Assembly (NCBI RefSeq): GCF_014200015.1
Contig: NZ_JACHOT010000003.1
Location: forward strand, 62,001-126,000
From: Aminobacter niigataensis
GTDB lineage: Bacteria > Pseudomonadota > Alphaproteobacteria > Rhizobiales > Rhizobiaceae
Reading direction: 5' to 3'
Length of the DNA: 64,000 nucleotides
This document shows, piece after piece, positions 1 through 64,000 of this stretch. Numbering within the stretch: the stretch's first letter is position 1; each line of letters starts with the position of its first letter. The position numbers were made by a program, and so were the translations under genes. Under the pieces are notes generated by a model. The model ran no database searches, was not told the DNA's origin, and worked only from the letters and a program-made list of their open reading frames with translations.

Positions 1-1746
1 TTTGGCTGCGGCGATGTCGGCGTCGACAAGCGTATCGTCGGGCGGATAGCCGGCCTTGACGGCGATGCTGCCATCCTCGGGCAGGAGCAGGACTACGCGG
101 ACCTTGAGCATCGAGGCGATCTGGAAGGCGGTGGCCCAGAGCACGTCGTCGAGCGTGCCTGTGCCGGCGAGCTTCTTTGCGAAAAGGTAGAGGTCCTCGG
201 TCATGCGCGCACGTTCACGCGCGGCGGCGGCCTGGCGCTGGACGCGGCCGGTCAGGTTGGAAGCGATGACAGCAACAATGAGGAAAAACAGGAATGCGAC
301 CACGCTCTCGGGATCGCCGATGTCGAGCGTGTAGAGCGGCGTCAGGAAGAAGAAGTTGTAGGTGCCGGCGCTGAGCAGCGAGGCAAACAGCGCCGGCCAC
401 AGGCCGAGCGTCACGGCAGAGGTCAGCACCGCCATCAGGAAGACGAGTGCAATGGAACGGACGTCGAGGAACTGGTCGAGCAGGAAGCCGACCACCAGCG
501 CGCCGGTGACATGCAGCGTCGCGATGAAGTAGGGCCACAGGTTGAAGCTGCGGCGCGGGGCGGCGGTCTTGACGCCCTGCGAGGCGAGGGCCGCATCCTG
601 ATCCGTGCCCGAGGCGACGTGGACGGAGATGTTGCCGGCCTGGCGGATCAGGTCGTGGGTGACCGAGCCCTCGAAATATTCGCGCCAGCGCGACTTACCC
701 GGCCTGCCAACGACGATGTGGGTGAAGTTGTGGGTGCCGGCATGGCGGACGATGTCTTCGGCGACTGCCTGGCCGGGAATGGTGACCGCCTCGCCGCCGA
801 GCTGTTCGGCAAGGCGCATGGTGGCGGCGAGCCGGTCCTTGTCGGCATCGGGCAGGTTGGCCGAGCGCGACGTCTCGACATGGAGGGCAGCCCAGGGACA
901 ACGCAGGCGATCGGCCTGGCGGCGGGCGTAACGAACAAGCGAAGCGCTGCGCGGGTGCTCGTCGACGGCAACCAGCACGCGGTCGCCCGCCGCCCACGGT
1001 CCTTCGATGGCGTGAGCCTGCATGTGGGTGAGCAACTGCTCGTCGACGCGCTGGGCGGTGCGGCGCAACGCGAGTTCGCGCAGTGCCGTCAGGTTGCCGG
1101 GCGAGAAGTAATTCTCGATGGCGCGGCGCGCCGTGGTCGGGACATAGACCTTACCTTCGTGCAGGCGCTTGATCAGGTCGTCGGGCGTGAGGTCGATGAT
1201 CTCGACATCGTCGGCGCGGTCGATAATCAGATCAGGCACCGTCTCGCGCACGATGACGCGGGTGATCTGCGCGACGATGTCGTTAAGGCTCTCGACATGC
1301 TGGATGTTGAGCGTGGTGTAGACGTCGATGCCCCGACCGAGGATTTCCTGGACGTCGAGGTACCGCTTGGGATGGCGGCTGCCGGGGGCGTTGGTGTGAG
1401 CAAGTTCGTCGACCAGCACCAACGCGGGGTGGCGGGCGATGATGGCGTCGAGGTCCATTTCCTCAAGGGAGCGGCCCTTGTAGTCGACCGCCTTGCGCGG
1501 GACGATCTCGAAGCCCTCGACCAGCGCCTGGGTTTCCCTGCGGCCGTGGGTCTCGACGACGCCGATGACGACGTCGGTGCCATCGGCAAGCCGGGCGCGG
1601 CCCGACATCAGCATCTCGTAGGTCTTGCCGACACCAGGTGCGGCGCCGAGGAATATCTTGAGACGGCCGCGTCCTTCACGCTCGGCTGTCTCCAGCAGCG
1701 CGTCCGGCGAAGGCCTGCCCTCCTTGTCTCTGATGTCGTCTGGCAT
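1..1746 (-). CDS. kdpD: KdpD osmosensitive K+ channel sensor histidine kinase (partial, C-terminus beyond window)
   Basis: Sensor kinase that, with KdpE, switches on the kdp operon when potassium is limiting; inner membrane protein. About 582 residues are visible. The start is the ATG giving MPDDIRDKEGR, after which the KdpD N-terminal domain has a Walker A motif LGAAPGVGKT near residues 32-41, followed by a Walker B-like LVLVDELAHTN. A universal-stress-like domain follows, then a cluster of hydrophobic segments (four-helix bundle, e.g. ALVVGFLLDQFLDV and ESVVAFLFFLIVAVIASNL) and the start of a GAF-like region. The HisKA/HATPase catalytic core lies outside the window, as presumably does kdpE. 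It follows kdpC on the same strand with a hairpin between them. Confidence 0.95.
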   Translation of the reverse strand, partial: MPDDIRDKEGRPSPDALLETAEREGRGRLKIFLGAAPGVGKTYEMLMSGRARLADGTDVVIGVVETHGRRETQALVEGFEIVPRKAVDYKGRSLEEMDLDAIIARHPALVLVDELAHTNAPGSRHPKRYLDVQEILGRGIDVYTTLNIQHVESLNDIVAQITRVIVRETVPDLIIDRADDVEIIDLTPDDLIKRLHEGKVYVPTTARRAIENYFSPGNLTALRELALRRTAQRVDEQLLTHMQAHAIEGPWAAGDRVLVAVDEHPRSASLVRYARRQADRLRCPWAALHVETSRSANLPDADKDRLAATMRLAEQLGGEAVTIPGQAVAEDIVRHAGTHNFTHIVVGRPGKSRWREYFEGSVTHDLIRQAGNISVHVASGTDQDAALASQGVKTAAPRRSFNLWPYFIATLHVTGALVVGFLLDQFLDVRSIALVFLMAVLTSAVTLGLWPALFASLLSAGTYNFFFLTPLYTLDIGDPESVVAFLFFLIVAVIASNLTGRVQRQAAAARERARMTEDLYLFAKKLAGTGTLDDVLWATAFQIASMLKVRVVLLLPEDGSIAVKAGYPPDDTLVDADIAAAK

Positions 1747-1766
1747 CTATTCTTTGTATCGCTATG

Positions 1767-1803
1767 CGCGCCGGAGTTCTTACAGTGTTAGAACTCCGGC
1801 GCG
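1767..1803 (-). promoter_or_regulatory. Perfect hairpin between kdpC and kdpD
   Basis: The arms 1767-1780 and 1790-1803 are exact reverse complements (14 bp, core gcgccggagttct) around a 9-base loop. It lies in the 63-bp gap after kdpC and before kdpD. No T-run follows on the minus strand, so it does not look like a classical terminator. More likely it is a partial attenuator or an mRNA processing/stability element that lowers kdpD relative to kdpFABC. The role is inferred. Confidence 0.6.
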
Positions 1804-1809
1804 ACCTTG

Positions 1810-2379
1810 TCAGGGCGCAATCGCAGCGTCGAGTGCCAAATTCAACTTGAGCACATTGACCACCGGCTCACCCATGAAGCCCAGCTCGCGGCCCTCCACA
1901 TGCTGGTCGACGAGGTTGCGGACGAAGGCCGCATCGGCGCCCCGCGCCTTGGCGACGCGGGCAAGCTGGAAATAGGCCGCCTCCGGCGAGATGTGCGGAT
2001 CGAGGCCGCTGCCCGAGGTGGTGACCATCTCGATGGGCAGCGGTGCGCCGGGATCGGTCTGCTTCAGCTTTTCGGCCTCGGCCTTGATGCGGTCGATCAG
2101 CTTGGCGCTGGTCGGTCCGAGGTTCGAACCGGATGAGGCGGCGGCATTGTAGCCGTCGCCGGCGGCCGAGGGGCGACCATGGAAGTAGTGCTCGCCGACG
2201 AAGGCCTGGCCGATCAGCTCGGAGCCTATCACCGCGCCATCCTTTTCGATCAGGCTGCCGTTGGCCTGCCTAGGGAACAGCGCCTGGGCGATGCCGGTCA
2301 TGCCGAGCGGATAGGCAAGGCCGGTGATGGCGGTTAGCGCCAGGATCATGACGAGCGCGGGTCTGATTTGCTTCAACAT
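1810..2379 (-). CDS. kdpC: KdpC, potassium-transporting ATPase subunit C
   Basis: Single-span subunit of the KdpFABC potassium pump, thought to stabilise the complex and raise ATP affinity of KdpB. 189 residues, the usual family length. The start [15 protein letters not shown] leads directly into the one membrane helix. The family signature [20 protein letters not shown] is present, as is the C-terminal [23 protein letters not shown] block. An in-frame upstream ATG at 2508 was rejected because it would overlap kdpB and add a non-homologous tail. It lies 13 bp after kdpB in the same operon. Confidence 0.97.
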
Positions 2380-2392
2380 GAAGACTATCCTT

Positions 2393-4465
2393 TTACACGA
2401 GGCCGATGGCGGTGATCGCCATGTCGATGGCCTTGATGCCGATGAAGGGCACGACGATGCCGCCGAGGCCGTAGACCAGCATGTTGCGGCGGAGCAGGGC
2501 TGCGGCACCGACGGCGCGGTATTTCACGCCGCGCAGCGACAGCGGGATGAGCGCGACGATGATCAGCGCGTTGAAGATGATGGCCGACAGGATGGCACTC
2601 TGCGGGGTGGTAAGCCCCATGATGTTGAGCGCGCCGAGCTGCGGGTAGAAGGCCAGGAACATCGCCGGGATGATGGCGAAATACTTGGCGATGTCGTTGG
2701 CGATCGAAAAGGTGGTGAGAGCGCCGCGGGTCATCAGCAGCTGCTTGCCGATCTCGACGATCTCGATGAGCTTGGTCGGGTCCGAGTCAAGGTCGACCAT
2801 GTTGCCGGCCTCGCGCGCAGCGACCGTGCCGGTGTTCATGGCCACGCCGACGTCGGCCTGGGCAAGGGCGGGGGCATCGTTGGTGCCGTCGCCGCACATC
2901 GCCACCAGCTTGCCCTTGGCCTGTTCCTCGCGGATCAGGCTGAGCTTGTTCTCAGGCGTCGCCTGGGCGAGGAAGTCGTCGACGCCGGCCTCGGCGGCAA
3001 TGGCAGCAGCCGTCATCGGGTTGTCGCCGGTGATCATGACGGTGCGGATGCCCATGCGGCGCAGCTCGGTGAAGCGTTCCTTGATGCCGCCCTTGACGAT
3101 GTCCTTGAGGTAGATGACGCCGAGCAGGCGCGCATCGCGGACGACGGCCAGCGGCGTGCCGCCGAGCTTGGCGATCTCGTCCGAGATCGCCTGGATGTTG
3201 CGCACCGCCTCGCTATCGGCAGGCGTGCCGGAAGCCGATGCCGCGATCGACTTCACATGGGCGAGCACCGAATCCACCGCGCCCTTGCGGATGGAGGAGC
3301 CGTCGAAATCGACGCCGCTCATCCGGCTCTGGGCGGTGAAGGGCACAAAATGCGCGTGCAGCGAGCCCATGTCGCGAGCGCGGATGCCGTAGCGCTCCTT
3401 GGCCAGCACGACGATGGAGCGACCCTCGGGGGTCTCGTCGGCGAGCGAGGCGAGCTGGGCGGCATCTGCCAGTTCCTGCTCGGTGACGCCCTTGACCGGG
3501 CGGAACTCGGTGGCCTGGCGGTTGCCAAGGGTGATGGTGCCGGTCTTGTCGAGCAGCAGCGTATCGACGTCGCCTGCGGCCTCGACGGCGCGGCCCGACA
3601 TGGCCAGCACGTTGAAGCGGACGAGACGGTCCATGCCGGCGATGCCGATGGCCGACAGCAGCGCGCCGATGGTGGTGGGGATCAGCGTGACGAACAGCGC
3701 GACCAGCACGATGACCGGGATGTAGCCGCCGGCATAGGTGGCAAAGCTCGGGATGGTGGCGACGGCGAGCACGAAGATCAGCGTCATGCCGGCGAGCAGG
3801 ATGTTGAGCGCGATTTCGTTCGGCGTCTTCTGGCGCTCGGCACCTTCCACCAGTGAGATCATGCGGTCGAGGAAGGTCGAGCCGGCAGCGGCGGTGATGC
3901 GGACGCGGATCCAGTCGGACAGCACCTGCGTGCCGCCTGTCACGGCCGAGCGGTCGCCGCCGGATTCGCGGATGACTGGTGCGGATTCGCCGGTGATGGC
4001 GGCCTCGTTGACCGAAGCGACGCCCTCGATGACTTCGCCATCGGAGGGGATAATGTCACCGGCTTCGACCAGGACGACCTGGCCGACCTTGAGGGCCGTT
4101 CCCGGCACCATCTTCCAGGCGGTGCGGCTTTCGCCCTCGAGCAGCTTGGCCTGGGTTTCGGTGCGCGCCTTGCGCAGCGAGTCGGCCTGGGCCTTGCCAC
4201 GGCCTTCGGCGACAGCCTCGGCGAAGTTGGCGAACAGAACGGTGAACCAGAGCCAGAGGATGATCTGGAACGAGAAGCCGAGGCCGCCGGCGCCGGTGGC
4301 CAGGTCCTTAAGGAACAGCACGGTGGTCAGCGCCGTGACGACGGCGACGACGAACATGACCGGGTTCCTGGCCAGGCTGCGCGGGTCGAGCTTCCTGAAG
4401 GCATCGCCGATCGCCGGAAGAAGGATGCGAGCGTCGAGCAGGCTCGCGGATTTGTGGGTGCTCAT
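2393..4465 (-). CDS. kdpB: KdpB, P-type ATPase catalytic subunit of the K+ pump
   Basis: Catalytic subunit that hydrolyses ATP to drive potassium uptake. 690 residues from [10 protein letters not shown], preceded by a GGAG ribosome site. The phosphorylation motif DKTGTIT carries the acceptor Asp306, and the actuator loop TGES (Glu160-Ser161) is present; that serine is the known inhibitory phosphorylation site in E. coli KdpB. The hinge motif [19 protein letters not shown] is intact, with paired membrane helices at the N-terminus, the middle and the C-terminus. It follows kdpA with a 37-bp gap. No missing catalytic residues were seen. Confidence 0.98.
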
Positions 4466-4502
4466 GTGAGAGACTCCAATTCTTTCGTTTTGCGGCGCTG
4501 CA

Positions 4503-6206
4503 TCAGAAGGTCTGGCCAACGATCATGGCGAGGTGCTCGACGATCGGGCCGACGGCAAGCGCCGGGAAGAAGGTCAGGCCGCCGACGATCAGGATGACGC
4601 CGGCGAGCAGGCCGACGAACAGCGTGCTGTCGGTCGGGAAGGTGCCGGCCGAGGCGGGAACGGTCTTCTTGGCGACCAGCGAGCCGGCAATGGCAAGCGC
4701 CGGGATGATGACCAGGAAGCGGCCCATCAGCATGGCGAGGCCGATGGTGATGTTGTACCAGGGCGTGTTGCCGGTGAGGCCGCCGAAGGCCGAGCCATTG
4801 TTGGCCGCGCCCGAGGTGTAGGCATAGAGGATCTCGGAGAAACCGTGCGGACCGGGCGTGCCGACCGAGGCCACCGCACTGGGGATCAGCACGGCGATGG
4901 CCGTGAAGCCGAGCATGGCGAGCGGCAGGCACAGGATGGCGAGCACGGCCATCTTGACCTCCTTGGCCTCGATCTTCTTGCCGAGATACTCCGGCGTGCG
5001 GCCAACCATCAGGCCGGCGACGAAGATGGCGATGATGACAAACATCAGGATGCCGTAGAAGCCTGCGCCGACGCCGCCGACGATGACTTCGCCGAGCTCC
5101 ATGTTGATGAGCGGGATCAAGCCGCCGAGCGCGGTGAAGGAGCCGTGCATGGCGTTGACCGCGCCGCAGGATGCGGCAGTGGTGACCACGGCGAAGAGCG
5201 ACGACAGGACGATGCCGAAACGGACTTCCTTGCCTTCCATGTTGCCACCGTCGATGCCGAGGGCATGGACGAGCGGGTTGCCGGCAGCCTCGGCCCAATA
5301 GGTGACGGCGACGCCGGCGACGAACAGGATGCCCATGGTGGCGAGGATCGCCCAGCCCTGGCGCTGGTTGCCGACCATGCGGCCGAAGACGTTGGTGAGG
5401 GCAGCACCCAGCGCGAAGATCGAAACCATCTGGATGAAGTTGGAGATGGCGTCGGGGTTTTCGAACGGATGCGCCGAGTTGGCGTTGAAGAAGCCGCCGC
5501 CATTGGTGCCGAGCATCTTGATGGCGAGCTGCGAGGCGACCGGGCCGACGGCGATGGTCTGCTGGGCACCCTCGACGGTCGCTGCGGTGACGTAGGCGCC
5601 GATCGTCTGCGGCACGCCGAGCCAGACATAGGCGAGCGTCAGCGCGATGCACAGCGGCAGGAGCACGTAGAACGTGGCGCGGGTCAGATCGACCCAGAAA
5701 TTGCCGATCGACTTGCCCGAGGCGCGGGCGAAGCCGCGGATCAACGCCATGCCGATGGCGATGCCGGTGGCCGCCGAGACGAAGTTCTGCACCGTCAGGC
5801 CGGCCATCTGCACCAGGTAGGACATGGTGCTTTCGCCGCCGTAGTTCTGCCAGTTGGTGTTGGTGACGAAGCTGACGGCGGTGTTGAACGAGAGTTCAGG
5901 CGGCACCGCGCCCATGGCCGCCGGGTTGAACGGCAGGTCGCCCTGCACGCGCTGCAACAGGTAGAGCAGCAGGAAGCCGGCAACGTTGAAGGCGAGCATG
6001 GCCGCGGCATAGCCGGTCCAGTGCTGGTCCTCGCGCTCGCTGGTGCCGGCAAGGCCGTAGAGCAGGCGCTCGACCGGGACGAGGACGGGGGTGAGGAAAG
6101 TGCGCTCGCCGCTGAAGACGCGGTACATGTAGCCGCCGAGCGGCTTCACGAGCAAAACGACGACCCCGCAAAAAACGAGGATCTGTAGCCAGCCATTGAT
6201 GGTCAT
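4503..6206 (-). CDS. kdpA: KdpA, potassium-binding channel-like subunit
   Basis: Channel-like subunit of KdpFABC that binds and selects potassium in the membrane. 567 residues with about ten hydrophobic segments. The four pore-loop blocks are recognisable: [38 protein letters not shown], a glycine-rich [17 protein letters not shown] region and [12 protein letters not shown]. The start ATG at 6206 gives [19 protein letters not shown], entering the first helix immediately. It is the third gene of the operon, after the mini-protein and kdpF. Confidence 0.98.
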
Positions 6207-6240
6207 GAGAAAAGCTTTCCGAACATGCGCGGGACGGTCT

Positions 6241-6330
6241 TCAGAACCGTTCGGGGCGGACGAGCGCGTAGGTCAGGTAGGCGAGCAGGAACACGGTCAC
6301 TGCACCGCCGAGGATGTAGTCGAACAACAT
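6241..6330 (-). CDS. kdpF: KdpF, small membrane subunit
   Basis: A 29-residue peptide with a single membrane helix and the typical KdpF ending LVRPERF. In the known complex KdpF lies at the KdpA-KdpB interface and stabilises it. The ATG at 6330 is preceded by AAGGAG on the minus strand. It sits 34 bp upstream of kdpA and 11 bp downstream of another mini-ORF. Its size means automatic gene callers often miss it. Confidence 0.9.
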
Positions 6331-6341
6331 CGGACGCTCCT

Positions 6342-6422
6342 TCAGAGGATGTCGCAGGCTTTGACGTAGGCGAAGCACATGGCGAAGAAGACGACGCCTA
6401 TGGCGAGTACGAAGATGTCCAT
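6342..6422 (-). CDS. 26-residue membrane mini-protein upstream of kdpF
   Basis: Reads MDIFVLAIGVVFFAMCFAYV followed by KACDIL and a stop. It is a single hydrophobic helix with a short charged C-terminal tail. A GGATTCCGGAG stretch lies just upstream of the ATG on the minus strand, and AAGGAG for kdpF follows directly after its stop, so the two appear translationally linked. From memory, similar peptides ending in a cysteine-acidic or basic-leucine tail precede kdpF in other bacteria, but I cannot search to confirm this. Function unknown; an accessory or assembly peptide of the Kdp pump is inferred. Confidence 0.6.
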   Translation of the reverse strand: MDIFVLAIGVVFFAMCFAYVKACDIL

Positions 6423-6600
6423 CTCCGGAATCCTTTCCTGAAATCGTCCCGGCAGGCCGGGCGTTGGGTCGATGCACGACGCGACGGCGCCTGCGTTGCG
6501 GGCGCCGTCGGCAGAACTGTCGATGTCAGGGGGAATCTGGGGCAGAACCGCATTAAGGTTCGAGAGAGCGGCGCACTGAAAGAAATAGGAATTTCATAAA

Positions 6601-6637
6601 GAAAACGGCCCCAAGGCGGATGCCTGGGGCCGTTTTC
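6601..6637 (-). terminator. Intrinsic terminator downstream of the glutathione transferase gene
   Basis: The outer arms gaaaacggcccc (6601-6612) and ggggccgttttc (6626-6637) pair perfectly. An inner aggc/gcct continues the stem around the loop ggat, with one bulged A at 6613. On the minus strand it ends in a T-rich stretch (TTTTCTTTAT). It sits about 50 bp past the stop of the upstream gene and before the kdp promoter region. A-rich sequence on the other side makes it potentially bidirectional. Confidence 0.85.
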
Positions 6638-6686
6638 TGTGGTCACAGCATGTGATTGCCGCATCAGTAGAGCGGCAAGCAATACG

Positions 6687-7292
6687 TCAGGCCAGGCCTT
6701 CGGCGCGCAGCGCCTTCTGCACCGCTGGGCGGGCGGCCACGGTACCGAGATAGCGCTGGATGTTGGTGAAGGACGACAGGTCGATGCCGACATGCTTGGC
6801 CCAGCCGAGGATCGTCCAGAGATAGGCGTCGGCGGCAGTGAAGGCATCGCCCATCAGGTAGGAACGGCCATCGAGCTTGGCGTCGACATAAGCGAGGCGC
6901 CTGGCGAGAAGCTCGCGGTTGATCTCCTTGGTGGCCTCGGGCGTGTTGGGCTTGAAGAAGGCGCCGAAGACCTTGTGCAGCTCGGTGGCGACAAAGGCCA
7001 GCCACTGCTGGACACGGTAGCGCGCCATGTCGCCGGCCTTGGGCATCAGGCCGCTCTCGGGCTTCTGGTCGGCAAGGTACTGGACCAGCACCGAGGCCTC
7101 GGTCATCAGCTCTCCGTCGCCGAGCACGAGCGCCGGCACATAGCCGTTGGGGTTGGTGGCGAGGAAATCCTGCTGGGCTTCGGTGGTCTTGGTCTTGCCG
7201 TCGACCTTGACGAGATCGAGGTCGATGCCGACTTCGTTGGCGACGATGTGGGGTGCCAGCGAGCAGGCGCCGGGCATATAGAAAAGCTTCAT
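6687..7292 (-). CDS. Glutathione S-transferase (beta/theta-like, GstA type)
   Basis: A soluble enzyme predicted to conjugate glutathione to electrophiles. 201 residues. The N-terminal thioredoxin-like domain starts MKLFYMPGACSLAPHIVANE; the Cys10-Ser11 motif is typical of bacterial beta-class enzymes, whose Cys10 can form a mixed disulphide with glutathione. The substrate pocket block includes NPNGYVPALVLGDGELMTEA, and the C-terminal helical domain carries FTAADAYLWTILGWA. The start at 7292 was chosen over upstream in-frame codons because it aligns with the family N-terminus. It is monocistronic, ending at a strong terminator. Confidence 0.92.
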   Translation of the reverse strand: MKLFYMPGACSLAPHIVANEVGIDLDLVKVDGKTKTTEAQQDFLATNPNGYVPALVLGDGELMTEASVLVQYLADQKPESGLMPKAGDMARYRVQQWLAFVATELHKVFGAFFKPNTPEATKEINRELLARRLAYVDAKLDGRSYLMGDAFTAADAYLWTILGWAKHVGIDLSSFTNIQRYLGTVAARPAVQKALRAEGLA

Positions 7293-7416
7293 TTCAAGGA
7301 GAACTCCGGATGGGTGGGCCCTCCTCTCGCATGCGCGGGCGAGGCGGCAAAGCACCCAATCGGTGAACACTATGTCTGCCGCTGCAACCTGATCGCGATC
7401 TTGAAATCGCGCGCCG

Positions 7417-8634
7417 CTACACAGTGATCGTCTTCAGCCTCTCGGCAATGAGTGCGGCCAGCCGCGTTGCGACCTCCTCCTTGGAAAGATCCGGCCATTC
7501 GTCGACGCCACCCTTGCTGACGATGCGGACCCGGTTGCGGTCGCCGCCCATGACGCCGCCCTCGTGGCTGACATCGTTGGCGACGATGAAATCCGCACCT
7601 TTCTTCGCCAGCTTGGCCTGGGCGTTCTTGAGCACGTCCTGGGTCTCGGCAGCGAAACCGACGACGAGGAATGGTCGCCTGGCGTGATGACCGACGCCGG
7701 CGAGGATATCCGGATTCTCGACCATCTTGAGCGTCGGTGCGCCCTCGCCCGCCACCTTCTTGATCTTTTCGCCGGCGGCATTGTCGGTGCGCCAGTCGGC
7801 AACGGCGGCGACAAAGACCGCGGCATCAGCCGGCAGAAGCTGCTCGACGGCGTCACGCATCTCGCGCGCGCTCTCGACATGCACGGTCTTCACGCCGGCA
7901 GGATCGGCAATGGTGACCGGGCCGGAGACGAGGCGGACGTCGGCGCCGAGCCGGGCCAGGGCAGCGGCAAGCGCATGGCCCTGCTTGCCCGACGAGCGGT
8001 TGGCGATGTAGCGCACCGGATCGATGGGTTCGTGCGTCGGCCCCGAGGTGACGATAACCTTCTTGCCCGACAGCGGCTTCGGCTTGCTATCGAGCAGCGC
8101 TTCGATGGCCGCCACGATCTCCAGCGGCTCGGCCATGCGGCCCTCGCCGGCCTCGTTGCTCTCAGCCATCTCGCCCTTCATCGGGCCGATGAAATGGATA
8201 CCATCTTTTTCCAGCGTGGCGCGGTTGCGGCGCGTCGCCGGGTTCGACCACATGCGGGGGTTCATGGCCGGCGCCAGCAGCACCTTCTTGTCGGTGGCAA
8301 GAAGCACGGCGGAGGCGAGATCGTCGGCATGGCCGTTGGCGAGCTTGGCCATCAGGTCGGCGGTGGCGGGCGCGACCACGATCAGGTCGGCCTCGCGCGA
8401 CAGCCTGATGTGGCCGACATCCTGCTCGTCCTGGCGGTCGAAGAGATCGGTGAAGACGTGGTCGGCGGTCAGCGCACCCACCGACAGCGGCGTGACGAAC
8501 TGCTGGGCAGCCGAGGTCATGACCGCCCGCACCGAAGCGCCGCGCTCACGCAGCCGCCGGATCAGGTCGAGCGACTTGTAGGCCGCGATGCCGCCGCCGA
8601 TGATGAGCAGGATGCGCTTGCCGGAAAGGATCAT
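7417..8634 (-). CDS. coaBC: CoaBC, phosphopantothenoylcysteine synthetase/decarboxylase
   Basis: Bifunctional cytoplasmic enzyme of coenzyme A biosynthesis: it joins cysteine to 4'-phosphopantothenate (CoaB) and decarboxylates the product to 4'-phosphopantetheine (CoaC). 405 residues. The N-terminal flavin-binding CoaC domain has GGGIAAYKS, the active-site histidine in DVGHIRLSREAD and the PAMNPRMW signature. The C-terminal CoaB domain begins around KKVIVTSGPTHEPIDPVRY and contains the ANRSSGKQG motif. Its ATG lies only 9 bp after the toxin gene stop, so it may be partly transcribed with the toxin-antitoxin pair. Confidence 0.97.
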   Translation of the reverse strand: MILSGKRILLIIGGGIAAYKSLDLIRRLRERGASVRAVMTSAAQQFVTPLSVGALTADHVFTDLFDRQDEQDVGHIRLSREADLIVVAPATADLMAKLANGHADDLASAVLLATDKKVLLAPAMNPRMWSNPATRRNRATLEKDGIHFIGPMKGEMAESNEAGEGRMAEPLEIVAAIEALLDSKPKPLSGKKVIVTSGPTHEPIDPVRYIANRSSGKQGHALAAALARLGADVRLVSGPVTIADPAGVKTVHVESAREMRDAVEQLLPADAAVFVAAVADWRTDNAAGEKIKKVAGEGAPTLKMVENPDILAGVGHHARRPFLVVGFAAETQDVLKNAQAKLAKKGADFIVANDVSHEGGVMGGDRNRVRIVSKGGVDEWPDLSKEEVATRLAALIAERLKTITV

Positions 8635-8643
8635 GCTTGGCCC

Positions 8644-9042
8644 TCAGGCCGGCTTCAGCGCCGGCACGATGTCGGTATGGATGAAATCGTCGCCCTTGAA
8701 AAGCAGTGGGACGTTCCGGGTTTTCGCCAGGGCATAGGCGAAGCAATCGCCGAAGTTGAGATTGGCCAGATGCCCCGAGTCCCGGCCGAAGCGGCGATGC
8801 GCATCGACGGCAGCGTCGGCGAGGCCGCGATCGAAGGCGACGTCGAACTGCAGCGCTTGGGCAAGCTGTTGCAGGCGATCCAGGCCGTCCGGCCCAAGCC
8901 GGTTCGAAACGACAATGCCGGTTTCGGCCCAGGTCGGCGCACACACCAGAACCGGCGAACCATACATGACACGGGCCACGTCCTCGGCCTCAGGCTCGGC
9001 CGCAAGAAATGCGAACAATGCCGAGGTGTCGATGACGATCAT
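8644..9042 (-). CDS. vapC: PIN-domain toxin, VapC/FitB type
   Basis: Predicted ribonuclease toxin. 132 residues. The PIN fold begins MIVIDTSALFAFL with the first catalytic Asp; further acidic residues occur in AETGIV, near LADAAVDAHRRFG and in NFGDCFAYALAK. The GDCFAYALA block is typical of the FitB/VapC branch. The ATG overlaps the antitoxin stop by 4 bp (ATGA), the usual translational coupling. The target RNA cannot be told from sequence. Confidence 0.88.
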   Translation of the reverse strand: MIVIDTSALFAFLAAEPEAEDVARVMYGSPVLVCAPTWAETGIVVSNRLGPDGLDRLQQLAQALQFDVAFDRGLADAAVDAHRRFGRDSGHLANLNFGDCFAYALAKTRNVPLLFKGDDFIHTDIVPALKPA

Positions 9043-9299
9043 CGGGAACGTTCGGACTCGTAGAGATAGTCCCAGACCTCGTCCTGCACCCTCTTGGAAT
9101 CTATCGGCGCGGCGGGCTTGCGGGACAGGCTCATGATGTCGTCGAAGGAGACCTTGAGCAGGCGGCGATTGCCGTTCCTGACATCGCGGGTGATGACGTC
9201 ACGCGCCTCCTGCTCCATCGACACGCCGCGGGCGGCGGCGCGCGTGCGCAGCTCCTGCTTCACATCGTCATCGAGGTTGCGGATCACCAGCGTGGCCAT
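9039..9299 (-). CDS. vapB: Ribbon-helix-helix antitoxin, FitA/VapB type
   Basis: Antitoxin and autorepressor partner of the PIN toxin. 86 residues from MATLVIRNLDDDVKQELRTR; the N-terminal ribbon-helix-helix segment is followed by GVSMEQEARDVITRDV, a FitA-like helix. The C-terminal tail (VQDEVWDYLYESERSR) would wrap the toxin. An in-frame ATG at 9347 was rejected: it adds unrelated residues and would lie within two bases of the operator palindrome. A perfect inverted repeat lies 50-80 bp upstream. Confidence 0.85.
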   Translation of the reverse strand: MATLVIRNLDDDVKQELRTRAAARGVSMEQEARDVITRDVRNGNRRLLKVSFDDIMSLSRKPAAPIDSKRVQDEVWDYLYESERSR

Positions 9300-9348
9300 G
9301 GCACGGCTCCAGTCTCTGCCCAAAGATAGCGCCGTCGGCGGCTGCATT

Positions 9349-9380
9349 CAATGATAGCACTGCTAGCAATGCTATCATTG
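9349..9380. promoter_or_regulatory. Perfect inverted repeat, likely antitoxin operator
   Basis: The arms caatgatagca (9349-9359) and tgctatcattg (9370-9380) are exact reverse complements separated by 10 bases. The spacer itself contains the palindrome tgctagca (9361-9368), so three related half-site pairs are stacked. It lies immediately upstream of the antitoxin gene. As I recall, gonococcal FitA binds TGCTATCA/TGATAGCA half-sites, which match these arms; that is memory, not a search. It ends 5 bp before the ubiB stop and could also weakly terminate ubiB transcription. Confidence 0.7.
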
Positions 9381-9385
9381 TCCGA

Positions 9386-10960
9386 TCAGGTGATTTGCCA
9401 AGCGAGGAAAACCAGCGTCGCCGCGATGATCCAGAGCGCGATGCGGCCGGAGCGGTTGTAGTGCGCCTCGGCCTTGCCGATGGCCTTGGCGGTCTCGGGA
9501 TCGAAACGCAGGCCGTTCTCGGCCATGGCGTCGATCTGACGCGACAGGCGTTCGGTGCGGGCGGCGAGATCGGGCGCCTGGCGGACGAGCGACATCAGCG
9601 CGCCGAGGCCATCGCGGGCGTCGATGAGCAGGCCCTGCGGGCCGAGATTGCCTGATATCCAGTGACCGACCACGGGCTCCGCGGTCTTCCACATGTTGAA
9701 CGCAGGATCGAGCGTGCGGGCAACGCCTTCAACAACGACCATGGTCTTCTGCAACAGCACCAGTTCGGGCCGCGTTTCCATGTCGAACAGTTCGGTGACC
9801 TCGAACAGCAGGGTCAGCAGCTTGGCCATCGAGATCGTCTCGGCCGGCTGACCGTGGATCGGCTCGCCAATGGCGCGGATGGCCTGGGCGAAGGCCGCGA
9901 CATTGTGGTGGCGCGGCACGTAGCCGGCTTCGAAATGCACTTCGGCAACACGCATGTAGTTGCGGGTGATGAAGCCGTAGAGGATCTCGGCGAGGAAGCG
10001 CTGCTCCTTCTTGCCGAGTCGGCCGGAAATGCCGAGATCGACGGCAACGATGTCACCCTTGGCGTCGACGAACATGTTGCCGGGGTGCATGTCGGCATGG
10101 AAGAAGCCGTCGCGCAGCGTGTGACGCAGGAACGACTGGACGAGCGTTGCGGCAATCGCCTTGAGGTCGAAGCCGGCGGCGCGGAGCCCCTCGATATCGT
10201 TTAGCTTGACCCCGTCGATCCACTCCATGGTGAGCACGTCGCGGCCGGTGCGCTCCCAGTCGACTGCCGGCACGCGGAAGCCAGGATCGTCCTTGGTGTT
10301 TTCGCCGAGCTCGGAATAGGCGGCCGCCTCGAGCCGGAAATCCATTTCGATCTTGGTGGTCTGGGCCATCGTCTCGGTGATCTCGACCGGACGCAGACGA
10401 CGGCTCGAGGGGACGTAGCGTTCCTGCAGCCGGGCGGCGAGGAAATAGCTCTCGAGGTCCTGGAAGAAGCGCTTGCGGACCCCGGGGCGGATGATCTTGA
10501 CCGCGACCTTGCGCTGGCCGTCCGGCGTCGCCACCTCGGCCGGATGGACCTGGGCGATGGAAGCCGCAGCGATCGGCGCGTCGATGCTGATGTAGAGATC
10601 TGATACCTTGCGGCCGAGCGAGTCTTCGATGGCGGCGACGGCTTCCGACATCGGGAAGGTCGCCATGCTGTCCTGGAGAAGGGCGAGGTCGAGCGCGATG
10701 TCGTCGCCGACGACGTCGGGACGGGTCGCCAGGAACTGACCAAGCTTGACATAGGACGGCCCAAGCCGGGCAACGGCATTGGCGAGGCGGTCGCTGCGGA
10801 CGCGCTTGAGCGCGCGCCGGCGGGTCAGCAGCCTGGCCACGCGCCAGCCGAATTTCGGCAAGCCAGTTAGCTGGTCGCCCGGCAAAGCCGCGACCACGCC
10901 CTCGCGCACCAGAACCCAGCCCGCGCGCGCGAGCCGGAAAGACGCCCCGATACTGCTCAT
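9386..10960 (-). CDS. ubiB: UbiB, ABC1/ADCK-type atypical kinase of ubiquinone biosynthesis
   Basis: Membrane-associated kinase-like ATPase needed for ubiquinone biosynthesis. 524 residues. Family hallmarks are the KxGQ motif (GPSYVKLGQFLATRPDVV), the alanine-rich loop PIAAASIAQVH replacing the normal glycine loop, the catalytic-loop region DGFFHADMHPGNMFVD and the metal-binding VDLGISGRLGKKE. Two hydrophobic C-terminal stretches end the protein (SGRIALWIIAATLVFLAWQI). It follows ubiE by 13 bp on the same strand, forming a ubiE-ubiB operon. Confidence 0.96.
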   Translation of the reverse strand: MSSIGASFRLARAGWVLVREGVVAALPGDQLTGLPKFGWRVARLLTRRRALKRVRSDRLANAVARLGPSYVKLGQFLATRPDVVGDDIALDLALLQDSMATFPMSEAVAAIEDSLGRKVSDLYISIDAPIAAASIAQVHPAEVATPDGQRKVAVKIIRPGVRKRFFQDLESYFLAARLQERYVPSSRRLRPVEITETMAQTTKIEMDFRLEAAAYSELGENTKDDPGFRVPAVDWERTGRDVLTMEWIDGVKLNDIEGLRAAGFDLKAIAATLVQSFLRHTLRDGFFHADMHPGNMFVDAKGDIVAVDLGISGRLGKKEQRFLAEILYGFITRNYMRVAEVHFEAGYVPRHHNVAAFAQAIRAIGEPIHGQPAETISMAKLLTLLFEVTELFDMETRPELVLLQKTMVVVEGVARTLDPAFNMWKTAEPVVGHWISGNLGPQGLLIDARDGLGALMSLVRQAPDLAARTERLSRQIDAMAENGLRFDPETAKAIGKAEAHYNRSGRIALWIIAATLVFLAWQIT

Positions 10961-10973
10961 CGCGCGGCGTCCG

Positions 10974-11750
10974 TCAAAGCTTCCAGCCCGAGTGAAGCGC
11001 TGCGATGCCGCCGGTATAATTGCGGAAGGTGACGCGATCGAAGCCAGCGCGGGAAATCATCGCGGCAAAATTCTGCTGGTTGGGGAACTTGCGGATCGAT
11101 TCGACAAGATAGGCGTAGGGCTCGCCATCGCCGGTAACGGCCTGACCGATGCGGGGAATGGCGTTGAACGACCAGGCCTCATAGACCTTGTCGAGCAGCG
11201 GCATGTCGACCTCGGAAAATTCGAGGACCAGCAGGCGTCCGCCAGGCTTGAGCACGCGGTACGCTTCCGACAGCGCCACATCGATGCGCGGCACGTTGCG
11301 AATGCCGAAGGCGATCGTATAGGCGTCGAAGGTCTCGTCGGCGAAGGGCAATTCCTCCGCATTGGCCTCGACGAAATCGGTCTTGCCGGCGAGCCCGCGC
11401 TTTTCAGCGCGCTCGCGGCCGACACCAAGCATCGAGCCATTGATGTCGAGCACGGTCGCATGCGCGTTGCCATGCGAGGCATCGATGATGCGAAAGGCAA
11501 CGTCGCCGGTGCCGCCGGCCACGTCGAGCACCTTCCAGCCGGGACGCTTGGGCGGATTGAGCCAGGCGACCATGGCGTCTTTCCACACCCGATGCAGTCC
11601 GCCCGACATCAGGTCGTTCATCATGTCGTAGCGGTTGGCGACCTTGTGGAAGACCTCATTGACCAGGCCCTGCTTGTCGCCCGCACCGACATTGCGGAAA
11701 CCGTAGGAAGTTTCCATGCCGCCGACAGCTGTCGTCCGTTGTTCTGACAT
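10974..11750 (-). CDS. ubiE: UbiE/MenG demethylmenaquinone/2-polyprenyl-1,4-benzoquinol C-methyltransferase
   Basis: S-adenosylmethionine-dependent C-methyltransferase of the ubiquinone pathway. 258 residues from [20 protein letters not shown]. The SAM-binding motif [15 protein letters not shown], the signature [20 protein letters not shown]-like block and the C-terminal [14 protein letters not shown] segment are present. The ATG at 11750 is preferred over a TTG four codons earlier because a GGA ribosome site is correctly spaced. It is divergent from the adenosine deaminase gene across a 109-bp gap. Confidence 0.96.
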
Positions 11751-11859
11751 TTTGTTGTCCAATCAAATCCGGCGGGACCATAGCCGATCACACCAGCGGG
11801 CGCTATTGTTTGAGGCGCGGTTTTAGGCCGCGCCCGCGCCGACAGACAAGGAACAACGA

Positions 11860-12834
11860 ATGCCTTTGAAAGCCGAGCTGCACTGCCACATAGAAGGCGC
11901 GGCCGCACCCGAACTCGTCATCCGCCAGGCGCAGAAATACGGCAAGGACGTCTCGCCCTTCATCCAGAACGGCTCCTTCGTCTGGAACGACTTCACCTCC
12001 TTTCTCGCGGCTTACGACTTCGCCGCCGACCTTTTCCGTACCGAAGAGGACTATGCCAGGCTATCGGAACACTACCTGACGAGCCTTGCCCGCGACGGCG
12101 CCATCTATTCGGAAGTTTTCACCTCCCCCGACCACGCCATCAAGGCGGGGCTGTCGCCCAAGGCCTATACCGACGCGCTCGGCGAAGGCATGGAACGGGC
12201 CAAAGCCAAGACCGGCATCGAAGGCCGCATGATCGTCACCGGCGTGCGCCATGTCGGCGTCGAATCGATCGAGGCGGCCGCGCGCTTCGCGGCCAAGTGC
12301 AACCATCCGCTGGTAACCGGCTTCGGTGTTGCCGGCGACGAGCGCATGGGCGACTTCGAGGACTATGTCCGCGCCTTCGAGATCGCCCGCGAGGCCGGCC
12401 TCGGCATCACCATCCATGCCGGCGAACTGATGGGCTGGGAGAGCGTGGCCGCAGCCCTCGACCACATCCGCCCGTCGCGCATCGGCCATGGCGTGCGGGC
12501 GATCGAGAACCCCGACCTGGTCAAGCGCATTGCCGACGAGGGCGTGGTGCTCGAGATCTGCCCGGGCTCGAACATCGCGCTCAAGGTGTTCGATAGTTTC
12601 GGCGAGCATCCGTTCCGCAAGCTGCGAGAAGCCGGCTGCAAGGTGACGCTCAATTCCGACGATCCGCCCTATTTCTGGACCAACCTGAAGCGCGAATACG
12701 ACCTCGCCGCCGAGCATTTCGGCATGGACGAAAAGGCGCTGATGGCGACGACACGGACGGCGATCGAGGCGGCCTTCGTCGACCGCAAGACAAAATCGGC
12801 GCTGCTGGCCCGGCTGGACGGCCATAAACGCTGA
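11860..12834 (+). CDS. add: Adenosine deaminase (amidohydrolase family; adenine deaminase possible)
   Basis: Zinc-dependent purine salvage enzyme converting adenosine to inosine in the cytoplasm. 324 residues. Metal and catalytic motifs are ELHCHIEGA near residue 5, [16 protein letters not shown] (catalytic Glu), [10 protein letters not shown] and LNSDDPPYF. Members of this branch include both adenosine and adenine deaminases, so the exact substrate is not certain. AAGGA precedes the ATG. The gene lies between ubiE (divergent) and upp (same strand, 104 bp downstream). Confidence 0.88.
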
Positions 12835-12938
12835 ATTTCGGCCGACAAAACTGTGGTTCAAGGCTGGTGCGACATTGGTCGGCAGCGCGCCAGCCGATAG
12901 AATGGCGTCAATTTTCCGAGTTCCAGGAGCGTACACCC

Positions 12939-13565
12939 ATGACCGTGACCGTCGTCGACCATCCGCTTGTCCAGCACAAGCTGACCATCATGCGCGACAA
13001 GGAAACCTCGACGGCCGGCTTCCGCCGCCTGCTGCGCGAGATTTCGCTGCTGCTCGGCTATGAGGTGACGCGCGACCTCGAACTGACCACCAAGATGATC
13101 GAAACGCCGATCGAGACGATGGAAGCGCCGACGCTCGAAGGCAAGAAGCTGGTGTTCGCCTCGGTGCTGCGCGCCGGCAACGGCCTGCTCGAAGGCCTGC
13201 TCGACCTGGTGCCCGCGGCGCGCGTCGCCCATGTCGGGCTCTACCGCGACCACGAGACGCTGGAAGCTGTCGAGTATTTCTTCAAGGCGCCAAGCGATCT
13301 CGGCGACCGCCTGGTGATCGTCGTCGACCCGATGCTGGCGACGGCCAATTCGGCGATCGCGGCCATCGACAAGCTGAAGGGCCGCGGCGCCACCAATTTG
13401 CGCTTCCTGTGCCTGCTCGCTTCGCCCGAGGGCATCGAGCGCTTCACCAAGGCGCATCCCGACGTGCCGGTGTTCACCGCCTCGATCGACCGCGAGCTCA
13501 ACGACAAGGGTTACATCATCCCCGGCCTCGGCGACGCCGGCGACCGCATGTACGGCACCAAATAG
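12939..13565 (+). CDS. upp: Uracil phosphoribosyltransferase
   Basis: Salvages uracil with PRPP to UMP. 208 residues, standard length. Motifs: [20 protein letters not shown] at the N-terminus, the [20 protein letters not shown] block and the PRPP-binding [14 protein letters not shown], with a C-terminal [17 protein letters not shown]. The start [10 protein letters not shown] follows AGGAG with good spacing; the in-frame extension to 12867 lacks family homology. With add and the nearby deoA/punA/cdd genes it forms a nucleobase and nucleoside salvage neighbourhood. Confidence 0.97.
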
Positions 13566-13667
13566 GCGCTTAACCCACGGTTTACCGCCTTTGCCATTGG
13601 GGTGGCGCCGTTAAAGGCGCGATCACCATCCACGGCCTAGGGTGACGCCTGAATTCGAGGCGTCACC

Positions 13668-14210
13668 ATGCTGCGTAAGATCATCATATTCGGCCTTTGC
13701 GCCAGCGCGTCGGCGTCGTTGCCGTCGCTCTACGAAAAGCACGGCGATACGCTGAAGACGCTGCTGGGAACGAGTGCGGCGGGCAACGTCCCTGCGCCGC
13801 AGCCGATGGCCGTCAGCGCGGCGACCGCATCGACGGCGGGCCGGCGCGTCACGATCGACGCCGACATGCGTGGGCATTTCACCGCAAGCTTCAAGCTCAA
13901 CGGCCGCACTGTGGAGGCCATGGTCGACACAGGTGCGACGCTGGTCGCCATCAACCTTTCGACGGCGCGGCGCGCCGGCGTGAAGGTCGCGGCGGGCGAC
14001 TTCACCCGGGAGGTGAACACCGCCAACGGCGTGGCCAAGGCGGCCGTGGCGCGCATCGAGCGGCTGCAGATCGGGCGCATCAGCGTCGACGACGTTCCGG
14101 TGGTCGTGCTCGAGGACAAGGCGCTCGAAGGCACGCTGATCGGCATGAGCTTCCTGTCGCGGCTGAAGAAGTACCAGGTCGAGGACGGCGCGCTGCTGCT
14201 AGTGCAGTAG
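13668..14210 (+). CDS. Retropepsin-like aspartic protease (clan AA, membrane- or periplasm-directed)
   Basis: 180 residues. The N-terminus is a hydrophobic signal or anchor (MLRKIIIFGLCASASASLPS). The C-terminal half carries the retropepsin active-site triad context AMVDTGATLVAINL and a second hydrophobic turn GTLIGMSFLSRLKKYQVEDG. A single Asp motif means it should act as a dimer. It matches the bacterial TIGR02281-type family, common in alphaproteobacteria and largely uncharacterised. It stands alone between upp and the convergent AraC gene. Confidence 0.85.
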   Translation: MLRKIIIFGLCASASASLPSLYEKHGDTLKTLLGTSAAGNVPAPQPMAVSAATASTAGRRVTIDADMRGHFTASFKLNGRTVEAMVDTGATLVAINLSTARRAGVKVAAGDFTREVNTANGVAKAAVARIERLQIGRISVDDVPVVVLEDKALEGTLIGMSFLSRLKKYQVEDGALLLVQ

Positions 14211-14220
14211 GACGCTCGGC

Positions 14221-15171
14221 TCAATACGCCGGGTCCGATGTCCTGAAGTGGCCGGGCGGCTGGCCGATGACACGCTTGAAGGCACGGCTGAACGCCGCCT
14301 CCGAATCGTAGCCCAGCCGTGAGGCGACGACCGAAATCCTGAGACGGTCGCGGACCAGCCACTGCCTGGCCTGATGCATCCTGACCTGGGTGACGTAGCG
14401 CGCCGGCGTTTCGCCGACGATGGCGGCAAAGCGATCGGCGAAGCCCGAGCGCGAAGCGCCCATGATCCGGGCCAGCGCCTCGACCGTCCAGTTGCGGGTC
14501 GGTTCGAGATGGATGGCAGCGAGCACCCTTCCGACCTTGGGGTCCCGGACTGCCGCTATCCAGCCGCTCGAATCGCCGCAGCCGCGCTCGACCCACGAGC
14601 GGATGATGATAGCGGCGAGCACGTCGGCAAGCCTTGCGACGATACCGGCGGAACCGACGCGCTCGAGGCGAACCTCGCGCGCCATGGCCTCCAACAGGTC
14701 CGTGATGCCGGGATCGTGGGCCACGAGTTCGGTGGTGCGCATGACATCGGGCATCATGCCGAGCAGCGGATGGAGACCGTCGAGGTTGAAATGCATGCTG
14801 CCGCAGAAGAGGAGCGTGCCCGGCATGCAGCCTTGCGTCGACAGGCAAAAGACGTCCTTGCAGACCTCCCGGATCTCGTAGCCGTTGACAGGCGAGGATC
14901 TGGCGCCAGGTTCGCTCGCCAGTGCATGGGTGGCGCCCCGCGGCAGAAGCACAGCGTCGCCGCATTTAAGTTCGACCCATTCGCCCGACGGCTGGCGCAG
15001 CCAGCAAGCCTTCTGGCCGACGAAATAGAACCGCGCCGTGGCCTGGGCCGGGAATTCGATGTTCCACGGCTCCTTCAGTTCCCAGCGGCCGTATTCGACA
15101 CCTTCGAGACGAAGGCCGCGCAGGATGTCGGTCAAAGGATCGCCGGAAAGTTTGGACGAATGATCATTCAT
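14221..15171 (-). CDS. AraC-family regulator with cupin-type sensor domain
   Basis: 316 residues. The N-terminal AraC-type cupin domain (FPAQATARFYFVGQKACWL, LKCGDAVLLPRGATHALAS) should bind a small ligand. The C-terminal pair of helix-turn-helix motifs includes WTVEALARIMGASRSGFADR and ISVVASRLGYDSEAAFSRAF. The start at 15171 (MNDHSSKLSGDPL) is the first ATG with cupin homology. It is divergent from an MFS exporter gene across 72 bp, so it probably controls that transporter. Confidence 0.9.
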   Translation of the reverse strand: MNDHSSKLSGDPLTDILRGLRLEGVEYGRWELKEPWNIEFPAQATARFYFVGQKACWLRQPSGEWVELKCGDAVLLPRGATHALASEPGARSSPVNGYEIREVCKDVFCLSTQGCMPGTLLFCGSMHFNLDGLHPLLGMMPDVMRTTELVAHDPGITDLLEAMAREVRLERVGSAGIVARLADVLAAIIIRSWVERGCGDSSGWIAAVRDPKVGRVLAAIHLEPTRNWTVEALARIMGASRSGFADRFAAIVGETPARYVTQVRMHQARQWLVRDRLRISVVASRLGYDSEAAFSRAFKRVIGQPPGHFRTSDPAY

Positions 15172-15243
15172 GCTGGCGTTTCTAGCATGGAAACGCCAAA
15201 TCTCCAGCCCCATCTTGCACCGCATCACAATCGGAGACCCACC

Positions 15244-16458
15244 ATGAACGATATCGCGGCCGCAACACTGGACGGTATCCCACTCCAGCAATCGAGACCC
15301 GCGGAGCGTGCGGAACCCAAGTGGGGCGCTGTGGTTTCGCTGTCGCTCGGGGTGTTCGGCCTTGTCACGGCCGAGTTTCTTCCGGCAAGCCTGCTGACGC
15401 CGCTGGCCCAGGATCTGGGCATCAGCGAAGGAACAGCGGGGCAAGCGGTGACCGCAACAGCAATCGTCGGCGCCATTGCTGCACCTACCATGGCCATTGC
15501 GACAAAACGGATCGACCGGCGGCACGTGATGATCGGCCTGTCGGTGCTTCTGGTCGTCTCGAGCCTGCTTGCAGCCACTGCCTGGTCGCTGCCGTCGCTG
15601 CTGTTCGCTCGCGTGCTGCTCGGGATCGCGCTTGGCGGGTTCTGGTCGATGTCGGCGGCAATTGCGATGCGGCTGGTGCCCAGCGATGTGCTGCCGCGCG
15701 CCATGTCGATCATCCTGACCGGCGTGTCGGTCGCGACTGTCTGCGCCGCACCCGTGGGCGCCTATGTCGGCGATGTCTGGGGCTGGCGCAGCGCCTTCGT
15801 CATCGCGGCAGGCGTCGGCGTGGTCACGCTGATCGTGCAATTCGCCACGCTGCCTAAGCTGCCGCCCATCGGCATTGCGAGCTTCGGCGCCTTGCTCGAC
15901 GTGAGCAAGAACCCGATGATCCGGGTCGGCCTGCTCCTGGTGATCCTGACCGCGTCGGGCCATTTCGCCGGCTTCACCTATTTCCGTGCCTTCCTCGAAC
16001 AGGTGCCGGCGCTCGGCATCGAGACCATCTCGCTCGTGCTGCTGGCGTTCGGCATCGGCGGCTTCTTCGGCAATCTTGGCGGCGGGTTCCTTGCCGAGCG
16101 CAGCCTGAAGTCGGCGGTGACGCTGGCTCCCCTGCTCATCTCGATTGCCGCACTCGCGCTCCTGCTCGCGGGCGTGTCGCCGACTATCTCGACCATCGCC
16201 ATCGCTGCCTGGGGCTTTGCCTTCGGGGCCGTGCCGGTGGGCGTGCAGACGTGGATGGTACGTGCCGCGCCCGACCAGGCTGAAAGCGCCGGCGGCCTGA
16301 TGGTGGCGACGTTCCAGGTGGCGATCGCGCTGGGCGCTGTCTTCGGCGGCCTGCTCGTGGACAACACCGGCGTCAACAGCGCCTTCATCTACAGCGCCGC
16401 AGCCACACTTCTGGCCGCACTGGCCGTCGCCTGCTTCGGCCGCAAGCACGCACGCTGA
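15244..16458 (+). CDS. MFS transporter, DHA1 family drug/metabolite exporter
   Basis: 404 residues with about twelve membrane segments. Features include the motif-A-like IATKRIDRRHVMIGLSVLL between helices 2 and 3 and the helix-4/5 region SIILTGVSVATVCAAPVGAY of drug/H+ antiporters. The hydrophilic N-terminus (about 28 residues) precedes GAVVSLSLGVFGLVTAEFLP, a start typical of sugar, purine or arabinose efflux proteins (AraJ, NepI). GGAG lies ahead of the ATG. Substrate unknown; its regulator is presumably the divergent AraC protein. Confidence 0.9.
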   Translation: MNDIAAATLDGIPLQQSRPAERAEPKWGAVVSLSLGVFGLVTAEFLPASLLTPLAQDLGISEGTAGQAVTATAIVGAIAAPTMAIATKRIDRRHVMIGLSVLLVVSSLLAATAWSLPSLLFARVLLGIALGGFWSMSAAIAMRLVPSDVLPRAMSIILTGVSVATVCAAPVGAYVGDVWGWRSAFVIAAGVGVVTLIVQFATLPKLPPIGIASFGALLDVSKNPMIRVGLLLVILTASGHFAGFTYFRAFLEQVPALGIETISLVLLAFGIGGFFGNLGGGFLAERSLKSAVTLAPLLISIAALALLLAGVSPTISTIAIAAWGFAFGAVPVGVQTWMVRAAPDQAESAGGLMVATFQVAIALGAVFGGLLVDNTGVNSAFIYSAAATLLAALAVACFGRKHAR

Positions 16459-16495
16459 TGATACTGGACGTGCCTTTGGCGCCGCGTGGCCAGAC

Positions 16496-17815
16496 TTAGC
16501 TGCGCGGCGCGATGCGCCTGGCGATGACCTTGGCGGCAGCGGGCTTTGCCTCGCCAAGACCGTAGGCGGCGCGCACGGCGGCTGCGGCGGCCTCGGCATC
16601 GGAAGCACTGCGGGCATGGACGAGTGCCAGGGTGTCGCCCTTGTTGACCTCCGCACCCACCGGCAGCAGCCGCGTGATGCCAACGGCGTGGTCGACCTTG
16701 TCCTGCGGCCGAGTGCGCCCGCCACCGAGCGCTACCACGGCAAGGCCGACGTCACGGGTGGCGATGGCAGTCACGAAGCCGTTGCGCGGGGCCGTCACGG
16801 CGAATTCTACATCTGCTTTGGGCAGGTACTTGGGCGGGTTCGCCACGAAGTCGGCCGGCCCGCCCAGAATTGAGACCATGCGGCCGAAGATGTCGGCGGC
16901 GGTGCCATCGTCGAGCGCAGTGCGCGCCCGCGCCAACCCCTCGCGTTGCGAGGTGGCCCGGCCGGCCGAAAGCAGCATCTCGGCGGCGAGCGCCAGCGTG
17001 ACCTCCTCGAGGCGCGGATCGCGGAAGCGGCCGGTGAGAAAATCGACGGCGTTCTGGACCTCGACGGCATTGCCGGCGGCGGAGGCCAGCGGCTCGTTCA
17101 TGCCGGTGATCAGCGCCGTGGTCCTGAGGCCCGCACCGTTGGCAACCTCGACGAGGCTGGTGGCGAGTGCCGATGCGTCGCGCGTCTTTTCCATGAAGGC
17201 GCCGTTGCCAAGCTTGACGTCGAGCACCAGCGAGCCGAGGCCGGCGGCCAGTTTCTTGGACAGGATCGAGGCAGTGATGAGCGGCACGGATTCGACCGTG
17301 GCGGTGACGTCGCGGACGCCGTAAAAGCGCTTGTCGGCAGGGGCGAGGTCGGCGGTCTGGCCGATGATGGCGCAGCCGGCCTCGCGCACCGTGCGCCGGA
17401 ACAGCGCGAGATCGGGCTGGCTGGCATAGCCCGGGATCGAGTCCATCTTGTCGAGCGTGCCGCCGGTATGGCCGAGGCCACGGCCCGAGATCATCGGCAC
17501 ATAGGCGCCACAGGCGGCGACGATGGGGGCGAGCATCAAGGAGACGTTGTCGCCGACGCCGCCGGTGGAATGCTTGTCGGTGACGGGACCGGGCAGGTCG
17601 GACCAGTCGAGCACATCGCCGGAGTCGCGCATGGCAATGGTCAGCGCCACAGCCTCGTCGCGGCTCATGCCGTTGAAGAAGACAGCCATGCCGAAGGCCG
17701 CGATCTGGCCTTCGGAGACTGTGCCCGAGGTGACGCCGCCGACGAAGGCTTTGATCTCGTCGGCGCCCAGCGGCTTGCCGTCGCGCTTGCGGCGGATGAT
17801 TTCCTGGGGGAGCAT
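16496..17815 (-). CDS. deoA: Thymidine phosphorylase
   Basis: Catalyses phosphorolysis of thymidine or deoxyuridine to the base and 2-deoxyribose-1-phosphate. 439 residues. Signature blocks are LPQEIIRRKRDGKPLGADEI at the start, the phosphate-binding TDKHSTGGVGDNVSLMLAP, SGRGLGHTGGTLDKMDSIPG and VLDVKLGNGAFM. It is the last enzyme gene of the minus-strand nucleoside cluster, separated from punA by a 276-bp gap that holds a large inverted repeat. Confidence 0.97.
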   Translation of the reverse strand: MLPQEIIRRKRDGKPLGADEIKAFVGGVTSGTVSEGQIAAFGMAVFFNGMSRDEAVALTIAMRDSGDVLDWSDLPGPVTDKHSTGGVGDNVSLMLAPIVAACGAYVPMISGRGLGHTGGTLDKMDSIPGYASQPDLALFRRTVREAGCAIIGQTADLAPADKRFYGVRDVTATVESVPLITASILSKKLAAGLGSLVLDVKLGNGAFMEKTRDASALATSLVEVANGAGLRTTALITGMNEPLASAAGNAVEVQNAVDFLTGRFRDPRLEEVTLALAAEMLLSAGRATSQREGLARARTALDDGTAADIFGRMVSILGGPADFVANPPKYLPKADVEFAVTAPRNGFVTAIATRDVGLAVVALGGGRTRPQDKVDHAVGITRLLPVGAEVNKGDTLALVHARSASDAEAAAAAVRAAYGLGEAKPAAAKVIARRIAPRS

Positions 17816-17857
17816 CAGAAGGCGCTCGCGGTCGGCGAAGGTTGGCGCTCCATGTTG

Positions 17858-18050
17858 CCCCCCTCTGGCCTGCCGGCCATCTCCCCCTCAAGGGGGGAGA
17901 TCAGTCTCGTCAACGCCGCGCCAATTCCTGCAACTTGGGGCACTTTGGCCGACAAGGAGATTCCATTCTGCCGCTGACGATTGGGCGAGGCGTCTGCTAA
18001 GGCTTGATCTCCCCCCTTGAGGGGGAGATGGCCGGCAGGCCAGAGGGGGG
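17858..18050. repeat. Perfect 46-bp inverted repeat, 101-bp spacer
   Basis: The arms 17858-17903 and 18005-18050 are exact reverse complements. Each contains the smaller palindromes tggcctgccggcca-like and ctccccctcaaggggggag. It occupies the deoA-punA gap. The element resembles the GC-rich intergenic palindromes (RIME/REP type) common in rhizobial genomes; family membership is from memory. The 101-bp spacer has no recognisable gene and no transposase. Confidence 0.85.
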
Positions 18051-18091
18051 CGTGAAGGAACGCAGCGTTCCTCGCCGGCGCCACCCAACGC

Positions 18092-18898
18092 TTACTCATC
18101 AAACGAGCCTTTCTCGAAGGCCTTGCGCAGCACGGTGGCGAGGCGGGCGCCGCCGATGGGCGCCATGTCCTTGGTCTCGCGATGTGACAGCTCGGCGCCG
18201 GTCATGCCGGCGGCAAGGTTGGTGATGACCGAGCAGGCGACGACACGAAGGCCGAGAAAGCGGGCGATGATCGCTTCCGGCACGGTAGACATGCCAACTG
18301 CATTGGCGCCGAACATGCGGGCCATGCGGATCTCGGCCGGGGTCTCGAAGGACGGGCCGGAGAACCACATGTAGACGCCCTTGTGCAGTTCGATCGCGGC
18401 GGCATCGGCGGCGGCCTCGAAGGCCTTGCGCAGGCGGCCGTCATAGGCCTCGGTCAGGCCGACGAAGCGGCGGTCGGTGGGCTCGCCGAACAGCGGGTTG
18501 GTGCCGGCGAAATTGATGTGGTCCTCGATCAGCATGATCGAACCGGGCAGCATTTCGGGATCGACAGAGCCCGCCGCATTGGTCAGCACCAGCTTGGTGA
18601 CGCCGATACCGGCGAGAGTCTCGAGCGCCGGACGCATCACCGAGGCGTCACCATGCTCGTAATAATGGGCACGGCCGGCCATCATGACCACAGGCCGGCC
18701 ACCAAACAGCCCGGCGACCAATTCGCCGGCATGACCGGTGACGCCGCTCCTGGGGAAACCGGGCAAGGCGGCGTAAGGAATGCGAACGGCGTTTTCGACC
18801 TCATCGACGAGACCGCCGAGGCCGGAGCCCAGCACCATGGCGGTTGCCGGGGCGAGACCGTCGAGCTGCTCGACAAGGCGATCGACGGCTTCCTTCAT
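18092..18898 (-). CDS. punA: Purine nucleoside phosphorylase (trimeric PunA type)
   Basis: Cleaves purine (deoxy)nucleosides with phosphate. 268 residues from MKEAVDRLVEQLDG. The family blocks are MVLGSGLGGLVDEV, GRAHYYEHGD, LTNAAGSVDPEMLPGSIMLI, the purine-site region WFSGPSFETPAEIRM and GMSTVPEAIIARF. The length and motifs point to the trimeric class rather than hexameric DeoD. Its ATG overlaps the cdd stop by 4 bp, so the two are translationally coupled. Confidence 0.96.
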   Translation of the reverse strand: MKEAVDRLVEQLDGLAPATAMVLGSGLGGLVDEVENAVRIPYAALPGFPRSGVTGHAGELVAGLFGGRPVVMMAGRAHYYEHGDASVMRPALETLAGIGVTKLVLTNAAGSVDPEMLPGSIMLIEDHINFAGTNPLFGEPTDRRFVGLTEAYDGRLRKAFEAAADAAAIELHKGVYMWFSGPSFETPAEIRMARMFGANAVGMSTVPEAIIARFLGLRVVACSVITNLAAGMTGAELSHRETKDMAPIGGARLATVLRKAFEKGSFDE

Positions 18899-19287
18899 TT
18901 GAGCATCTCGCCTTCGAAGCCATAAGGCAGCATCTGACCCATGGTCACGGTTTCGACGATGCCGGCATCGTCGCAGAGATAGAGCTTGGTGTCGGGGCTG
19001 GTGAATTCGGCGAGGCGTTGGCGGCAGCCGCCGCACGGGGTGATGCGGGCCATGCGCTCGGCAACGACGGCGATCTCGGTGATCTTGCCGCCGCCGGCCA
19101 TGATGTAGTGGCCAAGTGCCGTGGTCTCGGCGCACCAGCCCTCGGGATAGGAGGCGACCTCGATATTGGCGCCGGCAAAGACACGTCCGTCTTCGGTGCG
19201 CAGTGCCGCACCGACCGGGAATTTCGAATAGGGTGCGTAGGCCTTGGCCATGGCGGCGCGGGCGGCTTCGAAAAGGTCATGGCTCAT
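18895..19287 (-). CDS. cdd: Cytidine deaminase
   Basis: Zinc enzyme converting (deoxy)cytidine to (deoxy)uridine. 130 residues from MSHDLFEAARAAM. Motifs: AYAPYSKFPVGAALRTEDG, the catalytic GWCAETTAL (zinc Cys and general-acid Glu) and TPCGGCRQRLAEF with the other two zinc cysteines. A start 11 codons upstream was rejected since it reaches toward the repeat and adds no homology. Products feed deoA and upp encoded nearby. Confidence 0.96.
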   Translation of the reverse strand: MSHDLFEAARAAMAKAYAPYSKFPVGAALRTEDGRVFAGANIEVASYPEGWCAETTALGHYIMAGGGKITEIAVVAERMARITPCGGCRQRLAEFTSPDTKLYLCDDAGIVETVTMGQMLPYGFEGEMLK

Positions 19288-19311
19288 GGCGGAGGCACCT
19301 AACTGAATGGA

Positions 19312-19412
19312 TACCCCCACCCCTAGCCCCTCCCCACAAGGGGGAGGGGAACTTGGCGGTGGCGCTTCGTTGTTCCCCTCCCCCTTGTGGGGAGGGGTTA
19401 GGGGTGGGGGTA
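19312..19412. repeat. 41-bp near-perfect inverted repeat, 19-bp spacer
   Basis: The arms 19312-19352 and 19372-19412 are reverse complements at 40 of 41 positions (one C/T difference). They are built from runs such as cccctccccacaaggggg. It fills the gap between cdd and the upstream permease gene. Similar palindromes are widespread in rhizobial intergenic DNA, as I recall. In RNA it would form a very strong hairpin that could set the ratio of transporter to enzyme. Confidence 0.85.
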
Positions 19413-19425
19413 AATGCGACCACGT

Positions 19426-20397
19426 TCAGCGCTCCTTGACATAAGGCACGCCGCCGGCGCGCGGCGGGATGGCCTTGCCGATGAAGCCGGCGAGCAGGAT
19501 GACGGTGAGGATGTAGGGCAGCGCCTGCATCAGTTGCACCGGCACCTTGCCGATGACCGGCAAGGGCGAGCCCTGCAGGCGGATCGACAGCGCGTCGAGG
19601 AAGCCGAACAGCAGGCAGGCGAACATCGCCGGCACCGGTTTCCACTTGGCGAAGATCAGGGCGGCGAGCGCGATGTAACCGCGGCCGGCGGTCATGTCCT
19701 TGACGAAGCCGGCGTTCTGGGCGAGCGCCATGTAGGAACCGGCTAGGCCTGTCAGGATGCCGGTGCAGATGACCGCACGATAGCGCAGCCAGGCGACAGA
19801 AATGCCCGCCGTGTCGACAGCTGCCGGATTTTCGCCGACGGCGCGCAGGCGCAGGCCGAAGCGGGTACGGAACAGCACCCACCAGGTGAACGGCACCGCC
19901 AGGAAGGCGACGTAGGTCAGCAGCGAATGGCCCGACAGCAGGCCGGAATAGAGCTGGCCAATGATCGGCACATCGCGCAGGGCATCGGCACCCGGCAGGT
20001 GGATGGCGCCGAAGCGACCTTCGGGCGGCAGTGAGGGCGTGCGGCCGCCCTGCTGGAACCAGGCCTGTCCGAGGATGATCGTCGAGCCGGCGGCGATGAA
20101 ATTGATGGCAACGCCCGAGACGATCTGGTTGCCCCGGTGGGTGATCGAGGCAAAGCCGTGGATCAGCGCCATGCCGACCGAGACCAGCACGGCGACGAGC
20201 AGGCCGATCCATGCCGAGGCAAAGACGGCAGCGGCAGCAGCACCGGCAAAGGCGCCGGCCAGCATCTTGCCCTCGAGGCCGATGTCGAAGACGCCGGCGC
20301 GTTCGGAATAGAGGCCGGCCAGGCAGGCGAGCAGCAATGGCACCGAAACGCGGATCGTCGAGTTCAGGATGTTGATGAGCGTGTCGACGAATTCCAT
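19426..20397 (-). CDS. Nucleoside ABC transporter permease (second, BmpC/NupQ-like)
   Basis: 323-residue inner membrane permease with eight or nine hydrophobic segments. The pattern LYSERAGVFDIGLEGKMLAG is the coupling/early helix signature of the BPD_transp_2 family shared with ribose and BMP transporters. MEFVDTLINILNSTIRVSVP is the preferred start (20397), one base after the neighbouring permease stop. It forms a heterodimer with the permease upstream. Location between cdd and other import genes supports nucleoside uptake. Confidence 0.93.
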   Translation of the reverse strand: MEFVDTLINILNSTIRVSVPLLLACLAGLYSERAGVFDIGLEGKMLAGAFAGAAAAAVFASAWIGLLVAVLVSVGMALIHGFASITHRGNQIVSGVAINFIAAGSTIILGQAWFQQGGRTPSLPPEGRFGAIHLPGADALRDVPIIGQLYSGLLSGHSLLTYVAFLAVPFTWWVLFRTRFGLRLRAVGENPAAVDTAGISVAWLRYRAVICTGILTGLAGSYMALAQNAGFVKDMTAGRGYIALAALIFAKWKPVPAMFACLLFGFLDALSIRLQGSPLPVIGKVPVQLMQALPYILTVILLAGFIGKAIPPRAGGVPYVKER

Positions 20398-20398
20398 T

Positions 20399-21538
20399 TC
20401 AGGCACGCTCCCCTTTGGCCGCGATGCCGACCGATCGTGGACTGAAGCTCGCGAAGATGCCCTGGATCGTCGGGCGGAACATGTTTTCCAGCGCACCGGC
20501 AAACAGGATGACCAAGCCCTGGATGATGACGATCATGTCGCGGCTGATGTTCGGCATCTCGAAGGCGAGTTCGGCACCGCCCTGATAGAGCATGCCGAAC
20601 AGGATCGCCGCCGGCACGATGCCGACCGGATGCGAGCGGCCCATCAGCGCAACCGCGATACCGACGAAACCGGCCCCGCCGGCGAAGTCGAGCGGAACGT
20701 TGTGCTGGTCGCCCATGATCGGGTTGAGCGCCATCATGCCGGCCAGGGCGCCGGAGATCAGCATGGTGACGATGATGATGCGGGTTTCCGAAATTCCGGC
20801 ATAACGCGCAGCCTTCGAGCTGAAGCCGTAAGTGCGGATTTCGTAGCCGAGCTTGGTGCGCCAGATCAGCACCCAGACCAGGAAGGCCATGGCCAGCGCC
20901 AGCAGGAACGAGATGTTGAGCGGCGCCGACGGCCTGACCTTGAGGCCGAACTCGGCCAGCAGCCAGCCGAGCTTGGGCAGTTGCCCGCCTTCGAGGAATT
21001 GGCGCGTTTGCGGCGCCATCGACCCGGCGGGCTTCAACACGTTGACCAGCATGTAGACCATCACGGAGGCGGCGATGAAGTTGAACATGATGGTGGTGAT
21101 GACGATGTGCGAGCCGCGTTTGGCCTGGAGATAGGCCGGGATCAGCGCCCACAGCGCGCCGAACAGCGCCGAGGCTATGATCGCCATCGGGAAGACGACC
21201 CACCATGGCAGCGTGCTGTCGAAGGCCAGGACAACGATGGCGATGCCGAGGCCGGCGATATAGGCTTGGCCTTCGCCGCCGATGTTGAACAGGCCGCAAT
21301 GGAAGGCGACCGCCACAGCAAGGCCGGTGAAGATGAAGTTGGTGGCGTAGTAGAGCGTGTAGGCAATGCCCTGGCCGCTACCGAAAGCGCCCTCGACGAG
21401 GATGACGGCGGCACGCAGCGGGTTTTCGCCGACGAGCAGCACCACAAGGCCGGCCACCGCAAAGGCAACAAGCAGGTTGATGAGGGGAATGAGGCCGTAG
21501 TCGGCCCATGCCGGCAGTTTTGCGTAAGGCGTGCTCAT
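20399..21538 (-). CDS. Nucleoside ABC transporter permease (first, BmpB/NupP-like)
   Basis: 379 residues. BPD_transp_2 family permease with the GLFNIGGEGQAYIAGLG signature and about nine membrane segments. The start ATG at 21538 overlaps the ATPase stop by 4 bp. It pairs with the shorter permease that follows by one base. Together with the ATPase and the BMP-family binding protein it should import nucleosides or related purine compounds. Confidence 0.93.
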   Translation of the reverse strand: MSTPYAKLPAWADYGLIPLINLLVAFAVAGLVVLLVGENPLRAAVILVEGAFGSGQGIAYTLYYATNFIFTGLAVAVAFHCGLFNIGGEGQAYIAGLGIAIVVLAFDSTLPWWVVFPMAIIASALFGALWALIPAYLQAKRGSHIVITTIMFNFIAASVMVYMLVNVLKPAGSMAPQTRQFLEGGQLPKLGWLLAEFGLKVRPSAPLNISFLLALAMAFLVWVLIWRTKLGYEIRTYGFSSKAARYAGISETRIIIVTMLISGALAGMMALNPIMGDQHNVPLDFAGGAGFVGIAVALMGRSHPVGIVPAAILFGMLYQGGAELAFEMPNISRDMIVIIQGLVILFAGALENMFRPTIQGIFASFSPRSVGIAAKGERA

Positions 21539-23067
21539 TCGGCGGCTTCCTTGTGCTCGACGCCGGCCATCAGCAGACCAAGCTCGCCTTCGCTGGTTTC
21601 GGGTCCGCGCTCGCCGACGACGCGGCCGGCGAACATCACCAGGATGCGGTCGGAGAGCGAGCGGATCTCGTCGAGCTCGACGGAGATCAGCAGCACGGCC
21701 TTGCCCTGATCGCGCATGGCGATCAGCCGCTTGTGTATGAATTCGATGGCGCCGACATCGACGCCGCGGGTTGGCTGGCCGACGATCAGGACGCCGGGGT
21801 CCTGCTCGATCTCGCGGGCGAGCACGATCTTCTGCTGGTTGCCGCCGGAGAAATTGGCGGTCTTGAGCCGGGGATTGGCCGGGCGGATGTCGTATTTCTC
21901 GATCTTGTCCTGCGCGTCCTTCTGGATCGCCTCGAGATTGAGGAACGGGCCCTTCAGATATTGCGGCTTGTCGTGATAGCCGAGGATCGAGTTCTCGCTT
22001 TCGTCGAAGGCGAGCACCAGGCCGACGTGATGCCGGTCCTCCGGCACATGGGCGAGGCCACGGTCGCGCAGTTCGCCCGGGTCGGCCTGGCCGGTCAGGT
22101 CGATCGGCGTGCCATCGAGCATGACCGTACCGGACACCGCCTTGCGGATGCCGGAAACGGCTTCCATCAGTTCTGACTGGCCGTTGCCGGCAACACCGGC
22201 AATGCCGACGATCTCGCCGGCGCGAATGTCGAAGGAGACGTCGTCGACCATGGTGACGCCGCGCGAGTCCTTGACCGTCAGGTTCTTGACCGCAAGCTTG
22301 ACCGCGCCGGGCTTTGCCTCGCCCTTTTCGACGCGCAGCAGGACGCGGCGGCCGACCATCAGCTCGGCCAACTCCTCGACCGTGGTCTCGCTGGTCTTGC
22401 GTGTCGCCACCATCGTGCCCTGGCGCATGACCGAGACATTATCGGTGATGGCCATGATCTCGCGCAGCTTGTGCGTGATCAGCACCACCGTCTTGCCCTG
22501 CTCCTTGAGCTGCTCGAGGATGCGGAACAGGTGGTCGGCCTCGGCCGGGGTCAGCACGCCCGTCGGCTCGTCGAGGATCAGTATCTCGGCGCCGCGATAA
22601 AGCGCCTTGAGGATTTCGACGCGTTGCTGGAGCCCGACCGGCAGTTCTTCGATGAGCGCGTCGGGATCGACCTCGAGGCCGTATTCCTTCTCCAGGCGGC
22701 GCAGTTCCGAGCGCGCCTTGGCGATCGACTTCGTCAGCAGGGCCTCGCCCTCGGCGCCAAGGATGACGTTCTCCAGCACCGAGAAGTTCTCGACCAGCAT
22801 GAAGTGCTGGTGGACCATGCCGATGCCGGCGGCGATGGCGTCGTTCGGTGTCTTGATCGCCGTCGGCTTGCCGTTGACACGGATTTCGCCGCTGTCGGCC
22901 TGGTAGAAACCGTACAGGATCGACATCAGCGTCGACTTGCCGGCTCCGTTCTCGCCGATGATGCCGTGGATGGTGCCGCGCGGAATTTCGAGCGCGATGT
23001 CGCGGTTGGCGCGCACGGCGCCGAAACTCTTGTTGATGCCGATCAGCTCGATCGCATTTTCAGCCAT
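21535..23067 (-). CDS. Nucleoside ABC transporter ATP-binding protein, two nucleotide-binding domains
   Basis: 510 residues with two ABC domains in tandem, as in RbsA-like importers. Domain 1 has the Walker A GENGAGKSTLMSILYG and Walker B ILILDEPTGVLTPAEAD. Domain 2 starts around residue 260 with a modified Walker A VAGNGQSELMEAVSG and retains an LSGGNQQK-like FSGGNQQKIVLARE. Degenerate second-site P-loops are normal in this family. It is the first gene of the cdd/punA transcription unit after the upstream slyX-VOC-BMP block. Confidence 0.95.
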   Translation of the reverse strand: MAENAIELIGINKSFGAVRANRDIALEIPRGTIHGIIGENGAGKSTLMSILYGFYQADSGEIRVNGKPTAIKTPNDAIAAGIGMVHQHFMLVENFSVLENVILGAEGEALLTKSIAKARSELRRLEKEYGLEVDPDALIEELPVGLQQRVEILKALYRGAEILILDEPTGVLTPAEADHLFRILEQLKEQGKTVVLITHKLREIMAITDNVSVMRQGTMVATRKTSETTVEELAELMVGRRVLLRVEKGEAKPGAVKLAVKNLTVKDSRGVTMVDDVSFDIRAGEIVGIAGVAGNGQSELMEAVSGIRKAVSGTVMLDGTPIDLTGQADPGELRDRGLAHVPEDRHHVGLVLAFDESENSILGYHDKPQYLKGPFLNLEAIQKDAQDKIEKYDIRPANPRLKTANFSGGNQQKIVLAREIEQDPGVLIVGQPTRGVDVGAIEFIHKRLIAMRDQGKAVLLISVELDEIRSLSDRILVMFAGRVVGERGPETSEGELGLLMAGVEHKEAAE

Positions 23068-23231
23068 TCGACCGTCCCACCTCAGGTTCTTATGTTCTTG
23101 TTATGGCTTGTCCGAAGAGCTAGCACGGTCGCCCTGCCCTGCCAATCGGCTCGGCTCCCGTACTCGACAAACCGGGCGCGGATGCCCACTTTCAACTGGT
23201 CCCGACCATTGCGGACCGAGGAGCATTGACC

Positions 23232-23441
23232 ATGACCACGCCACAGGATCGGCTGACGACGCTGGAAATCCGCAATGCCGAACAGGAGCACGTGATCGAG
23301 GAGCTTTCGGGCCAGGTCGCGGAGCAGTGGAAGGTGATCGACCGCCTGCAGAAGAAGCTCGACGCGCTGGCCGACCGCTTCCTCGTCCTCGAGGAGCAGA
23401 CCCTGCCCGACACGCCGGTGACGAAACCTCCGCACTGGTAG
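23232..23441 (+). CDS. slyX: SlyX-family small coiled-coil protein
   Basis: 69 residues. The sequence is dominated by heptads (RLTTLEIRNAEQEHVIEELS, VIDRLQKKLDALADRF) and ends in PPHW, the hallmark tail of SlyX proteins. The ATG at 23232 follows GAGGAG; a TTG two codons earlier is less likely. Function unknown. It lies on the plus strand between the ATPase and the VOC gene, splitting the nucleoside transporter locus. Confidence 0.88.
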   Translation: MTTPQDRLTTLEIRNAEQEHVIEELSGQVAEQWKVIDRLQKKLDALADRFLVLEEQTLPDTPVTKPPHW

Positions 23442-23462
23442 AACCGCACGCTGCCAAGGCTT

Positions 23463-23834
23463 TCAGGTCAGGCCGGCCGCATCAGACGGTTGCCACAGCT
23501 CGATCGGGTTGCCCTCGGGATCGTGGATGCGGCAGAAGCGCCCGACCTCGGAATCCCATTCGGCACGCGTCTCGACTGCTATTCCCGCCGCCGTGAGGTC
23601 GGCCATCATGCCATCGAGATCGTCGACGCGCAGGTTGATCAGCCATTGCTGTTCGGCGCGCCCGAAATAGTCGGTGTCGTGGCTGAAGGGTGCAAACACG
23701 GTCGGACCCGCCTGCTGCTTCCAGACTTCCTTGGCGATGTCGAGGATACCGAGATGCTTCTCGTACCAGGCGGCGAGCGACTGGGGCTCTCTGGCGCGAA
23801 AGAAGAAACCGCCTATGCCGGTGACCTTGGCCAT
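23463..23834 (-). CDS. Glyoxalase/bleomycin-resistance (VOC) family protein
   Basis: 123 residues with two VOC beta-alpha-beta modules: GIGGFFFRAREPQSLAAWYE and LINLRVDDLDGMMADLTAAG, ending CRIHDPEGNPIELWQP, where the terminal Glu is the usual metal ligand. The start follows GGGAGGATGTG. Substrate unknown; this subgroup is often called lactoylglutathione lyase-like. It is the first gene after the BMP protein on the same strand, separated by 101 bp. Confidence 0.85.
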   Translation of the reverse strand: MAKVTGIGGFFFRAREPQSLAAWYEKHLGILDIAKEVWKQQAGPTVFAPFSHDTDYFGRAEQQWLINLRVDDLDGMMADLTAAGIAVETRAEWDSEVGRFCRIHDPEGNPIELWQPSDAAGLT

Positions 23835-23935
23835 CACATCCTCCCGCCGGTGGCGAGCTCCGTGAAATTCTCCTGCCTGAACGAAACGAACCACCAGGCA
23901 CAGCCCGGTGGTTCGCATTTCCGGTCTTCAGCCGA

Positions 23936-24925
23936 TCAATAGGGGCACTTGTCGTCCGAGGTGTAGTCGTGGACCTGGACGGTACCGGCGATGATGTCGG
24001 CCTTGGCCTTTTCGACCGCAGCCTTCATCTCGTCGGTGACGAGCGCCTTGTTGTTGTCGTCCATGGCGTAGTCGACGCCGCCTTCCTTGAGGCCGAGATT
24101 GTTGATGCCGCCTTCGAACTTGTCGTTCTTGGCATCCATGAAGGCGTTGTAGACGGCAACGTCGACGCGCTTGAGCATCGAGGTCAGCACCTTGCCGGGC
24201 TGCAGGCCATTCTGGTTGGAATCGACGCCGATGCCGAGCTTGCCGGCATCTGCCGCAGCCTGGAGCACGCCGACGCCGGTGCCGCCGGCAGCGGCGTAAA
24301 CCACGTCGGCGCCCTGCGAGATCTGCGTCTTGGTGATTTCACCGCCCTTGGTCGGGTCGTTCCATGCAGCCGGCGTGTCGCCGGTCATGTTCTGGATGAC
24401 TTCGGTGGCACCGGCAGCCTTGGCGCCGCCAACGTAACCGCAGCCGAACTTACGGATCAGCGGAACGTCCATGCCGCCGACGAAGCCGACCTTCTTGGTG
24501 GTGGAGGCGAGCGCCGCCATCACGCCGACGAGGTAGGAACCTTCATGTTCCTTGAAGACGATCGACTTCACGTTGGGCTTTTCGACGACCATGTCGATGA
24601 TGGCGAACTTGAGGTCCGGATAGTCGGTCGCCACCTTGTCGAGCGCCTCGGACCAGGCGAAGCCGGCCATGACGATCGGGTTGCGGCCGTCCTCGGCAAA
24701 GCGGCGCAACGCCTGGTCGCGCTGCGAGGCATTGGAGACTTCGAACTCGACATAGGAGATGCCGGTCTCGGCCTTGAACTTTTCCGCGCCGTTGAAGGAC
24801 GCTTCGTTGAACGACTTGTCGAACTTGCCGCCGAGATCGTAGAGCAGTGCCGGCTGGACATCAGCGGCAAACGCCGGAAGACACATGGCGGTAGCCGCCA
24901 GAAGGCCGAGAACGATACGTTTCAT
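23936..24925 (-). CDS. BMP-family nucleoside-binding periplasmic protein
   Basis: Substrate-binding protein of the nucleoside importer. 329 residues. It has a cleavable signal peptide (MKRIVLGLLAATAMCLPAFA, cut after AFA) without a lipobox cysteine, and the PnrA/BMP domain opens ALLYDLGGKFDKSFNEASFN. YAAAGGTGVGVLQAA and GVDSNQNGLQPGKVLTSMLK are typical. The preceding 194 bp up to msrA should hold its promoter. It is strongly expressed in relatives as the cognate binding protein; here it is separated from its ATPase by two unrelated genes. Confidence 0.94.
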   Translation of the reverse strand: MKRIVLGLLAATAMCLPAFAADVQPALLYDLGGKFDKSFNEASFNGAEKFKAETGISYVEFEVSNASQRDQALRRFAEDGRNPIVMAGFAWSEALDKVATDYPDLKFAIIDMVVEKPNVKSIVFKEHEGSYLVGVMAALASTTKKVGFVGGMDVPLIRKFGCGYVGGAKAAGATEVIQNMTGDTPAAWNDPTKGGEITKTQISQGADVVYAAAGGTGVGVLQAAADAGKLGIGVDSNQNGLQPGKVLTSMLKRVDVAVYNAFMDAKNDKFEGGINNLGLKEGGVDYAMDDNNKALVTDEMKAAVEKAKADIIAGTVQVHDYTSDDKCPY

Positions 24926-25119
24926 GTGATCCACACCCTGTCGGTTGTCTTTTTGCGATCGCCGCACGCACCGTTCCTCCGGTTGCCGCACAGCACATGG
25001 CGAGGGCCCTATCCCCCCACGCATAGCCATTTCTTGCACGGGCCAAGACAAAATTCACGCGGAATCTTGACCTTTTGGAAAAATGCACAGGCGTCGCAAA
25101 TGGTGTGTGAAACGAATGC

Positions 25120-25785
25120 CTAAATGGCGGCCCGCTGAGGGATCGCGCAAGCAACGCCGGTGCCCTTCAGGCCGCAATAGCCATAGGGATTCTTGGCCAG
25201 ATACTGCTGGTGATCCTCTTCGGCGAAATAGAACTCCGGCGCGGCTGCGATCTCGGTGGTGATCTTGTCGCGCCCCGCCCCCTTGAGCGCCGCCTGATAG
25301 GCATCGCGCGAGGCGATCGCCTCCGCCTGCTGGGCGTCGGAGAAGGTGTAGATCGCCGAGCGGTAGGTGGTACCGACATCGTTGCCCTGGCGCATGCCCT
25401 GCGTCGGGTCGTGGCTCTCCCAGAAGATCTTCAGCAGATCGGCGTAGGCGACCTCCTTGGGGTCGAAGACGACAAGCACGACCTCGGCATGGCCGGTGAG
25501 GCCGGTGCAGGTCTCCTGGTAGGTCGGATTGGGGGTAAGCCCGCCGGCATAGCCGACAGCCGTCACCCAGACGCCTGGCGTCTGCCAGAACAGCCGCTCG
25601 GCGCCCCAGAAGCAGCCGAGGCCGAACAGCGCCTGCTCGAACCCCTCGGGGTAAGGCCCCTTGAGCGGGCGCTTGGAGACATGATGCTTGTTGGCGGTCG
25701 GAAGCGGTCGCTCGCGGCCGGGCAGTGCCTCGCCGGGCACCGGCAGCTTGAGCTTCTTGTTCAGCATGTCGCTCAGGAAAAACAT
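25120..25785 (-). CDS. msrA: Peptide-methionine (S)-S-oxide reductase MsrA
   Basis: Repairs methionine S-sulphoxide in proteins using thioredoxin. 221 residues from [20 protein letters not shown], a longer N-terminus typical of rhizobial MsrA. The catalytic motif [14 protein letters not shown] is intact, as are [13 protein letters not shown] and [16 protein letters not shown]-terminal cysteines in [13 protein letters not shown] provide resolving residues. It appears to be transcribed alone. Confidence 0.95.
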
Positions 25786-25844
25786 CGGGAGTCTGCCTTT
25801 CTCATAGAGCCGAAACCCTGTCGCGCCGCGGCAGCGGCCGGCGG

Positions 25845-26165
25845 TCAGACTTCGGCAGTGAAGCGGCCCGGGCGCCGCCTGTGGCCTATCGCGTAGAGCA
25901 GGAAAGCCAGGACGGCGAAGACCGCGAAGCCGGGAAGATTGAGCACCGGCACGATGGCCGCATCCCACAATGCGGGGCCCGTCTTTTCGCGGACGAAAGC
26001 CTCGGTCGCGGCAAGCGTGCTCGGCGAGGCCGTCTGCCAGCTGGTGTCGAGCGGGGTCATCACCAGCCGCGACACGGCCACCGTGCGGGTGGCGTCGAGC
26101 ACTGCCATGATGACGGCCACCGAAAGCGCGATCGCTGCGGCAAGTCGGAACACGAAGCGGATCAT
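25845..26165 (-). CDS. Small two-helix membrane protein of unknown function
   Basis: 106 residues from [20 protein letters not shown]. An N-terminal helix, a soluble segment (about residues 25-70, [20 protein letters not shown]) and a second helix ([16 protein letters not shown]) followed by a basic tail HRRRPGRF. I recall similar unnamed proteins in other Rhizobiales but cannot name a family. It sits 59 bp upstream of msrA on the same strand and might share its transcript. Confidence 0.65.
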
Positions 26166-26256
26166 GCGAGGCCCTAGGATACCGGTTTCGACAGCAGAAA
26201 TAGGGTGTGCGGCGCCCGGGCGCAATCACGGACACGCCGAATTGACAGGCAAATGG

Positions 26257-26949
26257 CTAGGCGGCGACCTTGGGCCTGCGGCGATTGATGCGCCAAACGG
26301 CGAAGATGCCGCCACCTATCGCGCCGATCAGCCCGCCGACCAGGCCGACCAGCACTACGAAGTAGCCGCAAGCGCCCTCGAAGCAGCTGATGTCGGTGAC
26401 CTCGGAAATGCCGGTGCCGGCCGCAAGCCCGGCCACTGCACCGACCGCCCCGCCGACGATGACGCCGATAAGACCAGCGAAAAGCGAAACCAGCAGGCCG
26501 GGACGGGCGCGTTCGTCATTCCCTACCAAGGCACGCGGTTGATCCTGTCGGCTGACCAGCCAGATCATAACAAGGCCTATCGCGATCTCGCCGCCGTCCC
26601 AGGCGAGACCGACAAGGCCAAAGGCGAAGTCGGGCATGACAAGGACATAGATCTGCTTGGCCACCAGGAAGGCGATGATCGTCCATTGCCAGATGGTGAA
26701 GTTGCGCGGGAAGCGAACATCGCGATTGTAGGCAAGGACAAGCAGATAAATCCCCCAGGCGATGGTCACCGCGCTGAAGCCGACCGAGGCATAAATCAGG
26801 TACAACACCGCCGCCGGCATCGAGAAATCCAGCATGATGCCGATGCTGGCGTCGATGCCGCGTGCGCTGAGCGCCATGACAAGGCAAAGCCATGCCACCG
26901 GCAGCCAGCGCCAGATGTCCCAGCCGGACGGTTCGTTCTCGGACGGCAT
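26257..26949 (-). CDS. Multi-helix membrane protein of unknown function
   Basis: 230 residues from MPSENEPSGWDIWRWLP, preceded by GGGAG. About four helices in the first 130 residues are followed by a cytoplasmic loop and two glycine-rich helices (LFAGLIGVIVGGAVGAVAGL; VGLVGGLIGAIGGGIFAVW) flanking a short loop with two cysteines (SCFEGACG). The C-terminal part resembles glycine-zipper membrane segments. No family recognised. An upstream in-frame ATG at 27321 was rejected since it would run into the tRNA. Confidence 0.6.
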   Translation of the reverse strand: MPSENEPSGWDIWRWLPVAWLCLVMALSARGIDASIGIMLDFSMPAAVLYLIYASVGFSAVTIAWGIYLLVLAYNRDVRFPRNFTIWQWTIIAFLVAKQIYVLVMPDFAFGLVGLAWDGGEIAIGLVMIWLVSRQDQPRALVGNDERARPGLLVSLFAGLIGVIVGGAVGAVAGLAAGTGISEVTDISCFEGACGYFVVLVGLVGGLIGAIGGGIFAVWRINRRRPKVAA

Positions 26950-27291
26950 CGAATCTCCCCTGCCCCGCACTTTGTGACAGAGCGCCAGCCACTTGCAAGA
27001 AGGCCGATCACGGCCCTGGACCATCGCCCTGCGGTCGCGGCCCGCCCCGTTCGTGGTGCTGCGCGCGACCCCGATCATTTTGCCTGATAACATTTGCCAC
27101 GTCAGCGCTTGGCAAGTGGCGCAGGATCGACTAGATGAGCCCCGCAGTCGGATGCTCAATGTGTTCGGTGGCAGGCGATGGGTGCCCGGCAGGTTGGCCG
27201 CACCCGAATGACGGCTCAACGAGCCGACGCCAAGGAGATGCGTGCACTCCCAACCGGCCCGGCATAACCAGCCGGCGCAAAGCGCGCATGC
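26950..27291. other. Intergenic region before tRNA-Ser; no gene seen
   Basis: 342 bases without a credible coding sequence. A small inverted pair ttgcca/tggcaa occurs near 27093-27116. A promoter for the tRNA must lie here, but no clear -35/-10 pair can be assigned. Confidence 0.5.
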
Positions 27292-27381
27292 GGAGAGGTG
27301 GCCGAGTGGTTGAAGGCGCACGCCTGGAAAGTGTGTTTACGGGAGACCGTAACGCGGGTTCGAATCCCGCTCTCTCCGCCA
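27292..27381 (+). tRNA. tRNA-Ser (anticodon GGA)
   Basis: Acceptor arms ggagagg and tctctcc pair, followed by discriminator G and encoded CCA (27379-27381). The D-arm, the anticodon loop ctggaaa with GGA at 27326-27328, a long variable arm (acgggagaccgt) typical of serine tRNAs, and the T-arm gcgggttcgaatcccgc are all present. It marks the border between housekeeping genes and the catabolic accessory region, a common integration point in rhizobia. Confidence 0.97.
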
Positions 27382-27762
27382 TCCCCTAAATAATTGTAAT
27401 CATTTGTCTTTTATGCTTCCGAGCATTCGCCTAAAGTCGCTGGGACGTAGGCTGTTGCGACTTCAGGCCTGCAAGGGCCTCGGAGCGGCTCCTGTTTTCC
27501 CTCGAGGATGACGGCGACGTCGGGATCGTTGACCCGCATCACCCGGCTGTCCGGCATTGTGATTTTCCGCAAGGCCCAGCAGCTCGGCGCGGAGGCAGGC
27601 TTGGCGGGCGACCGTGCGAGCGTGCTGCTGGCTGACGATTTCCAGGTTGGCGCGCGTCATGTCGCAAGGCTCGATCGAACACGCGCACTGATCCGAGTGG
27701 GGCATGTCGATGTTGCGGGGCTTTCAAACAAGCCGGGCAGGCGCAGGCCCTCACTCAACAGC
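27382..27762. other. Non-coding stretch after tRNA-Ser; possible degraded DNA
   Basis: 381 bases with no confident gene. Overlapping short frames exist on both strands, including a minus-strand frame starting MTRANLEIVSQQHARTV, but none has a recognisable domain or a clear ribosome site. No integrase remnant or duplicate of the tRNA 3' end was found in the window. Confidence 0.4.
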
Positions 27763-28689
27763 TCAGCGCCAAGGAGACATGCCCGGCAGATCCTTAGTCG
27801 AAATCAGCGCGCGGCAAATGTCTACGAAGCTCTCTGCAGCACGTGTCATGCGCAACCCCTTCAGGCTTGCAATGCCGAGAACCATAAGGGGATAATCGCC
27901 CTGCAGCCGTACATAGGACAAGCCTTTGCCAGTGAGGGCAACCATACTGATTGGCCTCGCTGTCGTCAGTGAATAGCCAAAGCCAGAACCTACGAAACTA
28001 CGAACTGTCTCGGGATACTCAAACTTTGCCGCAATGTACGGAGTGAGGCCCTCCATCATGAAAAGCGAGAGAAAATACTCCTTGCTTAGCGGCATATCCA
28101 GCTGAATGAACGGCTTTGCGGCGACTTCAAATAGCGAGATCGATTCTCTCTGCGCAAGCGGATCGTCCGAAGCCAATAGAACGTAGATCGGCAGCTCTGC
28201 CAGCGGCTCGAAGGCGATGTCGTCGGTGAGATGTATGGCATAGGTGAGTGCCAAGTCGATCTCTGCCCGACGCAGCTTCGCCATCAATGTGGCTTCGTCC
28301 TCCTCGCAGACCTGCAGTCTGACTGCCGGGCTTTGAAGCATGAACCTCTTGCAGAGCTCGGGAATGAGCATCGGCGAGAGAGTACGAAACCAGCCAACAT
28401 TCAGGGGGCCAGAAGCAGACTGAGTCACTTCGTCGGCAATGCCATGAATATTCTCGGCCTGCTGCAGAAGTGCCTTGGCGGCATGCAAAAAGCGTTGACC
28501 TGCCGGCGTCAGGGACAATCCCTGCGCATGATGGCGGACGAAGAGTTGGAGGCCAAACTCGGCTTCGAGCTGAGAGATGGCAGCCGAAATAGCTGGCTGG
28601 GAAATGTTGATGCGTTCCGAGGCCAGAGTAACTCCACCCACCTCGCCCGCAGCCACGAAGTAGGCGAGCTGCCGCAACGTAAACCGCAT
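27763..28689 (-). CDS. LysR-family transcriptional regulator (likely controls the TRAP/dehydratase genes)
   Basis: 308 residues from MRFTLRQLAYFVAAGEVGGV. The winged helix-turn-helix is TLASERINISQPAISAAISQ, followed by a linker helix and the LysR substrate domain starting around residue 90 (GPLNVGWFRTLSPMLIPEL). The 343-residue reading from an upstream codon was rejected as the extra tail is unlike the family. It is downstream of, and on the same strand as, the TRAP genes; regulation of them is inferred. Confidence 0.9.
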   Translation of the reverse strand: MRFTLRQLAYFVAAGEVGGVTLASERINISQPAISAAISQLEAEFGLQLFVRHHAQGLSLTPAGQRFLHAAKALLQQAENIHGIADEVTQSASGPLNVGWFRTLSPMLIPELCKRFMLQSPAVRLQVCEEDEATLMAKLRRAEIDLALTYAIHLTDDIAFEPLAELPIYVLLASDDPLAQRESISLFEVAAKPFIQLDMPLSKEYFLSLFMMEGLTPYIAAKFEYPETVRSFVGSGFGYSLTTARPISMVALTGKGLSYVRLQGDYPLMVLGIASLKGLRMTRAAESFVDICRALISTKDLPGMSPWR

Positions 28690-28747
28690 CGAAAAGGTAC
28701 GTAAATCGAGATCGTTCACAAGGCCCTGAGCTAGGTTGGTATTCAAG

Positions 28748-29065
28748 CTAGGTATTCCTCGCGGCGCCGGTTGGACGATTGCGTAAGAAACCATCGCGGA
28801 CGATGGCGGCTGTGAATTTTACTGTCAAGGCGTCGGCGCCCTTACAGATCGCGGCACTCCATAGGACGGCGCGACCGACGGGTTGATCCCGCGCGACACG
28901 TAAGCGTCCAGTTGCGGCTCCCACAACTTCCACCTGGTGAGTTCGCCGACCGATAGGATCAGCTTCGGCTCCCGGCAGGACCGGAAAAGGGTCCGATCGG
29001 TCCCTTTTCCATGTCAGTGGCATACCCGTTCGGGCACTATCGACAACAGTGCCGTGGAAGCTCAC
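28748..29065 (-). CDS. Doubtful ORF between TRAP permease and LysR gene
   Basis: 105 residues from a GTG with a GAGG ribosome site about 6 bp before it, starting 21 bp after the dctM stop. The sequence (VSFHGTVVDSARTG, later VEVVGAATGRLRVARD) shows no recognised domain and is arginine-rich, so it could be a decayed gene or chance frame. Included because the spacing and ribosome site would fit an operon gene. Confidence 0.25.
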   Translation of the reverse strand: MSFHGTVVDSARTGMPLTWKRDRSDPFPVLPGAEADPIGRRTHQVEVVGAATGRLRVARDQPVGRAVLWSAAICKGADALTVKFTAAIVRDGFLRNRPTGAARNT

Positions 29066-29086
29066 GGCTCTGCCTCATCAGTCTGA

Positions 29087-30367
29087 CTAGTCCGCCATCA
29101 AGTTCGGAAACCACGTCGCCAGCTCCGGAACCGCCATCAAAAGCACCGTGAACAACAATGTCACTATGAAGAATGGCATGTTGGCCCGGAACACCTCGAT
29201 CTGATCACACTTGGCTATGCGACCGGCGATCATGAGCGACATGGCGACCGGCGGTGTCACCTGTCCGATGACAACGGCCATGACCATCAGCACGCCGAAA
29301 TGCACGAGGTCGATTTCGAAGGCAATAAGCGTCGGCAGTAGAATTGGCACCAGGACCGGGATCAACGGATCGAGAAACATGCCTGCAATGATCGCTACGA
29401 CCATCAGCGCGCAAAGGCGCATGAAGGTGCTGTCGCCGATGGGCAGGACATCGATCAGCGATGCCAGGGCTGCCGGTACATGCGCGGCCGACAGCACCGA
29501 ACCCAAGGCCGCCGACAAGCTGACGATGAGAAGCAGCTCACCCGAAAGCTGAACACCAGCCACGGTTGCCCGGTAGAGGCCCTTCCAGTCAAGCGAGCGA
29601 TAAACGAACAGCGACAGGAATGCAGCGTAGACCGCACCGAAAGCGCCGGCTTCAGAAGGTGTGAAAATGCCGAGTACCAATCCGCCAACGATGATGCCCG
29701 GCATGCCGAAGGCAAGGCTGGCCGCGAGTGCCGTGCGCCAGAACTCGGCAAAGGAAAATCGGCCGAACGTCGGATAGCCGTTCTTGCGCGCGAGATAGCC
29801 GACGGCGATCATGAAACATGCCCCAAGGAGCAGACCCGGGATAAGCCCGGCCAAAAATAGTGCACCTAGCGAGGTACCGGTAACGGCTGCATACAGGATT
29901 GCAGGTGAACTTGGCGGGATCAGAGGCCCCACACCGGCCGACGAGGCGCTGACAGCCGCAGCAAATGGCGCGCTGTATCCTTCCTTTTTCATCTCAGGGA
30001 TGAGGATCGAGGCACTCCCGGCAAGGTCGGCCGTGGAAGAACCGACCATGCCGCCGAAGAAGATGCTGGTCAGCACGTCGACTTGTGCCAGGCCGCCTTT
30101 CATCCAGCCGACCAGCGATCGGGCAAAATTGAACAGTTTGCCGGATATTCCGCCGGCGTTCATGTAGATGCCGCCAAGCACGAAGAGCGGGAACGAAATG
30201 AGCGTATAACTGCTCATGCCGGCGACCATGTTCTGTGGCAGAACCAGTCCCCACTGATTGCCGAGGAAAAGGCTGATGCTGACCGCGATCATCAGCGCGG
30301 CGATCATGGGGACACCCGCGACGAGAAAGCCGACGAGCGAGACGATACCGATGGAAGCGCCGATCAT
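29087..30367 (-). CDS. dctM: TRAP transporter large permease, DctM subunit
   Basis: Sodium-coupled large permease of a TRAP carboxylate importer. 426 residues, about twelve membrane segments. Typical DctM blocks are FVLGGIYMNAGGISGKLFNF, GSSTADLAGSASILIPEM and GPLIPPSSPAILYAAVTGTS. ATG at 30367 follows GGAGG; its first base overlaps the dctQ stop (TGATG), so the two are coupled. Substrate binding is set by the adjacent DctP. Confidence 0.95.
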   Translation of the reverse strand: MIGASIGIVSLVGFLVAGVPMIAALMIAVSISLFLGNQWGLVLPQNMVAGMSSYTLISFPLFVLGGIYMNAGGISGKLFNFARSLVGWMKGGLAQVDVLTSIFFGGMVGSSTADLAGSASILIPEMKKEGYSAPFAAAVSASSAGVGPLIPPSSPAILYAAVTGTSLGALFLAGLIPGLLLGACFMIAVGYLARKNGYPTFGRFSFAEFWRTALAASLAFGMPGIIVGGLVLGIFTPSEAGAFGAVYAAFLSLFVYRSLDWKGLYRATVAGVQLSGELLLIVSLSAALGSVLSAAHVPAALASLIDVLPIGDSTFMRLCALMVVAIIAGMFLDPLIPVLVPILLPTLIAFEIDLVHFGVLMVMAVVIGQVTPPVAMSLMIAGRIAKCDQIEVFRANMPFFIVTLLFTVLLMAVPELATWFPNLMAD

Positions 30368-30972
30368 CACAGTCCTCCGGCAGTCACGGGATGTTGCGCG
30401 TCGATCTCCTTATCGTCATCGCCGCGGCGGAAATGACTTACCGCTTCAGCGAGGAAGGCCAGACAGACAAGTCCTGCCCCGATAAACATGGCGGAGGTGA
30501 ACCAGCCTGCCGACATGTCCAGATAGACGGAGCGATCCGAACCGAAGAGCAACAGATAGTTGAAGGACATTATGGTCAGGTAGCCGAAGGCTGCCGTGGA
30601 GGCGAGTTCCGTCACGATCCGCAGCAAGCGGCGCGAGCGTGGCGCCAGACGGTCCACCAGAGAGCCGATGCGGATGATCTCGCGCCGACGTACCGACAGG
30701 AACATGCCCAGCATCGCCAGCCACGGCACCAGAGCTATCACGACTTCATCGGCCCAGATGATGCCGAAATTGAACGTGTAGCGCAGGGCCGCATTGGCGA
30801 AAACCAGAAGCGTGATGGCGAGGAGCACGACAACGCCGAAAAACTCCACGACGCTGTTTATCCATTTGTCGATACCGGTTTCGTCCACCGTAGTTGAAAG
30901 TTCTGCCTCGATCGACGCCTTGGTTATCGCGCGGGCGAGGTCGTCAGGCGCTCCGCCATCTCGAACGGTCAT
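30367..30972 (-). CDS. dctQ: TRAP transporter small permease, DctQ subunit
   Basis: 201 residues with four membrane helices and long hydrophilic ends. The DctQ pattern is visible in VVLLAITLLVFANAALRYTF, the conserved WADEVVIALVPWLAMLG and the FLSVRRREIIRIGSLVDRL loop. It pairs with the large permease downstream. There are 93 bp between it and the binding protein gene. Confidence 0.92.
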   Translation of the reverse strand: MTVRDGGAPDDLARAITKASIEAELSTTVDETGIDKWINSVVEFFGVVVLLAITLLVFANAALRYTFNFGIIWADEVVIALVPWLAMLGMFLSVRRREIIRIGSLVDRLAPRSRRLLRIVTELASTAAFGYLTIMSFNYLLLFGSDRSVYLDMSAGWFTSAMFIGAGLVCLAFLAEAVSHFRRGDDDKEIDAQHPVTAGGL

Positions 30973-31065
30973 GAAAAATTCTCCTGATTCATTTGCAGTG
31001 CCCTGGCGGTGGCCGCCTTGAACAATTGGAGCGCGTGGGCATCCGACCCACGCGCTCCGATCGCA

Positions 31066-32064
31066 TCACTTGGAGGCGGCAGCCTCAAGCACGGCCTTGG
31101 TGAACTCCGCGCCGGCAATGCCCTCCACCGAGGCGTAGATCGCCGCCGATTTGGCCTGGAAGGCGGAACGATCGATCTCGTTGATCGAGATCTTGCCTCC
31201 AGCCTTCAGCTTGTCGAGCAGCTCCTGGTCCTTCTGCTCGCCGAGCTTGCGCGAATCGACTGCAGCCGCCAGGGCCGCCTCCTTCACCACAGCCTTCTGC
31301 TCGTCGCTCAAGCTGTCGAACCTGGCGCCGTTCATCACGAGAGTCACAGGTGTGTAGACGTGATTGGAGAGCGACAGATAGGACTGCACCTCGTGCATCG
31401 AACTGGTAACAATATTGTTCAGCGGGTTTTCCTGGCCGTCGATCGTGCCGCTCTGAAGCGCAAGATAAATCTCGCCATAGTTCATCGTCATCGGGTTTGC
31501 GCCAAGCGTCTTGAACATGAGCATCCGCGACGGGCTTCCCGGCACCCGCAACTTAATGCCTTGCAGATCTTCCGGCTTGGTGATCGGGCGCACATTGTTG
31601 GTGATCTGCCTGAAACCCATTTCGCCGAAGGCCAGGACCTCCACGCCGATCTTTTCTCGCATCGACTGGCGAAGCTTTTCGCCAATCTCGCCATCGACCA
31701 TACGCGCGACGTCGGTGCGATCGCCGAACAGGAAAGGTAGATCGAACACGGCCCAGGACGGATCAAGTTGCACCGCGTCGGAGGTCAAAGTGGTGATGTC
31801 GATCTGGCCGGTGCGGATCTGCTGTTGATGGACATCCTCGTCACCCAGCGCCGCACTGTGATGAAAGTCACTCTTGAAGTCATCGCCCAACTTGGCCTTG
31901 AGCTTGTCGGCCATGTCCTGCAACATGATCGTGTCCATGGTGGTGACCGGCGAAGGGCTGGACATCTTCAGCGTCAGCGTCTCAGCGCTGGCCGGCGCCT
32001 CAAGCAAGGCTGCTCCCAACAAGAGCAGACCGCCTCCGGCGATACGTTTGACAGTATCAAGCAT
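31066..32064 (-). CDS. dctP: TRAP transporter solute-binding protein, DctP family
   Basis: Periplasmic receptor. 332 residues, signal peptide MLDTVKRIAGGGLLLLGAAL with cleavage after ASA near residue 27. DctP blocks include FHHSAALGDEDVHQQQIRTG, the carboxylate-contact region LQGIKLRVPGSPSRMLMFKT and the signature SGTIDGQENPLNNI. The family arginine that binds substrate carboxylates sits in KLRVPGS. Neighbouring enolase-superfamily gene suggests a sugar acid or related hydroxy acid as substrate. Confidence 0.94.
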   Translation of the reverse strand: MLDTVKRIAGGGLLLLGAALLEAPASAETLTLKMSSPSPVTTMDTIMLQDMADKLKAKLGDDFKSDFHHSAALGDEDVHQQQIRTGQIDITTLTSDAVQLDPSWAVFDLPFLFGDRTDVARMVDGEIGEKLRQSMREKIGVEVLAFGEMGFRQITNNVRPITKPEDLQGIKLRVPGSPSRMLMFKTLGANPMTMNYGEIYLALQSGTIDGQENPLNNIVTSSMHEVQSYLSLSNHVYTPVTLVMNGARFDSLSDEQKAVVKEAALAAAVDSRKLGEQKDQELLDKLKAGGKISINEIDRSAFQAKSAAIYASVEGIAGAEFTKAVLEAAASK

Positions 32065-32098
32065 TTTAGTTCCCTCTCTTTTTTGTTTCTTGAAATGT

Positions 32099-33199
32099 CT
32101 AAAGGTACTTCTGAACGAGCGTCTCCTTGAGCCGTTCCCGGTGGAGTGTGACGCCAAAGCCGGGCGCATTTGGAATAGCGACCCGACCGTTCTCCGCCTT
32201 GGGCGGATTGATGAACATCTGTTCTTCGACCTGCTCTGACCCGAGGTGAATTTCGGCCAGCGTGCCGTTTCGGAAGCCCGCGACGTGATGCAGGCACCAG
32301 ATTCCGCCACCGCCGGCGTCGGACAAAGGCTTGTTGTAGGCCTGGGCGAGATGAGCGACCCTGCGGGTCTCCGTCATGCCGCCGTTGTACATGCTGTTGG
32401 GCATGAAAATGTCGATCGCATCATGCTCCACCCACTCCCGGAACCGGAGCACATGGCCGTCCATCTGGCCGGCCGAAAACGGGATCGTCGTGCGCTTGCG
32501 CAGCATGCCGAGGTCACGCGCATCGACGCGGCGCAGAGGGTCCTCGAACCAGGCGATGTTGTAGTCCTGTATCATCGGGCACAGGCGCATCGCATTCTCG
32601 GCGTTGAGGCTCTCATTGGCGTCAACTGCGAGCATGATGTCCTCGCCGATCGCCTCGCGCACCATGCGAACACGCCGGGCGTCCTCGACCACGCCGGCCT
32701 TCGACCCGACGAGCATCTTGAGCCGCGTATGCCCCTTGCCGATCAGGCGACGTGCCATCTCGATCAATTCGTCTGTGCTGTAGGCGAGGAAACCGTAGGT
32801 CACGTATGCGTCAGCGTAGTCCTTGTGCCCGCCCAGCAGCTGCGCGACCGTGCGGCCGCTCTGCTTGCCGATAAGGTCCCACAGCGCCAGGTCGACGCAA
32901 GACAGCGCGGAAAGATTGATGCCTGTCATCTGACCGCGCTCCGAAAGGATCGGCTGGAGACGAGCATGGATCAGTTCGAGATCGCGCGGGTCCATGCCCA
33001 TGATGGCCGGGGCGATGTGGTGCGCGACGATACCGGCCACGCCGTGCCAGAGAAACCGCGACGCCATGCCGAAGCCTACATGCCCGTCGTCGGTCTCGAT
33101 CTCGCAGATTATGCGATAGTCATCCTCGATGGGCTTATTGATGATCGGGATGAAGTTCTTGAAAGCATGGATGCTGACGCGGATATCCTTGATTTTCAT
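32099..33199 (-). CDS. Mandelate racemase/muconate-lactonising (enolase superfamily) enzyme, probable acid-sugar dehydratase
   Basis: 366 residues from MKIKDIRVSIHAFKNF. N-terminal capping domain, then a TIM barrel with the catalytic-lysine region HTRLKMLVGSKAG, metal ligands in LAVDANES (Asp) and AWFEDP (Glu). The third metal-ligand position reads PFSAGQMDG, where a Glu is usual, so the metal site is atypical. Later SMYNGGMTETRRVA and GGGIWCLHHVAGF provide the acid/base histidine region. It is first in the TRAP operon, 34 bp before dctP. Reaction inferred as dehydration or racemisation of an imported acid. Confidence 0.85.
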   Translation of the reverse strand: MKIKDIRVSIHAFKNFIPIINKPIEDDYRIICEIETDDGHVGFGMASRFLWHGVAGIVAHHIAPAIMGMDPRDLELIHARLQPILSERGQMTGINLSALSCVDLALWDLIGKQSGRTVAQLLGGHKDYADAYVTYGFLAYSTDELIEMARRLIGKGHTRLKMLVGSKAGVVEDARRVRMVREAIGEDIMLAVDANESLNAENAMRLCPMIQDYNIAWFEDPLRRVDARDLGMLRKRTTIPFSAGQMDGHVLRFREWVEHDAIDIFMPNSMYNGGMTETRRVAHLAQAYNKPLSDAGGGGIWCLHHVAGFRNGTLAEIHLGSEQVEEQMFINPPKAENGRVAIPNAPGFGVTLHRERLKETLVQKYL

Positions 33200-33973
33200 G
33201 CCTGTTGCATACTCTCGTTGGTATGGACTTCGCAGCACCTTAAGGCGCGCAAAGTCACAATGGGTTTCGACCGCGGTCGTTCAGCAGAACGGTTGATTTG
33301 ATATTTCGATGTATAAGGAAAGAACGGAGAAGATCTCGAATTCCAGAAATAAAAACTGATAATGCTTCTTTCATCTTGATGTCAGAAGACCCATCTCATT
33401 CAATGTTTTTATTCAGATAAACAATATAATCTTCGGACGTATTTACAAATTTGTAATTCCGATACCTTGGTTCCGAGAAACCGAGCTTGATGCCGCGCAT
33501 CAAGTCAGTCTCCCCGGAATGAGCCGAAGCAAGACTTCAGACCCTTATGAGCGAAGCCGGGTCGGCCCTGCTTTCCGTCGACCGTTGATCGTTGCGCGCT
33601 GCCGCCGCAACATCGTCGGCGGGCAGGACCTCCCGGCCCATGCCAGGGCCAGATGCACGGCGCTCGAGAGATGCGCACAGCTGAAGGCGAAGACCGGTAT
33701 CACAAGGGTTGAGATCGCGGACAGGGCCGGATGCCTGGGAAATTCGCCTGCTCCTCGCATGCAGACAAACGGATGCCCGATTGACGGGCGCACCTAGGAG
33801 AAATCAACGGCAAATCCTCGCATCTCAAAGATGAGAGGCGGCTCTTCTCCGGCAACAAAGTCTAACTTATTGCCCGTCTTCCTATCGAAGAGACGCAATC
33901 TGTCAGTCGTAAAATCAACGCAAGTGAGGCAGACCCAGCTAGATGCCAAGCGACATGAGGTTTTCCACTTGTG
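33200..33973. other. 774-base intergenic region with palindromes and AT-rich core
   Basis: No credible gene. It contains an inverted repeat CATAC-N8-GTATG at 33208-33225 just upstream of the dehydratase, an AT-rich section 33300-33470 with a 14-bp palindrome ttacaaatttgtaa at 33443-33456, and a hairpin cttgatg/catcaag at 33486-33504. A 9-bp hairpin with one mismatch at 33816-33838 may be a weak terminator for the peptide operon. Two antisense frames at 33519-33797 look random. It must contain the promoter of the dehydratase-TRAP operon. Confidence 0.5.
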
Positions 33974-35659
33974 TCAACGAGTGGTGCAATCCGCCTCGTC
34001 ATCAACAGCCTTCAAGTTCAGCGCCGCGCCGATCAGCGTTCTCGTGTAAGGCTCGCATGGTTTTTCGAAGATGGCCTGTGTCGTGCCTTCCTCAACGATG
34101 CGGCCGCGTTTCATGACCACTACATAATCGGAAATCGCCCGGATCACCGACAGATCGTGGCTGATGAAGACATAGGACAGGCCATGGGTCAGCTGGAGCG
34201 TGCGCAGCAGTTCGATCACCTGGCCCTGAACGGATCGGTCAAGCGCCGAGGTCGGTTCGTCGAGAATGACAACGCTAGGCTTTATGATCATGGCCCTGGC
34301 AATGGCGAGGCGCTGGCGCTGGCCGCCGGAGAATTCATGCGGATAGCGGTTGCGCGCCGTCGGATCGAGCCCGACCTCGGCAAGTGCCAGTATGGCACGC
34401 CTGTCGCGTTCCGCCTTGTCGAGGGAGGGTTCGTGGATGCGCAAGCCCTCGGTGATGATTTCACCGACCGTGAGGCGTGGCGAAAGCGAGCCATAGGGGT
34501 CCTGAAACACCAATTGCAGTCGGCGGCGAAGCGGGCGCATCGCGGCCTTGTCAAAATTGGAAATATCCTGATCGTCGAAGCGATAAACGCCGGTACTAGG
34601 CACAAGGCGCAGCAAAGCGCGCCCCAGCGTCGACTTGCCAGAGCCGGATTCGCCGACGATGCCGATGGTCTGGCCCTGACGCAGTTGCAGGGAGATGTGG
34701 TCGACGGCCCGCAGAATGGGATTGAATTTGGGGCTGGAAAAACGGCGGCGGCGGCCGAAGTCGACGACCACGTCCTTGGCTTCCAGAATGACCGGCGCAG
34801 AAGCTGACGGAGCCTCCTTACGGCCGCTCGGTTCAGCGTCTAGCAGCATTCTCGTGTAGTCGGCCTGCGGGCGCTCGAAGATATCGCTCCTTGAGCCTTG
34901 TTCGACCACTTCGCCGTTGCGCATCACCATGACGCGCTCGGCGAAATGGCGGACGACGCCGAGATCGTGGGTGATCAGCACGATGGCCATGCCGAAGCGG
35001 CGTTGAAGCGAACCAAGCAGTTCCAGTATCTGTGCCTGAATGGTTACGTCGAGCGCGGTGGTCGGCTCGTCCGCGATCAGCAGATCGGGTTCGTTGGCCA
35101 GCGCCATGGCGATCATGACGCGCTGGCGCTGGCCACCCGACATCTCATGCGGATAGCTGTCGATGCGCCGTTCCGGCTCGGGAATTCCGACCAGTTCCAG
35201 CAGTTCGAGCACCTGCTTGCGAGCCGCCGAAAAACTGCAGCCGCGGTGGTATACGATAGGTTCTGCAATCTGCCGCCCGATTGTATAGAGCGGATCCAGC
35301 GAGGTCATCGGCTCCTGGAAGATCATGGAAATGCGCGCGCCACGCACCTTGTTGAGTTCGGCCTCGCTCGCGCCAATCAGCTCGCGGCCGCGATACCGGG
35401 CTGACCCGCTGACGCGGCCATTGGCGGCGAGAAGTCCCATGATGCCCATCATGCTCTGGCTCTTGCCTGAACCGGATTCGCCCACCACGGCCAGCGTTTC
35501 TCCGGCGCGCACGTCGAGGTCAATACCCTTGACCGCTGAAACCGTCCCGTCCGGCGTAGTGAAATTTACGGTTAGGCCGCGCACGCTCAGCACCATGTCG
35601 GGGACTTCGGCCATTTCGACGCTGTTGGCGCGGGTATCGGTGATGGTGGAGTTCATCAT
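33974..35659 (-). CDS. Fused peptide ABC transporter ATPase (DppD-DppF type)
   Basis: 561 residues with two complete ABC domains. Domain 1 has Walker [17 protein letters not shown], signature [16 protein letters not shown] and Walker [14 protein letters not shown]; domain 2 has [32 protein letters not shown] and [13 protein letters not shown]. The oligopeptide C-terminal extension follows each (e.g. [13 protein letters not shown]). In E. coli these are separate proteins; the fusion is common in rhizobial Yej-like importers. Start at 35659, one base after the DppC stop. Confidence 0.95.
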
Positions 35660-35660
35660 G

Positions 35661-36791
35661 TCAGCGATCCCTGGGATCAAGGGCGTCGCGCAGTCCGTCG
35701 CCAATGAAATTCAACGAAAAAAGCGCTACTACGAAAAATGCGGCAGGAAAAATCAGCAGCCACGGCGCGGACTGCATCGAATTGGCGCCGTCCGAGATCA
35801 GCACGCCCCAACTGGTCAGCGGCGCCTGCACGCCCAATCCCAAGAAAGACAGGAAGCTTTCCAGCAGGATGACCTTGGGTACCACCACCGTCACGAACAC
35901 AATGACCGAGCCGATGGTGTTGGGAATGATATGCCGGCGGATAATTTGCCAGTCGGACAGTCCAAGAGCTTCGGCTGCACCAACAAATTCCCGCCGCTTG
36001 AGCGCCAGCGTCTGGCCGCGCACGATACGCGCCATGTCGAGCCATTCCACCGCGCCGATCGTGATAAAGATCAAGATGAAGCTGCGACCGAAGAACACCA
36101 CCAGCACCACGACAAGGAACACGAAAGGCAGCGAATAAAGGATCTCGATCAGCCTCATCATGACGTTGTCGACACGGCCGCCGAGATAGCCCGAAGTCGC
36201 GCCGTAGAGCACGCCGATGCCGAGCGACACCAGGCTGGCCAGCAAGCCGACGACGATGGATATCTGCCCGCCGAGCATAATGCGGGTCATAAGATCGCGG
36301 CCGTTGGTGTCGGTGCCAAATAGAAAGTACTGCCGGTTGAGCGAGCCAGCCAGCTTCAACGTATTGCCGCCGTCCAGCGTCTCGACAATCCGCGTATCGG
36401 CAAATTCGTCGACCCGGTCAAAGTAGCGGATGGAGCGTGGATCGATAGGGGATGGCGACGTGATCGTCGCGCTGAATTCCTGACCCTCTGTCGAGAACTC
36501 CAGAAGCGTCACCCGGGCACGCTTGACGATGCTTTCCGCCACATCTCGAAGCGTCGAAACGGCTGGCCGCGCCTCGAGACTCGGCGGTATTGCGACATAA
36601 GACGAGTAGACTTGGTCATATTTGTGCGCGACGAAGAACGGTCCGAGGAAAGAAAACAGCGTGATCATCGCCAGCACGACGCAGCTCGCCATCGCGGCAC
36701 GGTTGCGCCGGAAGCGCATGGCCGCCAGCTGGAACAGGCTGCGACCGACGGTCGGCGCGGCCGGTGCGGTTACGGAAACGGCATCAGTCAT
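35661..36791 (-). CDS. Peptide ABC transporter permease, DppC/OppC type with large periplasmic insert
   Basis: 376 residues from MTDAVSVTAPAAPTVGRSLF. After the first helix (AMASCVVLAMITLFSFLGPF) there is a soluble insert of about 100 residues before the remaining five helices, longer than in E. coli DppC. The coupling EAA-like motif FVGAAEALGLSDWQIIRRHI is intact. Its ATG overlaps the DppB stop by 8 bp. Confidence 0.94.
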   Translation of the reverse strand: MTDAVSVTAPAAPTVGRSLFQLAAMRFRRNRAAMASCVVLAMITLFSFLGPFFVAHKYDQVYSSYVAIPPSLEARPAVSTLRDVAESIVKRARVTLLEFSTEGQEFSATITSPSPIDPRSIRYFDRVDEFADTRIVETLDGGNTLKLAGSLNRQYFLFGTDTNGRDLMTRIMLGGQISIVVGLLASLVSLGIGVLYGATSGYLGGRVDNVMMRLIEILYSLPFVFLVVVLVVFFGRSFILIFITIGAVEWLDMARIVRGQTLALKRREFVGAAEALGLSDWQIIRRHIIPNTIGSVIVFVTVVVPKVILLESFLSFLGLGVQAPLTSWGVLISDGANSMQSAPWLLIFPAAFFVVALFSLNFIGDGLRDALDPRDR

Positions 36792-37707
36792 GGCGTACCC
36801 TCGGGTCCAACAGGCCATAGAGAATGTCGACCAGCAGGTTGAAGACAATGACGAGAACGGCGATGAGAATGACGGTACCCATCACCAGCGTGTAGTCGCG
36901 GTTGAGCGCGCCGAGCACGAAGTAGCGGCCGATCCCAGGAACGGAGTATATGGTTTCGACTACCACCGAGCCTGTGAACAAAGCGGCGGCGCTCGGCCCC
37001 ATATAGGACACCACCGGCAACAGCGCGCCGCGCATCGCGTGCATGACAACGACGACCCGTGGCGGCAGGCCATAAGCGCGAGCGGTGCGGACGTGATCGG
37101 CATGAAGCGCCTCGATCATCGAGCCGCGCATCAGACGGGCGTAGACGGCCAATTGCGGCAGGGCCAGCGTGATGACGGGCAGCAGCAGATATCTTGCTGA
37201 TCCGTCACCCCAACCGCCGGCAGGCAGCCAGGCAAGCCCGATGGCGAAAATCAGGGTCAGCACTGGTCCGACGACGAAGTTCGGCACGGTAATGCCGATG
37301 GTCGACACCGACATCACGGCGAAATCGATGAAGCTGTTCTGGCGCAGCGCCGCGATCGTGCCGACGGTGACGCCGCCCAGCAACCCCAGCAGCAACGCCA
37401 TACTGCCCAGTTGCAACGAATAGGGCAGGCCGCTGCCGATCAGTTCGGCAACGGTACTGTCCTTGTAGACATAGCTCGGGCCGAAATCGCCGACCAGCGC
37501 ATTGCGTATGTAATAGACATACTGAAGCCACAACGGCTCGTCGAGGTGGTAGGTCCTCATCAGATTCGCCATGGTCTCGGGCGGCAGCGGCCGTTCCAGC
37601 GAGAACGGACCGCCAGGCGCGAACCGCATCAAGAAGAACGACAGTGTAGCGACGACGAACAATGTCGGAACGGCACTTAACATACGGCGCAGGACGAAGA
37701 AAATCAT
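36784..37707 (-). CDS. Peptide ABC transporter permease, DppB/OppB type
   Basis: 307 residues from MIFFVLRRMLSAVPTLFVVA, an ATG with AGGAG six bases ahead; a TTG two codons earlier is less likely. Six helices, the FAPGGPFSLERPLPPE segment and the coupling motif HVRTARAYGLPPRVVVVMHA of OppB-type permeases. It follows the second binding-protein gene by 43 bp and is coupled to the downstream permease. Confidence 0.95.
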   Translation of the reverse strand: MIFFVLRRMLSAVPTLFVVATLSFFLMRFAPGGPFSLERPLPPETMANLMRTYHLDEPLWLQYVYYIRNALVGDFGPSYVYKDSTVAELIGSGLPYSLQLGSMALLLGLLGGVTVGTIAALRQNSFIDFAVMSVSTIGITVPNFVVGPVLTLIFAIGLAWLPAGGWGDGSARYLLLPVITLALPQLAVYARLMRGSMIEALHADHVRTARAYGLPPRVVVVMHAMRGALLPVVSYMGPSAAALFTGSVVVETIYSVPGIGRYFVLGALNRDYTLVMGTVILIAVLVIVFNLLVDILYGLLDPRVRHD

Positions 37708-37750
37708 CCGCAACTCCTATCCATCGCCTTCTTGAAGCGGCTACCGGTTT

Positions 37751-39364
37751 CTATTCAGAGACACTCAGATATTTGCTTGGGTGCTCATTCAGGGCGTTGT
37801 CGTGGAAACCCTCGACCTTGGACGCAACCATCCACAAATTTCCTATGTTCAGCAAAGGCATGATGACCTGATCGTGCATGAGCAGGGATTCAGCCTTGTG
37901 GAGAGTAGCCGAACGCACTGACGGGTCCGCTTCCGTATAGGAACGGGCCAACAGGGCGTCATATTCGGGATTGTTGTATCGGCCGTAATTGTAGGTCTTC
38001 TGGCTACTCAAGTCGAGTGACAGGGTAGCCTCGGCATCAGCATATTCCGGTGTTCTGGAAGCGCGCGCTACCTGAAATTCGCCACCTTGCTGCAGGTAGC
38101 CATAGTGCGAGGCGAGGTCGAGATTGTGCAGCGTGACATTGAAGCCGAACGCCTCTTTCCACATGCTGGCAATCGCCGTTGCCGCCTGTTCGTTCGTGGC
38201 GCTGGTGCTGTAGCGGATGGTGATGTCGAGCGGCTTACCGCCAGGGCCGTAGCCGGCCTCCTTCATCAGCTCCAGTGCCATGTCTTCGCGGTCGATCATG
38301 GAAAGATCGGCGAAATCCACTTTTGAGGGCGCGCCATATGCCGGGATGCCGGGCGCCATCATGGAATAGGACGGCTTTGCCGAATCGTAGAAGATTTCCT
38401 TGGCGAGGAAATCGCGGTCGATGACCATCGATAGCGCGCGACGAAGCCGGATGTCGTCGAACGGAGGCTGCCTTGTGTCAAAGACATAGTACTCGACGGT
38501 GAGGCTCGGCGAGACGCGGACTTCGTCGCCAAAGGCCTTGCGAAGGCGCCCCAACTCGGCGGCTGGGAAGCCGGTGATCATGTCGATTTCGCGTGCTTCG
38601 AAGCGGCGAACCGATGCGGCCTGATCGACCAGCGGCGTGAAGATCACCTTGTCGAGCTTGACGTTTTTGGCGTCCCAATAGGCTTCGTTCTTTGCCAGGG
38701 TGATGTGGTCGTTGGAGACATGCTCCACCAGCTTGAACGGTCCGTTGGAGACCAGCGTGCCAGGCCGCGCGAACTTGCTGCCGTCCTTTTCGATATTCGC
38801 CCTGTTGACAGGCAAAGCCGTGCCGTGAGCCGCAAGATTGATATAATAGGGCGTCGGGCGCTCCAGTGTAATTTCCAGATTGTGGTCGTCGATCGCACGC
38901 ACGCCGAGTTGGTCGGCCGGCATTTCGCCCTTGTTGATGGCTCGAGCGTTCTTGATCGGGAACTGAAGGCGCGGGTCCATCGCGGCGGTCGCCGGATCCA
39001 GTTCGCGGCGAAGCGAGTAGACGAAATCATGCGCGGTGACGGCCGTGCCGTCCGACCACTTCGCGTCAGGCCGCAACTTGAACGTGTAGACCGTATCGTC
39101 CGGACTGGTGCTCCACGATTCCGCCACGCCTGGAACGATCTTGCCCGTCGAATCGTAGCTGACCAAGCCCTCGAAAATGTCCTTCATGAGATAGTATTCG
39201 TGCCAGAGCGAAGCCTTTGCCGGATCGAAGGCGTTCGGTTCGCCGACTATGCCGCGACGCAGCACGGATTCCGCCTGCGCCGACGCACCGGCTAACAGGG
39301 CGCTGCACGAAATCAGCAAGGCCAGTCCGAACTTCGCGGGCTTGCATAGCGATAGCAGAGACAT
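37751..39364 (-). CDS. Peptide-binding protein, OppA/SBP_bac_5 family (copy 2)
   Basis: Periplasmic receptor of the Dpp-type importer. 537 residues; signal peptide ends ASAQA with mature start ESVLRRGIVGEPNAFDPAKA. SBP_bac_5 signature WSDGTAVTAHDFVYSLRREL is present. It is clearly a paralogue of the protein at 42802-44412: the two share the mature N-terminal pattern ESVLRR, the WSDG..VTA.DF.YSLRR block and the C-terminus N.H.SK..SV.E. The duplication suggests two related ligands for one channel. Confidence 0.93.
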   Translation of the reverse strand: MSLLSLCKPAKFGLALLISCSALLAGASAQAESVLRRGIVGEPNAFDPAKASLWHEYYLMKDIFEGLVSYDSTGKIVPGVAESWSTSPDDTVYTFKLRPDAKWSDGTAVTAHDFVYSLRRELDPATAAMDPRLQFPIKNARAINKGEMPADQLGVRAIDDHNLEITLERPTPYYINLAAHGTALPVNRANIEKDGSKFARPGTLVSNGPFKLVEHVSNDHITLAKNEAYWDAKNVKLDKVIFTPLVDQAASVRRFEAREIDMITGFPAAELGRLRKAFGDEVRVSPSLTVEYYVFDTRQPPFDDIRLRRALSMVIDRDFLAKEIFYDSAKPSYSMMAPGIPAYGAPSKVDFADLSMIDREDMALELMKEAGYGPGGKPLDITIRYSTSATNEQAATAIASMWKEAFGFNVTLHNLDLASHYGYLQQGGEFQVARASRTPEYADAEATLSLDLSSQKTYNYGRYNNPEYDALLARSYTEADPSVRSATLHKAESLLMHDQVIMPLLNIGNLWMVASKVEGFHDNALNEHPSKYLSVSE

Positions 39365-39406
39365 CAATTCCTCCTCCTTGTTGTTCTATGGTGTCGTTCT
39401 GAGATG

Positions 39407-40036
39407 TTATGCAGCCGGTCGTTCGGCCTTGGTGATCTGGAACGAGGGCCGTTTCGCCGTCTCTGCCGCATACCAGGCGCTCAAGGCCGGGCGGCTGGTT
39501 CGCCAGTCTATGTCAATAAAACACGGCACCTGATCGATGAAGCCGAGCGCGCAGGCGATGGCAATGGTGCCGATGTCGAAGCGCTTGCCGAGGTCGCCGG
39601 CAGCGCGTTCGAACGCATCGAGGCTCTTGTTCATCTTGTCGAACTGTCCATCCCGCCATTCCGGCCACAGCTTTTCCGACGGACGGACGACCATCTCGTA
39701 GCGGGCCAGAAGCAGCGCTTCCAGCACGCCGTCGGCAACCGCCTCGTCGGTCAGCGCGCGCCAGCGGGCGGGGCCGCTCACCGGAAACATGCTGCTTGGC
39801 TTCATTGCGTCGAGGTACTGGCAGATGACACCGCTGTCGGCGAGCATGGTTCCATCGTCGAGCAACGCAGTCGGAACCTGACCGAGTGGGTTGTGCTTGA
39901 CGATCGACGCATCGCGGTCAATCGGGTGCGCGGCGCAGTCGATAAACTCGACCTGCTCAGCCAGACCGAGCTCATGCGCCACGATCATCACCTTGCGGAC
40001 GTAGGGCGAACGGGGAGAGTAAAATAATCTGATCAT
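39407..40036 (-). CDS. Glutathione S-transferase family protein
   Basis: 209 residues. The thioredoxin-like N-domain begins MIRLFYSPRSPYVRKVMIVA; Ser/Tyr near residues 7-12 would activate glutathione. The glutathione-site block NPLGQVPTALLDDGTMLADS and a C-terminal helical domain are present. It is embedded in the peptide operon 42 bp upstream of the second oppA copy; its role there is unclear (possibly removal of reactive oxo-acid products). It is distantly related to the enzyme at 6687. Confidence 0.9.
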   Translation of the reverse strand: MIRLFYSPRSPYVRKVMIVAHELGLAEQVEFIDCAAHPIDRDASIVKHNPLGQVPTALLDDGTMLADSGVICQYLDAMKPSSMFPVSGPARWRALTDEAVADGVLEALLLARYEMVVRPSEKLWPEWRDGQFDKMNKSLDAFERAAGDLGKRFDIGTIAIACALGFIDQVPCFIDIDWRTSRPALSAWYAAETAKRPSFQITKAERPAA

Positions 40037-40111
40037 GCGAATGTCCCTTGGCTTTCTCTCGCCCCAGCTCGAAAGCCGGGGCGAAGCTTCATGTCGAATG
40101 GCTTTGCGTGG

Positions 40112-41389
40112 TCAGACCTTGGGCACCAGCGAGAAGCGGTCGACGCGGAACGGCGCCACGTCCATGACCGGCTTGCGACCCATCGCCAGGGCACTGATCA
40201 GCGATCCGCTCAAACCCGCCAGCGTCAGGCCGAGGTGGCTATGACCGAAGGCAAACATCAGGCCCTTGTGACGCGGCGACTCGCCGATGACCGGCAGGCC
40301 GTCGGTCACCGTCGAGCGCCAGCCGGACCAGCGGCTCGCGCCTTCGGTGTTCAGGCCTGCGAAGATGCTGCTGCCTGCCGCCGTCAGATTATCGGTATGG
40401 CGATAATCGGGGGCGGTCTCCAGTGGCGCGAACTCACCGGTCGAGATCAGGTGAAGCCCCGCCGCCATAGGTGCTGCAACCATCTTCTGCTTCGTGAACG
40501 TCACCGGCCGGTTGAGCTTGATTGCGGCCTTCGGGAAGGTCACGCCGTAACCGCGTTCCGCCGAATGCGGGATGGGGCTTCCCAGATCATCTGCAAACTT
40601 AGAGGAGTGCGGCCCCGCCGCAATGACCACGACGTCGGCCGCAAAGGTTTCGCCGCCAGCCGTCACCGAGAAACTACCGTCGCTCAGGCACTGGACCGCG
40701 TCCACCGCGCGCTGCTGCAGGGTGGCGCCGCCGCGAAGCGCTACATCGCCGATCGCCGAGACCATCTTGCGTACGTCGGCGGTGTGATATGCGCGGGGGA
40801 ACAGGGTCGCGCGCTTGAAGATGGACGGCAGATCGGGCTCAAGCTCTCGTATTTCAGCCTCGCCGATTTCCTCGAGGACGACACCATGGCGCTTACGCAG
40901 ATCGCGGTCGCCCTGCGCCGCCTGGAATGCCTCTTCGCTCTCATAGGCGAACATCCAGCCGCGCTCTTCGGCGTGCGCGTCAAAGGCAGCGCCGCCCATG
41001 ATGTCTCGGACCGTTGAGACGGCCAGGCTTTGCGCCTCTTGCAGAACCTTCTTGCCGGCTTCGAAAGTCTGCGGGCCGGACGCGGACACGAACGAAGCCA
41101 GCCAGGGTAGAAAATCGGGCAAATGCGGCTTGTTCACCATAAGCGTGTCGAGCTTGTCACTTTTCGCCGCCGCGAGCATCGCCTTGACGCCACCTTCGGA
41201 GCTGGCCGGCGCGATGATGTTGGTCGCGAAGATGCCGACGGTGCCTTCGCCGCAGCCCCGACCCATGCCGTCCGGGTCGAACATCGTGACATCGAAGCCG
41301 TCGCGCTGAAGATATGCCGCGCTGCTTGCGCCGACGGCTCCGGCTCCGACGACGATGGCTTTCTTCCGGCTAGTTTTGGGAGCAGACAT
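40112..41389 (-). CDS. FAD-dependent D-amino acid dehydrogenase-like oxidoreductase (DadA family)
   Basis: 425 residues. The N-terminal FAD-binding motif is VVGAGAVGASSAAYLQRDGF, with a DAO-type domain through to the C-terminal second dinucleotide motif GLMFAFGHSHLGLTLAGLSG, a DadA hallmark. Expected to oxidise a D-amino acid to its oxo acid, passing electrons to quinones. The gene is 75 bp from the GST gene and 139 bp from the amidohydrolase gene. A link with D-residue peptides is supported by the M55 D-aminopeptidase downstream of the regulator. Confidence 0.9.
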   Translation of the reverse strand: MSAPKTSRKKAIVVGAGAVGASSAAYLQRDGFDVTMFDPDGMGRGCGEGTVGIFATNIIAPASSEGGVKAMLAAAKSDKLDTLMVNKPHLPDFLPWLASFVSASGPQTFEAGKKVLQEAQSLAVSTVRDIMGGAAFDAHAEERGWMFAYESEEAFQAAQGDRDLRKRHGVVLEEIGEAEIRELEPDLPSIFKRATLFPRAYHTADVRKMVSAIGDVALRGGATLQQRAVDAVQCLSDGSFSVTAGGETFAADVVVIAAGPHSSKFADDLGSPIPHSAERGYGVTFPKAAIKLNRPVTFTKQKMVAAPMAAGLHLISTGEFAPLETAPDYRHTDNLTAAGSSIFAGLNTEGASRWSGWRSTVTDGLPVIGESPRHKGLMFAFGHSHLGLTLAGLSGSLISALAMGRKPVMDVAPFRVDRFSLVPKV

Positions 41390-41528
41390 GGTTTGACCTC
41401 GTTCTTACAGTTTTGATTTTTGCCGGCACGGGACTTCCGGTGTCGGATCGAAATAGCTCTCTCGTTCGGAGGAATGGACCGCATCCATTCCACTCCGATT
41501 TCAGTGCCTACAGGCTTGAATACGCCGT

Positions 41529-42689
41529 TCAGGCGGCCAGGCGTCGTTCCACGATTCTGGCGTAGAGACTGGCCCCGACCGGAAGGATGTTCTCGTCGAG
41601 CAGGAAGCCCGGGTTGTGGACGGAAACTGTTTCAGCGTGGCCCAGGTGACAGTAAACGCCCGGCTTCAGGAAGAGCATGTCCGAGAAATCCTCGCTGCCC
41701 ATGACCGCTTCGTTTCGCATCACGACATTTTCAGCGCCGACGATATCGCGGGCGGCTGCGGCATAGCCTTCAACCAGTTCCTCGGTGTTGACCAGGACGT
41801 CGAAGACATTGCGTAGATCGACTTCGATCTCGACATCGAAACTCGTCGCCACCCCCGCAATAATAGCGCGCATGCGCTGGCGCAGGGTTTCGGCGACCTC
41901 GCGGTCAAGGAAACGCAACGTGCCGGCGATGACGCATTCCTGCGGAATGACATTGTAGGCAGTGCCGGAGTTGATCCGCGTCACGGACAATACGGCAGCT
42001 TTCATCGGATCGAGATTGCGGGCGACGATCGTCTGCAGCATCTGCACGATGACCGAGGCGATCAGGATGGGGTCCTTGGATGCTTCAGGCTTGGCGGCGT
42101 GACTGCCTTTGCCGCGGATGCGGACGTCGAAGAAGTCTGCACCAGCCATTGATATGCCCGGCTTGATGCCAACCCGGTTGGGGAAACCGTTCGGCGAATT
42201 GTGGATGCCGTAGATCTCGTCGCAAGGGAAACGGTCGAACAGCTTATCCGCGATCATGGCACGCGCGCCGCCAAGCCCTTCCTCCGCCGGCTGGAAGATC
42301 AGGACGGCGGTGCCGGAAAAATTGCGCGTCTCCTGAAGGTAGCGGGCCGCGCCCAGAAGCATTGCCGTGTGGCCGTCATGGCCGCAGCCATGGAAGCGGC
42401 CGGGATGCTTCGAGGCGTAGGGGAGATTGGTTTCCTCATCCATCGGCAAGGCATCCATATCGGCGCGCAGGCCGATCATGCGCGTGCCTTCTGACGAACC
42501 CTTGACGACGCCGACGACGCCGGTCTTGCCGATTTCGGTGTGAACCTCGATGCCCCAACTCTTCAGCTTCTCGGCAACGATCTTCGACGTGCGGACTTCC
42601 TCGAAGCCGAGTTCGGGATACTCATGAATGTCCCGGCGGATTGCGACAAGCTCATCCTTGAAGGAATTTATTCGTTCTAGTACAGGCAT
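41529..42689 (-). CDS. M20-family metal-dependent amidohydrolase/peptidase (HipO/AbgB-like)
   Basis: 386 residues from MPVLERINSFKDELVAIRRD, chosen because GAGG lies six bases ahead. Zinc ligands are in FHGCGHDGHTAMLLG and PAEEGLGGARAM, with the dimerisation domain starting about residue 180 (DFFDVRIRGKGSHAAKPEAS). The family includes hippurate hydrolases, N-acyl-amino acid deacylases and IAA-amino-acid hydrolases. In this operon it probably hydrolyses an imported N-acyl amino acid or dipeptide. Confidence 0.92.
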   Translation of the reverse strand: MPVLERINSFKDELVAIRRDIHEYPELGFEEVRTSKIVAEKLKSWGIEVHTEIGKTGVVGVVKGSSEGTRMIGLRADMDALPMDEETNLPYASKHPGRFHGCGHDGHTAMLLGAARYLQETRNFSGTAVLIFQPAEEGLGGARAMIADKLFDRFPCDEIYGIHNSPNGFPNRVGIKPGISMAGADFFDVRIRGKGSHAAKPEASKDPILIASVIVQMLQTIVARNLDPMKAAVLSVTRINSGTAYNVIPQECVIAGTLRFLDREVAETLRQRMRAIIAGVATSFDVEIEVDLRNVFDVLVNTEELVEGYAAAARDIVGAENVVMRNEAVMGSEDFSDMLFLKPGVYCHLGHAETVSVHNPGFLLDENILPVGASLYARIVERRLAA

Positions 42690-42801
42690 GATAATCCTCA
42701 TCACAGCTTGGCGTCTGCGTCCGTGCTGATCGCAACTCAGGTCAATTCTTGAAGTGTTCGAAGTGAGCTGACTTCTGGCCAGCTCATTTCGCTCAGGCGG
42801 T

Positions 42802-44412
42802 TTATTCGTGAACGCTGATGAATTTACTCAGGTGAACATTGGAGACGTTGTCCTGGTAGCCGTGGACCCGCGATGAAACGAGCCACAGATCGGCGGGGTT
42901 CAGCAGCGGCATGACCTGCTGGTCTTCCAGCAGCGCCGATTCCGCACCGTGCATGGCCGCGGCGCGCTTCACCGGATCGAGCTCCGCATAGGACGCATGC
43001 ATGAATTCGTCGTATTTTGGATTCTTGTAGTGCGAGTAGTTGTAGATCGTGCTGGTGCTCATCGGCAGGACCAGGAAGTTCTCGGCATCCGGATAGTCGC
43101 ACAGGAAGGAATTGGCCGACACCTGGAACGCGCCGCCTTCCTGAAGGTAGGAATTGTGCGAAGCCGGGTCGAGGTTGTGCAATTTCACATCCGCGCCGAA
43201 CGCTTCTTTCCAGGTGTTCGCGATCGCCGTTGCCGTCCGCTCGACATTGGCGTCGATGTTATAGCGGATGGTGATTTCCAGCGGCTTTCCACCCGTTCCG
43301 TAGCCGGCTTCCTTCATCAGTTCGATTGCTTTTTCTTCGCGATCGATCTGGGAGAAGGTCGCATAGTCCGGCTCAGACGGCTTGCCGTAGGATGCAATGC
43401 CGTGCGGGATGAACGAGTAGGTCGGCGTCGCCGAGCCATAGTAGATCGTCTCGGCGAGGAAATCCCGATCGACGGCCATCGACAAGGCTTTGCGCACCCG
43501 CACATCATCGAACGGCGCGGTGCGCGTATCGAAGGTGTAGTGGATGGTACGCAGCACCGGCGCGACATGGACCTGATCGCCATAGGCCGTGCGAAGCCGC
43601 GGCAACTCGGAGGCTGGGAAGTTGAAAACCATGTCCACTTCACCAGCTTCGAAGCGGCGAACCAAGGCTGCCTGTTCCGGAATCGGATAGTAGATCACCT
43701 TGCCCAGCTTGACGTTGGCCGCGTCCCAGTACTGGTCGTTCTTGACGATGGTCATGCTGTCGTTGGCTACGTGTTCCGCCAGCTTGAACGCGCCGTTCGA
43801 AACCATGCGGCCGGGCTTGACGAAGTCGATGCCCTCTTTGTCAACGCTGGCCCGGTTTACAGGCAATGTGAAATGGTGCGCCAACAGATTGAGGAAATAA
43901 GAGGTCGGCCGCTCAAGCGTGATTTCCAGCGTGTGATCGTCGATGACGCGCGTACCGAGTTGGTCGAGCGGCAGTTCGCCCTTGTTGATTTTTTCGGCGT
44001 TCTTGATCGGATACAGCAGGTCGGGGTGCAGGGCCGTCGTCTTCGGATCCTGAAGGCGGCGCAGGGAATAGGCGAAGTCTTCCGCCGTCACTGGCGAACC
44101 GTCCGACCATTTCGCCTGTTCGCGGATCTTGAAGGTGTAAACGATGCCATCCGGCGAGATCGTCCAGGACTCGGCCGCGCCCGGAATGATCTTGCCGGCC
44201 GGATCATAGACGGTCAGCCCCTCGAAAAGATCCCTCAAAGCAAACTGGCCGCCGGTATTGACCCGCGCCGGATCGAGGGAATTCGGCTCGCCCGTCACCG
44301 AGCGGCGCAACACCGACTCGGCCGAAGCCGGCGTCAGCCCGAGTAGCGTCACACATAGAAGCCCCGTGACCACACCGGACATGATTGGCAAAATTCTGGA
44401 TCGTTGCGACAT
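42802..44412 (-). CDS. Peptide-binding protein, OppA/SBP_bac_5 family (copy 1)
   Basis: 536 residues from MSQRSRILPIMSGVVTGLLC; GGGAG precedes the double ATG, and spacing favours the second. Signal peptide ends PASA, mature start ESVLRRSVTGEPNSLDPARV. The signature WSDGSPVTAEDFAYSLRRLQ is intact. Paralogue of the protein at 37751. It is followed by the amidohydrolase after 112 bp, the longest gap in the operon, so an internal promoter is possible. Confidence 0.93.
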   Translation of the reverse strand: MSQRSRILPIMSGVVTGLLCVTLLGLTPASAESVLRRSVTGEPNSLDPARVNTGGQFALRDLFEGLTVYDPAGKIIPGAAESWTISPDGIVYTFKIREQAKWSDGSPVTAEDFAYSLRRLQDPKTTALHPDLLYPIKNAEKINKGELPLDQLGTRVIDDHTLEITLERPTSYFLNLLAHHFTLPVNRASVDKEGIDFVKPGRMVSNGAFKLAEHVANDSMTIVKNDQYWDAANVKLGKVIYYPIPEQAALVRRFEAGEVDMVFNFPASELPRLRTAYGDQVHVAPVLRTIHYTFDTRTAPFDDVRVRKALSMAVDRDFLAETIYYGSATPTYSFIPHGIASYGKPSEPDYATFSQIDREEKAIELMKEAGYGTGGKPLEITIRYNIDANVERTATAIANTWKEAFGADVKLHNLDPASHNSYLQEGGAFQVSANSFLCDYPDAENFLVLPMSTSTIYNYSHYKNPKYDEFMHASYAELDPVKRAAAMHGAESALLEDQQVMPLLNPADLWLVSSRVHGYQDNVSNVHLSKFISVHE

Positions 44413-44580
44413 CATTGCTCTCCCATTGCAGATAAACATCAAACGAAACATCCACTGCAGCTTGCACGCCACAGAAGAACAGAAGCGCTTCCATTGAGCG
44501 CATCCGTGACAGGAAAATGGCGTCTGCCTCAGGTACCCGATGGGCCGACCGGCCCGATCGAAAACTCCCCAGCCGCCGCT

Positions 44581-45573
44581 TTACGCCAACTGGCCCTCCT
44601 CCTTGGAGCCCGAGCCGTTTGCGTATTCGGGAAAAATCTCGGCTGGCGATAGCAGCCTCGGCGCGATCCCCTGGACGTGAAGTTGCCTGGCGAAATCGGC
44701 GATCATGGCTTTGTTGGCCGCAAACCCGCTGTCGCTCCAGCTTGCCGGAAGATCGCGCGCCACCCGGCATAGTTCATCCATCATCCAGGGTGTGGTTTCG
44801 ACATTGATGCGGCGTTGTTCGAGCCACATCCGTCTCGATGCGTCGATCAGATCGCTAAGCACCTGCGGGAGCCATGGATGAGCAGCCACAAGCGGCGCCT
44901 TGACGCCAAATGTATGGACGCCCGGCACGTAACCGACCGCTCGGCTATAGGCGAGTTCCTGATCCCTGAAATCGGGAAGCAGATGGCGAAGCTCAGAATT
45001 CGGGCTGAAGAAGCCCTCCGGCAGGACCGGGCAAAAAACCGCGTCAAGTTCTCCGGCGACCAGAAGCTCCAGCAGGGAGCGCTCGCCTGCCACCGCCTCT
45101 ATTCGGCCCGGCCGGCCGAACCCTTCCAGAACATCCCTGCCCAGCGGCTCCGTCCGCGTCAGCCGGCCCAGAAACCAAAAGGCGTCGTCGATGCCGACGC
45201 CGGCATGAGCGAGCGCGGCGCGGGTCCATACACTGCCCGTATCCTGCCAGCCCGATAGGCCGATCCGCTTGCCGGCGAGCTCTTCAAGTCGGACGATGTG
45301 GCTGTCTTTCTTCGTAATGATGCAGCGATGCCGAAAGCTTCTCAGGACGAAATTGGGAACGCCGACCACATCAGTCTCACCCCTACCCCGGGCGGAAACG
45401 TAGCGGCTGAAGGATATTTCGCCGGCGTCGTGCGCGTGTTCAGCCGCGAAATTTTTCGGAACAGTACTCACATGTTGGATCTCGATATCGACCTTGTCGG
45501 ACGCAACGTCGCCACGCAGCAAGGGGATGAGAAAATCCCAATCTCGAACCGCCAAATGAATCTTTATGGACAT
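44581..45573 (-). CDS. Periplasmic-binding-fold protein similar to 4,5-dihydroxyphthalate decarboxylase
   Basis: 330 residues from MSIKIHLAVRDWDFLIPLLR. It has the type-2 periplasmic-binding fold (LEELAGKRIGLSGWQDTGSV, VAGELDAVFCPVLPEGFF, FGVKAPLVAAHPWLPQVLSD) but no signal peptide, so it should be cytoplasmic, as are the Pht5-type decarboxylases. An ABC binding protein is less likely. It is the first gene of the minus-strand operon and divergent from the MocR gene. Confidence 0.75.
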   Translation of the reverse strand: MSIKIHLAVRDWDFLIPLLRGDVASDKVDIEIQHVSTVPKNFAAEHAHDAGEISFSRYVSARGRGETDVVGVPNFVLRSFRHRCIITKKDSHIVRLEELAGKRIGLSGWQDTGSVWTRAALAHAGVGIDDAFWFLGRLTRTEPLGRDVLEGFGRPGRIEAVAGERSLLELLVAGELDAVFCPVLPEGFFSPNSELRHLLPDFRDQELAYSRAVGYVPGVHTFGVKAPLVAAHPWLPQVLSDLIDASRRMWLEQRRINVETTPWMMDELCRVARDLPASWSDSGFAANKAMIADFARQLHVQGIAPRLLSPAEIFPEYANGSGSKEEGQLA

Positions 45574-45612
45574 GGGCACTTCACTCAAGTGTCATCGTTA
45601 GATACAGATTAT

Positions 45613-45656
45613 ATGTTCAGAATTACCTGATCAAATGCTATTATGTTACTGAACAT
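45613..45656. promoter_or_regulatory. Inverted repeat in divergent promoter, likely MocR operator
   Basis: The arms ATGTTCAG (45613-45620) and CTGAACAT (45649-45656) are exact reverse complements with 28 bases between; a third related half-site ATGTTACTGA overlaps the second arm (45643). It lies in the 86-bp gap between the MocR gene and the operon it faces. MocR proteins often bind repeated sites at their own promoter. Function inferred. Confidence 0.5.
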
Positions 45657-45659
45657 TAA

Positions 45660-47009
45660 ATGACAGGAACCGAAGAAATGGCGGAACCGGGGTCGGTTGG
45701 ATGGTTTGCAGAACATTTGAACGACCGAACCAAGCGGGGGATAGCGGTGGAGACCAGCGCGCTCATCCGGGCAGGCTCGCTGACTATGGGAACCAAGCTT
45801 CCGCCGGTGCGCGACCTTGCCTTCGCGCTCGGGGTTAGCCCGGCCACTATTTCCGACGCCTGGAGCGAGTTGAGAAAACAGAAGATCATTACAGGCCGCG
45901 GCCGTAACGGCAGTTGGGTCAGTGGCGATCACATTGCGGCCCGACCGTTCCGGCTTGCTCAGTCCGGCGATTACGGAGAACACGTCCTAGACCTGTCCAA
46001 AGCGGGGCCTGATCCGGCACTGCTTCCACCGCTCGTGGAAGCGTTGAGACACGGTGCCAGTGCCGCAAATCTCAACAGCTACGAACGCATTCGTATCCTT
46101 CCTGAACTGCGGGACGCCGTGCAGGGGTCATGGCCCTATCGGCCAGAGGCGTTTTTGGCCACCAGCGGCGGCTACAATGCCGTCTACACAGTGCTTCATG
46201 CGTTCTTCGTGCCCGGTTCCCACATCGCGATCGAGGATCCCACGGCGCTGCGCCTGCTTGATATCCTTGAGGATCTGGGAGCTCGCATCCTGCCAGTCAA
46301 AAGTGACCGGGACGGGCCGCTCCCCGCCTCACTCGCGGCCGCGATGGCTCACAAACCGGCTGCCTTCCTGTTTCAGCCCCGCCTGCATTCAGTGACCTGC
46401 CAGACCGTCAGCCAGCAACGCATCGGTGAACTTGCAAACGTACTGGAGGGCAGCGACACGCTGATCATCGAAGACGACGGCATCGCCGACATCGCCACTT
46501 CGCCTGCCACTTCGTTGGGCGGGGTCCTTCCCGACCAGGTCATTCACATCCGGTCTTTTTCGAAAACGCTGGGCCCCGATCTGCGGCTGGCCATCCTCTC
46601 CAGCTCGACCAAGCTGGTCGATCAGATCCAATCCTTTCGCAGCTTCGGTGCGGGCTGGACCAGCCGCATCCTGCAGTCGGCTGCTGCCTGGCTACTCAAT
46701 GATGCGGATACGCTTGGGTCCATCGATAAAGCGCGAAAAGTTTATCGCCAGCGCCGCACAGAACTTTCCGAAGCGCTAGCAAAACGAGGAATACCGCTCC
46801 CGGACGGCGAAGGCTTTTGCCTCTGGGTTCCGGTACAGTCGGAGCAGTTCGCGTTGATAACGCTGGCTGCTCGTGGCATCGCGGTTCAACCGGGATCCAA
46901 ATTTCTCATCAACCCTACACACCATATCCGAGTTTCCACCAGCACGCTGGAAAACCGCTACGACGAAGTGGCGGATGCCATCACGGTGGCGATCGGAGGG
47001 GCAACATGA
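45660..47009 (+). CDS. MocR/GntR-family regulator with aminotransferase-like domain
   Basis: 449 residues. The N-terminal GntR winged helix (MGTKLPPVRDLAFALGVSPA) is followed by a class-I aminotransferase-like domain. The PLP-lysine motif SFSKTLGPDLRLAI is intact, as is IIEDDGIADIA with the PLP-ring Asp, so cofactor binding is expected. Such proteins sense an amino compound or PLP derivative. ATG at 45660 touches the operator; an internal ATG at 45678 with GGAA ahead is an alternative start. Most likely target is the divergent peptide operon. Confidence 0.92.
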   Translation: MTGTEEMAEPGSVGWFAEHLNDRTKRGIAVETSALIRAGSLTMGTKLPPVRDLAFALGVSPATISDAWSELRKQKIITGRGRNGSWVSGDHIAARPFRLAQSGDYGEHVLDLSKAGPDPALLPPLVEALRHGASAANLNSYERIRILPELRDAVQGSWPYRPEAFLATSGGYNAVYTVLHAFFVPGSHIAIEDPTALRLLDILEDLGARILPVKSDRDGPLPASLAAAMAHKPAAFLFQPRLHSVTCQTVSQQRIGELANVLEGSDTLIIEDDGIADIATSPATSLGGVLPDQVIHIRSFSKTLGPDLRLAILSSSTKLVDQIQSFRSFGAGWTSRILQSAAAWLLNDADTLGSIDKARKVYRQRRTELSEALAKRGIPLPDGEGFCLWVPVQSEQFALITLAARGIAVQPGSKFLINPTHHIRVSTSTLENRYDEVADAITVAIGGAT

Positions 47010-47133
47010 AGACGGTCCTCGCAGGCAAACTTCGACACTGGAACTCTCATACCAAGTACCGATGCCTTTGAACCCCTGAGCCCCAAGCTGCCTAAAACCA
47101 CGAAGGAGCAAGCGGCAAGACGGCTGGCAATAA

Positions 47134-47931
47134 TCAGCCGATGAAGCGAAACGCCCGCATGACCTCAAAAAAGTCCTTATGCCGGAACCGCAATCGACAG
47201 TCTGACATGAGCTCAGCACCCGGATACCAACTGCAGCGATAGGCCTCCGTCGGGTTTGCATATTCGATCTGCATGTCCACTTCGTCTGGCATTTGCAGAA
47301 GGCAGGCCGAAAGATCTGCCTTCAGGGCCTTCTCAACGCCAGAGCGGATATCGGCGCATGCCCGCGCGGGAGTCATTGATGCAGAGGCCGGCCCTATGCC
47401 TGTCGAGACGGCCACCGTGGCGATTGCCGGAACCAGCGCCGAGGCGTCACCGCAGATGCCCGCGTCTCCTGAGATGAATACGGTAGGCACACGATGATAA
47501 GCGGCAATGTGGGCGTTATGGGTGAATTCGGAGGATAGTTCACCATTGAAGTAGAACCGCGAAATGCGTCCGTTGAAACTGTGCGCCAACGGATTTGCGG
47601 AACTGCCGGCCTTGGCGTGATAGCCGGTGAAAAGGACCGCATCAAAGCTGTCATCCAATCCACACATCATTGAATGTGGATTGCCGGGCCAACCGTGGAT
47701 GATCGTCACATAGTCCGGCAGACGGGCCGAAATGACGTTCCGCGCAGTTTCATGTCCATCCTTCACAACCACTTCAGAAGCTCCAGCTGCCCGGGCACCT
47801 TCGCAGGCAGCAACCACCTCGGCGCTCATATATTCACGAAACTCGGCATAGCCGGGGCCAGACTTGCGCGCTTCATCCCAACTGGAAATGCCGGCTGTGC
47901 CCTCGATGTCAGCGCTAATAAAGACTTTCAA
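47134..47931 (-). CDS. dppA: D-aminopeptidase DppA (peptidase family M55)
   Basis: 265 residues. Zinc ligands of the family fit well: Asp8 and Glu10 in FISADIEGTAG, His60 in VKDGHETARN, His105 in GYHAKAG and Glu131/135 in NGELSSEF; the candidate nucleophile is His117. Family members release N-terminal D-amino acids from peptides and are usually encoded beside Dpp transporters. It ends convergently with the MocR gene and lies 100 bp downstream of the pipecolate-oxidase-like gene. Confidence 0.93.
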   Translation of the reverse strand: MKVFISADIEGTAGISSWDEARKSGPGYAEFREYMSAEVVAACEGARAAGASEVVVKDGHETARNVISARLPDYVTIIHGWPGNPHSMMCGLDDSFDAVLFTGYHAKAGSSANPLAHSFNGRISRFYFNGELSSEFTHNAHIAAYHRVPTVFISGDAGICGDASALVPAIATVAVSTGIGPASASMTPARACADIRSGVEKALKADLSACLLQMPDEVDMQIEYANPTEAYRCSWYPGAELMSDCRLRFRHKDFFEVMRAFRFIG

Positions 47932-48031
47932 TTGGCTGGTCCTTTTGCCTTATTGTCTACACATCTGCGGCAATTGAGGTTCATCGAAGCTCGCGGCGGC
48001 CACTAGCCCTTCCCGCTTTCCGGAATTTGCT

Positions 48032-49315
48032 TCACACGCGGTCACGAACCAGATGGGCGACCTGCGCACCTCCCTCGTAATAGATCTCCTTCAGACCGCG
48101 CAGCGAGGGGGGCTTCAAGCCACTCATCGGCAGTGGCAGGTCGTCCTGCCCCTTCTCGCCAAGTATCAGCAAGGCCAGCTCGCGGCCAAACACGGTGCCG
48201 GGCGAGATGCCGCGCCCATTAAAGCCGAATACGCCCAGGGCGTTGGGACCGAAGGCGTGCAAGCGCGGCACCGCATCGTCCGTCATGCCGATTTGACCAA
48301 ACCACTCGTGCTCGAAATCCACCTTCGCGAGCTGAGGAAACAAGCGGGCAAGGGCGCGCCGCGCCCATGCCTTGTGAATGCCGGCGCCGCCATTGCGCAG
48401 CGCGCCTACGGAGCCAAATACCAGTCGGCCTTCGCGGTCGAGCCGGAACGAAGACAGGATGGTCTTGGTGTCCCATACGCCCTCCTTGCCGGGCAATATG
48501 GTGCCAAGCGACGTGCGGTCTAGCGGCGCTGTGGCAAGGTTGAAATAGGGCAGGCGTGTCTGAGCCTCCTGTGTGGAGCGCCAGGGGCCGGTGCCATAGG
48601 CGTCCGTGGCCACCACCAGCCATTCCGCGTCGACGCGGCCAGCCTGAGTGCGGACATCCCAATGCGAGCCGTGACGTTCGGCGGAGATGACGGGGCTCGA
48701 TGTGTGTAGCCGGGCACCCTTGGCCCGTGCAGCGCGAGCAAGGCCCCGCGCATAGGCCAAGGGTTGCAGCGTACCCGCCCGCTGGTCCAATAACGCGCCA
48801 ACATAGGCATTTGTGCCGACCCGGTCTGCTGTTTCCCTTGCGTCGAGCAGGCGCACCGGCGCGCCGCGCTTCTTCCATTGCGCCTCACGCTGCTTCAATT
48901 CCTCCAGCCCTCGGGCATCCACGGCACAATGCAAGGTCCCGTTGCGCCTCAATTCGCAGTCGATGCCGTGGCTGTCGATCATCGACATCACAAGAGCCGG
49001 GCCATCGCCAAGCACCTCCAGGAGGCGCTCGCCTTGCGCGCGGCCAATGACGGCCGAGACATCGTCGGGCATTAGCCACAAGCCAGCATTGATAAGCCCG
49101 ACATTGCGGCCAGCGCCGCCAAAGCCGAATTCATGTGCTTCCAGCAACACCACGGACTTGCCAGACTCGGCCAGGTGCAGTGCGCAGGACAGACCGGTAT
49201 AGCCGCCGCCGACTATGGCCACATCGGCCTCGGTCGCGCCATCGAGTGGCAAGGTTGAAGGCGCCGGCGGAGCCGATGCCTCCCACAGGCCATGCGAGTG
49301 CAGGTCGTTCAGCAT
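48032..49315 (-). CDS. amaA: FAD-dependent amine oxidoreductase, probable L-pipecolate oxidase (AmaA-like)
   Basis: 427 residues from MLNDLHSHGLWEASAPPAPS. The FAD motif VAIVGGGYTGLSCALHLAES and the GGAGRNVGLINAG region place it with PuuB/AmaA-type oxidases, and the C-terminal FGFNGRGISPGTVFGREL is typical. By sequence alone it could be gamma-glutamylputrescine oxidase. The neighbours (aminotransferase, AmaB, HglS, D-2-hydroxyglutarate dehydrogenase) favour oxidation of L-pipecolate to piperideine-6-carboxylate. It lies 22 bp after the aminotransferase gene. Confidence 0.7.
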   Translation of the reverse strand: MLNDLHSHGLWEASAPPAPSTLPLDGATEADVAIVGGGYTGLSCALHLAESGKSVVLLEAHEFGFGGAGRNVGLINAGLWLMPDDVSAVIGRAQGERLLEVLGDGPALVMSMIDSHGIDCELRRNGTLHCAVDARGLEELKQREAQWKKRGAPVRLLDARETADRVGTNAYVGALLDQRAGTLQPLAYARGLARAARAKGARLHTSSPVISAERHGSHWDVRTQAGRVDAEWLVVATDAYGTGPWRSTQEAQTRLPYFNLATAPLDRTSLGTILPGKEGVWDTKTILSSFRLDREGRLVFGSVGALRNGGAGIHKAWARRALARLFPQLAKVDFEHEWFGQIGMTDDAVPRLHAFGPNALGVFGFNGRGISPGTVFGRELALLILGEKGQDDLPLPMSGLKPPSLRGLKEIYYEGGAQVAHLVRDRV

Positions 49316-49337
49316 CTCGTGTTCACCATTCGGTTGC

Positions 49338-50573
49338 TTAGGCGACGAGGGCGTCGCAGGCTGCAGCAATGCGCGCCATGGCCTCGCGCAGCTCATCCTG
49401 CGTCGTTGCATAGGATATCCGGAAGAAAGGCGAGGCACCGAAGGCTGATCCCGGCACCACCGCTACCTTGGTTTCCTCCAGCAGATAGGCGCAGAAGTCG
49501 CGGTCAGTCTCGATCTTGCGGCCCTGTGGCGTCATGCGCCCCAGGATCCCTGCACAGCTGGCGAAGGTGTAGAAGGCGCCTTCCGGACGGGAACAGTCGA
49601 TGCCATCGATGGCATTAAGCCCGTCCACCACCAGATCGCGCCGGATGCGGAAGCTGTCACGACGCTCGGCCAGGTAGTCCTGCGGTCCCGTCAATGCCTC
49701 GATTGCCGCGGCCTGACTGACCGAGGACGGGTTTGAAGTGGACTGGCTCTGGACCACGGCCATTGCCTTGATCAGTGCCATCGGCCCGGCTCCGTAGCCG
49801 ATGCGCCATCCGGTCATGGCATAGGCCTTAGAGACACCGTTTACGGTAAGGATGCGGTCGCGCAGCGCAGGCTCCAGCGCTGCCGGGGTGACGAAGCGGA
49901 AATCATCGTAGACGATGTGTTCGTAGATGTCGTCGGCCAGCAGCCAGACGTGCGGATGCTTCAACAGCACATCGAGCAGCGGCCGGTAGTCTGCTTCGGA
50001 ATAGGTCGCGCCGGTCGGATTGGAGGGCGAGTTCAGCATCAGCCAGCGCGTGGCCGGCGTGATGGCTTGATGCAGTTGTTGGGCCGTCAACCGGAATCCA
50101 TTGGTGGCATCACAGGCGACTAGCACCGGCACGCCACCGGCGATGCGGATGATGTCGGCATAGGAGGTCCAATAGGGCGTCGGCACGATCACCTCGTCGC
50201 CGGGGTCGAGCGTGGCCATGAAGGCATTATAGATGACCTGTTTGGCGCCGGAGGCGACGCTGATTTCGCTGCCCGCGAAATCGAGCCCGTTGTCGCGGCG
50301 GAATTTTTCTCGAATGGCCTCCTTCATGGCAGGTGAGCCGTCGAGCGCAGTGTATTTGGTCTCGCCACGCTGCATTGCCTTCCATGCGGCTTCCTTCACC
50401 GTATCGGGCGTGTCGAAATCCGGTTCGCCGGCCGCGAGTACAATGACGTGGTGACCGTCCTTGCGCATGGCGGCCGCTCGCGCGCCGATATCTAGGATTT
50501 CGGATACCCCGATGGCGGCGATGCGGGCTGCCGACCTGAGCGGCGCTGCCACATTGTCTGACCTTGCAAGCAT
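49338..50573 (-). CDS. Class I/II PLP aminotransferase, probable 2-aminoadipate aminotransferase
   Basis: 411 residues from MLARSDNVAAPLRSAARIAA; GAGG lies six bases before this ATG. The fold type I motifs are NSPSNPTGATYSEADYRPLL, LLADDIYEHIVYDDFRF and the PLP-lysine block TVNGVSKAYAMTGWRIGYG. Closest in style to aspartate/aromatic aminotransferases. In its operon it would convert L-2-aminoadipate to 2-oxoadipate, the HglS substrate; this specificity is inferred from context. Confidence 0.85.
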   Translation of the reverse strand: MLARSDNVAAPLRSAARIAAIGVSEILDIGARAAAMRKDGHHVIVLAAGEPDFDTPDTVKEAAWKAMQRGETKYTALDGSPAMKEAIREKFRRDNGLDFAGSEISVASGAKQVIYNAFMATLDPGDEVIVPTPYWTSYADIIRIAGGVPVLVACDATNGFRLTAQQLHQAITPATRWLMLNSPSNPTGATYSEADYRPLLDVLLKHPHVWLLADDIYEHIVYDDFRFVTPAALEPALRDRILTVNGVSKAYAMTGWRIGYGAGPMALIKAMAVVQSQSTSNPSSVSQAAAIEALTGPQDYLAERRDSFRIRRDLVVDGLNAIDGIDCSRPEGAFYTFASCAGILGRMTPQGRKIETDRDFCAYLLEETKVAVVPGSAFGASPFFRISYATTQDELREAMARIAAACDALVA

Positions 50574-50581
50574 GTTGATCC

Positions 50582-52096
50582 TCACTCGATGTCGAACGAC
50601 ACGCCCTGCGCCAGCGGCAGCGCCTTGGAGTAGTTCACGGTGTTGGTGGCGCGGCGCATGTAGGCGCGCCAGGCGTCCGAACCGCTCTCACGACCGCCGC
50701 CGGTCTCCTTTTCGCCGCCGAACGCGCCGCCGATCTCGGCGCCCGAAGTGCCGATGTTGACGTTGGCGATGCCGCAGTCCGAACCCTCGACCGACAGGAA
50801 GCGCTCGGCCTCCTGCAGGTCGAGCGTGAAGATCGACGACGACAGGCCGGCACCCACCGCGTTGTGCAGTTCCAGCACCTGGTCGAAGTCGGAATACTTC
50901 ATCACATAGAGGATCGGTGCGAAGGTCTCTTCGAGCACCGGGCCGACCTGGCCCGGCATCTCCACCAGCGCCGGCTTGACGTAGAAGGCGCCGTCATGGC
51001 CGTTGTCGACGCGGGTGCCGCCGGTGACCTTGCCGCCATGTCCGGCTGCTTCCTTCAGCGCCTTCTGCATGCCGTCGAAGGCGGCCTTGTCGATCAGCGG
51101 GCCGACCAGCGCCGAGGTCTCCAGCGGGCTGCCGACCGAAACGCTCTCATAGGCCTTCTTCAGGCGCGGCACGAGCGCGTCGTAGACGCTGTCATGCACG
51201 AACAGGCGGCGCATGGTGGTGCAGCGCTGGCCGGCGGTGCCCATGGCGCCGAAGGCGATGGCGCGCAGTGCCATGTCGAGATTGGCCGTCGGGCAGACGA
51301 TGCCGGCATTGTTGCCGCCGAGCTCGAGGATGGCGCGGGCAAAACGCTTGGCCAGCCGGGGGCCGACATCGCGGCCCATGCGGGTCGAGCCGGTGGCCGA
51401 CACCAGCGGCACCTTGGGGTGGTCGACAAGCACCTCGCCGACGGCGCGGTCGCCGATCAGCACCTGCGACAGGTTTTCGGGCGCATCGGCACCGAAACGG
51501 GCCGCGGCGCGCTTGAAGATCGCCTGGCAGGCAAGGGCGGTCAGCGGCGTCTTTTCCGACGGCTTCCACACCACCGCGTTGCCGCAGACGAAGGCGAGGG
51601 CGGCATTCCACGACCACACCGCGACGGGGAAATTGAAGGCGGAGATCACGCCGACCACGCCGAGCGGGTGCCACGTCTCCATCATGCGATGGCCGGGGCG
51701 CTCGGTGGCGATGGTCAGGCCGTAGAGCTGGCGCGACAGGCCGACGGCGAAGTCGCAGATGTCGATCATTTCCTGGACTTCGCCCAGGCCTTCCGACGGG
51801 ATCTTGCCGACTTCGATCGACACCAGCCGGCCGAGGTCGGCCTTGGCGGCGCGCAGTTCCTCGCCGAGCAGGCGGACGAGTTCGCCGCGCTTCGGCGCCG
51901 GCACGTTGCGCCAGGCCTTGAAGGCCTTGTCGGCACGTTCGATGGCCTTGCCCGCCTCGGCAGGCGAGATCGACGTCAGCGCGCCGATCTGCTCGCCGGT
52001 CACCGGGCTGCGCACGATCAGGTCGCCACCAGCAAGCGTGTCAACAGCCACGCCAAGCCGCGCAAGGAGCTCGTCAGTCGCGTCCAATAGTGTCAT
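50582..52096 (-). CDS. amaB: Alpha-aminoadipate semialdehyde dehydrogenase (ALDH7 family, AmaB)
   Basis: 504 residues from MTLLDATDELLARLG, with GGTGG ahead. ALDH7/antiquitin features include PSEGLGEVQEMIDICDFAVG, SAFNFPVAVWSWNAALA, the catalytic Glu in ILELGGNNAGIV and nucleophile Cys in GTAGQRCTTMRRLFVH. Oxidises 2-aminoadipate-6-semialdehyde (open form of piperideine-6-carboxylate) to L-2-aminoadipate with NAD+. Family assignment is strong, and context agrees with lysine breakdown. Confidence 0.93.
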   Translation of the reverse strand: MTLLDATDELLARLGVAVDTLAGGDLIVRSPVTGEQIGALTSISPAEAGKAIERADKAFKAWRNVPAPKRGELVRLLGEELRAAKADLGRLVSIEVGKIPSEGLGEVQEMIDICDFAVGLSRQLYGLTIATERPGHRMMETWHPLGVVGVISAFNFPVAVWSWNAALAFVCGNAVVWKPSEKTPLTALACQAIFKRAAARFGADAPENLSQVLIGDRAVGEVLVDHPKVPLVSATGSTRMGRDVGPRLAKRFARAILELGGNNAGIVCPTANLDMALRAIAFGAMGTAGQRCTTMRRLFVHDSVYDALVPRLKKAYESVSVGSPLETSALVGPLIDKAAFDGMQKALKEAAGHGGKVTGGTRVDNGHDGAFYVKPALVEMPGQVGPVLEETFAPILYVMKYSDFDQVLELHNAVGAGLSSSIFTLDLQEAERFLSVEGSDCGIANVNIGTSGAEIGGAFGGEKETGGGRESGSDAWRAYMRRATNTVNYSKALPLAQGVSFDIE

Positions 52097-52138
52097 GAAA
52101 TCCACCTTTCCGTTTCGTTCGCGGGGATGACCCGATCT

Positions 52139-53560
52139 TCAGAGGTGCACCGCGCCCACTGCACCGGGCGACGTCACCTGCCTGAACTGTGCCGCCATCT
52201 GCTTCAGCTTTGCTGGAGTATAATGATCGTAGAAATGCTGGTTGCGGCGACCGAGGCCATGCTCGGCGCTGTAGCTGCCATCATGCTCCTCGACCGCGAT
52301 TCTCGTCACATAGGTGCGCAGCCGTGCCGCCAATTCGACGTCAACGCTGCCGTCCGGGCTGCGTGGCACCACTAGATTGAAGTGCACGCCCCCGTCGCCA
52401 ATATGGCCAAAGTCACTGATCTCGACCTGCGGGAATTCTGCCGCCAGCAAGACGGCCATGCGCTCGCGGAACCGCATCACCTCCCCGCGCCGGAAGGAGA
52501 GATCGAGCCCAACAACGTTGCCAGCCGATTTCGCCCCTTCGGACAAGGCGTGCCGCAGCGCCCACATCTCGGAAGGAGCACCGATGAAGGCGTCGAGCAG
52601 CGGACCTCCGGGCAGTTCCCAGATGTCGGCCAGTATCTCTTCCAGCACGGCGTCGAGCGACTGTTCGCCCGCTCGCGGCGCCCATGAACGGGAGAGTTCG
52701 ACGAGGATGACATAGGCGGGGATATCGCCACCCGGAAACGGATTGCGTAGCGCGGGCGCGTGGGCAAGCGCGTGGCGGATCGCTTGTCCCGACATGCCTT
52801 CAAAGGCATTGAGATAGGTGCCGGCGCGTTCCTCCATCTCCGAGAGCAGGAGAAGCGCGTCTTCGCCCCCGCGCGGCACCAGATAAGCGGTGGCCGTCTG
52901 TTTCGGCAGGCGTTCCAGATTGAAGGTGCATTCGGTGACGATGCCAAAGGCACCGCCGGTGCCAATGAAGAGCTGCTTCCAGTCGGGGCCGGAATTGTCC
53001 TTGCGCAGTCCCGCGCCGCAATCCAGTACCGTGCCGGACTTGTCGCCCAGCACCAATTTCAGGCCGAGCGTGTTTCGGCGGACGTCGCCGAAACGCAGGA
53101 AACGCGTACCACCCGTATTCGTCGCTACCATGCCGCCCGCCATGGGATCGGCCCCCAGATCGATGGGGAAGAACAGGCCGTACGGTTCGAGCCGGGCGTT
53201 GATCTCGGAAAGCCGGAAGCCCGCATCCACGCATAGACTGCGATTGTCGATGTCGAGTTCGAAGGTGGAACGCAGGCGATCGAGGCTGAGTACACCCTGC
53301 ATACCGCTATCGTCCGGCGTTGAACCGCCGACGAGACCGGTATTGCCGGACTGCGGCACCAGCGCGATGGAATGGCTGACGCAATAGGCCACTACCTGCG
53401 ACACAGCCTCGGTCGAGGCCGGTCGTGCGACAAAGGCGGCGCGGCCACCATCATAACGCGCACCGCTTTCGTAAGACGCCATGTCGGCCGGTTGGCTCAA
53501 CAGGCCCTGCGGGCCGAGAATGGCGCCGAGCCCGTCGATGTGATCCGCGGCGAGCATCAT
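52139..53560 (-). CDS. D-2-hydroxyglutarate dehydrogenase (FAD-linked oxidase family)
   Basis: 473 residues. FAD-binding type 4 domain (LVPQSGNTGLVGGSTPDDSG, GADPMAGGMVATNTGGTRFL) and the C-terminal FAD-oxidase domain with metal-binding SDFGHIGDGGVHFNL and EHDGSYSAEHGLGRR. Predicted to oxidise D-2-hydroxyglutarate, the HglS product, to 2-oxoglutarate. The start codon overlaps the HglS stop (TGATG). Glycolate or D-lactate dehydrogenases are alternatives by fold only. Confidence 0.88.
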   Translation of the reverse strand: MMLAADHIDGLGAILGPQGLLSQPADMASYESGARYDGGRAAFVARPASTEAVSQVVAYCVSHSIALVPQSGNTGLVGGSTPDDSGMQGVLSLDRLRSTFELDIDNRSLCVDAGFRLSEINARLEPYGLFFPIDLGADPMAGGMVATNTGGTRFLRFGDVRRNTLGLKLVLGDKSGTVLDCGAGLRKDNSGPDWKQLFIGTGGAFGIVTECTFNLERLPKQTATAYLVPRGGEDALLLLSEMEERAGTYLNAFEGMSGQAIRHALAHAPALRNPFPGGDIPAYVILVELSRSWAPRAGEQSLDAVLEEILADIWELPGGPLLDAFIGAPSEMWALRHALSEGAKSAGNVVGLDLSFRRGEVMRFRERMAVLLAAEFPQVEISDFGHIGDGGVHFNLVVPRSPDGSVDVELAARLRTYVTRIAVEEHDGSYSAEHGLGRRNQHFYDHYTPAKLKQMAAQFRQVTSPGAVGAVHL

Positions 53561-54957
53561 CAAGCTGCGGCCGCCATCGCCCTGACGGCGACCAAGCACT
53601 GTCCAATAGAAGCACGCTCGATGCCGGCATAGTGATCAAATTCGCTAAGCACGCTGGAGCCCAGCGCCGCCTCGAACAACTTCTGGTTCGGGCTTGCCAC
53701 GAATTCCTGCACGTTACCGTCGCCCAGATTGGACTGGAAGATGCCAGCGGCCGATACGGGCAGAAAATCCTCGTAGACGATTGGATCGAAGCGAACAGCC
53801 CCTGCTTTGATCAGGGCCTCGATGTCACCTCCGGGAAACTTGGAAGGGTCGCCGGCCGGCACGACAGTATAAAGGAAATAGCCAAGCCCCGCCCTGCGGA
53901 TGGCGTTCCAATCGTCAGGAAAGGCTTCGAAGCTGTCCTCCAGAGCAGTGCTATAGGCGTGCGCGTTGGAGCCGTCTGCGGCCGGGCGGACGTTAGCCCG
54001 CACCTCGTTGAGCAGGCGGTCGTAGAGGGCGCGGCCCTTCGGCGTCAGCGCGATGCCGCGCTGTTCGATCTCGCCGAAACGGGCGGTATGGGAGCCACTG
54101 GAAAGATTGCCTTCGGCATCGAGGAACGAAACACGTTCCTCGATCGCCTTGAAAGATGTCTGGCGCAGCAGGATCGGGCAGGCACGACTCGGCGGTCCTT
54201 CGATCACGGCCTTGGGGACGATCCCGCGCCCTGGCATCTCGTCCTGCACGGCGTCGATGTCCAGCGTACGTGGGGTGAGGTGGTTGATGTGGGGTCCCTT
54301 GAAAGAAACGACGTCGGCAATCAGCCGGTGCGCCGCGTGCAAACGGTCGTAGAGCGCCTGATCGACGCTCGCCATTTCGTGCCAGCGGAAGGTGTTCAGC
54401 ACTTCGCCTACGAAACGCGCGCCATCAACCTGGGACAGCCCCCCGCTGCGCTCAGCCTTCTCCACAAGCGCAAGGGCCGCGTCGGAAAAGATCCGCCGTG
54501 CGGCGAGCATTTCTTGCGCTGCGGCACGCAATTCGGGATCAGCGATCAGATCGAGTCTCAGAAGTGACGTGAACACCCGGAACGGATTGATTTTCAGTGA
54601 CGCTTCATCCACCGGACGGAAGGCCGTGGCATGAACCGGCACGCCAGCTTCGCTGAGATCGTAATAGCCGACCGGAAACATGCCCATCACGGCAAAGACG
54701 CGGCGCATCATGGCAAGCTCGGCCTCTGTACCGAGCCGAATTGCACCATGCCGCTCCTCCGAAATGCGGTCTAGCGTCTCGGTGGCCTCAAGGCTGGCGT
54801 ACAACTCGGGCTGGTCGTCAAGGGTCCTCGCATTGACGTCACCCACCAGTTTCATCAGCGTGCCATAGGCCGGCACTTCCTCGCGATACATGGCCGACAT
54901 TGCCGCCGAGAAGGCCGATCGGATCGTGTGCGGCGCTACGAAAATGGCATCTTTCAT
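53560..54957 (-). CDS. hglS: 2-oxoadipate dioxygenase/decarboxylase HglS (DUF1338, hydroxyglutarate synthase)
   Basis: 465 residues. Iron(II) enzyme converting 2-oxoadipate to D-2-hydroxyglutarate plus CO2. The ligands known from Pseudomonas putida HglS can be read at matching positions: His70 in EERHGAIRLG with the substrate-binding Arg74, His226 in GPHINHLTPR, and a Glu at 296/298 in RFGEIEQRG. It is the first gene of the lysine-catabolic operon and divergent from a LysR gene, as in P. putida where amaA-amaB-lysR-hglS are adjacent. Confidence 0.93.
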   Translation of the reverse strand: MKDAIFVAPHTIRSAFSAAMSAMYREEVPAYGTLMKLVGDVNARTLDDQPELYASLEATETLDRISEERHGAIRLGTEAELAMMRRVFAVMGMFPVGYYDLSEAGVPVHATAFRPVDEASLKINPFRVFTSLLRLDLIADPELRAAAQEMLAARRIFSDAALALVEKAERSGGLSQVDGARFVGEVLNTFRWHEMASVDQALYDRLHAAHRLIADVVSFKGPHINHLTPRTLDIDAVQDEMPGRGIVPKAVIEGPPSRACPILLRQTSFKAIEERVSFLDAEGNLSSGSHTARFGEIEQRGIALTPKGRALYDRLLNEVRANVRPAADGSNAHAYSTALEDSFEAFPDDWNAIRRAGLGYFLYTVVPAGDPSKFPGGDIEALIKAGAVRFDPIVYEDFLPVSAAGIFQSNLGDGNVQEFVASPNQKLFEAALGSSVLSEFDHYAGIERASIGQCLVAVRAMAAAA

Positions 54958-54970
54958 GGTAGGCAGTCCC

Positions 54971-55029
54971 GACTTAAGAACAGGTAGATCATTCCTGAAA
55001 CCGTGATACTTGATTTCCGGGTCTTAAGA
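54971..55029. promoter_or_regulatory. Two GNCTTAAGA repeats, candidate LysR sites
   Basis: gacttaagaa at 54971-54980 and gtcttaagat at 55021-55030 share the palindromic core cttaag and are 50 bp apart, about five helical turns. They flank the centre of the 108-bp hglS-lysR gap. Binding by the LysR protein is inferred from position and spacing. Confidence 0.4.
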
Positions 55030-55065
55030 TCGTGATGAGTTCGACTAGGTTGATGCGGATTAGGC

Positions 55066-55974
55066 ATGACATTGAGTAGAAAACTGATTCCGGACCTGGT
55101 CGCGATCCAGGCTTTCGAATGTGCAGCCCGACATCAGAGCTTCACGCAGGCAGGCCGCGAACTCAACCTGACGCAGAGCGCCATCAGCCGACAGATCAAG
55201 GACTTGGAAAATCATCTAGGCACGCGGCTTTTCGAGCGCATCCGTCAACGCGTGGTGCTGTCCGCATCGGGTCAGCGCTTCCTGCCGGAGGCGCGGAAGC
55301 TCCTCCAGCAGACCGAAGAGACGATGCTGAGGACAATGTCTTCTGCAGAAGCCGGCTCAAGCCTCAGCATAGCCACCTTGCCGACATTCGGCAGTCGCTG
55401 GCTCAGCCCGCGGCTGCCCGAGTTCCTGAGCCTGTATCCTGATACGGTTTTCAATGTCGGCTCGCGGTCGGCACCGTTCGACTTCGAAGACGAAAATTTC
55501 GAACTGGCCATCCACTACGGACAGCCTGTCTGGGCACGCGGGACCTGCACCTATCTCTGCAACGAATCCATCCTACCGGTAGCCAGTCCCAGTCGAAAGC
55601 TGGCGGGACAAGGTGCAGCAATCACGCCAGCCGACCTGGTCGATAAGCCACTGCTTCATCTTGCAACGCGCCCGAAACTCTGGGGTCAGTGGTTTGAACA
55701 CACTGACTTGTCACCGGAAATGGCTTATCGCGGCCATCGTTTCGATCAATTCTCAATGATTATTGAAGCCGCCACGGCCGGCATGGGTTATGCATTGCTG
55801 CCACGCTATTTGATCGAACAGGAGTTGAAGTCGGGGGCGTTGCAGGTGGTCGTCGATTTACCTATGAAAACTGAGAATTCATACTATGTGGTCGTTCCCG
55901 AATCGAAAATGTCGTCGCCGATTGCCCGAAACTTCGTTTCATGGCTGATCGGCCAGGTTCAGCGTGAAGACTGA
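55066..55974 (+). CDS. LysR-family regulator of the lysine/2-oxoadipate genes (GcvA-like)
   Basis: 302 residues. The winged helix-turn-helix is FTQAGRELNLTQSAISRQIK, followed by DLENHLGTRLFERIRQRVVL. The effector domain (SLSIATLPTFGSRWLSPRLP, AIHYGQPVWARGTCTYLCNE) is of the GcvA/AmpR type. Divergent from hglS. Likely effector is a pathway intermediate such as 2-oxoadipate or aminoadipate; this is inferred. Confidence 0.92.
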   Translation: MTLSRKLIPDLVAIQAFECAARHQSFTQAGRELNLTQSAISRQIKDLENHLGTRLFERIRQRVVLSASGQRFLPEARKLLQQTEETMLRTMSSAEAGSSLSIATLPTFGSRWLSPRLPEFLSLYPDTVFNVGSRSAPFDFEDENFELAIHYGQPVWARGTCTYLCNESILPVASPSRKLAGQGAAITPADLVDKPLLHLATRPKLWGQWFEHTDLSPEMAYRGHRFDQFSMIIEAATAGMGYALLPRYLIEQELKSGALQVVVDLPMKTENSYYVVVPESKMSSPIARNFVSWLIGQVQRED

Positions 55975-56020
55975 GTTGATGTCGTCGTCCGATAGAAGTG
56001 CGACGGAAAGCGACAGCCTC

Positions 56021-56389
56021 TCATTCGATGTGGACGCCCATTGCCCGATCTGCAAGCAGGGCTTCCTGCTGAAAGTCCGCGAAGGGCCTCAACAGCGAGG
56101 TGAGTGGAACGCCCAGCGCCCGAGAGAGGGCCTGCAACGTCGATAGCGACGCGGATATGATCCCATTCTCGATCTTGGACATCATGCCGAGCGACAGTCC
56201 GGCGGCTCGCGCGAGTTCCACCAGCGTCATGCCAAGTTTTCTGCGGCAGGCCCTGACCTCTCGTCCAATCGAAACCTCAAGAAAATTCCCTGCCGGGTAC
56301 TGCTCGGCTTGCGCATCAGTCCACAGGCTCGGCGGCTCGAGGCTGCGTTTCCGCGGATGGACGCAAAGGTCGAGGGCTGTCCTTTTCAC
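56021..56389 (-). CDS. XRE-family regulator lacking its cupin domain (truncated)
   Basis: 122 residues from a GTG that overlaps the stop of the oxidoreductase gene by 4 bp (GTGA) with GGAG upstream. The helix-turn-helix LVELARAAGLSLGMMSKIEN and the following STLQALSRALGVPLTSLLRP match XRE-cupin regulators, but the reading frame stops at MGVHIE, exactly where the roughly 100-residue cupin domain normally begins. Either a recent truncation or a stand-alone repressor without its sensor. It ends 46 bp from the convergent LysR gene. Confidence 0.75.
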   Translation of the reverse strand: MKRTALDLCVHPRKRSLEPPSLWTDAQAEQYPAGNFLEVSIGREVRACRRKLGMTLVELARAAGLSLGMMSKIENGIISASLSTLQALSRALGVPLTSLLRPFADFQQEALLADRAMGVHIE

Positions 56390-57789
56390 CTGACATCTCC
56401 GATCAGCGTTGCATTGACGTCGGTACCGGAAGGCTTGCTGCACGTGCCATTTGCGCGGCTCGCGCGCTCCATCTTTTGACGGAGCTCGATAACCGGCGAT
56501 TGGATCGGGTCTTCAACATCCGACCAGCGCAGGTTGCTCCCCTCCGCCACTGGCGACTTGAGGCGCACGTTGCTGGCCAGCGCGATTGGCAGATATCCCA
56601 TCTCGATGCTGCGGGCGGCTGTCGTCAGCTTGCCCCAGACGCAGAAGCCTCCCTCTCCGTCGAGGACTTCCCCTGCTGCCAGGTCGCGCTTTGCAACGGC
56701 GACAACGTCTGCCCGGAACTTGGTTGGCGCTCCAGTGGGCTCGTGCCGAATGGCCATGCTTGCCACCGATATGCCGAGTTCCAGGCCTATGAGGTGGAAG
56801 GGCTTGTACATGCAGGCAAACTGTCCGTTGGCATCGGTGGTGAGCCCGTATTCGCTGAAGCAGCGCGCGACATAGGGAGATGGCGCTTCGAACACGGTAA
56901 ACACGCCCCATCTGAGATGGCGCGGCACCTCGTGCCCGTCGGCAAACACGGATGAGACGACTTCCACCCGACCTGTCCGGGAGATCATGCCGTCGTCATC
57001 GCGTGGCTTGAGCTGCTCGGCTATATCGTCAACGCCACAGGCGGGAAACCGCAGACCATCAACCGGGGCATCGAGCCCGGTCGCGTTCGCCACGGCCGCC
57101 ATTTCCAAAGCCGACTTCGTTCCGTCCAGGAACGAGTTGAACATCTTCGGATTGAGGCGGCCAAGCTGGGCTTGTTCCTGCGTCAAACTGTAATGGTCCC
57201 AAACCGTCTCCGGCGTCGAAGCATGATAATGGAGCCGATGTTTGGTGCCCTTGCCTGCCGCGACCACATGGAGCCCTGCAGCACGCGCCCAATCCACCAT
57301 CTCGCAGATCAGGGCCGGCTGGTCGCCATATGCCAGCGAATAGATGACGCCTGCCCGTTTGGCCTCCCTGGCCAAAGCCGGGCCGACCAAGGCATCGGCC
57401 TCCACATTCACCATCAACACATGCTTGCGGAAGCGGAAGCATTCCAGCGCGTGCAGCGCGCCGGCGACCGGATCGCCGGTCGCCTCGATGACGATGTCCA
57501 CGAAGGGGCTGCTGATCAGGTCGTGGGGATCTTCGGTCACCCCGACGCGCTCCTCGCGAACGGCGTCCTCGATGCCACGCCGGCAAATCATCTCCCTGGG
57601 ATGGCCGGTGACGGTGATTGCAGCTTCGGCATTCGCCAGCGAGAGATCGGCGATCGCGACGAGTTGAAGGCCGGGAGTGCGCAGGCATTGCGAGACAAAC
57701 ATCGAACCGAACTTGCCGGCGCCTATCAGGCCGATGCGTATGCTGCGTCCTTGCGCCTCCAGGGCACAGAGTTTGGCATACAGGTTCAT
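56386..57789 (-). CDS. NAD(P)-dependent oxidoreductase with SAF domain (homoserine dehydrogenase-like)
   Basis: 467 residues from MNLYAKLCALEAQGRSIRIG, chosen for the GGAG seven bases ahead. Rossmann motif IGLIGAGKFGSMFVSQCLR near residue 18 and the catalytic-type domain resembling homoserine dehydrogenase/Gfo-Idh proteins; the C-terminal SAF segment KRDLAAGEVLDGEGGFCVWG. Such proteins are often called flagellar FlgA-like by automatic tools because of SAF. The substrate in this hydantoin operon is unknown, presumably a product of the hydrolysed ring. Confidence 0.82.
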   Translation of the reverse strand: MNLYAKLCALEAQGRSIRIGLIGAGKFGSMFVSQCLRTPGLQLVAIADLSLANAEAAITVTGHPREMICRRGIEDAVREERVGVTEDPHDLISSPFVDIVIEATGDPVAGALHALECFRFRKHVLMVNVEADALVGPALAREAKRAGVIYSLAYGDQPALICEMVDWARAAGLHVVAAGKGTKHRLHYHASTPETVWDHYSLTQEQAQLGRLNPKMFNSFLDGTKSALEMAAVANATGLDAPVDGLRFPACGVDDIAEQLKPRDDDGMISRTGRVEVVSSVFADGHEVPRHLRWGVFTVFEAPSPYVARCFSEYGLTTDANGQFACMYKPFHLIGLELGISVASMAIRHEPTGAPTKFRADVVAVAKRDLAAGEVLDGEGGFCVWGKLTTAARSIEMGYLPIALASNVRLKSPVAEGSNLRWSDVEDPIQSPVIELRQKMERASRANGTCSKPSGTDVNATLIGDVR

Positions 57790-57933
57790 CGCGCGTCTCC
57801 AGGTCATGGTGCAGACAGCGCGGCGGGTGGCGCGTTGCTGCAGGCAATCAGGACATCGATGCCGGACGTGGGTGTGGGAAACCGGCAATACCCTCGGGTG
57901 CTGGAGAAGCCGGCATCCGAGGGCAGATGGTTG

Positions 57934-59277
57934 TCAGCGCTGATAGGCGGCCCCGGTGACCATTGTTCGCGTCGACAGCGCCCAGAACAGAAGGAAGCTG
58001 CTGATGACCGTCGCCGGCGCGGAGAGCAATTCCAACTGCGGAATGACGAGCAGCACGATGCCGATGCCGACCGCCCCAAACCAGGCAATCATTCCGGGGG
58101 CATAGTAGGCGGGGAAATCATCGTCTGGCCGCGCGGCGTCCTCACCCGTGCCGTCATGTTGTCCACACAGGATGTATGCCAGGGCAACTCCGACCCAGGC
58201 GACCACGAAGATCCCCTGATAGGCGAGTGCGACGAGCAGATACTGGAAGATGTTGGCGAGCATCACGAAGTAGACGATGACGCCGACGATGATCGCCCAG
58301 ACATATTTTGGCATCTCAAGCTTGAACACCAGCCGGAAGAACGCCTGCATGTTGACGGTCGACAGATAGAAGTTGGTGGTGTTGATACGGGTCTGGCTGA
58401 TCCAGACGAACAACAGGCCGAGAGCGCCCATCATCACGATCAGGGCCTTGACGACGGAAACTTCCGATGTCGCGCCCTCGAGCGGGATCGTCTGCACGAG
58501 AAAGATGCCGACCAGGCCGTTCACGAAATAGGTGAGGGTGTAGAACGGCAGGCCGAAGTTGAAGACGGCGTGGTAGTTCTCGTCCTCCTTCTTGCCGAAG
58601 CGGGCGAAGTCGAAGGTGCACATCATCATCCACCAGACGCCCATGAAGGCGATGAAGACGTTGATCCAGCCATAGGGCGGAGCGCCGCCATCCGGCGTCA
58701 TGGTGAGCCATGCGTTGCTGTAGCCGTAGTGGGAAATCGCGTAGATCACCGTGCCCATCAGGCCGAGCAGATACAGCGGCAGCAGGTAGCCGTTGAACTT
58801 GTCGAGCCAGTGCTGGACGCTGCCAAGGATCAGCGGCACGCTGTAGATGCAGACGATCAGCGCCGCGACCGCGAAGGTCAGGCCTTCAAAATAATAGGTC
58901 GCCGCGGTGGCGATCACCGAGCCTTCGAACACGGCGTAATAGATGCTGCTGACGGCGTAGATGAAGGTCGCGATTGCGGACCCGTAGCGTCCGAACAGCA
59001 ATCGGGAAAACAGCGACACGGACAGTCCCGACCGGATGGCGTAGCGCGTAATCACCGCATTGATGGCCGAATACGAGATCACGGTCAGGATCAGGCCAAT
59101 GATCGTGTTGGCGGTACCATAGATCTCGGCAAGCGTTGCCGAGATGATCAGGAAGAACATGGCACTGCAGATCGCCCAAAATGCCATGGTAAGATTGAGC
59201 TTCGGCATGCGCCCGCTTGGCGGGACGGGCCGTTGCGAATAGTCCAATTCGCCTGCGACATCGATACTTCCAGACAT
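57934..59277 (-). CDS. NCS1-family permease (cytosine/hydantoin/allantoin-type)
   Basis: 447 residues with about twelve membrane segments, from MSGSIDVAGELDYSQRPVPP. Family-consistent segments are FWAICSAMFFLIISATLAEI, YAVSSIYYAVFEGSVIATAA and the FDFARFGKKEDENYHAVF loop. NCS1 proteins import cytosine, hydantoins, allantoin or thiamine with cations. Its place downstream of hyuA-hyuB makes a hydantoin or cyclic amide the best guess. Gap to hyuB is 81 bp. Confidence 0.88.
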   Translation of the reverse strand: MSGSIDVAGELDYSQRPVPPSGRMPKLNLTMAFWAICSAMFFLIISATLAEIYGTANTIIGLILTVISYSAINAVITRYAIRSGLSVSLFSRLLFGRYGSAIATFIYAVSSIYYAVFEGSVIATAATYYFEGLTFAVAALIVCIYSVPLILGSVQHWLDKFNGYLLPLYLLGLMGTVIYAISHYGYSNAWLTMTPDGGAPPYGWINVFIAFMGVWWMMMCTFDFARFGKKEDENYHAVFNFGLPFYTLTYFVNGLVGIFLVQTIPLEGATSEVSVVKALIVMMGALGLLFVWISQTRINTTNFYLSTVNMQAFFRLVFKLEMPKYVWAIIVGVIVYFVMLANIFQYLLVALAYQGIFVVAWVGVALAYILCGQHDGTGEDAARPDDDFPAYYAPGMIAWFGAVGIGIVLLVIPQLELLSAPATVISSFLLFWALSTRTMVTGAAYQR

Positions 59278-59358
59278 AGCTCCCTCCGGATTTCTTGTTT
59301 TAGGCTCGACTGGCTGAGGCGGCAGCAAGCCCGCTACCGGGCTTGCTGCCTGATGGCG

Positions 59359-61365
59359 TCAGGCGACCTTCAAGGTCGCCCCGGCGGATTGGCCCGCCGT
59401 CCAGTAGGGAACGGTCCGGCGCTTGAGCATCTCGCGGAACTCGGCTGTGGTCTTGGGAAGCAACTCGCCCGAACCCCAGTCGACGATGACGCCGTATTGC
59501 CGGATCAGGTCGAACATATCGAGTTCTCGGGCGCGATAGCGCGCCGCGACTTTCTCGGCATCCTCGCTCAGCCAATCCCTGCGGTGCGATGCAATCCTGG
59601 CGCGTTCGGCAAGCGTCGCCTGTTCGTCCAGTTTGTACTCGTTGAGATCGGCATCGACCTCGTGGACGACAACGCCGTAGTCCTTCTTGGCGCGCCCGAT
59701 AGAGACGTAGCCTTCGATCACATCGTTCAGCACACTTTCGATATCGCGCTTGAGAGGATCGCCAAGGCCGCCGCCGCCTGCCGAGGGGCGCTGGACCGTA
59801 TCGCCCTGCTGCAGCGGGACACCTGAGAAGAGGGAGCCGAGATAGCGCTCGCTCTCCTGGCCCTGGTTGATCCACACCCCGTGCGGGATCGAAGGCAATC
59901 CGCCCCACAATCCCCAGGTGATCGAGCGTTCACGGTCGCAGCAGTAAGACACCACGGTGCGTTCGCATGCGTAGAGCGTGCCGCCCTTCTGGACGCCCAG
60001 GCCGCCGCGAAACTCGCCGGGGCCACCGGAATCGACCATCAGTTCGTGGCAGGTCGTCAGGACAGGGGAAAGGCGCTCCTGCCCTTCAAACGGTTGCGTC
60101 CCGAGCTGGACGCCAAACACCGGACCAGTGGCCGCCCAGCCGTCACGGCCGTTTCGCGCGCCCCAGCCACCGACCATCCAGTCGTACCACATGAAGTACG
60201 GCTTGCCTTCGTGGCGCGTATCCCGGCCACCGATGAGCAGGTAGTCGAGATTGAAGGTGCAGGCCATGGCACGCTCGGGCAGGACCTCTGCCCAGAGCTC
60301 GAAGACCGCATTCATGATCTTCTCGAACGGGCCGGACGCAAAGCCGGCAACCGGCGTCGGCCACTCGGCGTTGACGACCGATCCCAATGGACCGGCATCG
60401 ACCGTCACCACGCGGTAGAAGCCGGAGTTCATCGGAATGTCGGGCGACTGCATCTTGGTTCCGGCGACCACCGCGGCGAATGCGCCTCCGTAGCAGCAGT
60501 TCAGGAACGAGCCGACGGACTTGGGGTGAGAACCGGTCAGGTCATAGTGGACGCGGTCGCCATCGATGGTCATCTTCACCTTGATCGGGACCAGGCCTTC
60601 GCCTTCGTCGGGATCGACGTCGATGTAGTCGATGGTCTCCCAGGTGCCGTCCGGCAGCTCCGAGATGCGTTGGCGAGTCATGTCCTCGACGTAGTCCTGG
60701 ACCTCGTTGAACGACTTCTTGATCGTCTCGACGCCGTACTTGTCGCACAGGCGCTGGACCTCTCGCTCGGCAAGCCGGCATGCTTCCGACTGGGCCTGCA
60801 AGTCGCCGATGATGTCCTTCGGCGCACGCGTGTTGTGGGCGATCAGTTCCGCGACATCCGAGAGATAGACGCCCTTGCTGTAGACGCGCACCGGCGTGAT
60901 GCGCAGCCCCTCGGCCATGTGGTCCAGGGCATTGACGTTGAACGAGCCGGGGACGGCACCGCCGACATCGGCCCAGTGACCGTTGGCTTGAGCAAAGCCA
61001 AGCAGTTCGCCCTTGTAGAACATCGGGGCAAACAGGCGCGTGTCGTTGAAGTGGGTGCCGCCCTGGTAGACGTCGTTGATGACGAAGACGTCGCCGGGAT
61101 GGACGTCATCCCCGAACTTCTTGATCACGGCCTTGGCAGTCAGGTGAAGCGTGCCCACGTGAGCGGCAATGTCGCCGCTGCCTTGCATGATGGTGTCACC
61201 CTTCGGATCGCAAAGGGCCGAGGAAAAGTCTCGGGAGTAGATGACGAACGAGTAGCATGTCCGCAGGATCTGCTCGGCCATCTGGTCGACGATGTTGACA
61301 TAAGCGTTCTTCAGAACTTCGAACGTGACCGGATCGAGCGTACGGCGATCTTTTTTCAGTGCCAT
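59359..61365 (-). CDS. hyuB: Hydantoinase/oxoprolinase subunit B (HyuB)
   Basis: 668 residues from MALKKDRRTLDPVTFEVLKN. The family start LDPVTFEVLKNAYVNIVDQM, the EQILRTCYSFVIYSRDFSSA region, HPGDVFVINDVYQGGTH and the terminal AGGGGLGDPLKRD are hallmarks of N-methylhydantoinase B. With HyuA it hydrolyses a cyclic amide (hydantoin, 5-oxoproline or caprolactam-like) at the cost of ATP; substrate is not determined by sequence. It follows hyuA after 42 bp. Confidence 0.94.
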   Translation of the reverse strand: MALKKDRRTLDPVTFEVLKNAYVNIVDQMAEQILRTCYSFVIYSRDFSSALCDPKGDTIMQGSGDIAAHVGTLHLTAKAVIKKFGDDVHPGDVFVINDVYQGGTHFNDTRLFAPMFYKGELLGFAQANGHWADVGGAVPGSFNVNALDHMAEGLRITPVRVYSKGVYLSDVAELIAHNTRAPKDIIGDLQAQSEACRLAEREVQRLCDKYGVETIKKSFNEVQDYVEDMTRQRISELPDGTWETIDYIDVDPDEGEGLVPIKVKMTIDGDRVHYDLTGSHPKSVGSFLNCCYGGAFAAVVAGTKMQSPDIPMNSGFYRVVTVDAGPLGSVVNAEWPTPVAGFASGPFEKIMNAVFELWAEVLPERAMACTFNLDYLLIGGRDTRHEGKPYFMWYDWMVGGWGARNGRDGWAATGPVFGVQLGTQPFEGQERLSPVLTTCHELMVDSGGPGEFRGGLGVQKGGTLYACERTVVSYCCDRERSITWGLWGGLPSIPHGVWINQGQESERYLGSLFSGVPLQQGDTVQRPSAGGGGLGDPLKRDIESVLNDVIEGYVSIGRAKKDYGVVVHEVDADLNEYKLDEQATLAERARIASHRRDWLSEDAEKVAARYRARELDMFDLIRQYGVIVDWGSGELLPKTTAEFREMLKRRTVPYWTAGQSAGATLKVA

Positions 61366-61407
61366 TTCTATTCTCCAATACAAATTGTGTGGGGATGGGC
61401 GCTGTCT

Positions 61408-63468
61408 TCAGGAAAGCTGGGGAACGTGCATCTTGATGATCAGATACTCGTCCACTTCGGCCTTGATCCCGGGCGGAACGACAATGGTGGAGTCGAGCTG
61501 GTCGATGATCGCCGGCCCTTCCACCACCGCGCCGGCATGCAAGGTCGAGCGGTCGTAGACCGGCGTCTTGATGCGCTGGGGTGCCTCGTCGAACCGCACC
61601 ATCCGTTGACCGATCGGTGCCGGCAGCGGAGCCTTGCGCAACTCGTGTTTCGCCAGTTCCGCCTTTCGGTTCAGGCCGGTGGCCTTCACTTGGATGCGGC
61701 ACACCTCGACCGGAGCATCCGGCCTGGAGTAGTTGTGTTCGCGGCCATGTTCTTCGTGGAATTGCTTGACCGCCTCATCCAGGTTCGTGATGTCGGCACT
61801 CACCGGAATTGACATCGACCGCCACTGGCCGAGATAGCGCATGTCGATGTAGCGCTGGAACAGCATGCGGTCGGGAGAGATGTCCTCGCTCAACAGGCGG
61901 TCGCGGCCGTCTTCTTCCAGCACGCGGAACGCGTTGTTGAGTTCGGTCATGTCGATGTCGCTGACCGTGTCGGTGTACATCTGCGTGATGTCGTGGGTGA
62001 TGTCGACGAGCAGGCAGCCGAGCGCGGAAGTGACACCAGGGTTCGGCGGGATGAGAACGACCGGGATGTACAGGTCCCTGGCAAGTGCCACGCCATGCAG
62101 TGCGCCCGCGCCTCCGAACGCGACCAATGCGAAGTCGCGCGGGTCATAACCCTTCCTCAGCGAGACGAGGCGCACGGCGTCCGCCATGTTGGCGTTCGCG
62201 ACCTTGAGGATCGAAAGCGCTGCCTCCTCGGTGTCCATGCCGAAAGGTTCGGCAATGACGCGGTTGATGGCACCTTCCGCAAGCTTGATGTCGAGTTCGA
62301 CCTTGCCACCTGCAAGCTTGGTTCCGAGACGTCCGAGGAAGACATTGGCGTCGCAGTTGGTCGGCTCGGTGCCGCCATGGTTGTAGCAAACGGGGCCCGG
62401 GGTCGAGCCCGCTGATTGCGGACCGTTGCGCAGTGCCCCGGCCTTATCGCGCCAGGCCAGCGAACCGCCGCCGGCCCCAATGGTCAGCACTTCGATGCTC
62501 GGGAAGCGGATCGGATAGCCGTATTCCACATGCCAATCGTTGGTGACGTGGAGATGGCCATCCGAGCACAGGCTGATGTCCGTGCTGGTGCCTCCCATGT
62601 CCAGGCTGATGGAGTTCTTGTATCCTGCCAGTTCCGAAATGAAGCGGCTTGCAATCGCACCGGCGGCAATGCCGGACGCTGCAAGACGCGCGGCAAACTT
62701 CGTCGCGCCCTTGGCGGTCATCACACCGCCGCCCGAGTGGAGCAGCAGCACCTCGCCGCTATAGCCGCCGTCCTGCATGCGGCTCTCGAGCTCGGCACCG
62801 TATTGTCCCGCGACCGGCCCAAGCACGGTGTTGGCAACGGTCGTATTGAAGCGCTCGTGCTCGAAGATTTCCGGCATGATGTCGCTCGACAGCGAAATCG
62901 AAACGCCAGGGAGTTCCTCCAGCAGGATGTCGCGCATCCGTTGCTCGTTCTCGGGATTTACGAACGAATTCACGAAGCAGATGGCAACGTTGTTGACCTT
63001 GCGCTTCCTGATCACGCGGGCAAGTTCGCGCGCCTCGGCTTCATTGACCTCCGAGATGACTTTTCCGGAGTAGTCGATGCGCTCCGTGACCACCAGGCGG
63101 TCGCGGCGCGGCAGATAGGGAGCAGCCATCTCCTTATAGGTGTCCCAAAGGTCGTCGCGGGTGCCGCGACGAATCTCGATGACATCGCGAAAGCCCTTGG
63201 TCGTGACCATGATCGCTGGCGGGAAACGCCGGGTGATCAGCGCGTTCGTCGCCAGCGTCGTACCATGCGAAAACAGGATGATATCGCGCAGGGCGACGCC
63301 GCCCGCTTCGATCCCCTTGAGCACGCCGTCGATGGGGTCCGGCGTCGTCGGCGTCTTGGCCACGTGTATCTTGCCGGAAGCCTCGTTCAGGACGCACACG
63401 TCCGTAAACGTGCCTCCTACGTCGCAGGCAACGCGTACCATTGACCTATCGGTTGGTTCTGCAGTCAT
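61408..63468 (-). CDS. hyuA: Hydantoinase/oxoprolinase subunit A (HyuA), ATP-binding
   Basis: 686 residues from MTAEPTDRSMVRVACDVGGT, preceded by GAGGAAG. The ASKHA-type phosphate motif CDVGGTFTDVCVLNE, FSHGTTLATNALI, the second DMGGTSTDISLCSDG and TIGAGGGSLAWRDKAG are intact, as is the DFALVAFGGAGALHG motif. It activates the cyclic amide with ATP; HyuB completes hydrolysis. First gene of the operon, behind a 390-base leader with an ANTAR-type antitermination structure. Confidence 0.95.
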   Translation of the reverse strand: MTAEPTDRSMVRVACDVGGTFTDVCVLNEASGKIHVAKTPTTPDPIDGVLKGIEAGGVALRDIILFSHGTTLATNALITRRFPPAIMVTTKGFRDVIEIRRGTRDDLWDTYKEMAAPYLPRRDRLVVTERIDYSGKVISEVNEAEARELARVIRKRKVNNVAICFVNSFVNPENEQRMRDILLEELPGVSISLSSDIMPEIFEHERFNTTVANTVLGPVAGQYGAELESRMQDGGYSGEVLLLHSGGGVMTAKGATKFAARLAASGIAAGAIASRFISELAGYKNSISLDMGGTSTDISLCSDGHLHVTNDWHVEYGYPIRFPSIEVLTIGAGGGSLAWRDKAGALRNGPQSAGSTPGPVCYNHGGTEPTNCDANVFLGRLGTKLAGGKVELDIKLAEGAINRVIAEPFGMDTEEAALSILKVANANMADAVRLVSLRKGYDPRDFALVAFGGAGALHGVALARDLYIPVVLIPPNPGVTSALGCLLVDITHDITQMYTDTVSDIDMTELNNAFRVLEEDGRDRLLSEDISPDRMLFQRYIDMRYLGQWRSMSIPVSADITNLDEAVKQFHEEHGREHNYSRPDAPVEVCRIQVKATGLNRKAELAKHELRKAPLPAPIGQRMVRFDEAPQRIKTPVYDRSTLHAGAVVEGPAIIDQLDSTIVVPPGIKAEVDEYLIIKMHVPQLS

Positions 63469-63710
63469 AGACACTTCCTCCATCAACAGACGATACAGTT
63501 ACGGTCGTGCAGACTTCGCGCCCTTTCAGACACGGAGTTTCAATTCCGGGCATCGGATTTTTTTGGATTTCAGGTAAAACATCACCTCAATGCAGATTTT
63601 CTCCGCATTATCCTGATGTTTGAATTTTGATAGCTTCGTTGCTAGCGTTTATTACTTCACGCTCAAGCAACCGACGAAATCGGATGCTTCATAAAAAAGC
63701 AGAAACAAAA

Positions 63711-63743
63711 AAGCTCTCGCAGGCATATTTCCCACGAGAGCTT
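63711..63743 (-). terminator. Intrinsic terminator in the hyuA leader
   Basis: On the minus strand the arms AAGCTCTCG (63743-63735) and CGAGAGCTT (63719-63711) pair over 9 bp around a 15-base loop and are followed by TTTTGTTT. It lies about 240 bp upstream of hyuA, so it would stop transcription before the operon unless prevented. The 5' arm is shared with the second ANTAR hairpin. Confidence 0.85.
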
Positions 63744-63773
63744 CTTTGCTCAATTTCTTTCGCAACGTTGCGA
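63738..63773 (-). promoter_or_regulatory. Two-hexaloop ANTAR target RNA overlapping the hyuA terminator
   Basis: Minus strand: hairpin P1 UCGC-AACGUU-GCGA (63773-63760), an 8-base linker, then hairpin P2 GAGC-AAAGAA-GCUC (63751-63738). Both have 4-bp stems and six-base loops with A at position 1 and G at position 4, the defined ANTAR RNA motif. The 3' strand of P2 is bases 63741-63738, which are also in the terminator 5' arm, so P2 and the terminator are mutually exclusive. An ANTAR protein gene lies directly upstream. Confidence 0.8.
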
Positions 63774-63780
63774 TGATCTA

Positions 63781-63809
63781 TTGGTACTGCGACATATCGG
63801 CACTGTCAA
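63781..63809 (-). promoter_or_regulatory. Candidate sigma-70 promoter for the hyu leader
   Basis: Minus-strand TTGACA at 63809-63804, a 17-base spacer and TACCAA at 63786-63781 as a weak -10. The predicted start falls at about 63774, right at the first ANTAR hairpin. The -10 match is only three of six, so the call is tentative. Confidence 0.35.
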
Positions 63810-63857
63810 GGGATTGATTCAGGTGAAACTAAATTTACTTTGCCCTATCGGCAATGC

Positions 63858-64000
63858 CTACAGCAGGTCCCGCGCGGTGATCACCGCCATGGCGATCGCC
63901 TCGATGGTCGTGCGCTTGTTCATGGCCTGCTCACGCAACGTCTCGTAGGCGACCTGTTCCGACACGTTGTTGGCGGCCATGAGAATAGCCTTTGCCTTGT
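63858..64000 (-). CDS. ANTAR-domain RNA-binding response regulator (partial, N-terminus beyond window)
   Basis: Only the last 47 codons are visible, ending KRTTIEAIAMAVITARDLL and a stop. The stretch AKAILMAANNVSEQVAYETL and LREQAMNKRTTIEAIAMAV is the three-helix ANTAR fold (AmiR/NasR type), which binds two-hairpin RNA and prevents termination. The N-terminal sensing or receiver domain is outside the window. It is upstream of hyuA on the same strand, and the RNA motif lies between them. Confidence 0.85.
   Translation of the reverse strand, partial: KAKAILMAANNVSEQVAYETLREQAMNKRTTIEAIAMAVITARDLL

Follow-up and report, generated by a model that had tools for sequence, protein, structure and literature searches.

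The leaders of the EutV/eutP and NasR/nasF systems contain two small stems capped by hexaloops whose first base is A and whose fourth is G (A1/G4), the second hairpin (P2) lying within a terminator (PMC3369931 and PMC8934654). In eutP both of these bases were important in each loop, and the Pseudomonas aeruginosa amiE leader, ahead of an enzyme gene, likewise combines two A1/G4 hexaloops with an overlapping terminator (PMC3369931). NasS-NasT, which serves nitrate assimilation in alphaproteobacteria, pairs a binding protein with an ANTAR protein (PMC3795266). We analysed a 64,000-nt stretch of Aminobacter niigataensis DNA (the window), in which an RNA of the amiE type precedes hyuA and where, as in P. 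aeruginosa AmiC-AmiR, the neighbouring regulator genes encode a ligand-binding AmiC homologue and a pseudoreceiver-ANTAR AmiR homologue. We conclude that the hyuA leader is very probably an AmiR-class ANTAR target RNA acting by controlled antitermination.

Judged against the features of Ramesh 2012, the hyuA leader has two hexaloop hairpins whose stems reach the required 3 bp or more and which a short linker joins, its loops AACGTT and AAAGAA both satisfy the A1/G4 rule, and an intrinsic terminator overlaps P2 (Table 1). The first-pass annotation had described two 4-bp A1/G4 hexaloop hairpins spaced by 8 bases, and exact matching recovered them at the positions it gave. It had also described a perfect 9-bp terminator sharing the 3′ strand of P2; here the overlap and the T-rich tail stand, the P2 3′ arm (63741-63738) being contained within the 5′ terminator arm (63743-63735), but the 9-bp limit does not, as the predicted folds give a longer stem. 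A 71-nt predicted fold (-34.3 kcal/mol, z -8.1) gives the terminator 19 bp, beginning at the third P2 base; in a 317-nt predicted fold its stem begins at the first base of P2. Since the predicted stem takes in P2, P2 and the terminator are mutually exclusive in these folds. The protein-free form of P1 is uncertain because the predictions disagree: the 71-nt fold gives 5 bp (one extra A-U pair) with an ACGU tetraloop, and the 317-nt fold gives the 4-bp hexaloop in the centroid and another structure in the minimum-energy form. Transcription presumably starts just before P1, at a putative TTGACA/TACCAA promoter; a consensus promoter scan called none in the leader upstream of P1.

Table 1. Features of the hyuA leader, the regulator genes and the downstream genes; positions are those of the window unless prefixed L006, the window's own locus
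Feature	Position	Strand	Basis or remark
AmiR-type ANTAR gene, 3′ end	63858..64000	-	runs past window end
Complete AmiR-type ANTAR gene, 212 aa as longest frame	L006:10859-11497		Pfam AmiR_N + ANTAR
amiC-type gene, longest frame; likely ATG near L006:12715	L006:11567-12853 (outside window, before amiR)		AmiC 1pea
TTGACA, presumed -35 box	63804..63809	-	inferred
TACCAA, presumed weak -10, 17 nt after TTGACA	63786-63781	-	inferred
P1 hairpin TCGC[AACGTT]GCGA, A1 + G4 hexaloop	63773-63760	-	exact matching; compensatory changes in Aminobacter-group leaders
P1-P2 spacer, 8 nt	63759-63752	-	exact matching
P2 hairpin GAGC[AAAGAA]GCTC, A1 + G4 hexaloop	63751-63738	-	exact matching; genome pattern searches
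Intrinsic terminator; extended stem includes P2	63704..63750	-	exact arms, predicted folds, compensatory pair changes
Terminator core arms AAGCTCTCG / CGAGAGCTT	63743-63735 / 63719-63711	-	exact matching
U-run of terminator	63712-63707	-	T-rich stretch after 3′ arm
hyuA, HyuA/oxoprolinase superfamily	61408..63468	-	likely ATG; longest frame starts 63486; Pfam
hyuB, longest frame	59359..61383	-	Pfam Hydantoinase_B; 6yra_B and 7hk5
Permease, probably cytosine/purine/allantoin (NCS1) family	57934..59328	-	alignment members
DRL/SAF-domain oxidoreductase	56386..57888	-	same orientation as hyu genes

The combination of a dual hexaloop and a terminator exceeds chance. When the 372-nt intergenic region was shuffled 20,000 times with its dinucleotides preserved, two A1/G4 hexaloops with stems of at least 4 bp and suitable spacing arose in 10 shuffles, and together with an overlapping terminator in none. 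A geometry scan of both window strands gave two matches, with A1/G4 in both loops only at the hyuA leader. A loop-relaxed scan (the same geometry, A or G at loop position 1 of P1, A at loop position 1 of P2, position 4 free) of 1.10 Mb of loci returned 62 matches, 36 of which obey the A1/G4 rule in both loops; the reversed-sequence control returned 12, one of which does. The 62 include copies of the hyuA leader (L003, L006, L008 and the near-copy L038), as well as double registers and NasT-like leaders from clusters of related loci. Outside the hyu loci, A1/G4 pairs with a terminator were present in only 5 of 24 AmiR-type loci (L052-L075), in none of the 29 loci L009-L037 with flanks of only 1.5 kb in the loop-relaxed scan, and in the geometry scan at none of the other four ANTAR loci of the organism's own genome.

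Pattern searches were also run on whole genomes. The pattern GAGCAAWGRMGCTC matched twice in the organism's own genome (5.28 Mb), in the hyuA and amiC leaders, with no match in the reversed control; as a P2 pattern without the terminator, it matched three times in six genomes (this one and relatives), the third match lying off the locus (G401:C7:131674). A P2-plus-terminator pattern had nine matches in ten genus genomes and none in their reversed control: eight at the amiCR-hyu locus in the six amiR-carrying genomes and a ninth elsewhere, in G403. Both P2 patterns were composed after inspection of these leaders, and neither covers the sister-species loops with A4; their information therefore lies in their rarity elsewhere.

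An ANTAR protein had been said to be encoded directly upstream, which is confirmed by the complete gene in L006. Its product comprises an AmiR_N pseudoreceiver (PF21332, 111.2 bits) and a C-terminal ANTAR domain (PF03861, 50.5 bits), and its best solved relative in a PDB search is AmiR (1qo0_D, 9.4e-23). The adjoining gene encodes a homologue of AmiC (1pea, 8.3e-85, 288.5 bits). We take its start to be MTKEPISVG, because the leader terminator falls inside the longer frame; begun there, the protein would have no export signal, as judged from the choice of start and not by a predictor. Since a homologue of AmiC is encoded ahead of the AmiR homologue, a ligand that frees AmiR is the probable signal. 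RNA recognition can be compared with EutV, for which the available text of PMC8934654 names ten RNA-contact residues, three of them contacting G4. When these are mapped on an alignment with a numbering offset of 2 deduced from the letters, seven of the ten are identical in the AmiR studied here (K147, E160, Y164, R168, M172, N173 and R175), and K143, R142 and R177 are replaced by R, H and T, respectively; among the G4-contacting residues, E160 and Y164 are thus retained and the third, R142, is H.

The genome carries five ANTAR genes, four besides the linked amiR, and two of the four encode AmiR-like paralogues with 36-37% identity to the linked protein, which would allow the switch to be real and another ANTAR protein to act on it, alone or additionally. 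We regard this as very unlikely in view of the company that the element keeps. AmiR (at least 88%) and HyuA (at least 95%) orthologues occur in the same six of ten genus genomes as the P2-plus-terminator element, the best HyuA of the remaining four (one only 81% complete) being 37-39% identical. An AmiR-alignment profile search of genome contigs, which retained 80 of 314 relatives, places hyuA and hyuB beside amiC-amiR in 14 of 15 loci (L038-L051, L053), in four arrangements; the exception, L042, ends 2.6 kb past amiR, and hyuA is absent from that stretch and from 6 kb upstream.

Sister leaders are found at the regulator genes themselves. A P2-type hexaloop with terminator stands before amiC in all seven Aminobacter/Mesorhizobium loci (L006, L038-L042, L159), which implies autoregulation of amiCR. 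P1 is canonical in four of these amiC leaders (L039-L041, L159); in those of L006 and L038 the P1 loop has 5 or 7 nt, and the geometry scan gave no match. It gave none either in the ten distant amiC leaders (L043-L051, L053), the amiC rows of L118 (gene outside the locus) and L119 (gene cut) not being counted. L039-L041 and L159 have a third P2-terminator leader behind amiR, with P2 loop AAAAAA, which in L039-L041 lies ahead of an XRE-cupin gene. A TTGAC box is located 40-47 nt before the P1 loop in all 13 leaders measured; among four further leaders it is present in three and missing from the amiC leader of L038.

Conservation of the hyuA leader was followed in 16 loci, taking 400 nt upstream of each gene (233 nt for L053); L046 and L050, where hyuA starts at the locus end, were left out, and L118 and L119 from the same two genomes substituted. 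The full canonical element is present in two, the window's own L006 and L038. The latter, from Aminobacter aganoensis, is the nearest named locus (AmiR 99% identical), and its leader region shows 92% column identity and has the same bases in P1 and P2. Three leaders (L039-L041) keep the architecture with loops GACGCT/AAAAAG, that is, G1 in P1 and A4 in P2, despite AmiR proteins that are 88-89% identical; these loops break the A1/G4 rule known from eutP (PMC3369931). In L159 (G398, about 6600-6720) P1 is kept and P2 and the terminator are gone, unlike in its amiC leader and the leader behind its amiR, which retain both; judged from sequence, the loss resembles one deletion relative to L041 and makes this leader a natural candidate for constitutive expression. 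The remaining ten leaders, all distant (L043-L045, L047-L049, L051, L053, L118, L119), gave no geometry match. The first-pass annotation had held that orthologous leaders without both hexaloops would count against its proposal: outside the Aminobacter group this is largely what is seen, the dual arrangement being missing in ten of ten, but not in the near relatives L039-L041, where the loop letters have changed and the architecture is kept. With the distant leaders lacking the arrangement and the near relatives keeping it, the dual-hexaloop switch looks like a trait of the Aminobacter clade and not of all amiCR-hyuAB loci.

These comparisons also bear on whether the element could be a plain intrinsic terminator of the amiCR transcript, with hexaloops arisen by chance and hyuA transcribed from a separate downstream promoter. 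The core stem starts 115 nt past the amiR stop codon, a place where such a terminator is expected, the L159 hyuA leader is without P2 and the terminator, and the consensus scan found no promoter ahead of P1. Nevertheless, we consider this explanation quite unlikely, given the TTGACA box upstream of P1, the similar element before amiC, the failure of 20,000 shuffles to yield the full arrangement, and the position of the hyuA element in L039-L041, where it lies in the divergent hyuA-amiC interval and not behind amiR.

Other hairpins were observed upstream of hyuA in the distant loci. L043 (Hyphomicrobiaceae, AmiR 68%) has, at about 5041-5058, the hairpin CGTCGC[AAAGAT]GCGATG running directly into TTTTT, so that the loop of this terminator-like hairpin is itself an A1/G4 hexaloop. 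Eight loci from Rhodobacterales and Labrys (L045, L047, L048, L049, L051, L053, L118, L119) share a hairpin CRTTC[AACARM]GAAYG, which lacks G4 and lies by eye at the presumed start site; after it come a second hairpin, which varies, and a tract rich in C. Seven of these upstream stretches yielded no terminator-like hairpin, and the eighth, L118, has a weak one. If AmiR still acts in these lineages, it would do so through a single-hexaloop, non-canonical code and a mechanism other than intrinsic antitermination.

We evaluated the paired positions within the Aminobacter group. In 13 leaders, 94.9% of P1/P2 cells pair; the amiC leaders of L006, L038 and L042 were left out, as their P1 departs from the standard hexaloop and spacing. 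Double-sided changes occur in three of five P1 pairs, the outermost being unpaired in 6 of the 13 leaders, and P2 has no double-sided covariation in this set. No shuffle among 500 reached the percentage paired, the double-change cells or the covariation score, while 321 reached the number of double-change pairs and 453 the number of pair types. For the terminator, 95.8% of cells are paired in nine leaders (the amiC leaders, which the alignment shifts by one column, were left out) and two of eight pairs have double changes, with 153 and 500 of 500 shuffles reaching the double-change pair and pair-type numbers, respectively. Because shuffles often reach these two numbers, and the sequences are related, the covariation support is moderate.

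The same changes argue against P1 being a DNA operator at the presumed start site, through which a repressor and not an RNA-binding protein would control the operon. The sequence TCGCAACGTTGCGA (63773-63760) is indeed a perfect 14-bp palindrome resembling LacI-family operators. In the sister leaders, however, the P1 loops are not palindromic (ACCGAT, ATCGAA, GACGCT, AGCGAT) and the hairpin is kept via compensatory changes; an operator would also leave P2 and its overlapping terminator unexplained. We consider this explanation very unlikely.

As a further comparison we built R1, a small covariance model of our own with 39 positions, from 14 ANTAR-like leaders of loci outside the amiCR-hyuAB set. 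Its input was 21 of the 62 scan matches picked by hand, a choice that leans to A1/G4 loops; L013, L083 and L091 (weak or odd P1/P2) and L052 plus strand, L078, L094 and L107 (short spacers) were dropped. As MAFFT alignments misplaced P1 where spacers differ, each sequence was entered as a string after cutting its spacer to 9 nt. R1, which is small and not a published model, did not single out the hyuA leader: at 13.7 bits it came third among 73 window matches (E=0.21), with E=0.0012 when the search was confined to the 372-nt intergenic region. The leader was not among the 30 matches listed from an own-genome R1 search (E up to 10); 20 of these 30 were scanned for geometry and terminator and yielded one match, without A1/G4 loops, and we therefore regard the R1 own-genome matches as noise. 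The Rfam gathering scan of the window called only a tRNA, and a permissive Rfam scan of the hyuA leader gave 17 matches, all under their family gathering scores.

The hyuA leader has further structure downstream of the terminator. A third A1/G4 hexaloop hairpin, TAGC[AACGAA]GCTA (63644-63631, minus strand), is the same in L038 and has no overlapping terminator; a second R1 match (63668-63631, 13.3 bits) was set aside for lack of such a terminator. Another predicted hairpin (63621-63577, minus strand) ends in TTTT and shows a compensatory change versus L038 (ATGCGGA/TCTGCAT versus ATGCAGT/ACTGCAT). It may be another terminator, a weak one, or may act on translation through its structure.

The enzymes downstream allow more than one substrate. 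The nearest solved sequence to HyuA is N-methylhydantoinase 7hk5, with 6yra also among the nearest for the pair, and HyuA and HyuB also match caprolactamase CapA and CapB with scores under the NCBIfam cut-offs; 6yra, deposited as 5-oxoprolinase/Hydantoinase, is presumably a caprolactamase structure. Lying near both hydantoinase and caprolactamase, the pair can be assigned only at the level of the superfamily, and 'hydantoinase operon' is therefore a superfamily name (hydantoinase/caprolactamase/oxoprolinase); hydantoin is a putative substrate of HyuAB. For the permease, the window protein itself had no convincing Pfam or NCBIfam match, nor one in PDB searches, and its structure prediction reached pLDDT 34; among the seven proteins of its alignment, however, four reach PF02133 with E<=0.1, the lowest value being 1.8e-7. 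From gene order alone, the DRL/SAF oxidoreductase possibly belongs to the same operon. Separately, an XRE-type gene at 56021-56443 (minus strand) corresponds to just the N-terminus of the XRE-cupin-like regulator behind amiR in L039-L041 (cupin label by eye), the remainder of which has no match within the window. Near the hyu operon, 50582-54957 (minus strand) encodes 2-oxoadipate dioxygenase HglS, an FAD oxidase and L-piperidine-6-carboxylate dehydrogenase, a region of lysine/2-aminoadipate catabolism. If HyuAB acted on a lactam, for example 6-oxopipecolate, the two would be tied together, which is pure speculation.

Control of the operon by antitermination would then proceed as follows. Transcription would start just upstream of P1 from the TTGACA promoter. 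Without signal, and by analogy with P. aeruginosa AmiC-AmiR, the AmiC-like protein would hold the AmiR-like protein, and the nascent RNA would form the long terminator (63750-63704), halting transcription before hyuA. Upon binding its ligand, for which a small amide, a lactam or a cyclic ureide processed by the operon is the probable candidate, AmiC would allow AmiR dimers to occupy the A1/G4 hexaloops, P1 then P2; with P2 held, its 3′ arm would be barred from terminator pairing, and readthrough into hyuA-hyuB-permease would follow. Regulated readthrough before hyuA, as first proposed, is supported at the sequence level by the chance control, the sister leader, the AmiC-AmiR pair, the retention of most contact residues, the rarity of the P2-plus-terminator pattern elsewhere in the genus and the compensatory changes in P1 and the terminator. 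Through the sister leader, amiCR would come under its own regulon, giving positive feedback. A broader reading, which we offer tentatively and think rather unlikely as a whole, is that AmiC-AmiR is a self-amplifying cyclic-amide sensor, with one AmiR governing amiCR and hyuAB via like leaders and an RNA code that drifts in relatives: three sister species have A for G at position 4 of the P2 loop in their hyuA leaders, a fourth has lost the P2-terminator module, and Rhodobacterales and Labrys have a conserved single hairpin without G4 instead.

Set beside the described systems, the locus differs in inputs and targets. EutV has a phospho-receiver and NasR a nitrate-responsive input domain, whereas here there is an AmiR_N pseudoreceiver with an AmiC partner. 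At sphingomonad ANTAR loci, putatively NasT, our scan recovers the order P1[AxxGxx]-GATGGC[AAAGCC]GCCATC-terminator; the spacer of NasT-like leaders is mostly 15-16 nt, compared with 8 in the hyuA leader, and signal and target differ as well. Relative to AmiC 1pea, the T-P of CYPTPYEG is A-Q in the AmiC studied here; counted along the alignment, this T-P would be residues 106-107 of the amide pocket. No report of AmiC-AmiR or ANTAR antitermination on hydantoinase-type genes was among the literature matches listed, which were mostly outside subscription journals, and the hyuA leader or a relative may already be within the ANTAR leader survey of 1902 genomes (PMC3369931). If our reading is correct, AmiC-AmiR antitermination extends to ATP-dependent hydantoinase/lactamase operons and points to a class of inducers that can be tested for enzymes of a superfamily relevant to lactam and hydantoin breakdown, and the natural series of canonical leader, altered loops and deleted terminator provides an in vivo test of A1/G4 strictness. 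Antitermination by AmiC-AmiR is already known; what is new is the target, hyuAB and an NCS1-like permease in place of the amidase of the P. aeruginosa amiE system, the second P2-plus-terminator leader, before amiC, by which the locus differs from that of P. aeruginosa, and the natural variants of the RNA code in sister species.
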